Assembly: GCA_018715175.1 (NCBI GenBank)
Contig: DVME01000098.1
Location: forward strand, 1-34,974
DNA from: Candidatus Limiplasma stercoravium
GTDB taxonomy: Bacteria; Bacillota; Clostridia; Christensenellales; Aristaeellaceae
Reading direction: 5' to 3'
Length of the DNA stretch: 34,974 bases
The notes beneath the pieces were generated by a model. The model did not search any database and had not been told where the DNA came from. It worked only from the letters and a program-made list of their open reading frames with translations. Of this stretch, positions 1 to 34,974 are shown one piece after another. Made by a program: the position numbers and the translations under genes. Numbering within the stretch: position 1 is the stretch's first letter; every line of letters begins with the position of its first letter.

Positions 1-850
1 GGGGCGTGACGAACAGCGCCAGCGCCGCTGCCGCCAGCGCGCCTGGAACGCAAAGCCAGCGCCTTCGGCCGTCTCCCGCCAGGCCGCACGCAAAGCCCAC
101 CATCCCCAGCGCCAGCGCCACCCGGCAGTCCTGTCCCTCCAGCGCAAGCGAAAGGCCGGCCACGAGCCCGCCGGTGACGCCGTACACGGGGCCGTTGGCG
201 CCCGCGTACGCCAGCGTAAGCAGGACGGCGCCGGCCTGTCCCAAGTTGACCGCGCCGATTCGAAAATGTCCCAGGGCGCTCACCAGCAAAAGCCCCGCCA
301 GCGCCAGGCAAAGGCGCTCGCGCAGGCCGGCGGGCACGCCCATTTCGCGCACCGCGTCCATGCCGCAGCGCAGGCACACGGCGCTGAGCATGGCCATGGG
401 CACCGCCGAGATCGCCAGCAGCGTTTGGTGCGGATCGCCGGCGGCCAGCGTCGCCAACGCCCGCGGCATCATGGCCAGGCCCGCGAGGGCCGCGGTTTCC
501 ACGCCCTGCCGCGGCCGTGCGGCACGCAGCACCAGCCAAAGCCCAAACACCCCCGCGTACTGCCACAGATCCGCCTCCAAGCCCCACAGCAATCGCAATC
601 CCAGCGACGCCGCCAGGCTCAAAGCCAAAATCGGCGCCGGCTTTCGCGCCAGGCCCAGCAAAAACGCGGCGGCAAAGGGCGACGGCACACCAAACCAGCT
701 CACGAACGGCATGAAAAACAGCGCCGCCGCCAAGCCCAACGGCTCCGCGACGCCCCGCATGGAAAGGGTCAGCCGTTCCTTGAGGCGCCGCGGCGGACGC
801 CTGTTCTTGCTGCGCGCGCCGCTTGCGGCCACGCCGGTCGATGTATGCAT
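1..850 (-). CDS. spoIIE: Stage II sporulation protein E, N-terminal membrane part (partial)
   Basis: The reading frame is open from an ATG at 850 to the left edge (283 codons, no stop), so only the 5' part is present. After a basic cytosolic head (KNRRPPRRLKERL) the protein is a long series of hydrophobic segments, roughly ten membrane spans, including a PFAAAFLLGLARK stretch like the start of SpoIIE (PFALPFFGAML in Bacillus). In the known family this membrane region is followed by a PP2C phosphatase that dephosphorylates SpoIIAA and activates sigma-F in the forespore; that part lies outside the window. The start is supported by an AGGAGG site about 7 nt upstream. It is divergent from the FMN-binding gene. 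The call rests on topology and the N-terminal motif; another polytopic protein is possible. Confidence 0.7.
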   Translation of the reverse strand, partial: MHTSTGVAASGARSKNRRPPRRLKERLTLSMRGVAEPLGLAAALFFMPFVSWFGVPSPFAAAFLLGLARKPAPILALSLAASLGLRLLWGLEADLWQYAGVFGLWLVLRAARPRQGVETAALAGLAMMPRALATLAAGDPHQTLLAISAVPMAMLSAVCLRCGMDAVREMGVPAGLRERLCLALAGLLLVSALGHFRIGAVNLGQAGAVLLTLAYAGANGPVYGVTGGLVAGLSLALEGQDCRVALALGMVGFACGLAGDGRRRWLCVPGALAAAALALFVTP

Positions 851-1029
851 ACGCCGCCTCCTGTGACAAGTGTGCAAAAAGTATACCTGTCCACCGAGGC
901 TGCCTCTGTCGTTTTGAGGCGCGAAAGCTGTCAATCCTCCGCCGCCGTTCGACGCGCTTCGCGCGACGCATATTTCGTCCACCGGCAGCGCAAGCTATCG
1001 TGAAAGCGTGTCAGGGAGGTGAACGAAAC

Positions 1030-1545
1030 ATGGATAGGCAGCGGAAATGGGCGGGCTGGCTGGTGTTGGCGTTGATTTTGGTCATAACGGCCGTTGCGCT
1101 GGGCGTGACCTACGCGGCCACCCGCGACCCCATCGCGCAACAAAGCGAGCTGCGCAACCAAGAAGCGCTTTTGGCGCTCTTCCCGGAAGCGGGCGCAAAC
1201 GGCTTTGCATCCCTGGGCGGCACAGCCTATGAGGTAACCGCCAACGGACAGACCGTGGGCTATGTTTCCATTCAGACGCAGCAGGGCTATGCCGGCCCGG
1301 TGGAGGTGACGGTCGGTCTGGAGGCCGGAGGCGCCGTGCGCGGCATCGCCGTGGGAGGAAGCGATTTCCAGGAGACGGAAGGACTGGGCGCCAAGGCAAA
1401 GGATCCGGCGTTTACGGATCAATTTGCCGGCAAGACGCCGCCTCTTGCGCTGGGAACGGACATCCAGGCCATCAGCGGCGCGACGGTCACCAGCCAGGCC
1501 GTGGTGGACGCTGTGAACGCCGCCGCGGTTTCCGTCGGCAAGTGA
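1030..1545 (+). CDS. FMN-binding domain protein, RnfG/NqrC-like
   Basis: A 171-residue protein with one N-terminal membrane anchor (about residues 8-29) followed by an extracytoplasmic FMN-binding domain. The C-terminal motif SGATVTSQAVVDAV matches the site at which RnfG/NqrC-type proteins attach FMN covalently to a threonine. The upstream part (GYVSIQTQQGYAGPVEV, then DFQETEGLGAKA) is also typical of the domain. The start at 1030 follows GGGAGGTG; an upstream in-frame extension is not supported by any ribosome site. No other rnf or nqr gene is nearby, so it is an orphan FMN carrier, probably for electron transfer at the outer membrane face. Its partner is not visible. Confidence 0.88.
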   Translation: MDRQRKWAGWLVLALILVITAVALGVTYAATRDPIAQQSELRNQEALLALFPEAGANGFASLGGTAYEVTANGQTVGYVSIQTQQGYAGPVEVTVGLEAGGAVRGIAVGGSDFQETEGLGAKAKDPAFTDQFAGKTPPLALGTDIQAISGATVTSQAVVDAVNAAAVSVGK

Positions 1546-1627
1546 CAGGTTTCGCCAAAGCTTTCCAAGATTCGCGGCAGGATTGCCCAGCCGCATGGCG
1601 TACCCTTCCGGCGTGGGAGGTGCGCAC

Positions 1628-2422
1628 ATGCGGCTTTTGATCGCTCTGGCCAGCCTTGGCGCGGCGCAGGCGGTAGCGGAGGAAATGAGCTTGGAGGACG
1701 GCTGGCAGGTTTGCGTGGAGGCGGACGGACGGCGCGTTGTGGAAAGGTTGAGGGATACGGACGCCGGATTGCTGGCGCTGGGCGCGCTGCTGCCGGGGCG
1801 GGACGGCCTACAGCTTTTGGACGATCTTTCCCGCGAGCGGTATCTATGTGCGCCGCGCGTGCTGTTGGTGGCTGCGCCCGAGCTTTTGCGCGCGCCCTGT
1901 CCCGCGGACGCCGTCGCGCCGCTATGCGCCTCGCCCCGGCGTTTGTGCGCGCTGTTGCGCATCCTGGCCAAAAAGCCGCTGCCAAAGCTGGCGGCGGCTC
2001 GGGTGGAGGCGACGGAGGCGGCGGCGGCGGCGCTTCTTAACGAACTGGGCCTGAACGCGTCCCTCAAGGGACGGGACTATGCGGTGTGGCTGCTCTCGCG
2101 CCTGACGCTTTCGCCCATGTTGGAGGCATGGCCCGTGCGCGAGCTCTACGCCGCCTGCGCCCGCGAGCGCCATACCACGCCCGCTGCGGTGGAGCGCTGC
2201 GTGCGCGTCGCGGTGGAAGCGCTTTTCACCCAGGGAAGCATGCGCTTTATTGAGCGCTCCTTTGGCGCTACGGTGGATCCAGAGCGCGGCAAGCCGACCA
2301 ACCGGGCCTTTCTTTTGCAGCTCGCCCAGCAGCTTCGCTCGGGCGGTTATTCCTTGGCGGACACGCGCTCGGAGAACAGCAGCGAGATACACCACAGCCC
2401 CGCCGCGCCCACCAGGGTATAG
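1628..2422 (+). CDS. Spo0A paralogue with a degenerate receiver domain
   Basis: 264 residues. Residues about 135-236 align with the Spo0A DNA-binding domain: LLNELGLNASLKGRDY corresponds to the start of sigma-factor-like helix A, TTPAAVERCVRVAVEA (183-198) to the recognition-helix region TTASRVERAIRHAIEV of Bacillus Spo0A, and GKPTN (221-225) is conserved. Residues 1-115 keep the length and some of the pattern of a response-regulator receiver, for example LLPGRDGLQLL at 54-64. The phosphoacceptor Asp is replaced by Gly52, the acidic pair near the N-terminus is absent (RLLIALAS), and no conserved Lys is seen in the 90-105 region. It should therefore bind 0A-box-like DNA without phosphorelay control. 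Start at 1628 follows GGGAGGTG. The last 28 or so residues have no family counterpart and overlap the antisense DUF378 gene. Confidence 0.85.
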   Translation: MRLLIALASLGAAQAVAEEMSLEDGWQVCVEADGRRVVERLRDTDAGLLALGALLPGRDGLQLLDDLSRERYLCAPRVLLVAAPELLRAPCPADAVAPLCASPRRLCALLRILAKKPLPKLAAARVEATEAAAAALLNELGLNASLKGRDYAVWLLSRLTLSPMLEAWPVRELYAACARERHTTPAAVERCVRVAVEALFTQGSMRFIERSFGATVDPERGKPTNRAFLLQLAQQLRSGGYSLADTRSENSSEIHHSPAAPTRV

Positions 2423-2550
2423 ACAATGCGGCTGATGGTGGCCGCCTGTCCTCCGAAGAGATAGGCCACCAGGTCAAACTGGAAGATGCCAATGAGCGCC
2501 CAGTTGATCGCGCCAACGATGACCAGTACCAGGGAAATCTTATCCAACAT
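2347..2550 (-). CDS. DUF378 family small membrane protein
   Basis: 67 residues with two predicted membrane helices: ISLVLVIVGAINWALIGIF, then a segment from ISRIVYTLVGAAGLWCISLL. The GAINWALIG motif and the length match the DUF378 family (Bacillus YuzA type), whose function is unknown. The ATG at 2550 lies 9-10 nt after AGGAAAGGAG, which is better than the longer start at 2613. It is probably cotranscribed with the beta-propeller gene 75 nt upstream on the same strand. Its last 76 bp overlap the 3' end of the convergent Spo0A-like gene. Confidence 0.9.
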   Translation of the reverse strand: MLDKISLVLVIVGAINWALIGIFQFDLVAYLFGGQAATISRIVYTLVGAAGLWCISLLFSERVSAKE

Positions 2551-2625
2551 ATGCTTGACTCCTTTCCTGGGCTCCGGCCGCGAGCCGGGCCTTTCCTGAA
2601 AAAGCATGCGCAAAACCAGAGCGGA

Positions 2626-3498
2626 TTATCCGCCGCCTGGCAAAAAACACGCCTGCGGCTCCACGCCCGAAACCAGCACGCGGCCGTTCCAGGGCGTGCG
2701 GACATCCAGCAGACCCACCTGACCCGTCAGGGCGCCCGAAACGAGCGCCAGGGCACCCCGGCATTCCAGGCGCACGCTTAGCGCCCATTGCGGCAGGTTC
2801 CACAGCAGCCGCCCGCCGATCAAATCCAACAGCATCAAGCCCTCCCGCGTGCTGACCAGCGCGTGAAGCGCGTCGGGACACACGCACAGTCCGCCCGGCT
2901 GCCCAGGCAGCCGCGTAAGCTCGCGCGGCTTGAGCGCCTGCGGCGGCAGGGTATACACCACCGTTTGGATATCCTCGCCGTCCGTGGCGCACACTAGCAC
3001 TAGGCCGCCGCGCCAAAAATCGGCGGCAAAGCAAGCATAGCGGGTGCCAATTCCCGCCAGGCGGTTCAATCCCGGCGCGGCGAGAACGTACGCCTCGTCC
3101 ATGGCGCCGCCCGCCACCAGCAGCCGGCTTCCGTCAGGATGCAACCGCATATGCCGGGGAAACACCCCCACCGGCGCCGCAAAAAGCAGCTCGCCCGTGG
3201 CCACGGCGCGCACGTGCACGCAGTCCGCGTCGGAGCCCAGCTGATAGAGGTAACGGCAGCAGGGCGAAAAGCACATGAGGTTCGTGCCCGGCGCCGCCGG
3301 CATGCGGCAGACCTGCGCATAATCCCTGCGGCGCAGCACCGTTACGTCGCGCGTTTGGGCGCAGCAAAAGGCCATGAGCTCCGCACGCGCGCACGGGGCG
3401 CACGGGCACGCAAAGCCGCACGGCACGGGGCGCATGGGCAGGTCCGGCCTCGGCCATTCCCCGACGCCAAAGGCGGCGTCCGTCACAAGGATGCTCAT
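2626..3498 (-). CDS. Cysteine-rich beta-propeller-like protein of unknown function
   Basis: 290 residues from the ATG at 3498, which follows GGAAGGAG; the longer start at 3525 has no ribosome site. Repeating units such as [31 protein letters not shown] and PGGLCVCPDALHALVSTREG resemble blades of a YVTN/lactonase-type beta-propeller. No signal peptide or membrane segment is visible, so it is probably cytosolic. It contains about 18 cysteines, including a cluster near the N-terminus (CGFACPCAPC), which is unusual for this fold and could bind metal or form cross-links. It lies just upstream of the DUF378 gene on the same strand. I do not recognise a specific function. Confidence 0.72.
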   Translation of the reverse strand: MSILVTDAAFGVGEWPRPDLPMRPVPCGFACPCAPCARAELMAFCCAQTRDVTVLRRRDYAQVCRMPAAPGTNLMCFSPCCRYLYQLGSDADCVHVRAVATGELLFAAPVGVFPRHMRLHPDGSRLLVAGGAMDEAYVLAAPGLNRLAGIGTRYACFAADFWRGGLVLVCATDGEDIQTVVYTLPPQALKPRELTRLPGQPGGLCVCPDALHALVSTREGLMLLDLIGGRLLWNLPQWALSVRLECRGALALVSGALTGQVGLLDVRTPWNGRVLVSGVEPQACFLPGGG

Positions 3499-3638
3499 CT
3501 CACCGCTCCTTCCCGCGTGGCTCATGTTCCCAGCGTATTCGTCCCGCGCAAATATGTGCTTGCGGCAGGAAAAACGGCCCAGGCTGTCGAAACGAAAATA
3601 TTGGTTTTTTTTGCGCCAGCCACAAAGGAGTAAGGAGC

Positions 3639-3890
3639 ATGAACATGCACTACAAGACCAAAGGCACCTGTTCCTCGGCGATCGACCTGGAAATCGAGAA
3701 TGGAAAAATTACCGCGTGCAGATTTACGGGCGGCTGCCGTGGCAATACCAACGGCCTGGCCCGCATGGTGGTCGGCCAGGACGCCCGCGACGTAATGACC
3801 CGGCTGCGCGGCATTCCCTGCCAGGGCGACACCTCCTGTCCCGATCAGCTCAGCCGCGCCATCGAGCAATACCTACGACAAGCACAGTAA
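3639..3890 (+). CDS. TSCPD domain protein (TIGR03905 type)
   Basis: 83 residues with the family hallmarks YKTKGTCSSAIDLEI at the N-terminus, GGCRGNTNGLARMVVG in the middle and GDTSCPDQLSRAI at the end. Stand-alone TSCPD proteins resemble the domain at the C-terminus of class II ribonucleotide reductases; conserved cysteines suggest metal binding, but the function is not established. Two in-frame ATGs (3639 and 3645) each have their own upstream site, AAAGGAG at 3624-3630 and TAAGGAG at 3631-3637, both with 7-8 nt spacing, so either could be used. It is first of a four-gene operon. The stop codon overlaps the ribosome site of the helicase gene. Confidence 0.9.
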   Translation: MNMHYKTKGTCSSAIDLEIENGKITACRFTGGCRGNTNGLARMVVGQDARDVMTRLRGIPCQGDTSCPDQLSRAIEQYLRQAQ

Positions 3891-3902
3891 GGAGCGCACA
3901 CC

Positions 3903-5090
3903 GTGGCCCAAGCATCCATCGCCCCCATGACCTTTTCGCAGGCTGCCGACCTCAGCGACGAAATCCTCAAGGCCGTCGAAAAAATGGGCTTTGAGGAAAT
4001 GACGCCCGTCCAGCAGCAAACCCTTCCCCTGATGATGGAAGGGCGCGACGTTATCGCCATCGCCCCCACCGGCACGGGCAAAACCTGCGCTTTCGGCATC
4101 CCCATGCTGGAATACGTCAACCTCAAGGACAAGCGCGTCCAGGAGCTGGTGCTGGCGCCTACGCGCGAGCTCAGCCTGCAAATCACCGAGGAGCTCAAGG
4201 CCCTCGCGCGCTTCATTCCCGGCGTGCGCATCGCCTGTCTCTACGGCGGCCAGCCCATCACCCGGCAGATCACCCAGCTCAAGCAAAGCCCCCACATCGT
4301 CGTGGCCACGCCCGGCCGCCTGCTGGACCACATGAACCGAGGCAACATCCGCCTGGACAGCGTGCATACCATGGTTCTGGACGAAGCCGACGAAATGCTC
4401 AACATGGGCTTTGTCAAGGACGTGACCAAAATCATCGAGGCCACGCCCATCGACCGCCAGCTGGTGCTGTTTTCCGCCACCACCAACCAGGACGTGCTGA
4501 CCATCGCCTGGAAGTATCAGCAGGATCCGGTGGAGGTCGTCATCCAGGCCACGGAGGAAAACCGACCGCAAATCACCCAGTACGTCATCTCCACGGAGCG
4601 CGAGCACAAGTACGAGCACCTGCTTTACCTGCTGGACAGCGACGTGTACCAGCGCGTGATGGTGTTTGTCAACACCAAGGACATGACCCAGCGCCTCTGC
4701 AAGCGCCTCAAGGACGCGGGCTACCCCGCCGACTGTCTGCACGGCGACATGCGCCAGTCCGCCCGCAACGAGGTGATGCAGGCGTTTCGCAAGGGTAAGT
4801 TTCAAATTCTCCTCGCCACCGACGTGGCCGCCCGCGGCATCGACGTGGACGACGTGGAAGCGGTCATCAACTACGACCTGCCCAACGAAAACGAGTACTA
4901 CACCCACCGCATCGGGCGCACGGGAAGAGCCAAAAAACACGGCGTGGCCTTTACGCTGCTGACCTACACCGAAAGCGTGCGCTTTGACGCCATTCTCAAA
5001 TACATCAAGGCCGAGCCCGTCCTGCTGCACTTCAACGACATGGGCATCCTATGCCGCGACACGGGCGAAGCGTTTTTTGAGGATATGTAA
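3903..5090 (+). CDS. DEAD-box ATP-dependent RNA helicase
   Basis: 395 residues with the complete set of helicase motifs: Q-motif region PVQQQTLP, Walker A APTGTGKT (54-61), PTREL (86-90), DEAD (160-163), SAT (191-193), then VFVNT, a motif V region ATDVAARGIDVDD and motif VI HRIGRTGRA. It unwinds RNA duplexes using ATP, in ribosome assembly or mRNA turnover. The protein ends shortly after the second RecA domain, with no DbpA-type RNA-binding domain or basic tail. It is therefore a minimal-core helicase, and assignment to a named subfamily (cshA, deaD) is not justified. The start is GTG, 12 nt after the TSCPD stop, with AAGGAG placed across that stop codon, suggesting coupled translation. Confidence 0.95.
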   Translation: MAQASIAPMTFSQAADLSDEILKAVEKMGFEEMTPVQQQTLPLMMEGRDVIAIAPTGTGKTCAFGIPMLEYVNLKDKRVQELVLAPTRELSLQITEELKALARFIPGVRIACLYGGQPITRQITQLKQSPHIVVATPGRLLDHMNRGNIRLDSVHTMVLDEADEMLNMGFVKDVTKIIEATPIDRQLVLFSATTNQDVLTIAWKYQQDPVEVVIQATEENRPQITQYVISTEREHKYEHLLYLLDSDVYQRVMVFVNTKDMTQRLCKRLKDAGYPADCLHGDMRQSARNEVMQAFRKGKFQILLATDVAARGIDVDDVEAVINYDLPNENEYYTHRIGRTGRAKKHGVAFTLLTYTESVRFDAILKYIKAEPVLLHFNDMGILCRDTGEAFFEDM

Positions 5091-5111
5091 CAACGCTAGG
5101 AGGCAAGCAAC

Positions 5112-5858
5112 ATGGGCATCATCCCTTCGCGCAACCTGGACGACCAACGCCGTGAGCAAAACGGCGTCACCTATTTTGACCGCGGGGAAATCCGCGGGCG
5201 CGACGGCCGCCGCTACGACCGCTACGCCATTCAGACCCATTTCGTGCAGGTAGGCGAAAGCCAGAGCGAGCTGGTGGAAAAATACGTCCGGCCGCTCTAC
5301 CGGGACGGCGACGTGCTCAGCTTCGGCGCCAAGGTGATGTGCATGTGCGTCAAATCCGTCAAAACCCGCGACGAGGTCAAGCCCGGCTGGTGGGCCAACC
5401 ATCTGTGGCGCTTCGCAGCCATCAACCATACGGGCGTAGGCATGCACGAGCCTTACAAGCTCCAGCTGGTCATCGACATGTGCGGGCTGCCGCGGGTGCT
5501 CCTGGCGGCGGCGCTGAGCGCCGTTACAAAGCTTTTTGGCATGCACGGCGTGTTTTACCGGGTATGCGGCAAGGGCGTGGGCGGCATCGACGGGTTTTAC
5601 ACGCGCTCCAGTTTCGAGCTTTACCACCAGATGGCGCTGATCAATCCGGACAACCCCGACGAGTTGTGCGACCGCCTTTGGGAAGAAACGGGCATTCCCG
5701 TGGTGCTCATGGACGCCAACGACCTCCAGCGCGACCAACTGGGCAAAAGCCGCGGGTTTCCCCTCACCGACGAACAAATTCAGGACGCCATGGCGGACAA
5801 TCCCAGCGGCCAGGGCGACGAGCTTACCCCGCTGATTCTCATCCGCCCGCTTGATTGA
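5112..5858 (+). CDS. F420-0:glutamate ligase (CofE)-like protein
   Basis: 248 residues. The segment THFVQVGESQSELVEKYV followed by DGDVLSFGAKVMCM resembles the coenzyme F420-0:L-glutamate ligase fold, and LIDMCG/KGVGGIDGFYTR-like segments recur in Firmicutes relatives. In F420-using organisms CofE adds glutamates to the deazaflavin cofactor using GTP. No F420 synthesis gene is seen here and many Clostridia with this relative are not known to make F420, so the substrate may differ. It follows the helicase gene by 21 nt with an AGGAGG site, and precedes pepT by 20 nt, so it belongs to the same operon. The fold assignment is fairly firm, the activity is not. Confidence 0.75.
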   Translation: MGIIPSRNLDDQRREQNGVTYFDRGEIRGRDGRRYDRYAIQTHFVQVGESQSELVEKYVRPLYRDGDVLSFGAKVMCMCVKSVKTRDEVKPGWWANHLWRFAAINHTGVGMHEPYKLQLVIDMCGLPRVLLAAALSAVTKLFGMHGVFYRVCGKGVGGIDGFYTRSSFELYHQMALINPDNPDELCDRLWEETGIPVVLMDANDLQRDQLGKSRGFPLTDEQIQDAMADNPSGQGDELTPLILIRPLD

Positions 5859-5878
5859 CGTACGAAAGGAAGCGGCTT

Positions 5879-7087
5879 ATGGTACACCAACGCTTTTTGC
5901 GGTATGTGCGCATCTCCACGCCTTCCAGCGAGGAAGGCCAGGGCACGCCCTCGACCGCCTGCCAGTTTGACCTGGCGCGCGTCGCGGCCGAGGACATGCG
6001 CAGCCTCGGGCTTGAGGACGTACGCCTGACGGACGACTGCTTTGTCTACGGCATTTTGCCGGCCACGCCGGGCCTGGAGGATTTGCCCTGCATGGGGCTG
6101 ATCGCCCATATGGACACGGTGCCTTCCTTTAACGGCGTAGACGTAAACCCCCGCGTCATCGACAATTATGACGGCGGGGACATCGTATTGCCCGCCACGG
6201 GCGAGGTGCTCTCGCCCCGCGCCTTCTCCCATCTGCCGTCCCTCAAGGGCAAAACCCTCATCACCACCGACGGCTCCTCCCTCCTGGGCGCGGACGATAA
6301 GGCGGGCATGGCCGAAATTCTCAGCGCCATTGAAGAAGTCATCGCCTCGGGCGCCCCGCACCGGCGCATCGCCGTGGCCTTTACCCCGGATGAGGAAATC
6401 GGCCTGGGCGTACGCCGCTTCGACGTTGAGGGCTTCGGCGCGCAATACGCCTATACCGTGGACGGCGGCGCCCTGGGCGGCCTGAGCTATGAAAACTTTA
6501 ACGCCTGCGAAGCCGTGGTGGATTTCAAGGGCGTGAGCGTGCATCCCGGAAGCGCCAAGGACACCATGGTCAACGCCTGCCTGCTGGCCATGGCGTTTCA
6601 GGCCCTTTTGCCCGGGACCGAGACGCCGCGCGACACGGAGGGCCGCGAGGGATTTTTCCACCTGGAGTCCATGCAGGGCGACGTGTCTAAGGCGCGGCTG
6701 ACCTACATCGTGCGCGACCACGACGCGCACCGCTTCGAGGGCCGCAAGGAGCAAATGGAGCACGCCTGCAAAATCCTGCGCCAACGCTGGGGAGAGCAAA
6801 GCGTCACGCTGCGCCTGCGCGAGCAGTACCGCAACATGCGCGAAAAAATCGACCCCTGCTTCTGGGTGGTTGAAAACGCGCGCAGCGCCATGCGCGCGGC
6901 AGGCTTTGAGCCCGTGGAAACGCCCATTCGCGGCGGCACGGACGGCGCGCAGCTGTGTTACATGGGCCTGCCCTGCCCCAACCTGTGCACCGGCGGGCAC
7001 GCCGGCCACGGCCCCTATGAGCACATCGCGGTGGAGGACATGCAAGCCTGCGTGCGTATGCTGGTCGCCTTGATCACGCAGCGCTAG
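5879..7087 (+). CDS. pepT: Peptidase T (tripeptide aminopeptidase)
   Basis: 402 residues, the usual family length. PepT is a cytosolic di-zinc M20 peptidase that removes N-terminal residues from tripeptides. Metal and catalytic motifs are intact: IAHMDTVPSF (His77, Asp79), LLGADDKAG (Asp139/140), FTPDEEIG (Glu172/173), YTVDGGALG (Asp195) and the late CTGGHAGHG. RGGTDGAQLCYMGLP is also characteristic. The ATG at 5879 follows AAAGGAAG; an upstream TTG at 5855 lacks a site. It is last in the operon and ends 22 nt before a strong terminator. It probably completes breakdown of imported peptides. Confidence 0.97.
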   Translation: MVHQRFLRYVRISTPSSEEGQGTPSTACQFDLARVAAEDMRSLGLEDVRLTDDCFVYGILPATPGLEDLPCMGLIAHMDTVPSFNGVDVNPRVIDNYDGGDIVLPATGEVLSPRAFSHLPSLKGKTLITTDGSSLLGADDKAGMAEILSAIEEVIASGAPHRRIAVAFTPDEEIGLGVRRFDVEGFGAQYAYTVDGGALGGLSYENFNACEAVVDFKGVSVHPGSAKDTMVNACLLAMAFQALLPGTETPRDTEGREGFFHLESMQGDVSKARLTYIVRDHDAHRFEGRKEQMEHACKILRQRWGEQSVTLRLREQYRNMREKIDPCFWVVENARSAMRAAGFEPVETPIRGGTDGAQLCYMGLPCPNLCTGGHAGHGPYEHIAVEDMQACVRMLVALITQR

Positions 7088-7109
7088 GCGCGCTTTCGGC
7101 CCCAAAAGG

Positions 7110-7146
7110 AACCCCCGGCTCTGGTTGCGAGCCGGGGGTTGTTTTA
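7110..7146. terminator. Intrinsic terminator between convergent genes
   Basis: Perfect 12-bp stem (AACCCCCGGCTC at 7110-7121, GAGCCGGGGGTT at 7129-7140) with a 7-nt loop, followed by GTTTTATT. It closes the pepT operon. On the opposite strand the hairpin is followed by CCTTTT, so it may also end the GH115 transcript, whose stop codon is at 7144-7146. Confidence 0.9.
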
Positions 7147-9153
7147 TTCGTCGGGCGGCGTGACGGCCATGAGGCCCTGCGCCAAAGCATCGTCGGTAAG
7201 CTGGTTGGTACGGTGCGACAGGCAGCGCACCTCGCGGTCGCCCGGCGCATAGAGATATCGCCGCTCCCAGGCGTACCATTGTTCGTCGTGACAGGCGCGA
7301 ATCCAGGCGCGAAGCGCCTCCAAAACCCGCGCGCTTAGCCGCACGTTGGTAAAGCAGTCGTTGGCATAGTAGCCCTCAAACCCGTTGCGCTGCGCCGCTT
7401 CCAGGGCGCAAACGCTGTCGCGGCAACGCTCCAGCGCCCGATGAACCAGCAAAAACGCATCCACCGGCTCGCCGTCGCGCAGCCTTTCGGCCGCGCGGCA
7501 CACGTCCCGCAGGGCGCGGCAGCCGTCGCGGTGCAGGCGCGCCTGCAAAAGAAGCGAATCCTCCAGGAGCTTGCCGGCGCGCCTGTCCAGCTCGCCAGCC
7601 ATCTTTTCCAACCGGCGCACATACGGCTCCCAGCCCGACATCCCCGCCTCGCAAATGCGGCGAATACGAAATACCTGCCGAGAAAACGACGCATCGTCCG
7701 CCGCCCAGCGAAGCGCCTCCACCGCTTCGCGCGTCTGACCGGCCATCAGCGCACGCGCGATATGGCGCAAAACAAAGTGATAGTACTGATCGCCCGCGTG
7801 GTCGTCGGCGTTGGGGCCGTAGGGCAGGGTGTGGCGGCTGTACTCCAAAAGCAGCGGCCCCACCGCGTCGCTTCCATAATAGGTTTGCGCGTATTGGCGC
7901 GCGTGCGCCTCCACGTCCGCCAAGCCGTCGTTCCAAAGCCGGGCCATGAGGTCAATGAGGTACAGGTGCGGCTTGATGGAGCCGACGTTGATCAGCCAGT
8001 AGGCGTTGGCGCCGCAGGCGAGCGCCTTTTGAAGTTCGCCGGCGAGCATGCGCGGATCGTTGGGGCTCATGGTGAGGTGGTTGGCGGCCTGCAGGTCGTA
8101 AAACGAGACGTGATCATACACGCCGTTGAGCCCAGGCTCCCCTTGCGGCATGGAAGAAACGCGGGGATTGAGGTTTCCGTCGCGCCGGTTAACCATGCGG
8201 CCATAGCCGTTGTCCGCCCAGACCTTGACGACTTCCGCGGGCACGCGCAAGTCGCCGGAGCGGTACAAGCCCGCCATTTCGCCGTAGATGTTGGTGCAAA
8301 AAAGGGCGTTGGGGTCATGCGCGCGCACGATTTCCATTTGCCGGGCGATAACGCGGGAAATCATCCCGCCTCTTTGAGACGGTGTGTCAAAGCCCTTTTC
8401 CAGCGTCCAAAACGCCTGGTCGCCCTGCGCGCGGTAGCCCACGGCCCAGACCACCCTTCGTCCGGCCAGGCGCCGCGCGCTTTCCTCCCACAGCGCTTCA
8501 AACAGCTCCGGGTGCTCCGTATAGGACGGCCGCACGCCCGGATAGGCGCGGGCGAACATGCGCGCGCCCAGGAGCTCGGCGTGGTGCTGCGTCAGCCACA
8601 GCCCCATGTCCGAGGCCATTTGCGCCAGCTCTTCGCCGTCGTCCTTGCGGTCGGTGCCGGGAAGCACCATGTTTCCTCCCAGCCTCAGCAGGGTTTCAAA
8701 GATGCGCCGCCACATGCCCAGGCGGTCGCCGCTAGCCCTGGCCCAGCCGTCCAGGAGGATTTCGTCGTTGACGAACCAGCCGCGCAGACGCACCGCGCGC
8801 TTTGGCGACTCATAGGTTCCCGCCGGGATTTCCTGCCGAGGCGAAACGGGCGGCGGCAGGCCGTTCCAATCCGCCAGAGGCGCTATGCCCAGGAAGCGCT
8901 CGCTGATTGCATACAGGCCGTACACCGCGCCCAGGTCGCCGCCGTAGCGCAGCGTCGCGGTTCCGTCCCCTACGCAAAGGCGATAGTCCTCCTCCGGCAG
9001 CGAGGCGTCCCGCGCCAGCGCAAGCGCCTGCTGTCCGCTCGTCTCCTTAAGGCAGCGGCGCAGGTCGCGCCGGAGGACGTCGGCGGCGTTTTGCACGGGA
9101 AGCGCATGGGTATCCAGGAGAATGGGGGTATCGCAGGCCAGCACAAAGCTCAT
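7144..9153 (-). CDS. GH115-like glycosyl hydrolase
   Basis: 669 residues from the ATG at 9153, preceded by GGAGGGAGG. The N-terminal part ends in VYGLYAISERFLGI (about 77-90), typical of the accessory domain before a GH67/GH115 barrel. RGWFVNDE (124-131) followed by ETLLRLGGNMVLPGTD matches the GH115 barrel start (family RGxFINDE and LLRLKGNYLWPA). TQHHAELLGARM and VWAVGYRAQGDQAFW correspond to later conserved strands. Characterised GH115 enzymes are xylan alpha-glucuronidases. Many have an extra C-terminal beta-sandwich that this protein seems to lack, and there is no signal peptide, so it probably acts in the cytosol on imported oligosaccharides. Its start overlaps the stop of the upstream permease gene (ATGA). 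Substrate is inferred only at family level. Confidence 0.75.
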   Translation of the reverse strand: MSFVLACDTPILLDTHALPVQNAADVLRRDLRRCLKETSGQQALALARDASLPEEDYRLCVGDGTATLRYGGDLGAVYGLYAISERFLGIAPLADWNGLPPPVSPRQEIPAGTYESPKRAVRLRGWFVNDEILLDGWARASGDRLGMWRRIFETLLRLGGNMVLPGTDRKDDGEELAQMASDMGLWLTQHHAELLGARMFARAYPGVRPSYTEHPELFEALWEESARRLAGRRVVWAVGYRAQGDQAFWTLEKGFDTPSQRGGMISRVIARQMEIVRAHDPNALFCTNIYGEMAGLYRSGDLRVPAEVVKVWADNGYGRMVNRRDGNLNPRVSSMPQGEPGLNGVYDHVSFYDLQAANHLTMSPNDPRMLAGELQKALACGANAYWLINVGSIKPHLYLIDLMARLWNDGLADVEAHARQYAQTYYGSDAVGPLLLEYSRHTLPYGPNADDHAGDQYYHFVLRHIARALMAGQTREAVEALRWAADDASFSRQVFRIRRICEAGMSGWEPYVRRLEKMAGELDRRAGKLLEDSLLLQARLHRDGCRALRDVCRAAERLRDGEPVDAFLLVHRALERCRDSVCALEAAQRNGFEGYYANDCFTNVRLSARVLEALRAWIRACHDEQWYAWERRYLYAPGDREVRCLSHRTNQLTDDALAQGLMAVTPPDE

Positions 9154-10280
9154 GGGCTTTCCTCCCTCCGTTGCAGGCGATGATCCACAAATTCCCGAAG
9201 AAGCGCATAGAGCACCGAGGTAAGCGGAATGAACACCAGCATGCCCACAATGCCGAATAACCCCTGCCCCAGCACCACCGCAAACAGCACCCACAGCGAC
9301 GGAAGGCCGATGGCGTTGCCCATTACGCGCGGATAGATTACGTTGCCTTCGATTTGCTGCAAAAACAGGAACAGCACGACAAACCACAGCGCTTGCAGGG
9401 GATCGTTAAGCAAAATGAGCAGCGCGCCCACGATGCAACCCATCCACGCGCCCACCACGGGCACCAGCGCGGTCACGGCGATGAATATGCTGATGAGCAG
9501 CACATACGGCATGCCTAGCAGCGACATGGCCACAAAGAACATGCCTCCCAGGATCAACGCCTCCAGGCATTGGCCGGTGATGAATCCGCAAAAGGTCTGC
9601 TTGGCCAGAAGTCCCACGCGCATGACGCGCTCAAAGACCTCGTCACGAACCCACACGCGCAACAGGCGTCCCACCTGCGCGCACAGGCGTTCCTTTCCCG
9701 CCAGGAAATAGATGACGAACATGACGGTAAAAAACGTGCTGATGATGTTTTGGTACAGCGTCGTCACCACCGTGCCGCCCAGGGCCGCGCCGCGCAGGAA
9801 AAAGTCGATCACGTCGCCGATTTGGGCATCCAGGGTTTCGGCGGAGGGCAGGGAGAGGCTGGCGTTGAGGTAGCTGCTGACGCTGACGCCGTAAGGCTGG
9901 AGCCATTGATCCACCTGGGCGATGAAATTGGGAATCCCCCGAATCACGGCCGACACCGTGCGTCCCAGCTCGGGAAGGATCAGGGACATGAGCACATACA
10001 CCACCAGCGCTACCAGCGCCAAAAGCAACGCCAGGGCCACGGGACGGCGCAGGCGCGACAGCCGCGGGCGCGCGTCCATGAAGCGCAGCACGCGCCCTTC
10101 CAAAAACCGAAGCGGCACGCTCAGCACAAACGCCAGCGCCGCGCCCAGCCAAAACGGGGTGAGGATGACCAGAAGCCTGGAGGCAAAGCCCAAAAGCGCG
10201 CCGGCGTTGAACAGCACAAACAGCGCCGCCACCACGCACAAGCACAGCGCGAGCACATCCCGAAACAGCTTACGATCCAC
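9150..10280 (-). CDS. AI-2E family transporter (PerM/YhhT-like permease)
   Basis: 376 residues with an N-terminal pair of hydrophobic helices, a central soluble region (VIRGIPNFIAQVDQWLQPYG) and a cluster of C-terminal spans containing LVPVVGAWMGCIVGALLIL and QQIEGNVIYPRVMGNAIGLP, the signature region of the AI-2E/PF01594 family. Members have been linked to autoinducer-2 export or sodium/proton antiport; the substrate here is unknown. I chose the GTG at 10280, which lies 7 nt after AAGGAGGT; the GTG at 10289 overlaps that site. Four bases overlap with the glycosidase start, suggesting coupled translation. Confidence 0.93.
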   Translation of the reverse strand: MDRKLFRDVLALCLCVVAALFVLFNAGALLGFASRLLVILTPFWLGAALAFVLSVPLRFLEGRVLRFMDARPRLSRLRRPVALALLLALVALVVYVLMSLILPELGRTVSAVIRGIPNFIAQVDQWLQPYGVSVSSYLNASLSLPSAETLDAQIGDVIDFFLRGAALGGTVVTTLYQNIISTFFTVMFVIYFLAGKERLCAQVGRLLRVWVRDEVFERVMRVGLLAKQTFCGFITGQCLEALILGGMFFVAMSLLGMPYVLLISIFIAVTALVPVVGAWMGCIVGALLILLNDPLQALWFVVLFLFLQQIEGNVIYPRVMGNAIGLPSLWVLFAVVLGQGLFGIVGMLVFIPLTSVLYALLREFVDHRLQRREESP

Positions 10281-10303
10281 CGCAGGCACCTCCTTGAGCT
10301 TTC

Positions 10304-10312
10304 ATCATACCA
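10304..10312 (-). promoter_or_regulatory. Candidate extended -10 promoter of the permease/glycosidase operon
   Basis: On the minus strand the bases read TGGTATGAT, an extended -10 element (TGn plus TATGAT), 24 nt upstream of the chosen GTG. No good -35 is present, which is compatible with an extended -10 promoter. The neighbouring inverted repeat covers the expected -35 region. Confidence 0.5.
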
Positions 10313-10313
10313 C

Positions 10314-10344
10314 ATTTGGCCGCCCGCGAAAAGAGCGGCCGAAT
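10314..10344. promoter_or_regulatory. Inverted repeat between divergent promoters, candidate operator
   Basis: ATTTGGCCGC (10314-10323) and GCGGCCGAAT (10335-10344) are inverted copies matching at 9 of 10 positions, separated by 11 nt. The repeat sits directly upstream of the extended -10 of the permease operon and about 55 nt upstream of the opposite promoter. This fits a dimeric repressor or activator site, but no regulator gene is adjacent. Confidence 0.45.
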
Positions 10345-10395
10345 GTAAACAAAGCGTGAATTCCGGGCGCTTTTGCTTCCGCGGGCTGCATTTTG

Positions 10396-10404
10396 TGGTA
10401 TAGT
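10396..10404 (+). promoter_or_regulatory. Candidate extended -10 promoter of the phospholipase-D-like gene
   Basis: TGGTATAGT is an extended -10 element 41 nt upstream of the GTG start. A TTGCTT at 10373-10378 is 20 nt away, longer than ideal, so the extended -10 would carry most of the recognition. It mirrors the opposite-strand promoter. Confidence 0.5.
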
Positions 10405-10445
10405 AAGGAAGCGGGCGCAAAAGCGTCCGGCTGGAGGTGTTGGAC

Positions 10446-11819
10446 GTGGGCGTCAAACGGCGTCATCCCGTGCGCACGGCGCTCATGTTGACGCTATTGG
10501 CCTATGTGTTGGCCGCCGTGATTCCCTATGCGTTTCCTCCCGGCAGTCCCGAGGCCGCGCCAGCGTTTTCGGCCGATCTGCTCACGCCCGCGCAGGGCGA
10601 ACGCGCCACTCTCCTGGCCACCGGCGAAGAGGCCATGAAAGCCAGGCTGGATTTGATCGCCCGGGCCGAGCGTTCCCTGGTGGTGGGCTCGTACCTGTTT
10701 GCCGACGACGAAAGCGGCCTGGACATCGCCTCCGCGCTCCTGTCCGCGGCGGATCGCGGCGTGGAGGTGCGCATCCTGGTGGATGGGCTGGTGGGCGGGC
10801 TGAATCTGCTGGGCGGCGACCTGGGCTACGTCCTGGGCGCGCACGAAAACGTGGAGCTGCGCTTTTATCAGCCGGTCAACCTCCTGTCCCCCTGGAGCCT
10901 CAACGCGCGTTACCACGAGAAGTATGTCATCATGGACGATCGCGCCTTTGTGCTGGGCGGGCGCAACATCTCCGACGAGTTCCTCACCCCTCAGCAGACG
11001 CCCGGCGCCAATGACGACCTGGACATCCTGGTGTGGTGTGAAAGCGCGGACGGCTGCGGCGCGGTTGAGGATCTGCTGGCGTATGTGAACACCCTGTGGG
11101 AAGAGCGCTGCGTAGCCCAGTACCAAAGCGTGCCTTCGTGGAAGCGCCGCTCCGTGGAGGAGCTCACCCAGGCGCTTGCCCAGCGTTACGAAACCCTGCG
11201 CCCCGCCTCTTTGGTCGATTGGGCTTCGCGCACAGCGCCACTTGACGCCTATGGCATCGTGGTCAATCCCACCGTTCCTTCCGTCAAGGAACCCACGGCC
11301 TGGAACGCCCTGATCTCCCTGATGGCGGAGGCCCAGGAGCGCGTTTGGGTGCTTACCCCTTATCTGGTTTTGGACGGCCGCATGCGCGACGATTTGAGCG
11401 CCGTGGCCGGCCTGCCTTCCGATATGCGCGTCATCACCAATTCCCGTGCCTCAGGCAACAACATCGTTGCTTCGGCGGATATGCTTTTGCACAAGGGCAT
11501 GATTACCGGCATGGATCTCACGCTGTATGAAACGCAGCGGGAAACCTCTCTGCACACCAAGGCGCTGCTCATCGACGACGATCTCGCGGCCTTTGGCTCG
11601 TTCAACTTCGACATGCGCAGCGCCTACATCGACACGGAAATCATGTTCGTTGCGCAAAGCCAGGCCATCAACGCCCAGCTCGCCCGCATGATGGAAAACC
11701 TCATGGCCGACTCCCGCACCGCTTCGGGCGGCGCCGACGAGCAGCCGGTTTCCTGGGGCAAAGAATTCGTCATTTATCTGCTTTCCCCGTTTGTTTCCCT
11801 GGTTCGCTTTTTGGTCTGA
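10446..11819 (+). CDS. Membrane-anchored phospholipase D-like protein (cardiolipin synthase-like)
   Basis: 457 residues with one N-terminal membrane helix (about 11-31) and two phospholipase-D HKD motifs: YHEKYVIMDD (His157, Lys159, Asp164) followed by GGRNISDEF, and LHTKALLIDD (His370, Lys372, Asp377) followed by GSFNFDMRS. Two complete motifs make one active site for phosphatidyl transfer, as in cardiolipin synthases. Compared with standard Cls it has only one anchor helix and a predicted extracytoplasmic catalytic part, so it may be an unusual synthase or a lipase/nuclease of the same superfamily. The GTG at 10446 is 7 nt after GGAGGT; the codon at 10437 overlaps this site. Confidence 0.88.
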   Translation: MGVKRRHPVRTALMLTLLAYVLAAVIPYAFPPGSPEAAPAFSADLLTPAQGERATLLATGEEAMKARLDLIARAERSLVVGSYLFADDESGLDIASALLSAADRGVEVRILVDGLVGGLNLLGGDLGYVLGAHENVELRFYQPVNLLSPWSLNARYHEKYVIMDDRAFVLGGRNISDEFLTPQQTPGANDDLDILVWCESADGCGAVEDLLAYVNTLWEERCVAQYQSVPSWKRRSVEELTQALAQRYETLRPASLVDWASRTAPLDAYGIVVNPTVPSVKEPTAWNALISLMAEAQERVWVLTPYLVLDGRMRDDLSAVAGLPSDMRVITNSRASGNNIVASADMLLHKGMITGMDLTLYETQRETSLHTKALLIDDDLAAFGSFNFDMRSAYIDTEIMFVAQSQAINAQLARMMENLMADSRTASGGADEQPVSWGKEFVIYLLSPFVSLVRFLV

Positions 11820-11844
11820 ACGCATGTGAAAGGAGCGTCGCACC

Positions 11845-12003
11845 ATGTTCAAATTCAAACGTCAAGCCAGTTGGGGCTGGGGGGTGCACGTAGACCGGGA
11901 CGGCCGCCTGCACGACCCTTTTCCCATTCCCAAGGCGCAAAAATCCACCACCGTTCGCAAAACGCGGCGCGTCAAAACCCGCGGTCGCCTGGCTCACGCC
12001 TAA
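11845..12003 (+). CDS. Small basic hypothetical protein (52 aa)
   Basis: ATG at 11845 lies 9 nt after AAAGGAG and opens a 52-codon frame ending with TAA at 12001-12003. The protein starts MFKFKRQASWGWGVHVDRDG and its last 25 residues are strongly basic (KSTTVRKTRRVKTRGRL), so RNA, DNA or membrane-surface binding is plausible. It follows the phospholipase-D-like gene by 25 nt and is probably cotranscribed with it. No family is recognised. The good ribosome site and position argue for a real gene, but conservation has not been tested. Confidence 0.6.
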   Translation: MFKFKRQASWGWGVHVDRDGRLHDPFPIPKAQKSTTVRKTRRVKTRGRLAHA

Positions 12004-12005
12004 AA

Positions 12006-12023
12006 AAGCGGCGTGAGCCGCTT
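12006..12023 (-). terminator. Hairpin, terminator-like on the minus strand
   Basis: AAGCGGC and GCCGCTT form a 7-bp stem around a 4-nt loop. On the minus strand the stem is followed by a run of T, so it would end the oxidoreductase transcript after that transcript has crossed repeat copy 1. On the plus strand no T run follows. It directly abuts the stop codon of the 52-codon gene. Confidence 0.55.
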
Positions 12024-12027
12024 CTGC

Positions 12028-12231
12028 CTGTCGAAAAAGTCCGGCTACGCCGGCTTTTTCGACAGGTTTGCGCCGTTTCCCTCTCGCCCCTTTGGGGCTC
12101 CCGGGCGGGAAACGGCGTAAGGAAACCTTGCTGCGCAAGGCTTCCGAACCCACCGCGCATGTCGCTGGATTCGGAATGCAGCTCGGAGGGCTGCGGCCCT
12201 CCGAACCTCCTAAAAGGGTTTTTCGACAGTC
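12028..12231. repeat. Structured intergenic repeat, copy 1 (short form)
   Basis: 204 nt made almost entirely of hairpins. H1 at 12027-12066 has a 13-bp outer stem (CCTGTCGAAAAAG with CTTTTTCGACAGG) and an inner CCGGC-TAC-GCCGG stem. H2 is GCGCCGTTTCCC at 12070-12081 with GGGAAACGGCGT at 12107-12118. H3 is CCTTGC-TGC-GCAAGG at 12126-12140. H4 is TTCCGAACCCA with TGGATTCGGAA (12142-12176, one mismatch). H5 is CGGAGGGC-TGCG-GCCCTCCG at 12184-12203. The right end TTTTTCGACAG (12219-12229) is the inverse of the left end. From 12061 to 12189 it matches copy 2 at about 126 of 130 positions. It fills the gap between the 52-codon gene and the 3' end of the oxidoreductase gene; no protein is encoded. 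Confidence 0.92.
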
Positions 12232-12253
12232 TGAAGCGCCCCTGTGGGGCGGC

Positions 12254-13594
12254 TCATCGGCGCTTGGCGGCGTGAATGACGGCGTCATGCGCGGCGGGGG
12301 CATTCAGCACCCGCCCCACGCCGTCAAAGCATGAACCGTGGCAGGGGCAAACCCACAGGCGTTGGGCGCGGTCGTAGCGCATATGGCAGCCCATGTGCGG
12401 ACAGCGCGGGGCGGAAGGCCGCGCCAGCTGCCCGCCCAGCAGACGGCCCGCCATGCGCAGGGAAGCGCTGAGGTCGCCCGCGCCGTGGCGTCCGGCGTCA
12501 AACACCTCGTAGCCGTCCCAAGGAAGGCCCAGCACGCGCGCGCTGATGACCTGCGCGGCGGTCATCGCTCCCACGAGGCCGCTCGCGCCAAAGCCGGCCG
12601 CGATGAAGAGGTTGGGCGTCTTTTTCCCGTAGGGGCCAATGTAGGGCAGCCCGTCCGCCGTATGCGCCAGAAGGCCGGGCGCGGCCTCGCGTGCGGAGCG
12701 TCCCGGCGCATACCGCTCCAAAAGACGGGCCAGCAGGCCGTCGTTGTCCTTTTCGCCGGCATCCGCGCCCATGAGCGTCATCAGGGCGCCTGCCTGCGAA
12801 GCCCTTAGCGCATAGCGCCCGCCCAGGTCAAGGTAGGCGTCCTCAAACGCCGCCTCGCCCGTCAACCGCGCCAGCCATGCCTGGCGCTGCGTCATGCGCA
12901 GAAAGTACCACCCCGGCGTGTTGACGATGGGATATCCCGTGGCTACGACAAGATAGGGCGCGCGCACGCTGCCACGCTCGGTCGCGGCCAGGTTTGTCTC
13001 CATGGCGACAACGCGGGAACGCTCGTACACCCGCACTCCGCGTTCCACAGCCAGGCGCTCCACCCGGCGCAGGAGTCGCATGGGGTTGACCAAGCCCATG
13101 GCAGGCAGGGTTATGGCGCGCGCCGCTTTTACGGGCGCGCCGCAAAGATCGCCGACGGAGGCGGGAAGGCCGGCATCGTCCATCGCCCGCGCCTCGCGCT
13201 CCAGCGCGGCGGCGTCCTGCGGCGTCTGGCCCGTGAGGTGCAAGCTGCATTCACGCCATTGGCACCCGTCCTGCGCCAACTCGCGCAAGGATTTTAGCGC
13301 ATGCTTGCGCGCCTCGGCGCATTGACGGGCCGCCTCCAGGCCATAAGCCCGGCGAACAGCGGCGTATCCCGCGTCTCCCCAAAGGCCGGCGATGCCCGCG
13401 CAGCGGGACGTGGCGCCGCCGCCCAAGCGCTCGGCCTCCAGCACCGTAACCCGAAGACCCGCGCGCGCCAGCCACAATGCCGTTGTCAGCCCCGTCAGCC
13501 CGCCGCCCACCACCGCCACGTCCGCATTCACCCTTGCGCGCAGGGAGCCGTATTCGCGCGGTTGATGAGCATACCAGATGTCGCAACGCTGCAT
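12254..13594 (-). CDS. FAD-dependent oxidoreductase with C-terminal Rieske domain
   Basis: 446 residues. The N-terminus has the dinucleotide-binding motif VAVVGGGLTGLTTAL (GGGLTG at 30-35) and the protein has the general plan of the DAO (glycine/D-amino-acid oxidase-like) family, including FIAAGFGASGLVGAM near the end of the FAD domain. A Rieske [2Fe-2S] domain closes the protein: CPHMGC (Cys398, His400) and CPCHGS (Cys416, His419), with two further cysteines placed for the usual disulfide. Such DAO-Rieske fusions are known but their substrates are mostly undefined. ATG 13594 is 6 nt after GGAGGG; the ATG at 13600 abuts the site. Divergent from the dehydrogenase gene; its transcript would run into repeat copy 1. 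Confidence 0.92.
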   Translation of the reverse strand: MQRCDIWYAHQPREYGSLRARVNADVAVVGGGLTGLTTALWLARAGLRVTVLEAERLGGGATSRCAGIAGLWGDAGYAAVRRAYGLEAARQCAEARKHALKSLRELAQDGCQWRECSLHLTGQTPQDAAALEREARAMDDAGLPASVGDLCGAPVKAARAITLPAMGLVNPMRLLRRVERLAVERGVRVYERSRVVAMETNLAATERGSVRAPYLVVATGYPIVNTPGWYFLRMTQRQAWLARLTGEAAFEDAYLDLGGRYALRASQAGALMTLMGADAGEKDNDGLLARLLERYAPGRSAREAAPGLLAHTADGLPYIGPYGKKTPNLFIAAGFGASGLVGAMTAAQVISARVLGLPWDGYEVFDAGRHGAGDLSASLRMAGRLLGGQLARPSAPRCPHMGCHMRYDRAQRLWVCPCHGSCFDGVGRVLNAPAAHDAVIHAAKRR

Positions 13595-13647
13595 GCGCAT
13601 CCCTCCGTTTTTCTTCAGGCTGTCCAAGGCGGCGGCAAAGCATGCGC

Positions 13648-13676
13648 TTGCCAAGGGCGAAGCGTTTTGCTACAAT
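13648..13676 (+). promoter_or_regulatory. Sigma-A-type promoter of the dehydrogenase gene
   Basis: TTGCCA at 13648-13653 and TACAAT at 13671-13676 with a 17-nt spacer, 28 nt upstream of the ATG. Confidence 0.8.
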
Positions 13677-13704
13677 GGGCCAAAACGTTTTCTCGGAGGT
13701 CGCT

Positions 13705-14664
13705 ATGGCAAAGGTTGTCGTTACCTATGGCATTCCCTATTTAGAGGAAAGCATGATCGCTCCGCATACGCTGGTCGCCCCGCCGCCGCTTCGCGCTTTT
13801 GACCGCGCCGCCCTCGCGCGCGTGCTGCCCGACGCGGCCGCGGTACTCGCCTGCGGCCGTCTGGACGAGGATCTCATCCGCCTGGCGCCAAAGCTGCAAA
13901 TCATCGTCAGTTATGGCGCTGGGTACGACGCCATCGACGTGGCCGCCGCCACGCGGCAGGGCGTGCAAGTGGCAAACATTCCCGACACCGTCACCGCGTC
14001 CACGGCGGAGCTCACCGTGGCGCTCATGCTGGCGTTGGCAAGGGATCTGCCCGGCCTCAACGCCGATGTGCGCACGCGGCCCGGGTCGGACTTATTCGTG
14101 CTGGGGCAGGGAATGCACGTCTGTCTCAGCGGCGCGGCGCTGGGCGTGGTGGGCATGGGCCGCATCGGAACGCGGGTAGCGGACGTGGGCCGGGCGCTTG
14201 GCATGCGCATCCTGTATACGGCGCATGCGCCCAAGCCGCAGCGCGAAGCGCTGGGCGACCGTTTTCTGCCATTGGACGATCTGCTGCGCCAAAGCGACGT
14301 GGTAACGCTGCATTGTCCTTTGACGGCGCAAACGCGCGGCCTGCTGGACGCGCGGCGCCTGGCGCTGATGAAGCCCACCGCGTACTTGATCAACACCGCG
14401 CGGGGCGCCCTGGTGGTGGAAGAAGCCCTGCTGGACGCCCTGAAGACCGGGCGCATTGCCGGCGCGGGTTTGGATGTCTACCCAGACGAACCCAACGTGA
14501 ACCCCGCCTTTTTTGGGCTGAGCAACGTGGTGCTGACGCCGCACGCGGGCAGCAACACGCACAGCACGCGCCGTGCCATGGCTGCCGCCGCCATGGACTG
14601 CATCCGCCGGGCGTTGGAAGGGCGCGAAGTGGCCACCCTGGTCAACCCCGAGGTTCGGCTTTAA
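13705..14664 (+). CDS. D-isomer-specific 2-hydroxyacid dehydrogenase
   Basis: 319 residues. It reduces 2-oxoacids to D-2-hydroxyacids, or the reverse, with a nicotinamide cofactor. The Rossmann motif VVGMGRIGTRVA is present, and catalytic residues are visible as Arg in INTARGALV, Glu in YPDEPNVN and His in LTPHAGSNTH. After the second Rossmann strand the sequence is ILYTAHAPK, without the acidic residue that favours NAD, so NADPH use is possible. Sequence alone does not separate glyoxylate/hydroxypyruvate reductase from phosphoglycerate-type enzymes. Start at 13705 follows CGGAGGT with short spacing. The stop lies within a small palindrome (GGCTTTAAAGCC) and is followed by repeat copy 2. Confidence 0.94.
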   Translation: MAKVVVTYGIPYLEESMIAPHTLVAPPPLRAFDRAALARVLPDAAAVLACGRLDEDLIRLAPKLQIIVSYGAGYDAIDVAAATRQGVQVANIPDTVTASTAELTVALMLALARDLPGLNADVRTRPGSDLFVLGQGMHVCLSGAALGVVGMGRIGTRVADVGRALGMRILYTAHAPKPQREALGDRFLPLDDLLRQSDVVTLHCPLTAQTRGLLDARRLALMKPTAYLINTARGALVVEEALLDALKTGRIAGAGLDVYPDEPNVNPAFFGLSNVVLTPHAGSNTHSTRRAMAAAAMDCIRRALEGREVATLVNPEVRL

Positions 14665-14672
14665 AGCCTTTT

Positions 14673-14699
14673 TGACCGCCTGCTTGACGCAGGCGGTCT
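14673..14699. repeat. 27-bp hairpin direct repeat, left copy
   Basis: A hairpin (GACCGCCTGC, 5-nt loop, GCAGGCGGTC) starting 8 nt after the dehydrogenase stop codon. The same 27 bases, without a mismatch, occur again at 15034-15060, so the pair brackets repeat copy 2. This left copy has no T run after it, so it is a damaged or displaced terminator. Confidence 0.9.
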
Positions 14700-14703
14700 C
14701 AGG

Positions 14704-15031
14704 CTGTCAAAAAAGCCCGCCTGCGGCGGTCTTTTTGACAGGTTTGCGCCGTTTCCCTCTCGCCCCTTTGGGGGCTCCCGGGCGGGAAACGACGTAAGGA
14801 AACCTTGCTACGCAAGGCTTCCGAACCCACCGCGCATGTCGCTGGGTTCGGAATGCAGCTCGGAGGGGACGGAGGGAAGCGTCAGCCCAGTGGTCTGTTG
14901 CCACCGAAGGTGGCAAAGCGACCCGAAGGAGTCAATCGAAACGAGCGGTGGGCGCGGCCAGCGCCCGCCGCGACGATTGAGGTTGCGGGTCTGCGGCCCT
15001 CCGAACCTCCTGGAACGGTTTTTCGCCAGTC
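14704..15031. repeat. Structured intergenic repeat, copy 2 (long form)
   Basis: 328 nt, same orientation as copy 1 and with the same hairpins. H1 (14704-14741) differs from copy 1 at 8 of 38 positions, four of which make two compensatory pair changes (G-C to A-T in the outer stem, G-C to C-G in the inner stem). H4 is perfect here (TTCCGAACCCA with TGGGTTCGGAA). In H5, 123 nt (14868-14990) are inserted where copy 1 has the apical loop region. The insert folds on its own: TTGCCACC-GAA-GGTGGCAA (14898-14916), and TCAATCG/CGATTGA (14932-14938, 14974-14980) enclosing CGGTGGGCGC-GGCCA-GCGCCCGCCG. The right end (14991-15031) matches copy 1 at 37 of 41 positions. It occupies most of the 494-nt gap between the dehydrogenase and deacetylase genes. 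Confidence 0.92.
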
Positions 15032-15033
15032 CG

Positions 15034-15067
15034 TGACCGCCTGCTTGACGCAGGCGGTCTTTTTTTG
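15034..15067 (+). terminator. Intrinsic terminator, right copy of the 27-bp hairpin
   Basis: 10-bp GC-rich stem (GACCGCCTGC with GCAGGCGGTC) followed by seven T residues. It is a canonical terminator and probably the original end of the dehydrogenase transcript before repeat copy 2 was placed between the two hairpin copies. Confidence 0.92.
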
Positions 15068-15158
15068 TCCTTTGGAGGCTTGTTGCGTCGTATGGCGTCG
15101 CAGGGACACATAGAGCGTCCGACACGCACATACATAGTGGTTGCAAAGGAGTGATACC

Positions 15159-16046
15159 ATGAGCAACAAGCCTTTCCGGGTTCGTCAGAAGGGTGCCATG
15201 CTCCAATCCCAGCCCCGGGCCACCCCTTCCCGCGACAGCCCGCTCAAACGCCTGCCAAGCCGTCTGCGCGGCCTGTTGACGCGCAAGGCTCTCACCCAAG
15301 CGGGTTTGGTAGCGGCGCTGTTGGCCCTGTGCACGGTGTATACCGCCGGCCTCAACGACAATGCCGCCGCCGTGGTCGCCGCCAAGCGCGAGCTGCCCAT
15401 CTACAGCGTGGAGCATGACGACAAGGTTATTTCCATCAGCTTCGACGCCTCCTGGGGCGCGGACAAAACCCTTTCCCTCCTGGACATTCTGGACGAGCAC
15501 AACGTCAAGACCACTTTCTTTCTGGTAGGCGGCTGGGTGGATAAATACCCCGACATGGTACAGGCGATTGTCGCGCGCGGGCACGAAATCGGCAATCATT
15601 CAAACACGCACCCGCACATGAACGCCCTGGGCGAACAGGCCATCCGCGACGAGCTGCGCATGATGTCCGACAAAGTGGAAAACCTAACCGGCGTTCGCCC
15701 CACGCTGTTTCGCCCGCCCTACGGCGAGTACAACAACCGCGTGGTGCAAGTAGCCCGTCAGGAAGGCTACGAGGTCGTGCAATGGAGCATTGACAGCCTT
15801 GACTGGAAGGATCGCGGCACCGAGGACATCATCAAGCAATGCACCTACCGTGTGGACAACGGCGACATTGTGCTTTTCCACAACGACAGCAACGACATCC
15901 TCAACGCCCTGCCCACGGTGATCAAGCACTACCAAAGTTTGGGGTACACCATCGTCCCCGTGAGCGAACTTCTCCTGGAGGGGCCCTACACCATCGACGT
16001 TCAGGGCAAGCAACACCCCGCCGCCACCGCCGAACCAAAGCAATAG
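15159..16046 (+). CDS. Polysaccharide deacetylase, PdaB-like (CE4)
   Basis: 295 residues: about 47 basic cytosolic residues, one membrane anchor (about 48-66) and an extracytoplasmic NodB domain. Motifs: SFDASWG (Asp96, as in the SFDxxWG form of PdaB relatives rather than the usual TFDDG), metal-binding HSNTHPH (His147, His151), FRPPYGEYNN, VQWSIDSLDWKD and the catalytic His in IVLFHNDSND. The family removes acetyl groups from peptidoglycan or related polymers, and PdaB relatives act in sporulation. Start at 15159 follows AAAGGAG. The SSB-like gene follows by 17 nt. Confidence 0.93.
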   Translation: MSNKPFRVRQKGAMLQSQPRATPSRDSPLKRLPSRLRGLLTRKALTQAGLVAALLALCTVYTAGLNDNAAAVVAAKRELPIYSVEHDDKVISISFDASWGADKTLSLLDILDEHNVKTTFFLVGGWVDKYPDMVQAIVARGHEIGNHSNTHPHMNALGEQAIRDELRMMSDKVENLTGVRPTLFRPPYGEYNNRVVQVARQEGYEVVQWSIDSLDWKDRGTEDIIKQCTYRVDNGDIVLFHNDSNDILNALPTVIKHYQSLGYTIVPVSELLLEGPYTIDVQGKQHPAATAEPKQ

Positions 16047-16063
16047 CAAGAGGTGATCATTCC

Positions 16064-16765
16064 ATGGAAGAAACGGGAAATCTCATCCATCTCAAGGGGC
16101 AAATCTGCGAGAGCCTTCAATTTGGACACGAGCTCTTCGGCGAACAGTTCTATGTGACCACGCTGCGGGTACCGCGCTTGAGCGGGGCGGAGGATTTTCT
16201 GCCCGTGACCCTCAGCGAGCGCCTCATCCTGGGAGAACCGCTGACCACGGGAAGCACGCTTTGCCTGGAAGGGCAGCTGCGCAGCTACAACAAGGTCATC
16301 GAAGGCGCCGGGCGCCTGCTGATTACCGCCTTTGCCCAACGTCTTCTCGACTGCGAAACCGACGACGAGAATCCCAACCGCGTCCAGCTTACCGGCGCGC
16401 TCTGCAAACCGCCCAGCTATCGTACCACGCCCTTTGGACGCGAAATCGCGGATCTGATGCTCGCCGTCAACCGCTCCTACGGCAAAAGCGACTATATCCC
16501 CTGCATTACCTGGGGCCGCACCGCGCGCTATGCCGCCAACCTCAAAGTCGGGGACAAAGTGCAGCTGGTGGGCCGGTTTCAGAGCCGCGCCTATCAAAAG
16601 CAGCTTAGCGACGGAACCACCCTCAACAAAGTGGCCTACGAGGTCAGCGTCAGCCGTCTGCTAGCCGCTAAGGACGATGCCGGCCCGATCTATCACAGCC
16701 TGCCGCAAATGCATGCGCCTCAGCCCATGGCTGGCCTGCGTGACTGCCAGAGCGCGCGGCCCTAG
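16064..16765 (+). CDS. Single-stranded DNA-binding protein-like, two OB-fold regions
   Basis: 233 residues starting at ATG 16064 after AAGAGGTG. The second half (RVQLTGALCKPPSYRTTPF, then FGREIADLMLAVNRSYGKSD, then CITWGRTARYAANLKVGDKV) is clearly SSB-type, with strand patterns for wrapping single-stranded DNA. The first half (HLKGQICESLQFGHELFGEQ, then VTLSERLILGEPL) looks like a second, diverged OB fold. This two-domain form is seen in Clostridia alongside the normal SSB. There is no acidic SSB tail tip (DDDIPF type); the end is LRDCQSARP, so it probably does not recruit the usual SSB partners. A role in sporulation or repair is inference from its neighbour only. Confidence 0.8.
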   Translation: MEETGNLIHLKGQICESLQFGHELFGEQFYVTTLRVPRLSGAEDFLPVTLSERLILGEPLTTGSTLCLEGQLRSYNKVIEGAGRLLITAFAQRLLDCETDDENPNRVQLTGALCKPPSYRTTPFGREIADLMLAVNRSYGKSDYIPCITWGRTARYAANLKVGDKVQLVGRFQSRAYQKQLSDGTTLNKVAYEVSVSRLLAAKDDAGPIYHSLPQMHAPQPMAGLRDCQSARP

Positions 16766-16771
16766 CGCTCG

Positions 16772-16802
16772 ACGCCGCCGGGATCCTCCGGCGGCGTTTC
16801 TC
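16772..16802 (+). terminator. Intrinsic terminator after the SSB-like gene
   Basis: ACGCCGCCGG (16772-16781) pairs with CCGGCGGCGT (16788-16797) around a 6-nt loop, followed by TTCTC. The stem is strong but the T run is short. Confidence 0.75.
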
Positions 16803-16894
16803 CCGTGATTTCCCAGGGCGGGCCTGCCTGCGCCTCCTATTTTTATGCATTTTGTACAGACACGCAAAAAACATGAAAAAACTTTGAAATCCAC

Positions 16895-16933
16895 TTGACG
16901 AAATTGCCGTGAACCGAATACAATAGATATAAT
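16895..16933 (+). promoter_or_regulatory. Overlapping sigma-A-type promoters of the glycogen operon
   Basis: Two register-shifted promoters are visible: TTGACG (16895-16900) with TACAAT (16919-16924), and TTGCCG (16904-16909) with TATAAT (16928-16933), each with an 18-nt spacer. The 40 nt upstream are rich in A tracts and could act as an UP element. Together with the terminator this accounts for the 216-nt gap before glgB. Confidence 0.8.
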
Positions 16934-16981
16934 AAGTCGTGTTTATCCTTCGCAAACTCCAGATGCAAGGAGGACAAACCG

Positions 16982-18955
16982 GTGTTGTATCAAGCTCCAT
17001 CGGCTGAAGTTCGCAATTCCTTTCATCAGGGGAGCAACCGTCGCGCCTATGAGATGTTGGGCGCTCACCCCTGTCAGGAGGGCGGCAAGCGCAAGTGGCA
17101 TTTTTGCGTTTGGGCGCCCAACGCCAAGCATGTGGCCCTGGTGGGCGACTTTAACGGCTGGGACAAAAGCCGCAACCCCATGGCCAAGCAGTATGACGGC
17201 ACCTGGGAGCTGCGCTTGGAGGAGAAAACGCTCCTGACCAATGTGCCCGAGGGCGCCCAGCCCACCTACAAATACGCCGTGTGGGGCGCGGACGACCTGT
17301 GGCGTCTGAAGGCTGACCCCTACGGCTTTGCCTGCGAACTGCGGCCTGCCAATGCCAGCCGTCTGTGCGACCTGGATGGCTACCGCTGGGGCGACGCCGA
17401 ATGGATGGAAAGGCGCAAGGCGTTCGATCCCTATCACAGTCCCATCAACATCTATGAGGTGCACGCGGGCTCCTGGCGGCGGCACCCCAACGGCGACTTT
17501 CTCAGCTACGGCGAATTGGCCGACCAGCTCATCCCCTACGTTCAGGAGATGGGCTATACCCATGTTGAGCTCATGCCCCTCATGGAGCATCCCTTGGACA
17601 TGAGCTGGGGCTACCAGGTTACAGGCTTTTACGCCGTCACCTCGCGCTATGGAACGCCCACGGAGTTCATGGCCTTTGTGGATCGGTGCCATCAGGCGGG
17701 CATCGGCGTGATTTTGGACTGGGTGCCGGCGCATTTCCCTCGGGACGAGGTGGGACTGTACCGCTTTGACGGCACGGATCTGTACAACCATCCCGATCCC
17801 CGGCGCAGCGAGATGGCCCAATGGGGCACGATGTTGTTTGATTTTGCGCGCGGCGAGGTGTGCAGCTACCTGCTGAGCAACGCTTGCTTCTACCTGGAGC
17901 GCTATCATGCCGACGGTTTGCGGGCCGACGCGGTTAGCAGCATCCTTTACCATGACTTTTGCAAGCAGGACTACCTGCCCAACCGCTATGGCGGACGCGA
18001 AAACCTCGAGGGCCTCGCGTTTTTGCGCCTGCTCAACGAAACGGTTTACCACGATTTCCCCGGCGCCATGACCATCGCCGAGGAAAGCTCCGCCTTCCCC
18101 ATGGTCACCGCACCGACCTACCTGGGCGGCCTGGGCTTTGGTTTCAAGTGGAATATGGGCTGGATGAACGACATCCTCTCCTACATCCAGATGGATCCCG
18201 TCTACCGCCGCTACCACCACAACAAGCTGACCTTCAGCCTGTTTTACGCCTTCAGCGAGAACTTCGTTCTGCCGCTATCCCATGACGAGGTGGTGCATGG
18301 TAAGCGCAGCCTTCTGGATCGCAATCCCGGCGACCTGTGGAACAAATTTGCCGGCTTGCGCGCTCTTTACGGCTACACCATGGCCCATCCCGGCAAAAAG
18401 CTGCTGTTCATGGGAGGGGAGTTTGGGCATTTCATCGAATGGAAGTTCGACGACCAGCTCGACTGGTTCCTGTTGGCCTACGAGCGCCACGCGCCATTGC
18501 AAAGCTGCGTGCGCCGTCTCAACCATCTCTACCGCGAGTACCCGGCGCTGCACGAGGTGGACAACTCGTGGGACGGCTTTCAGTGGGTCACTGCCAACGA
18601 CGTGGACAACAGCGTGGCGGCCTTCCTGCGCACCGACCGGCGCGGCAACGCGCTGCTGTGCGTGGCCAACTTCACCCCGGTGTTCCACCCCATCTACCGC
18701 ATTGGCCTGCCTTACGCCGGCGTTCTGAGAGAACTGATGAACACCGACCGCGCCGAGTACGGCGGCAGCGAACAATACAACGCCTTTGAGCTCAACGCCG
18801 TTGCGGGCGACTTCAACGGCTTTCCCTACTGGGCGGAAATCTGCGTTCCGCCCCTGAGCTGCGTTTACTTTACCTACGACAAAATCCCGCCCGCGTTCGA
18901 AAGAGCGCCCAAGGCCCCGGAGAACGGAAAGGGGGTTGCGGATGCCCACGACTGA
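16982..18955 (+). CDS. glgB: 1,4-alpha-glucan branching enzyme
   Basis: 657 residues. It cuts alpha-1,4 chains and re-attaches them as alpha-1,6 branches in glycogen. An N-terminal CBM48-type domain ([20 protein letters not shown]) precedes a GH13 barrel with the expected residues: [12 protein letters not shown], the nucleophile Asp in [13 protein letters not shown], the acid/base Glu in [10 protein letters not shown] and the third acidic residue in [27 protein letters not shown] is also typical. The GTG start is 8 nt after AAGGAGG. It is the first gene of the glgBCDA operon, with glgC 65 nt downstream. Confidence 0.97.
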
Positions 18956-19020
18956 CCCCAGCTTCGTGCGACGGAAAGGCTGAACCCATACCAACAAGGA
19001 AAGAAGGAGTGATTTCTCCC

Positions 19021-20193
19021 ATGATGAACAAAAAGCAATGTGTGGCCATGCTGCTGGCGGGCGGCCAGGGCAGCCGGTTGGGAATTCTGACGGCAAACAT
19101 GGCAAAACCGGCCATTCCCTACGGCGGCAAATACCGCATCATTGATTTTCCTCTGAGCAACTGCACCAACAGCGCCATCGACGTCGTGGGCGTGCTGACG
19201 CAGTACCAGCCGCTCAAGCTCAACGCCTACATCGGTTCTGGCTCCCCCTGGGATTTAGACCTGGCGCACGGCGGCGTGTATGTGCTGCCGCCCTATGTCA
19301 AAGGCAAAAGCGGCGAATGGTACTCCGGCACGGCCAACGCCATTTATCAAAACATGGCGTTCATCGAGCAGTTCAACACCGATTACGTCCTCATCCTCAG
19401 CGGCGACCACATTTACAAGATGGACTACAACGCCATGCTGACGTTCCATATCAAAAACAACGCGGACTGCACCATCGCCGTGCGCGAAGTGCCCTGGGAG
19501 GAAGCCAGCCGCTTTGGAATCATGAACACGGGCGAGGGCAACGTAATCGAAGAATTCGAAGAAAAGCCCGCCAAGCCGCGCAGCAACAAGGCCAGCATGG
19601 GCGTGTACATCTTCCGCTGGGACAAGCTGCGCAAGTACCTCACCGAAGATGCCGCCAACCCCGCCAGCGCCAACGACTTTGGCAAAAACATCATCCCCAA
19701 CATGCTGGGCGACGGCCAGCGCATGTTCGCCTATGATTTCGAAGGCTACTGGAAGGACGTGGGCACCATCGAAAGCCTGTGGGAGGCCAACATGGACCTT
19801 CTGCAATTGCCCATGCCCATCGACCTGTACGATAAAAAATGGCGCATCTACGGCCGCAATCCGGGCATGGCGCCGCATTTCATCGCCGACGGCGCGAGCG
19901 TGAGCGAAAGCCTGATCACCGAGGGCTGCGAAATTTACGGCAAGGTGGAGCACAGCGTGCTCTTTGCCGGCGTGATCGTCAAGGAGGGCGCCAGCGTGGT
20001 CGACAGCGTCATCATGCCGGGCGCCGTGGTGGAGCGCGGCGCGCAGGTTCGCCGGGCCATCATCGCCGAAGGCGCGGTGATCGGCGCGGGCGCCGTGGTC
20101 GGCGAGGAAACGGGCAACATCGCCGTGATCGGCCAGCAGGTGACCCTGCCGGCGGGCGCCGAGGTCAAAGCCGGCGAGCAACGCGCACAGTAA
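19021..20193 (+). CDS. glgC: Glucose-1-phosphate adenylyltransferase, catalytic subunit
   Basis: 390 residues. It makes ADP-glucose from glucose-1-phosphate and ATP, the committed step of glycogen synthesis. The nucleotide-binding loop [15 protein letters not shown] is intact, followed by [20 protein letters not shown], the metal-site region [11 protein letters not shown] and the sugar-phosphate region [10 protein letters not shown]. The C-terminus is a left-handed beta-helix (repeating [14 protein letters not shown]-like units). Start at ATG 19021 is 11 nt after AAGGAG; the GTG at 19009 overlaps the site. It is paired with glgD, as in Firmicutes that use a GlgC-GlgD heteromer. Confidence 0.96.
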
Positions 20194-20216
20194 GCAGAGG
20201 AAGTGAGGAATGCACC

Positions 20217-21338
20217 ATGAAAAATGTGATGGGCGTTATCTATACGGGAGAGAAGGACAGCTTTCTGCGTGAATTGACCCTTCTGCGCGCCATTGCCGCC
20301 ATGCCGGTGGCCGGGCGCTACCGCGTGATTGACTTCCTCGTCAGCGGCATGGTCAACAGCGGCATCCGCAACGTGGGCGTCATTATGCAAAAGAACTACC
20401 ACAGCCTCATGGACCACCTGGGCAGCGGCAAGGAGTGGGACCTGCACGGTAAAAACGACGGCCTTTACATTTTGCCGCCGTTCCTGACGCGCGACAACGT
20501 GGGCGTGTACAACGGCTCGCTGGACGCTTTGCACTCCAACATGAACTATCTGCGCCGCAGCCGTCAGGAGTACGTGCTGTTTTGCAACAGCCTGATCGTC
20601 TTTAACCCCAACTTTACCGACATGTTCCAAAAGTATCTGGAGTCCGGCTGCGACGTGATGATGCTCTACACCCGCGACCCCGAGATGCGGCGGCCTGAAT
20701 ACGGCACCTATTTCGACATCGACGAAAAGGGCGTCATCGTGGACATCGAAATCGATCCCACCAAGCCCCGCTACGAAAACACCAGCATGGAAGTGGTGCT
20801 CATGCGCAAGGATCTGCTGGTGGACTTGGTGGATCGCGGCGCCGCCCACGGCTTCCACGACCTGACCCGCGACGTGCTTCAGCGCATGGCCCGCGACGCC
20901 GGCATGGTGATGTGCGGCTACGAGTACAAGGATCTTTGCTACCGGCTGGACAGCGTGCAAAGCTATTTCAAGTTCAACCTCGCTACGCTGGACACCGACG
21001 TGCGCCATCGCCTCTTCCCCGAGGATAAGCCGGTGTACACCAAGGTTCGTGACGAGCTGCCCGCCCGCTACCTGGACAACGCCAAGGTGCTCAACTCCAT
21101 GGTCGCCGACGGCTGCATCATCGACGGCACGGTGGAGCACAGCGTGCTTTTCCGCGGCGTGCGCATCGACAAGGGCGCCCGCGTGCGCAACTGCATCATC
21201 ATGCAGGACAGCCACATCGAGGAAGGCGCTCAGCTGGAAAACTGCATCCTCGACAAACAGGCCGTCATCAAGCGCGACGGAAGGCTGATCGGCCCCAGCG
21301 CCTACCCCATTGTCATTTCCAAAAACATGATCATCTAA
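20217..21338 (+). CDS. glgD: Glucose-1-phosphate adenylyltransferase regulatory subunit
   Basis: 373 residues, a GlgC paralogue. The N-terminus (MGVIYTGEKDSFLRELTLLR) has lost the GGxGxRL nucleotide loop, and the GDH metal site is replaced by LFCNSLIVFN, so it should be non-catalytic. The rest keeps the fold: AGRYRVIDFLVSGMVNSGI, YGTYFDIDEKG and a C-terminal beta-helix with VEHSVLFRGVRIDKGARVRN. In Firmicutes GlgD associates with GlgC and raises its activity. Start at 20217 follows AGTGAGGA, 23 nt after glgC. Confidence 0.95.
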   Translation: MKNVMGVIYTGEKDSFLRELTLLRAIAAMPVAGRYRVIDFLVSGMVNSGIRNVGVIMQKNYHSLMDHLGSGKEWDLHGKNDGLYILPPFLTRDNVGVYNGSLDALHSNMNYLRRSRQEYVLFCNSLIVFNPNFTDMFQKYLESGCDVMMLYTRDPEMRRPEYGTYFDIDEKGVIVDIEIDPTKPRYENTSMEVVLMRKDLLVDLVDRGAAHGFHDLTRDVLQRMARDAGMVMCGYEYKDLCYRLDSVQSYFKFNLATLDTDVRHRLFPEDKPVYTKVRDELPARYLDNAKVLNSMVADGCIIDGTVEHSVLFRGVRIDKGARVRNCIIMQDSHIEEGAQLENCILDKQAVIKRDGRLIGPSAYPIVISKNMII

Positions 21339-21363
21339 ACCCATGGAAAGGAAACGATTGCCT

Positions 21364-22809
21364 ATGAAAATTCTGTTCACCGCAAGCGAATGCGTCCCGT
21401 TTGTCAAAACGGGCGGCCTGGCGGACGTGGTAGGCGCGCTGGCGCCGGTGCTGGCCAAAAAGGGACATGACGTGCGTGTGGTGCTGCCCATGTACACGGC
21501 CATTCCCCAAAAGTATCAGGAACAGATGCAGTACCTGCTGCATTTTGACGTCAAGCTGGGCTGGCGCAGGCAATACTGCGGCGTGCAGATGCTCAAAAAG
21601 GACGGCGTAATCTTCTACTTCCTGGACAACAAGTACTACTTTGGCCGTCCCTACATCTACGGCCTGGGCGGGGATGAGTACGAGCGCTACGGCTTTTTCT
21701 GCCGCGCGGTGCTCAACATGCTGCCGCTGATTGACTTCAACCCCGACGTGCTGCACGCCCACGACTGGCAAAGCGGCATGGTGCCCGCGCTGCTGAAAAT
21801 TCAGTACCAGCACCTGCCCTTCTATGCGCCCATGCGCAGCGTGTTCACCATTCACAACCTGCAATACCAGGGCATCTTCGGCATCAAAGAAGTGCAGGAT
21901 GTTTTGGGCTTGGGCGACGGGCTGTGGAGCTCCGACAAGCTGGAATGCTTCGGCTGCGCCAACTTTATGAAGGCAGGTCTGGTGTACGCCGACGCCATTA
22001 CCACCGTCAGCCCCAGCTACGCCGAGGAAATCACCACCGCCTACTATGGCGAGCGGCTGGACGGCGTGATTCGCTCGCGCCGCGAATCGCTTTACGGCGT
22101 GCTCAACGGCATCGACGTCGAGGAATACAACCCCGGTACCGATCCGCTGATTTACAAGAACTATACCGTGGACGATCTGTCGGGCAAGGCCGAAAACAAG
22201 GCCCGCTTGCAGGAGGATCTGGGCCTGGAGGTCAACCCGGAAACCCCGCTCATCGCCATGGTGGGCCGCCTGACCAACCAAAAGGGCCTGGATCTGGTGG
22301 ATTGCGTGCTGGGCGACATCATGAACGAAAACGTTCAGCTGGCCGTGCTGGGCATGGGCGACGCCCGCTATACCAACCTGTTCAGCTGGGCGGAGCAGCA
22401 GTACCGCGGCCGGATGGCGGCGCGCTTTGCCATGGATCACGAGCTGGCGCACCGGCTCTACGCCGGCGCCGACTTCTTCCTCATGCCGTCGCTGTTTGAG
22501 CCCTGCGGCCTGAGCCAGCTCATCTCCCTAACCTATGGCACGGTGCCCATCGTGCGCGAAACCGGCGGCCTGCGCGACACGGTGCTCAGCTTCAACGAGT
22601 ACACCCAGGAGGGCAACGGCTTTACCTTCCTCAACTACAACGCCCATGACATGCTCAACGTCATTCGCCGCGCGCTGACCTATTACAGCGAGCATAAGGA
22701 CATCATCAAGCTCCTGCAAACCCGCGGCATGAAGGGCGATTATTCCTGGACGCATAGCGCCGGGCTGTACATGGACATCTACGACAAAATCACGGCAAAG
22801 GATCAATAA
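21364..22809 (+). CDS. glgA: Glycogen synthase (ADP-glucose, GT5)
   Basis: 481 residues, the usual GT5 length. It elongates alpha-1,4-glucan from ADP-glucose. The N-terminal MKILFTASECVPFVKTGGLA contains the ADP-glucose-binding KTGGL motif, VLHAHDWQSGMVPALL is the conserved His-Asp-Trp region, VGRLTNQKGLDLV opens the second Rossmann domain and PSLFEPCGLSQL carries the catalytic Glu. Start MKILF at 21364 follows AAAGGAAA; an in-frame ATG at 21343 is less likely. It is last in the operon. No glycogen phosphorylase is in the window. Confidence 0.97.
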   Translation: MKILFTASECVPFVKTGGLADVVGALAPVLAKKGHDVRVVLPMYTAIPQKYQEQMQYLLHFDVKLGWRRQYCGVQMLKKDGVIFYFLDNKYYFGRPYIYGLGGDEYERYGFFCRAVLNMLPLIDFNPDVLHAHDWQSGMVPALLKIQYQHLPFYAPMRSVFTIHNLQYQGIFGIKEVQDVLGLGDGLWSSDKLECFGCANFMKAGLVYADAITTVSPSYAEEITTAYYGERLDGVIRSRRESLYGVLNGIDVEEYNPGTDPLIYKNYTVDDLSGKAENKARLQEDLGLEVNPETPLIAMVGRLTNQKGLDLVDCVLGDIMNENVQLAVLGMGDARYTNLFSWAEQQYRGRMAARFAMDHELAHRLYAGADFFLMPSLFEPCGLSQLISLTYGTVPIVRETGGLRDTVLSFNEYTQEGNGFTFLNYNAHDMLNVIRRALTYYSEHKDIIKLLQTRGMKGDYSWTHSAGLYMDIYDKITAKDQ

Positions 22810-22817
22810 GCATAGAT

Positions 22818-22854
22818 AGAGGGCGGACGCCAAATGGCGTCCGCCCTCTTCTTT
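22818..22854. terminator. Terminator after the glg operon
   Basis: A 14-bp perfect stem (AGAGGGCGGACGCC at 22818-22831 with GGCGTCCGCCCTCT at 22836-22849) and a 4-nt loop, followed by TCTTT. It lies between glgA and the convergent DUF3298 gene. Confidence 0.88.
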
Positions 22855-23587
22855 AACCGTCGGCGCTTCCTGCCGCGCTGAGCAATTCCGCCGGGGCGAA
22901 GGGAAAGCGCAGCACGCCGGCGACCTCGCCCGAAATCACGCCAGATTGGATGAAAAAGACGATGTTTCCGTCTGCATCGAGGTAAAAATCCGTCTCCGGG
23001 TTCAGCGCTTCGGAAAGTTTCTCTTTCGTGAGGCCGTCCAGGTAGTCCCGGTCCATGTTCTCGCTGTCGCGCTCCACCAGCTGCCACACCAGCTCCAAGG
23101 CCAACGCGCCGGCCAGGGACGTTTCCTCGTCCTCCTCCGGCTCCAGGCCCAGAAGCTGCGTCAGCGTGAGGCGCTGGCCCGCGTAGAGCCCGTCTCTTGC
23201 AAAGGTATCCGCCGCAATGGTTTCCGTCTCGCTCGCGCCGCCCAGCACGTAGGTAGACAGCACGACGCTCAAATAACGGCCGGAGTTATGGGCGACCTCG
23301 TAGCTGATGGACGCCAGACCGTCCAGGGCGTCCGGGGCGGCGCTCAAGGCCGCTGACAGCCCCTGGGCCACGCCCTGATAGTGAGCGTTGACGGCTTCGT
23401 CGGCAGGCGTAACAGCCTCAACCTGCGGCAAGGTATAGCGCAGGATCTCCTCTCCCTGCTCCGTTTCCACGACGCCTTCCAGCGGTTCAAGCAACGCCAG
23501 AGCCTCCGGCTCCTCCTGCGCCAGGCTGCACAAGGGGACAAGGGCGCAAAGCAGGAGCGCAAGCGCCGCGCGCAAGGGCTGATTCAT
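22853..23587 (-). CDS. Secreted DUF3298-type protein
   Basis: 244 residues from ATG 23587, 5-6 nt after AAAGGAGG. A signal peptide (LRAALALLLCALVPLCSLAQ) precedes the mature domain. TDFYLDADGNIVFFIQSGV followed by AGVLRFPFAPAEL matches the end of DUF3298, the domain found outside the membrane in RsiV-like proteins, where it binds ligands such as lysozyme. Here there is no cytosolic anti-sigma part, so only the extracellular domain type is present. The next gene upstream on the same strand ends 16 nt away, so the two form an operon. Function unknown. Confidence 0.8.
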   Translation of the reverse strand: MNQPLRAALALLLCALVPLCSLAQEEPEALALLEPLEGVVETEQGEEILRYTLPQVEAVTPADEAVNAHYQGVAQGLSAALSAAPDALDGLASISYEVAHNSGRYLSVVLSTYVLGGASETETIAADTFARDGLYAGQRLTLTQLLGLEPEEDEETSLAGALALELVWQLVERDSENMDRDYLDGLTKEKLSEALNPETDFYLDADGNIVFFIQSGVISGEVAGVLRFPFAPAELLSAAGSADG

Positions 23588-23603
23588 GCCGGCCTCCTTT
23601 GCC

Positions 23604-24653
23604 TCAGCCAACGGAAACCTCGTCGGCAACGAAGCTGTTTTCCAGGTACGCATTGTACATGCTGTAATTCTCCGCCTGGGTGGTCAGGTAGCTCAGCTCC
23701 GCCTGGTAGATGTGCTGGTCGGTAACGATAAAGACGTCAAACACCGTGTAGCCCTCGGCCGTTGTATAGGTGACGGTGCCGCTGCCCAGCTCCTCGTTGA
23801 CGCTGGATACCGAGCCCGTGATGCCGTTGGCGATGATGCTGACGTAATCCGACAGGCTCAGGCTGTTTTCGTTATCCAGGCGCTTGACAAAGAACTTGGC
23901 GCTGCCATCGGGCAGCTCGGCGGTCACGCCGTCCGCGCTTTCCACCAGCAGATCGTCGGTAAACACGGCGGGATAGAGCACCGTGAAGCCCAAATTGGCG
24001 TTGACATATTCCACGAGGATATTTTCAAAGTAACCCTGCATGATGCTTTCCACGCTCAAGTCCGTGCCCACCGAGAACCCCACAAGGCGGAAGCCGTTGA
24101 GGGCGGTGGCATCGCTTTGGAAAGTAAACACGCCGCGCTCAAACCATTGCGCGCCGGCAAACTCCGCGTCGGTCATCTCGCGCACGGGCTTATCGGCAAA
24201 GTACAGCTCGCCGATGATCTGAATGCTGCCGTCTTCCGTGGCGTTGTTGACCGTCACGGGATGGAAGCCCACGAAGCGCTTGACCGAGTCGGTCACCACC
24301 ACGGGCTCCAGCTGCGGCAGCTGCGCGGCAAAGATTTGGCTGAGCAAGGCGGCCTGCGCGTTGGTATCGTTGAGCATCGCCTCGGTGACGCCCACCTGCG
24401 CTCCGTACTGCTGGCCGGCCAGGATAAACGAGTCGGTAAACGTCACCGTAAGCGTTCCGTCTGCGCCGGGAACAGATTCCAGCTCATTGGCCGAGTACAT
24501 GGACGCGGTGCAAACCAAATCCATCAGCGGCGCGAGCACCTCAAAGTCCGCCGTGGACACCGTGGAAGCGCCCGCGGCGCCTCCCAGAAGCCCCGTGAGC
24601 AGCAAGGCGCACAACGCAAGGGATATAAGCTTTGGAGCAAAACGCTTTTTCAT
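23604..24653 (-). CDS. Secreted protein of unknown function (349 aa)
   Basis: ATG 24653 is about 10 nt after AAGGAGG and begins a clear signal peptide: basic MKKRFAPK, a hydrophobic core LISLALCALLLTGLLGG and an AAGA cleavage region. There is no LPXTG motif and no lipobox. The mature part contains NLGFTVLYPAVFTDDLLV followed by a region resembling the small extracellular beta-domains often seen in Clostridia (SAKFFVKRLDNENSLSLSDY). No enzyme motif is recognised. It precedes the DUF3298 gene by 16 nt and is likely cotranscribed with it. Confidence 0.75.
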   Translation of the reverse strand: MKKRFAPKLISLALCALLLTGLLGGAAGASTVSTADFEVLAPLMDLVCTASMYSANELESVPGADGTLTVTFTDSFILAGQQYGAQVGVTEAMLNDTNAQAALLSQIFAAQLPQLEPVVVTDSVKRFVGFHPVTVNNATEDGSIQIIGELYFADKPVREMTDAEFAGAQWFERGVFTFQSDATALNGFRLVGFSVGTDLSVESIMQGYFENILVEYVNANLGFTVLYPAVFTDDLLVESADGVTAELPDGSAKFFVKRLDNENSLSLSDYVSIIANGITGSVSSVNEELGSGTVTYTTAEGYTVFDVFIVTDQHIYQAELSYLTTQAENYSMYNAYLENSFVADEVSVG

Positions 24654-24720
24654 AGGGATAAGCCTCCTTCTTTGATATTGCCATCTTGAGTCACACATAC
24701 AACGCAGCAAACCGGTGGTT

Positions 24721-25575
24721 TCATCCATGCCGTGCAATATATTCCGCCGCTGAAATGGCGGCGATGTTGCCCTCCCCCACCGCCTTGGGCACCTGCAAAG
24801 GCTTGCCCGTGCAGTCGCCTGCGGCAAACACGCCCGGCACGTTGGTGCGCATGGCGCGGTCCACGGGAATCGCGCCGCCCTCGGTCTTGAGCTCGGACAA
24901 AAGCATGTTCAGCGGCATGGCCGCGCGAAAGATGAAAACGCCGTCGTAGAGGTGCGCCGCCCGGTCGGTGGTCAAGGTCAGGCTGTTCCCATCGCGGCTG
25001 AGCGAGACGGGCTTTTCCTCCACCACCCGCGCTTTGGAAGGCAGTCGATCCAGGCGATGGGGCTTCATGGCGTAATAGTCCAACCCGGCGGCAAGGCCCG
25101 CCAAAAAGACCGATTCTTCCACGCCCTGCATCGAGGTGGACAGCACCGCCACCCGTTTGCCGCGGTAGAACATGCCGTCGCAGGTGGCGCAATAGCTCAC
25201 GCCCCGGCCCACCAGCTCCGCCTCGCCCTTGAGCAGCGTAGGCCGCGCGGCGCCCATGGCCAGCACAACGGTACGGGCTTGCTGAACCTCGTTTTCCACC
25301 AGGAGCAAAAAGTGGTCGTCCATGGGCTGGATTTGCCGCACCAGGCCGGTGATTTCCTCCGCGCCCAGCGCAAGCGCCTGCTCACGAAACGTATCCAGCA
25401 TGTCCTGCCCCGAAACCTGCGGGAGCCCCGGATAGTTGTCGATGCGCTCGGCGTTGCGCAAAAGCCCCGTATCGTTGAGCGGCGCGATGACGGCGGCGCT
25501 GAGGTTGCGAAGGCGAGCGGTCATGGCGCAAGACCATCCGGCAGGCCCCTTTCCAATAATGGCAATGTCGATCAT
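24721..25575 (-). CDS. Thioredoxin-reductase-like flavoprotein lacking NADPH motifs (FFTR-like)
   Basis: 284 residues. The FAD motif IAIIGKGPAGWS is intact and the redox-active pair is present in YCATCDGMFYRGK (Cys129, Cys132), with the closing VFAAGDCTGKPLQVPKA typical of thioredoxin reductases. In the second nucleotide domain the GxGxxA/G loop is replaced by VLSTSMQGVEES (144-155) and the HRRxxxR element that reads the NADPH phosphate is missing (AMKPHRLDRLPSKA). Clostridial ferredoxin-dependent flavin thioredoxin reductases (FFTR) have this same loss and take electrons from ferredoxin. FFTR function is therefore the best reading, though a degenerate paralogue is possible. Start 25575 follows GGGAGGATG. 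No thioredoxin gene is adjacent. Confidence 0.85.
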   Translation of the reverse strand: MIDIAIIGKGPAGWSCAMTARLRNLSAAVIAPLNDTGLLRNAERIDNYPGLPQVSGQDMLDTFREQALALGAEEITGLVRQIQPMDDHFLLLVENEVQQARTVVLAMGAARPTLLKGEAELVGRGVSYCATCDGMFYRGKRVAVLSTSMQGVEESVFLAGLAAGLDYYAMKPHRLDRLPSKARVVEEKPVSLSRDGNSLTLTTDRAAHLYDGVFIFRAAMPLNMLLSELKTEGGAIPVDRAMRTNVPGVFAAGDCTGKPLQVPKAVGEGNIAAISAAEYIARHG

Positions 25576-25610
25576 GATTCATCCTCCCGCCGGCAGCGAC
25601 CGGCATATCA

Positions 25611-25639
25611 AGTGTACCAAAAGTAACCTTTCATTTCAA
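25611..25639 (-). promoter_or_regulatory. Sigma-A-type promoter of the FFTR-like gene
   Basis: Minus strand: TTGAAA (25634-25639), 17-nt spacer, TACACT (25611-25616), about 35 nt upstream of the ATG. A direct repeat CAAAAGTAAC lies inside the spacer (25618-25627) and again at 25651-25660. Confidence 0.75.
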
Positions 25640-25771
25640 GGTTTCCGTCACAAAAGTAACACATGCGACAACCTGTCGCTTTTGGGCATGCAGGGAAAGA
25701 TCCTCGTGCCGGCGAATGAATCCGAAGGTCCGATGCTTCGGGCCGCGAAGACGCAAAAGGAGGCGGCAACC

Positions 25772-26089
25772 ATGGAGCGCAAGGCATGGATGGGACGCAT
25801 CAAGCCCGGCATGCAGGCCGAATACAAGCGCAGGCACGACCAGCTCTGGCCCGAAATGAGGGCCATGCTCAAGGAGGCGGGCATCCGCAACTACACCATT
25901 TGGAGCGACGGAAACCTACTTTTTGGATACTATGAATGCGAAAAGGGCGTCGAGCACGCCGACCGCGTACAGGCGCAAAGCCCGGTGTGCGCGCGGTGGA
26001 ACGCCTACATGGAGGATGTGCTGGAGCTGGTGATGGATCCCAGCACAGGCGCGCAGCCGGCGTTGGAGTGCATGTTCTTTTTGGAATAA
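25772..26089 (+). CDS. rhaM: L-rhamnose mutarotase
   Basis: 105 residues, the normal length. It interconverts the alpha and beta anomers of L-rhamnose. The conserved core is intact: RKAWMGRIKPGMQAEYKRRH with the catalytic-site His (YKRRHDQLWPEM), GIRNYTIW, and SPVCARWNAYMEDV near the C-terminus, ending in the typical FFLE. ATG 25772 is 9-10 nt after AAAAGGAGG. No other rhamnose gene (rhaA, rhaB, rhaD) lies in the window, so it is an orphan here. The 180-nt upstream gap holds the opposite-strand promoter and a small palindrome (GCGACA-ACC-TGTCGC at 25665-25679). Confidence 0.95.
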   Translation: MERKAWMGRIKPGMQAEYKRRHDQLWPEMRAMLKEAGIRNYTIWSDGNLLFGYYECEKGVEHADRVQAQSPVCARWNAYMEDVLELVMDPSTGAQPALECMFFLE

Positions 26090-26094
26090 GAAAA

Positions 26095-26130
26095 GCGCGG
26101 GCGGCCGTCAAGGTCTCCCGCGCCCCTTTT
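26095..26130. terminator. Probable terminator between rhaM and the convergent gene
   Basis: GCGCGGG (26095-26101) pairs with CCCGCGC (26117-26123), followed by CCCTTTTATT. The loop is long (15 nt) but can itself fold weakly (CGGCCG). It fits the end of rhaM. Confidence 0.55.
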
Positions 26131-27655
26131 ATTCAAGCGACGCAAAGAGCAGCAGTTCAAAGCAGGGATAACTCTCGTCGTCCTCCTCGCCGCCTGCGCC
26201 GGTGCTCAGCGACATGCCTGCGCAGGTGCCGTACATCATCACGCGCTCGTCCACCGCAAAGGCGGGTTCCTCGGAGGCCATGACCAGAATGATGTTTTGA
26301 TACTCGTCTCCGGAGCGGTTAAGCGCCATACGCACCACGTACTGATCGCCGCTCATGGCAATGTTGACCAGGTAGGCGCGGAAATTCATAATGCGCCCCT
26401 CGTATTCTTCCATGCGGCTGACCAGTTGGCTGTAATTGGGGCTGATGGACTGCTTGTCCAGGTAAGCCACCATGTCGTCCTCCGTCCATTGGCGGGTCAC
26501 GGTAAACTGCAAGCGCCGATCCGCCAGTCCCTTCTTGGAAAACACCAGCGCCACCTCGTGGGAACCTTCCTCTTCCAAATCCACCTCGATGGTAAACTTG
26601 CCTGCGCTGGTCACCCGCTTGCTCAGCACCGAATCGCCGTCCACAAACACCTGGATGGTCGCGCTGGGCTCGGCGGTGCCGGCAAAGGTGACTTCGTCGG
26701 TCAGCGTCACATCGCCGGGCTTGGTGGTAAAGTTCACCGCTAGCAGCGTGCTTTGATAAGTGACGGGATAGGCCAGCTCCACCACATCCTCGCCCTGGAA
26801 CTCGCCCGTAAGCGTGATGAGGAACACGCCTTCGCGCGGCAGTTCCACCGGCAGGGTAAACTTGCCGTTGCTTCCCACCGTCACCGTGGTAACCACCGGA
26901 TCGGGATGGGTCAGCCCCATGGCAACGGCCGTAAAGGTGACGCCTTCGGCCGCGGTGCCCTTGATGTTAAAGGAAGCCTCGTTGGTTTCCTCGGGCGGCG
27001 TGTCGGTGATGTTGATCTGTGCGCTCGCCGCGGGGGGCATGTCCAAAATTTCAACGAATTTGAAGGTTTCCCAAATCTTGTTGAGGTTGGTGTTGTCGCT
27101 GGTGGTGGCGTTGCGTCCATAAACGCGCATGTCAAAGTCGATTTCGTAGCCGTTGCGAATGGTGCGGCGCATGAAGCCCCGGTAAAGGATCTCCCCGCCG
27201 TCGCGCATCACGTATTTGAGCGCCAAAAAACGGCCGTTGTCGTTGCGCGTCCATTGCGAGGAAGAAAAGTCATACCCCGGGTACTCGTTGTACGGGTAAT
27301 GGCTGGTGCGGTAGGTGCCGCGCAGGGACTCGGTTTGCTCGTTCACGTCAAAAATCAGCAGCGTTTCCGCCGTTTGCGTCGCGCGAAGCTCAAAGCAGGT
27401 TTCCAAGTTCTCGCCCCAAGCTTGCAGCAGGACGCCCCGCGCTTCAAAGTCGGCCAAGGTCTCCTGCACGGTTGCGCCGCGGTTGCTTTTCAGCCATTCC
27501 TCGTATTGATCCAGGTTGGCCTCCGTCAGCACCACATAGGTGTCGGGCACCTCCATGGTACCGTAAATTTCATCAAAGACGTAGGTTTCCGCCAGCGCAG
27601 GCGCGCACAGCAGCATGAACAAAAGCAACAGTAGGCAAACAAACAGCTTGCGCAT
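26129..27655 (-). CDS. Secreted protein with Ig-like domains
   Basis: 508 residues from ATG 27655, about 8 nt after AAGGATGG. A signal peptide (MRKLFVCLLLLLFMLLCAPA then LA-ETYVF) is clear. Residues about 20-210 form a domain of unknown type that includes a DNGRFLALKYVMRDGG segment. The middle (about 220-410) has repeated beta-sandwich patterns of bacterial Ig/fibronectin kind: ITDTPPEETNEASFNIKG, then TLTDEVTFAGTAEPSATI. The C-terminal part (YLDKQSISPNYSQLVSRMEE onward) resembles domains that carry a short OB-like fold. No anchor is seen, so it may be free or non-covalently bound at the surface. Function unknown. Confidence 0.75.
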   Translation of the reverse strand: MRKLFVCLLLLLFMLLCAPALAETYVFDEIYGTMEVPDTYVVLTEANLDQYEEWLKSNRGATVQETLADFEARGVLLQAWGENLETCFELRATQTAETLLIFDVNEQTESLRGTYRTSHYPYNEYPGYDFSSSQWTRNDNGRFLALKYVMRDGGEILYRGFMRRTIRNGYEIDFDMRVYGRNATTSDNTNLNKIWETFKFVEILDMPPAASAQINITDTPPEETNEASFNIKGTAAEGVTFTAVAMGLTHPDPVVTTVTVGSNGKFTLPVELPREGVFLITLTGEFQGEDVVELAYPVTYQSTLLAVNFTTKPGDVTLTDEVTFAGTAEPSATIQVFVDGDSVLSKRVTSAGKFTIEVDLEEEGSHEVALVFSKKGLADRRLQFTVTRQWTEDDMVAYLDKQSISPNYSQLVSRMEEYEGRIMNFRAYLVNIAMSGDQYVVRMALNRSGDEYQNIILVMASEEPAFAVDERVMMYGTCAGMSLSTGAGGEEDDESYPCFELLLFASLE

Positions 27656-27723
27656 ATCGACACCATCCTTACATCGGAGTTTGCCGCGATTCCAATCAAT
27701 CGCCCATTCTGTGTTCTTTCCGT

Positions 27724-27752
27724 ATTCTATCACAATTTCGTCCGTCAGGCAA
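27724..27752 (-). promoter_or_regulatory. Promoter of the Ig-like secreted protein gene
   Basis: Minus strand: TTGCCT (27747-27752), 17-nt spacer, TAGAAT (27724-27729), with a TGn extension just upstream of the -10. It is back to back with the opposite promoter at 27797-27825. Confidence 0.75.
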
Positions 27753-27796
27753 CCGCTTGGGAGCGCTGTTTACAGATGGAAAGCGCCCGAATTGGA

Positions 27797-27825
27797 TTGA
27801 CAAAACCTGCTTTTCCCGATATGAT
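27797..27825 (+). promoter_or_regulatory. Near-consensus promoter of the SdrD-B-like repeat protein gene
   Basis: TTGACA (27797-27802), 17-nt spacer, TATGAT (27820-27825), 31 nt upstream of the ATG. This is the best sigma-A match in the window and implies strong constitutive-type transcription unless repressed. Confidence 0.88.
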
Positions 27826-27856
27826 TCTAATACCTTAATCATGGAGGCGGCGCTTG

Positions 27857-30800
27857 ATGTACACGGCTCCCTCGCGCAGCTTGGTTCGCTGCTTTTTCTT
27901 CTGGCTGCTTACGGCCCTTCTGGTTTTGGGTCTTTCTTGCGCGCAGGCGCAAGACGTGTTTGTGGTGGAGGGCGTAGCATATGTGGACGCCAACGCCAAC
28001 GCCGCGGCCGACGCGGACGAAGGCCTCATCGCCGGCGTGCCGGTGGCCCTGGAGCGCCTTCAAGGCGGCGCCTGGACGCAGGTGGACGCCGCGGAGGTGG
28101 ACGCCTATGGCGCCTACCGCTTTGAGACGGCGCAGGCGGGCACCTATCGCGTGGTCTGCCTGCTCAGCGGCGCGCATCTCTACGCCGCGAGCATCGGCGG
28201 CGCGGAGCGTTACGAGGGCGTGGCCACGGTGGGCGATGCGTTCGATCTGGACGCGGCGGCTGCCCTGGCGACGCAGGACATCGGCTTGCTTCCCAGCGCC
28301 GCGCTTCACATGACCGTCTTTTTGGACGAAGACCGCGACGGCCTGCCTGCGGCAAATGCGCAGGGCGTGGCGGGCGTGCGCGTGGCGGTGTTGTGCGATG
28401 GCGAGGTTCTGACCAGCGCCACGACGGACGAGTCGGGCGCCGCCCTGCTGCAAATGCGTCCGGGCTCCTATTCGGTAAGCCTTACGCTCGATGAGGGGTA
28501 CGCCTTTACCCAGCAGGCCGAAGGCGGCAGCTGCGTGGGAAGCGGCGAGGGCGCTACCGCTGTCAGCGGCGTTTATGCGTTTGCCGGCGGGGAGCAAACG
28601 GATCTCATGGCAGCGGTCGCGCCGGGCGGTTCGCTCAGCGGCAAGGTCTTTGAGGACGTGGATAACGACGGCCTCATGGCCCAGGACGATCCCGGCGTGG
28701 CGGGCGTCACGGTGCGCATTGTCGGCAAAAACACCGGCACCCAACGCTCCATCCTCACCGACGAAACCGGCCTGTACAGCTTTGATTCGCTTCCGGCGGA
28801 CACGTATGCCATCAGCGCCGAGCTGGGCGAGGGCATGCTTTTTGCCCGGTATTCCTCCACCGGCGGCGACCTGCGCAGCATTTTCACCGGCGAAACGCTG
28901 GAGCGCACGTTCGTGGTGCGCAGCGGCGAGTCGGTCACGCAGCGCAACATCGGCGTCGTGCGCGACGGCTCCCTGACGGTGCAAGCTTTCCTGGATCTGA
29001 ACTATAACGGCGTCTACGACGAGGGCGAACCGGGCTATGAAGGCGTCACGTTGCAGGCGGAGCGCATCCAAAGCGGCGACACCACCGCCCGTTTGACCAC
29101 CGACGCCGACGGCCATTGCGTGTTGGAGGGCTTGCGCAACGGCACCTACCGCCTGCGCGCCATTCTGCCCGACGACGGCAGCGTGTTTAGCGCCACCGCG
29201 GAGGGCGACGCCAGCCTGGTCAACCTCTTTGAGCATCGCACCGGCCGGCGCGAAAGCTCGCTCAGCGGCATTGAGCTTGCTAGCGGCAGCTCGCAAACCG
29301 TGCTCGTCGGCGTGGCGCGGGGCGCGGTGCTCAGCGGCACGGTCTTTGAGGACGCCAACTACAACGGCGTTTATGACAGCGGCGAAAAGGCCGTTTCCGG
29401 CATCAAGGTCACGCTGGTGGACGCGAGCGGGCAGACCGTCGCCACCGCGACCACGGCCCGTTCCGGCGCCTATACCCTCAGCGGCGTCATGCCCGGCGAA
29501 TACACGCTGCGCTTCGCCCGCAAAAGCGACCGGTACGGCTTTACGCGCCTGCGCTCGGACGTGGCAGGCGGCAACGATGTCGTCGCCTTGGTGGACGGCC
29601 AGGGCGTCACCGCTGCGTTTACGGTGCTCATGGCCCAGGACATCACCGACCTCAACGCGGGCATGCTGCAAGCCGCCACCGTGGGCGGAACGCTGTTTGA
29701 CGACCTGAACGACAACGGCCTCAAGGATGAGGGCGAAGGCGGCATGACCAGCGCCGTGGTGCGCCTGGTATCCTCCGACGGGGAAATCAACCTCTCCAGC
29801 CCGGTATCTGCCGACGGCGCGTATTTCTTTGACGGCGTCATGCCGGGCGCGTATACCCTCACCTACGAGCTTGCGCCGCATTGCGAAATGGCGCGCCTGG
29901 CCGATGGCGGTAACCGTGTGAGCGATCCCGTCCTGGAGCTTTCCGTAGCCACGGGCGACCAAATCACCCTGCCCCTGGCCGGCGCGGTCACGCTGGGCAG
30001 CTTTGAGGGCGTGGTGTTTGAAGATCTCAACGCCAACGGCGTGCAGGACAGCAACGAATCTCCTCTGGCCGGCGCGACAATCCTTCTCACCCGGCAGGGC
30101 GATGAGGCGGCTTCCGGCAGCGTGACGACCGGCGCGGACGGATCGTTCTCGCTCACGGGGCTTCGTCCCGGCGAATACCTGCTGGAAATCCGCCTGCCGG
30201 AAGGCTACATTTTTAGTTATGAGCTGGACGGCCTGAGCCTGGCCACCCTCAACGCCCAAACCCTGCCCTGCTCCTGGAGCACGCTCACCGACCGCGTGGC
30301 AAAGGCCGTAGGCGCGGTGGTTCCCGGCTCGCTCTGCGGCGAGTTGTGGCTGGACGAAAACCGCAGCGGCAGCCGCGAGGCCGCCGAAGCCCTGGTGGAA
30401 GGCATCGGCATCGAGCTGGTGGACGAAAGCACCAACAGCGTCGCAGCCCGCACAGCCAGCACCGCCAACGGCTACCGCTTTGACAACGTACGCCCGGGTG
30501 TGTATACGGTGCGCATCCGCCTGCCCGAGGGCGCGTCCGGCATTGCCGCAACCCAGGCGTTTACGGCCGCCGGCAACTACCTGCAGGAATCGGGCGTGGC
30601 GGTCGCATCCGGCGAGGAGACGCAGCGCTTGGACGCCGGCCTGGTGATGACCACCAGCGTGGGCGGCACGCTGTGGCTGGACGCGGCCCAAGGCCGCCAA
30701 GCCGTTGCGGGCGTTACGGTGAAGCTCTTTGCCGGCGGCAGCCTGGAAGCGCTGAGCAGCATGCAAACCGGCGAGGACGGCGCCTACCGTTTTGACGGGC

Positions 30801-31414
30801 TATGGCCCGACGATTACGTTATCCAGGCCGATCTGCCCCAGGGCATGGTGTTTGTGCGTCCGGACGACCCGGCCTATGAAAGCGGCGCTTCGGCGGTGAC
30901 CGCCACGGGCGACGGCGTGGGCACCAGCGATTCGTTCTACCTGCACATGGCGCAGGATCAGACCGCCATGGACATCGTCTATATCCTGCCTGGCAAGGTG
31001 GGCGACATGGCCTGGCTGGACGAGAACCGCAACGGCCTGGTGGACGGCGACGAGCCCGGTCTGCCGGGGATTACGGTGCAGTTGTTGTCCAACGGAGAGG
31101 TCGCCTATGAAACCGTGACCGACGCCTTTGGCTACTACCAGTTCGCCGACGTCTACCCGGGCGAGTACGTCCTCAAGGCCATCGCCTACCCCGAATTGAC
31201 GCCCACCCTCGCGGTGCCCGAGCTTCGCATCATCTCCAGCTGTCTGGTTAGCGGCGACGGAACCGCGGCGCAGAGCGATCCTTTCACCGTCCTCAGCGGC
31301 GGCAATCACAGCGACTTCGACCTTGGCTACGTCCTCCTGGACGGCGCCACCCTTGATCTTCCCGATCCTCCGCACAAGGACTGGTCCGAAGCGTACGGAG
31401 GCGGCAACATCTAA
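27857..31414 (+). CDS. Large secreted protein of about ten SdrD-B-like repeats
   Basis: 1185 residues: a signal peptide (CFFFWLLTALLVLGLSCAQA) and then about ten tandem units of 100-120 residues. Each opens with a Gly-x-(V/L)-(F/W)-x-D-x-(N/D)-x-(N/D)-G-type loop, for example GKVFEDVDNDGLMAQDDPGV, GTVFEDANYNGVYDSGE, GVVFEDLNANGVQDSNE and GDMAWLDENRNGLVDGDEPG. Each continues with a G-x-Y-x-F turn and a YxL/YVL close. This is the SdrD B / prealbumin-like fold; the Asp/Asn loops suggest calcium binding and a rigid rod. The C-terminus (PPHKDWSEAYGGGNI) has no LPXTG, membrane helix or S-layer motif, so anchoring is unexplained. ATG 27857 is chosen 9 nt after GGAGG; a TTG at 27854 is possible. Confidence 0.9.
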   Translation: MYTAPSRSLVRCFFFWLLTALLVLGLSCAQAQDVFVVEGVAYVDANANAAADADEGLIAGVPVALERLQGGAWTQVDAAEVDAYGAYRFETAQAGTYRVVCLLSGAHLYAASIGGAERYEGVATVGDAFDLDAAAALATQDIGLLPSAALHMTVFLDEDRDGLPAANAQGVAGVRVAVLCDGEVLTSATTDESGAALLQMRPGSYSVSLTLDEGYAFTQQAEGGSCVGSGEGATAVSGVYAFAGGEQTDLMAAVAPGGSLSGKVFEDVDNDGLMAQDDPGVAGVTVRIVGKNTGTQRSILTDETGLYSFDSLPADTYAISAELGEGMLFARYSSTGGDLRSIFTGETLERTFVVRSGESVTQRNIGVVRDGSLTVQAFLDLNYNGVYDEGEPGYEGVTLQAERIQSGDTTARLTTDADGHCVLEGLRNGTYRLRAILPDDGSVFSATAEGDASLVNLFEHRTGRRESSLSGIELASGSSQTVLVGVARGAVLSGTVFEDANYNGVYDSGEKAVSGIKVTLVDASGQTVATATTARSGAYTLSGVMPGEYTLRFARKSDRYGFTRLRSDVAGGNDVVALVDGQGVTAAFTVLMAQDITDLNAGMLQAATVGGTLFDDLNDNGLKDEGEGGMTSAVVRLVSSDGEINLSSPVSADGAYFFDGVMPGAYTLTYELAPHCEMARLADGGNRVSDPVLELSVATGDQITLPLAGAVTLGSFEGVVFEDLNANGVQDSNESPLAGATILLTRQGDEAASGSVTTGADGSFSLTGLRPGEYLLEIRLPEGYIFSYELDGLSLATLNAQTLPCSWSTLTDRVAKAVGAVVPGSLCGELWLDENRSGSREAAEALVEGIGIELVDESTNSVAARTASTANGYRFDNVRPGVYTVRIRLPEGASGIAATQAFTAAGNYLQESGVAVASGEETQRLDAGLVMTTSVGGTLWLDAAQGRQAVAGVTVKLFAGGSLEALSSMQTGEDGAYRFDGLWPDDYVIQADLPQGMVFVRPDDPAYESGASAVTATGDGVGTSDSFYLHMAQDQTAMDIVYILPGKVGDMAWLDENRNGLVDGDEPGLPGITVQLLSNGEVAYETVTDAFGYYQFADVYPGEYVLKAIAYPELTPTLAVPELRIISSCLVSGDGTAAQSDPFTVLSGGNHSDFDLGYVLLDGATLDLPDPPHKDWSEAYGGGNI

Positions 31415-31420
31415 ACACGC

Positions 31421-31451
31421 CAAGGCCCGGAGCGAAGGCTTCCGGGCCTTG
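31421..31451. terminator. Strong hairpin after the repeat-protein gene, possible terminator
   Basis: CAAGGCCCGGA (31421-31431) pairs with TCCGGGCCTTG (31441-31451). No T run follows on the plus strand, so termination would be inefficient; it may instead protect the 3' end of the long mRNA or separate it from the kinase gene. Confidence 0.45.
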
Positions 31452-31486
31452 AAAAACCGCCGAATTCCGGCAGGGAAGGAACGACG

Positions 31487-32092
31487 ATGTACTGCATTCT
31501 CATCGCAGGCTTGCCCGCCTGCGGCAAGAGCACGCTGGCCGCGAGCCTGGCCGACGCGCTCGCGCTTCCTTTGTTTTCCAAGGACGAAATCAAGGAGCGT
31601 CTGTTTGACGCGGTCGGCTTTCGCTCCCGGGAAGAAAAGGTGCGCCTGGGCGTCGCTAGTGAGGAAATTCTCTATGATGTGGCAGAGCAGATGATGAAGC
31701 GGCGTCAGGCGTTTCTTTTGGAAAACAACTTCGAGGACGCCTCCCGGCCCAGGCTTGCGCGCCTGTTGGACGCCTATGGCTACCCGGCCTTTACCGTGGC
31801 GCTCACGGGCGAACGCAAGGCGCTCTATGAACGCTATGTCGCCCGCTGCGCCAGCCCCGAGCGGCATCTGGGGCATACCGTCAACGACCGCTATCCCCCG
31901 GCGCCCGGCGCGCCCCTGCCGGCGCCTGTCTCCTATGAGGACTTTGTCTCGGGCATCGAGCGGCGCGGCATGGATCGCTTTGCGGTCAACGGCCCGCGCT
32001 TGGTGCTGGACGCCACCGACCTGCAACGGCTGGATGTTGCCAGCGCGCTGGCGCGCATCCGCTCCTGGCGCGACGGTCTGCCGCGCGCTTAA
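31487..32092 (+). CDS. P-loop kinase of the AAA_33/zeta-toxin-like type
   Basis: 201 residues. Walker A is GLPACGKST (8-16), followed by LPLFSKDEIKERLFD, a substrate-region pattern common in small predicted kinases, and LLENNFEDASRPRL where the second acidic/Asn position is usual. GERKALYERYVARCASPERH is the arginine-rich lid. Members phosphorylate small molecules such as sugars, antibiotics or nucleotides; substrate not predictable. No antitoxin-like neighbour is seen, so a toxin role is unlikely. ATG 31487 follows GGAAGGAA. The stop codon lies in a small palindrome and is only 5 nt from the end of the convergent gene. Confidence 0.85.
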   Translation: MYCILIAGLPACGKSTLAASLADALALPLFSKDEIKERLFDAVGFRSREEKVRLGVASEEILYDVAEQMMKRRQAFLLENNFEDASRPRLARLLDAYGYPAFTVALTGERKALYERYVARCASPERHLGHTVNDRYPPAPGAPLPAPVSYEDFVSGIERRGMDRFAVNGPRLVLDATDLQRLDVASALARIRSWRDGLPRA

Positions 32093-32097
32093 AGCGC

Positions 32098-32442
32098 TCA
32101 GCGGCGGTTGGTCATGCTGCTAATAGGGATGATCAAAAACACCAACCACCCCGGATGCCACAGCCCGAAAAAGAACCCCAACACCAGGTAAATGAGCGTC
32201 ACCATCACCGGATTGCTCAGCATCTGCGCCCGGCTGGAGAAATGCGCATAGTGCAGCGGAATGGTCAAAAACACCAGCCAGCCCGGATGCCACAGCCCAA
32301 ATACAAACCCCAGCACCAAATACAATACCGTGATCCACACGGGGAACATCGCGTCCGATTCCTTCCGGCGCTCTTGCTCCTCGCGCTGCGCCTTCGCCTC
32401 AAAATAGCTGCCCTCTGGACCCAGGCCTTCGTGATCGGTCAT
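32098..32442 (-). CDS. Small membrane protein with internal duplication
   Basis: 114 residues. A charged N-terminal segment (KAQREEQERRKESD) is followed by two near-identical hydrophobic units, YLVLGFVFGLWHPGWLVFLT and YLVLGFFFGLWHPGWLVFLI, each about 30 residues and likely a membrane hairpin. The repeat is visible in the DNA too (around 32140-32200 and 32275-32335). The unit resembles the C-terminal membrane part of some Firmicutes HTH and DUF proteins (GxWHPGWLIFL). Start 32442 follows AAAGGAGG. A candidate extended -10 (TGGTAAGAT, minus strand, 32485-32493) lies 42 nt upstream. Function unknown. Confidence 0.8.
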   Translation of the reverse strand: MTDHEGLGPEGSYFEAKAQREEQERRKESDAMFPVWITVLYLVLGFVFGLWHPGWLVFLTIPLHYAHFSSRAQMLSNPVMVTLIYLVLGFFFGLWHPGWLVFLIIPISSMTNRR

Positions 32443-32614
32443 GAGGCATCCTCCTTTAGCCGGCTTGAGCCGTTCGTCAGGCTTATCTTACCACGCTTCG
32501 CCTCCCCAAAAAAGAGGGCGGCGCTCAAAAACCGGTAAACGGCGCATGAAAACCTCATGAGAATTTGGTGAGAAAGAGTCCCGTGCCGCCCGCGCCCCAT
32601 TTCGGAAAAAAACC

Positions 32615-32643
32615 TTGCAAAACGCCCATCACTATGCTATAAT
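32615..32643 (+). promoter_or_regulatory. Sigma-A-type promoter of rpmE
   Basis: TTGCAA (32615-32620), 17-nt spacer, TATAAT (32638-32643), with a TGn extension before the -10. An inverted repeat GTTGTC/GACAAC (32645-32650, 32660-32665) straddles the expected transcription start, so it is better read as a DNA site than an RNA leader. The remainder of the 253-nt gap before rpmE shows only the opposite-strand candidate promoter. Confidence 0.88.
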
Positions 32644-32695
32644 CGTTGTCGCGGCTTAAGACAACCCACAGCATGCGCAAAAGAGGTGAGAACGC

Positions 32696-32896
32696 GTGAA
32701 AGATAAGATCCATCCCAAATATGGCAAGTCCATCGTCCGTTGCGTGTGCGGTGAGACGTTTGAGACCGGTTCGACCAAGCCTGAACTGAAGGTTGAAATC
32801 TGCTCCAAGTGCCACCCCTTCTTTACGGGCAAACAAAAGCTGGTGGACACCGGCGGACGCGTGGATCGCTTCAAGAAGCGTTTCAACATGGAATGA
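32696..32896 (+). CDS. rpmE: 50S ribosomal protein L31, zinc-binding form
   Basis: 66 residues with the zinc cysteines Cys16, Cys18, Cys36 and Cys39 ([11 protein letters not shown] and [12 protein letters not shown]), followed by [18 protein letters not shown]. This is the C+ form of L31, which bridges the ribosomal subunits and also stores zinc. GTG start after AAGAGGTGAG. A terminator follows directly. Confidence 0.97.
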
Positions 32897-32903
32897 GCCA
32901 TTC

Positions 32904-32930
32904 AAAAGAGCGCCTGTCGGCGCTCTTTTT
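32904..32930 (+). terminator. Intrinsic terminator after rpmE
   Basis: AAAAGAGCGCC (32904-32914) pairs with GGCGCTCTTTT (32919-32929) around a TGTC loop and ends in five T residues. Confidence 0.93.
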
Positions 32931-33032
32931 GATTCGCTCCAGGCGTCGCGCAACCGGCAGGAGTCGCGGCCGCGCGCGTCGAAATAAGTCACTCAGCGCG
33001 TCCGCATGGGCGCGCGGAAAGGACGCGACACA

Positions 33033-34085
33033 ATGAAGCAAGCAAGGCAAGGCGCCTGCAAGTACGTGGATATCGGCGGTCAGGCGGTCATGGAAGGCGT
33101 CATGATGAAGGCTCCCGACGCCATCGCCGTATCCGTGCGCAGGCCCGACGGCACCATCGTCACCAAGCGCAGCCCCTACCAGCCCTTGAGCAAGAAGCAC
33201 CCGTGGATGGGCTGGCCGTTCGTGCGGGGCGTGGTTAATTTTGTTACCATGCTGACCATGGGCATGAGCGTATTGCAGCAAAGCACCGATATGCTGGGCA
33301 TCCTGGACGAGGAGCCCTCAAAGTTTGAAAAATGGCTGTCCAAAAAGCTGGGCAAGGGCATTGACAAAATCGTCATGGGCGTGGCCGTGGTGCTGGCGGT
33401 TGTGCTCTCCATCGGCCTGTTTTTTGTCATTCCCGAAATCTTCGCGCGCCTGCTCAAAAACGTCATCACCTCCCCCTCCTCCAACTGGCTCATCAACCTC
33501 CTCAGCGGTCTTTTGCGCATCCTCATTCTCATCGGCTACATCCTTTTTTGCACCATGGTGCCCGATGTGCGACGCACGTTCCAATATCACGGGGCGGAGC
33601 ACAAAACCGTTTACTGCCACGAGCATAACTTGCCGCTCACCCCTGAAAACGCGCGCGGCTTTTCCACGCTGCATCCCCGTTGCGGCACCAGCTTTTTGCT
33701 GATCGTCTTTGTGCTTTCCATCGTGCTGTTCACCCTGGTGGGATATCAGGGCACAAATTTCTTGTGGCGGCTGCTCAGCCGCCTGGCGCTGTTGCCGGTG
33801 GTGGCGGGCGTGAGCTACGAGCTGCTCAAAGGTCTGGCCCACCATGACAACCTTCTTACGCAAGCCTTGCGCTGGCCGGGCATGCAGTTGCAGCGCCTGA
33901 CCACCAAACCTCCAACAGACGAGATGCTGGAAGTGGCCATCGTTTCCATGAACGTCGCGCTCCACGGGCTGCCCAAGGATTGCCCCAAAACAACGGAAGG
34001 CTTCACAGTCGTGCAGGATTACCGCCTGGCCGACCCATCCTATACGCCGCCGCAGCCCGAAACCGGCGAGCCGCAGCCTGCGTAA
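33033..34085 (+). CDS. DUF1385 family membrane protein
   Basis: 350 residues with the family signature DIGGQAVMEGVMMKAPDAIA at the N-terminus, then HPWMGWPFVRGVVNF, several membrane helices (for example VVLAVVLSIGLFFVIPEIF and LLRILILIGYILFCTMVPDV) and the conserved YHGAEHKTVYCHE followed by TLHPRCGTSFLL. The His/Cys pattern suggests metal binding, but the function is unknown. In many Clostridia it lies between rpmE and prmC-prfA, as here. ATG 33033 is about 10 nt after AAAGGAC; the ATG at 33006 has no ribosome site. The stop codon overlaps the prmC start by one base. Confidence 0.93.
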   Translation: MKQARQGACKYVDIGGQAVMEGVMMKAPDAIAVSVRRPDGTIVTKRSPYQPLSKKHPWMGWPFVRGVVNFVTMLTMGMSVLQQSTDMLGILDEEPSKFEKWLSKKLGKGIDKIVMGVAVVLAVVLSIGLFFVIPEIFARLLKNVITSPSSNWLINLLSGLLRILILIGYILFCTMVPDVRRTFQYHGAEHKTVYCHEHNLPLTPENARGFSTLHPRCGTSFLLIVFVLSIVLFTLVGYQGTNFLWRLLSRLALLPVVAGVSYELLKGLAHHDNLLTQALRWPGMQLQRLTTKPPTDEMLEVAIVSMNVALHGLPKDCPKTTEGFTVVQDYRLADPSYTPPQPETGEPQPA

Positions 34086-34942
34086 TGGGGCTGTCCTATC
34101 GCCAAGCTTTGCGCCGCACGCAGGAGGCCTTAAGCGCCGCCGGCGTGCCCGATCCCGCTTTGGATGCGGAATGGCTGATGGTTTATGTGACGGGGATGGA
34201 TCGCCTGCGGCTGCGGCTGGAAGGGGCGCGAACGCTTTCGCCTTCGGCCGAGGCGCAGCTAGCGACGCTGACGCAGCGCCGCTGCCAACGTCAACCGCTG
34301 CAATACCTGCTGGGCACGCAGGCTTTTTATGGTTTGGAGCTGCGCGTAGATTCCCGCGCGCTCATTCCCCGTCAGGAAACGGAAACCCTGTGCGAAACGG
34401 GGCTTGAGCACCTGCAAGCGCTTTTGCAAAGCGGGACGTCCGCGCCCGCGGCGCTGGATTTGTGCACAGGCAGCGGCGCTTTGGCCATTGCCATCCAGCG
34501 TCTTTGTCCCACAGCGCGCGTTACCGCCACCGACCTAAGCCGCGACGCGCTGGCCCTGGCGCGGGAAAACGCCTCCGCCCTAGGCGCGCAGGTACGCTTT
34601 TTGCAGGGCGATTTGTTTCTTCCCGTCAGCGGCGAACGCTTTGATCTCATCCTGTCCAATCCGCCTTACGTGCCCACGGATCAATGCGCCACCCTTCAAG
34701 CGGAAGTTCGGTGCGAACCGCTCATGGCGCTGGATGGCGGAACGGACGGGCTGGATTTTTACCGCCGCATCGCGGCGCAGGCCCCGGCGCATCTGACGCC
34801 CGGCGGCCTGTTGGCTGTTGAGGTTGGCGACGGCCAAGCCCCGGCGGTTGCGGCGCTTTTTTCCGCGCTGGGCCATGTGCGCGTGCGCCAAGACCTCTAC
34901 GGCCAAACGCGCGTTGTGGCCGTATCTGCCAGCCGAATGTAA
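34085..34942 (+). CDS. prmC: Release factor glutamine methyltransferase
   Basis: 285 residues. It methylates the glutamine of the GGQ motif in release factors, using S-adenosylmethionine. The N-terminal helical domain includes QPLQYLLGTQAFYGLELRV and LIPRQETETL, then the SAM loop ALDLCTGSGALAIAIQ and the catalytic ILSNPPYVP (NPPY binds the target glutamine). Start overlaps the DUF1385 stop codon (TAATG), so translation is coupled. The substrate gene prfA follows by 13 nt. Confidence 0.96.
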   Translation: MGLSYRQALRRTQEALSAAGVPDPALDAEWLMVYVTGMDRLRLRLEGARTLSPSAEAQLATLTQRRCQRQPLQYLLGTQAFYGLELRVDSRALIPRQETETLCETGLEHLQALLQSGTSAPAALDLCTGSGALAIAIQRLCPTARVTATDLSRDALALARENASALGAQVRFLQGDLFLPVSGERFDLILSNPPYVPTDQCATLQAEVRCEPLMALDGGTDGLDFYRRIAAQAPAHLTPGGLLAVEVGDGQAPAVAALFSALGHVRVRQDLYGQTRVVAVSASRM

Positions 34943-34955
34943 GGAGAGACCCCGC

Positions 34956-34974
34956 ATGTTTGAAAAGTTCGATT
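34956..34974 (+). CDS. prfA: Peptide chain release factor 1, first codons (partial)
   Basis: Only MFEKFD is inside the window, beginning at ATG 34956 about 9 nt after AAGGAGAG. The N-terminal MFxK and the position directly after prmC are typical of prfA. Identification is mainly from gene order. Confidence 0.75.

What the first reader, a model, noticed from the sequence alone, without database searches (positions are those of the whole stretch)
12028..15031. Structured, non-coding dispersed repeat family with two copies 2.7 kb apart
12028-12231 and 14704-15031 share the same order of five hairpins and are 126/130 identical from 12061-12189, in the same orientation. A 1-nt indel (4 versus 5 G, near 12093 and 14769) would shift any protein frame, yet the stems are kept, so the selected product is RNA or DNA structure. 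Both copies lie at gene 3' ends. I recognise no named family (not a ribosomal leader, ROOL/OLE-type RNA or IS end). It may be an undescribed structured RNA or a MITE-like element.
Basis: partly seen in the sequence, partly recalled or inferred. Interest (0 to 1): 0.85.

Follow-up and report, generated by a model that had tools for sequence, protein, structure and literature searches.

The report
Terminator-inserting structured MITE family
The two hairpin-rich repeats are copies of a small mobile DNA element that lands in the stop-signal hairpins at the ends of genes and can leave a copy of that hairpin on each side.

Summary
The repeats are real (126 of 130 columns identical) but not a two-copy local duplication: the genome has 49 core matches (reversed-pattern control 0). 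They are MITEs. Their ends abut a stem-loop at 49 of 58 left and 46 of 50 right ends (shuffled flanks 7/1160, 4/1000). 26 of 58 left ends match a stem-loop at a right end (same-end controls 2/58, 2/50), but 24 of these pairs lie on different contigs; within one contig 4 of 25 copies match (cross control 0/600). Window copy 2 has identical 25-nt terminator hairpins on both sides; G191 has one hairpin and no element there. Family relatives carry IS1182-family elements with similar ends; 3 of 6 with both flanks show the same duplication. IS1182-related MITEs are in print (PMC11578231, PMC3852290); duplication of the whole target stem-loop I found only as a hypothetical pathway (PMC5678879). Copy 2 also holds a ~137-nt domain with strong covariation (36 of 43 pairs), no Rfam gathering match, and matches in 60 of 250 family genomes; its function is unknown.

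The parts
12006..12023 (.). Stem-loop left of copy 1
   Evidence: AAGCGGCGTGAGCCGCTT; 16 nt identical to the hairpin at a right end on contig C20, L134 (score 16)
12024..12233 (+). MITE copy 1, about 210 nt
   Evidence: boundaries from end motif and hairpins, +/- 1-2 nt
12041..12053 (.). Left-end stem, terminator-like on both strands
12235..12254 (.). Stem-loop right of copy 1, different from the left one
   Evidence: 20 nt identical to the hairpin at a left end on contig C57, L011
14674..14698 (.). Left copy of the duplicated terminator hairpin, no T-run
   Evidence: identical to 15035-15059
14699..15034 (+). MITE copy 2, about 336 nt
14717..14729 (.). Left-end stem, terminator-like on both strands
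14862..15002 (+). ~137-nt covarying domain nested in the last hairpin
   Evidence: model R1 match 147 bits, covariation
15035..15059 (+). Right copy of the duplicated terminator hairpin, followed by T7

Best explanation
A family of non-autonomous elements (MITEs), most likely mobilised in trans by an IS1182-family DDE transposase. Element ends are TCAGnYYGTCRAAAAA; IS1182 ends in the same bacterial family are TCAGACCGYCGACAAA and similar. The target is the stem-loop of an intrinsic terminator, probably extruded as a cruciform. [quoted passage not shown] The left copy loses the T-run and the right copy keeps it. The element's own left end (A-run, GC stem, T-run) is terminator-like on both strands, so insertion should be nearly silent for the neighbours. 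The interior is a set of exchangeable stem-loop modules; copy 2 carries an extra ~137-nt domain. Shown: copies, ends, hairpins at ends, matched hairpins above controls, one well-anchored empty site, IS1182 elements with similar ends and targets, covariation. Inferred: movement in trans, cruciform recognition, strand-transfer positions, preserved termination. Unknown: what the interior domain does.
For: 49 core matches vs 0 control; 100 end-motif matches vs 4. Stem-loop at 49/58 left and 46/50 right ends, controls 7/1160 and 4/1000; left-right matches at score >=18 26/58 vs 2/58 and 2/50, at score >=14 30/58 vs 8/58 and 6/50. Within one contig 4 of 25 copies match at score >=14, cross pairs 0 of 600. 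Copy 2: 25-nt hairpins identical. Relatives: L122, L123, L125 perfect; duplicated hairpin in 6 of 25 chosen loci, control 0/600. Single hairpin and no element at the orthologous site of G191; in G144 an IS1182-type left end next to the same terminator, anchored on the downstream side only. NF033551 3.3e-127 for L180; own-genome fragment 267.2 bits, just under the cut-off of 270. 3 of 6 ISs with both flanks (L181, L182, L183) have the same hairpin on both sides, judged by eye. Stop codons face the element at 51 of 65 flanks, median 44.5 and 41 nt from the junction. IS1272 of the same family targets stem-loops and terminators (PMC4923244, PMC5678879).
Against: No transposition observed. MITE and IS ends are similar, not identical. 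The one IS1182 gene seen in this genome (C74) is cut by a contig end and its right end looks decayed. 32 of 58 left ends have no right end at score >=18, and 24 of the 26 matched pairs lie on different contigs, so their pairing rests on sequence alone. Within one contig 21 of 25 copies show no match at score >=14 (by eye L002, L061, L073 have diverged versions). I explain this by contigs breaking at the youngest, most alike copies, which is an inference. 3 of 6 ISs have different hairpins. 19 of 25 relative loci showed no duplicated hairpin. One search kept a few junctions that are not true ends (one each in L153 and L053). IS1272 replaces its target stem-loop without duplication (PMC5678879). 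Flank matching and gene calling are my own heuristics.
Confidence: 0.78

Rival explanations
1. A structured RNA family in its own right: the interior, above all the ~137-nt domain, is selected as an RNA (for example a transposition-related guide, a processing signal or a ribozyme) and mobility is its means of spread.
For: Domain alignment A2 (59 distinct rows): 92.2% of cells paired against at most 39.8% when slid, 36 of 43 pairs with changes on both sides. Conserved motifs such as GTCAACCGAAACGAG and CGACGATTGAGGTTGCGG, partly in predicted pairs and partly in junctions. G-U cells 99 vs A-C 46. Matches in 60 of 250 family genomes, 12 of 50 genera; G057 has 6 domain matches there and no core match.
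Against: No expression data. Elements lie in both orientations relative to genes. The only promoter-like site in 11950-15100 lies outside the elements. Cells are not independent events and A2 is fitted to the model. For the shared core G-U does not exceed A-C.
Confidence: 0.25
2. REP/BIME-like palindromic repeats moved by an HUH (Y1) enzyme.
For: Palindromic, intergenic, dozens of copies, at gene 3' ends.
Against: Termini resemble IS1182-type ends and target hairpins are duplicated at some copies. That HUH insertion gives no target duplication is recalled. No search for Y1 transposase genes was made.
Confidence: 0.05
3. No transposition: the hairpins on the two sides are independent terminators of convergent genes, and the repeat spread by recombination.
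For: Stops face the element on 51 of 65 flanks, so convergent sites seem common, and 21 of 25 copies held in one contig show no matching hairpins at score >=14.
Against: Left-right matches exceed same-end controls (26/58 vs 2/58 and 2/50) and cross pairs (4/25 vs 0/600); 25-nt identity at copy 2; single hairpin at the orthologous site of G191.
Confidence: 0.06
4. The covariation comes from template switching that keeps imperfect palindromes perfect; the structure itself has no function.
For: Whole arms differ between genomes while remaining complementary; no G-U excess in the core.
Against: In the ~137-nt domain junction positions are conserved as well, which template switching does not explain.
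Confidence: 0.2

Closest known systems
IS1182 family, studied member IS1272/TnSha1 (PMC4923244: passages, Results part 1, Discussion part 1; PMC5678879: abstract, passages, Discussion part 1)
   Same: Family of the likely mobilising transposase; targets stem-loops, several of them terminators, without primary sequence preference.
   Different: IS1272 partly deletes or replaces the target stem-loop and leaves no duplication. Here the whole stem-loop is duplicated at some copies, as in the hypothetical pathway b of Fig. 13 in PMC5678879. The window elements carry no gene.
MITEs related to IS1182: MITEPye1 of Paracoccus yeei (PMC11578231, passages) and ISMac2-related MITEs of Methanosarcina acetivorans (PMC3852290, passages with a table)
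   Same: Short gene-less elements with IS1182-like inverted repeats; MITEPye1 is mostly intergenic, has direct repeats and is predicted to fold into long stem-loops.
   Different: MITEPye1 has 1-3 copies per chromosome; direct repeats of the ISMac2-related ones are given as 4 and 0 bp. The passages I saw do not describe duplication of a terminator hairpin or exchangeable covarying modules.
Pneumococcal BOX/RUP/SPRITE repeats (PMC10969869 passages; PMC3049150 search listing only)
   Same: Small structured intergenic repeats; SPRITE is terminator-like.
   Different: No sequence or end relationship was tested; no hairpin duplication is recalled for them.
IS1202 and IS1634 groups with long target duplications (recalled only)
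   Same: Long duplications.
   Different: Transposase and ends here are IS1182-type.

Membership tests
MITE (non-autonomous IS derivative) | Many short copies without a coding sequence | tested here: met
   49 core matches; about 210 and 336 nt in the window; a 1-nt indel breaks any shared frame
MITE (non-autonomous IS derivative) | Terminal inverted repeats | tested here: met
   End motif 100 matches vs 4 control; ends listed
MITE (non-autonomous IS derivative) | Target-site duplication | tested here: met
   Above controls: 26/58 vs 2/58 and 2/50, 4/25 vs 0/600 within one contig; copy 2 25 nt identical; not seen at most copies held in one contig
MITE (non-autonomous IS derivative) | Empty orthologous site | tested here: met
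   One site, that of copy 2: single hairpin in G191; three further relatives aligned on both sides (L254, L256, L260) also show one hairpin by eye
MITE (non-autonomous IS derivative) | Ends shared with an autonomous element | tested here: inconclusive
   Similar to IS1182 ends and same left-hairpin layout, not identical
IS1182 family (presumed mobiliser) | IS1182-family DDE transposase (NF033551; PF05598, PF13751) | tested here: met
   L180 425.4 bits vs cut-off 270; own-genome fragment 267.2, just under, without PF05598 because its N-terminus is missing
IS1182 family (presumed mobiliser) | Insertion in palindromic targets | tested here: met
   Hairpins abut most IS ends listed (by eye; L177 is an exception); same hairpin on both sides in 3 of 6
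IS1182 family (presumed mobiliser) | Transposase moves the window elements | not testable with these tools
   Needs a transposition assay
Rfam RNA families | Match at gathering score on the element or domain | tested here: not met
   0 matches; one search gave 5 hits with E 0.13-4.8, all below gathering; one search gave rRNA and tRNA beside the domain and one hit (E 0.48) touching its edge

The most novel reading that the evidence does not exclude
The ~137-nt domain is an undescribed structured nucleic-acid class, found in 60 of 250 sampled genomes of one bacterial family, that acts as a single strand (RNA) and works with IS1182-type ends, for example in choosing or opening terminator hairpins; and the host elements are natural examples of whole-stem-loop duplication by a DDE transposase, so far only a drawn pathway (PMC5678879).
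Probability: 0.2. Interest if true: 0.88.

Novelty: new variant of a known kind. Interest (0 to 1): 0.58.

Why it matters
If confirmed, hairpin choice by an IS1182-type transposase becomes measurable: an insertion with duplicated hairpins records which foot of the stem-loop was attacked, and the pathway drawn as a possibility in PMC5678879 gains natural examples. The elements also show how a mobile element can multiply between genes while bringing its own terminator. The covarying domain is a concrete candidate for a new structured RNA or DNA family. In practice such copies break, and may mis-join, metagenome contigs.

Tried and rejected
Local duplication only: rejected by the census. Known Rfam family: none at gathering score; relaxed search gave 5 hits with E 0.13-4.8. 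Plasmid or phage origin: no match for copy 1 in plasmids or copy 2 in phages; each was tried in one collection only. First guess from memory, IS1202-type long duplications: replaced when the transposase proved IS1182. First guess that the structured element is itself the end of an IS (L118): rejected, the IS there appears inserted in a hairpin of a copy. Idea that the element becomes a read-through 3' UTR: weakened when its left end scored terminator-like on both strands. RNA polarity of the shared core: no G-U excess. Orientation bias: none seen. Class-wide search for the domain: only the own genome, 1 of 341. Literature searches: (one search listed 15 of 63). In what I saw, whole-stem-loop duplication appears only as a drawn possibility; the library lacks most subscription papers and two reviews were not held.
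Full report
OBSERVATION. The two repeats are as described: 126 of 130 columns agree between 12061-12189 and 14737-14866, with a G4/G5 indel; over 12028-12231 and 14704-15031, 189 of 204 aligned bases agree, and copy 2 has a 123-nt insertion in its last hairpin. Both fold better than shuffles (z -7.0 and -6.2). No Rfam family reaches gathering score in the window.

COPY NUMBER. A search of the window's own genome (2.38 Mb, 142 contigs) with copy 1 gave 47 matches, with only 40 of 117 first-look candidates scored. A core pattern with up to 3 mismatches gave 49 places and 0 for the reversed pattern; an end pattern with up to 1 mismatch gave 100 against 4. In a sample of 150 genomes of the same family, 10 (own included) have the core, in 4 of 50 genera; one, G046, has 71 matches. 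Exact core matches in named genomes: 36 stretches, from Candidatus Limiplasma pullicola, Clostridiales bacterium SUG39 and uncultured Eubacteriales BRZ_N__bin162. That G221 is SUG39 and G144 is BRZ_N__bin162 is my inference from equal contig lengths.

ENDS AND TARGETS. Printed with flanks, copies begin near TCAGnYTGTCRAAAAA and end with its inverse, and both ends tend to abut a stem-loop. Of 113 end-pattern junctions with at least 25 nt of flank, one search dropped 5 that did not look like the element and kept 58 left and 50 right; by eye a few kept ones are not true ends (one each in L153 and L053). A stem-loop abuts 49 of 58 and 46 of 50 (directly, offset 0, in 43 and 43), against 7 of 1160 and 4 of 1000 shuffled flanks. 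For 26 of 58 left ends some right end carries a closely matching hairpin (score >=18); left-left gives 2 of 58 and right-right 2 of 50. At score >=14 it is 30 of 58 against 8 of 58 and 6 of 50. The 26 matched hairpins run from 18 to 34 nt, so duplication length follows the hairpin.

A LIMIT. 24 of those 26 pairs lie on different contigs; their pairing rests on sequence alone. Among 25 copies whose two flanks are held in one contig, 4 (L003, L004 which is window copy 2, L007, L010) match at score >=14 against 0 of 600 cross pairs; 21 do not, although L002, L061 and L073 have diverged versions by eye. I think contigs break at the youngest copies, which leaves older or rearranged ones inside contigs, but this is an inference.

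WINDOW COPY 2. Element 14699-15034 lies between identical 25-nt hairpins, 14674-14698 and 15035-15059; only the right one is followed by a T-run and scores as a terminator.

EMPTY SITE. In G191 (same genus) the orthologous spacer between the 2-hydroxyacid dehydrogenase and the polysaccharide deacetylase genes (Pfam) has a single hairpin followed by a T-run and no element. Three more relatives aligned on both sides (L254, L256, L260) also show one hairpin by eye. In G144 an IS1182-type left end stands next to the same terminator; that locus is anchored on the downstream side only.

RELATIVES. Perfectly duplicated hairpins flank L122, L123 and L125. Over 25 chosen relative loci a duplicated hairpin was found in 6 (L121, L122, L123, L125, L298, L302), cross-pair control 0 of 600; 19 showed none within 420 nt.

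MOBILISER. PF13751 was found in 2 of 9 genomes tried, this one included. The transposase gene here (C74) is cut by the contig end, and its right end looks decayed. Relatives at E <= 1e-20 occur in 30 of 250 family genomes, own included. L180 is an IS1182-family transposase (NF033551, 3.3e-127; PF05598, PF13751, PF01609); the fragment of this genome scores 267.2 bits, just under the cut-off of 270. IS ends read TCAGACCGTTGACAAA, TCAGACCGTCGACAAA, TCAGACCGCCGACAAA and similar, and several IS left ends are followed by an inverted copy of themselves, as in the MITE. Of six ISs with both flanks, L181, L182 and L183 have the same hairpin on both sides; L180, L186 and L188 do not (by eye). In L118 an IS end sits in a hairpin of a MITE copy, and in L220 a MITE sits next to an IS end. 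The link rests on end similarity, shared target and shared duplication; no movement was observed.

GENE CONTEXT. With a heuristic gene call (open frames scored by third- minus second-position GC), stop codons face the element at 24 of 31 left and 27 of 34 right flanks, a median 44.5 and 41 nt before the junction. Orientation shows no bias, and convergent sites appear frequent; PMC9208149 (passages) reports IS1182 overrepresented between convergent genes. The stem inside each left end is terminator-like on both strands, 12041-12053 and 14717-14729 (6 sites against 3.8 +/- 2.0 in shuffles, so the scan alone is weak).

STRUCTURED INTERIOR. Core stem: one pair occurs as C-G 64, T-A 38, A-T 7 and G-C 4 among 130 copies, but over all its pairs G-U cells (22) do not exceed A-C cells (31), with 67 other mismatches; some of the 130 were admitted with up to 7 substitutions. 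The domain at 14862-15002: in a 13-row alignment 15 of 43 predicted pairs have compensated changes. Model R1 finds it in 60 of 250 family genomes, 12 of 50 genera, and in 1 of 341 in a class-wide sample, the own genome; both searches used stricter filters. Alignment A2 (64 matches from 55 sources, 59 distinct): 92.2% of cells paired against at most 39.8% with slid partners, 36 of 43 pairs changed on both sides, with the caveat that A2 is fitted to the model. G-U 99, A-C 46, other 137, not corrected for relatedness. In L298 and L302 it lies between duplicated hairpins; in L301, L305 and L308 it lies near tRNA or 5S rRNA genes.

HOW IT LIKELY WORKS. [quoted passage not shown] IS1272 itself removes the stem-loop, as also in PMC4923244). 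Copies with duplicated hairpins here have the outcome expected of pathway b.

WHAT IS NEW. MITEs with IS1182-like ends are known: MITEPye1 (PMC11578231, passages) and ISMac2-related ones (PMC3852290, passages). New in what I could see are the whole-hairpin duplication, the exchangeable covarying modules and the ~137-nt domain.

CAUTION ON THE WINDOW. Copy 1 has different hairpins left and right. The left one (12006-12023) matches a right end on contig C20 (L134, 16 nt), the right one (12235-12254) a left end on C57 (L011, 20 nt). In G191 and G144 the genes on the two sides lie on different contigs. Either two copies recombined or the contig is mis-joined at copy 1; without reads I cannot tell.

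Noticed in passing
window 12006-12254: Flanking hairpins of copy 1 differ and each has its match on another contig (C20, C57), so the window may be mis-joined or recombined at copy 1; copies on C43 and C121 show the same pattern.
   Followed up: partly
window 14862-15002; L293-L310: Strongly covarying ~137-nt domain, matches in 60 of 250 family genomes, no Rfam gathering match, function unknown.
   Followed up: partly
L262, L264, L272 (G191, G144): A second, longer element class with the same left end and the domain but a different middle.
   Followed up: no
L301, L305, L308: Copies of the domain beside tRNA or 5S rRNA genes in other genera; in L301 a 17-nt non-palindromic stretch is duplicated.
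   Followed up: no
L319-L322: Four viral contigs of IMG/VR hold the domain's conserved pattern; L321 (8.2 kb) has it at one end and about 0.5 kb from the other.
   Followed up: no
L251 (G144): An IS1182-type left end stands next to the terminator orthologous to that of window copy 2; anchored on the downstream side only.
   Followed up: partly
L220 (G000:C112): A MITE left end directly follows the terminal hairpin of an IS1182-type end: nested insertion.
   Followed up: no
window 27854-31414 +: 1186-residue open frame with many SdrD B-like and SpaA-like domains, likely a surface protein.
   Followed up: no
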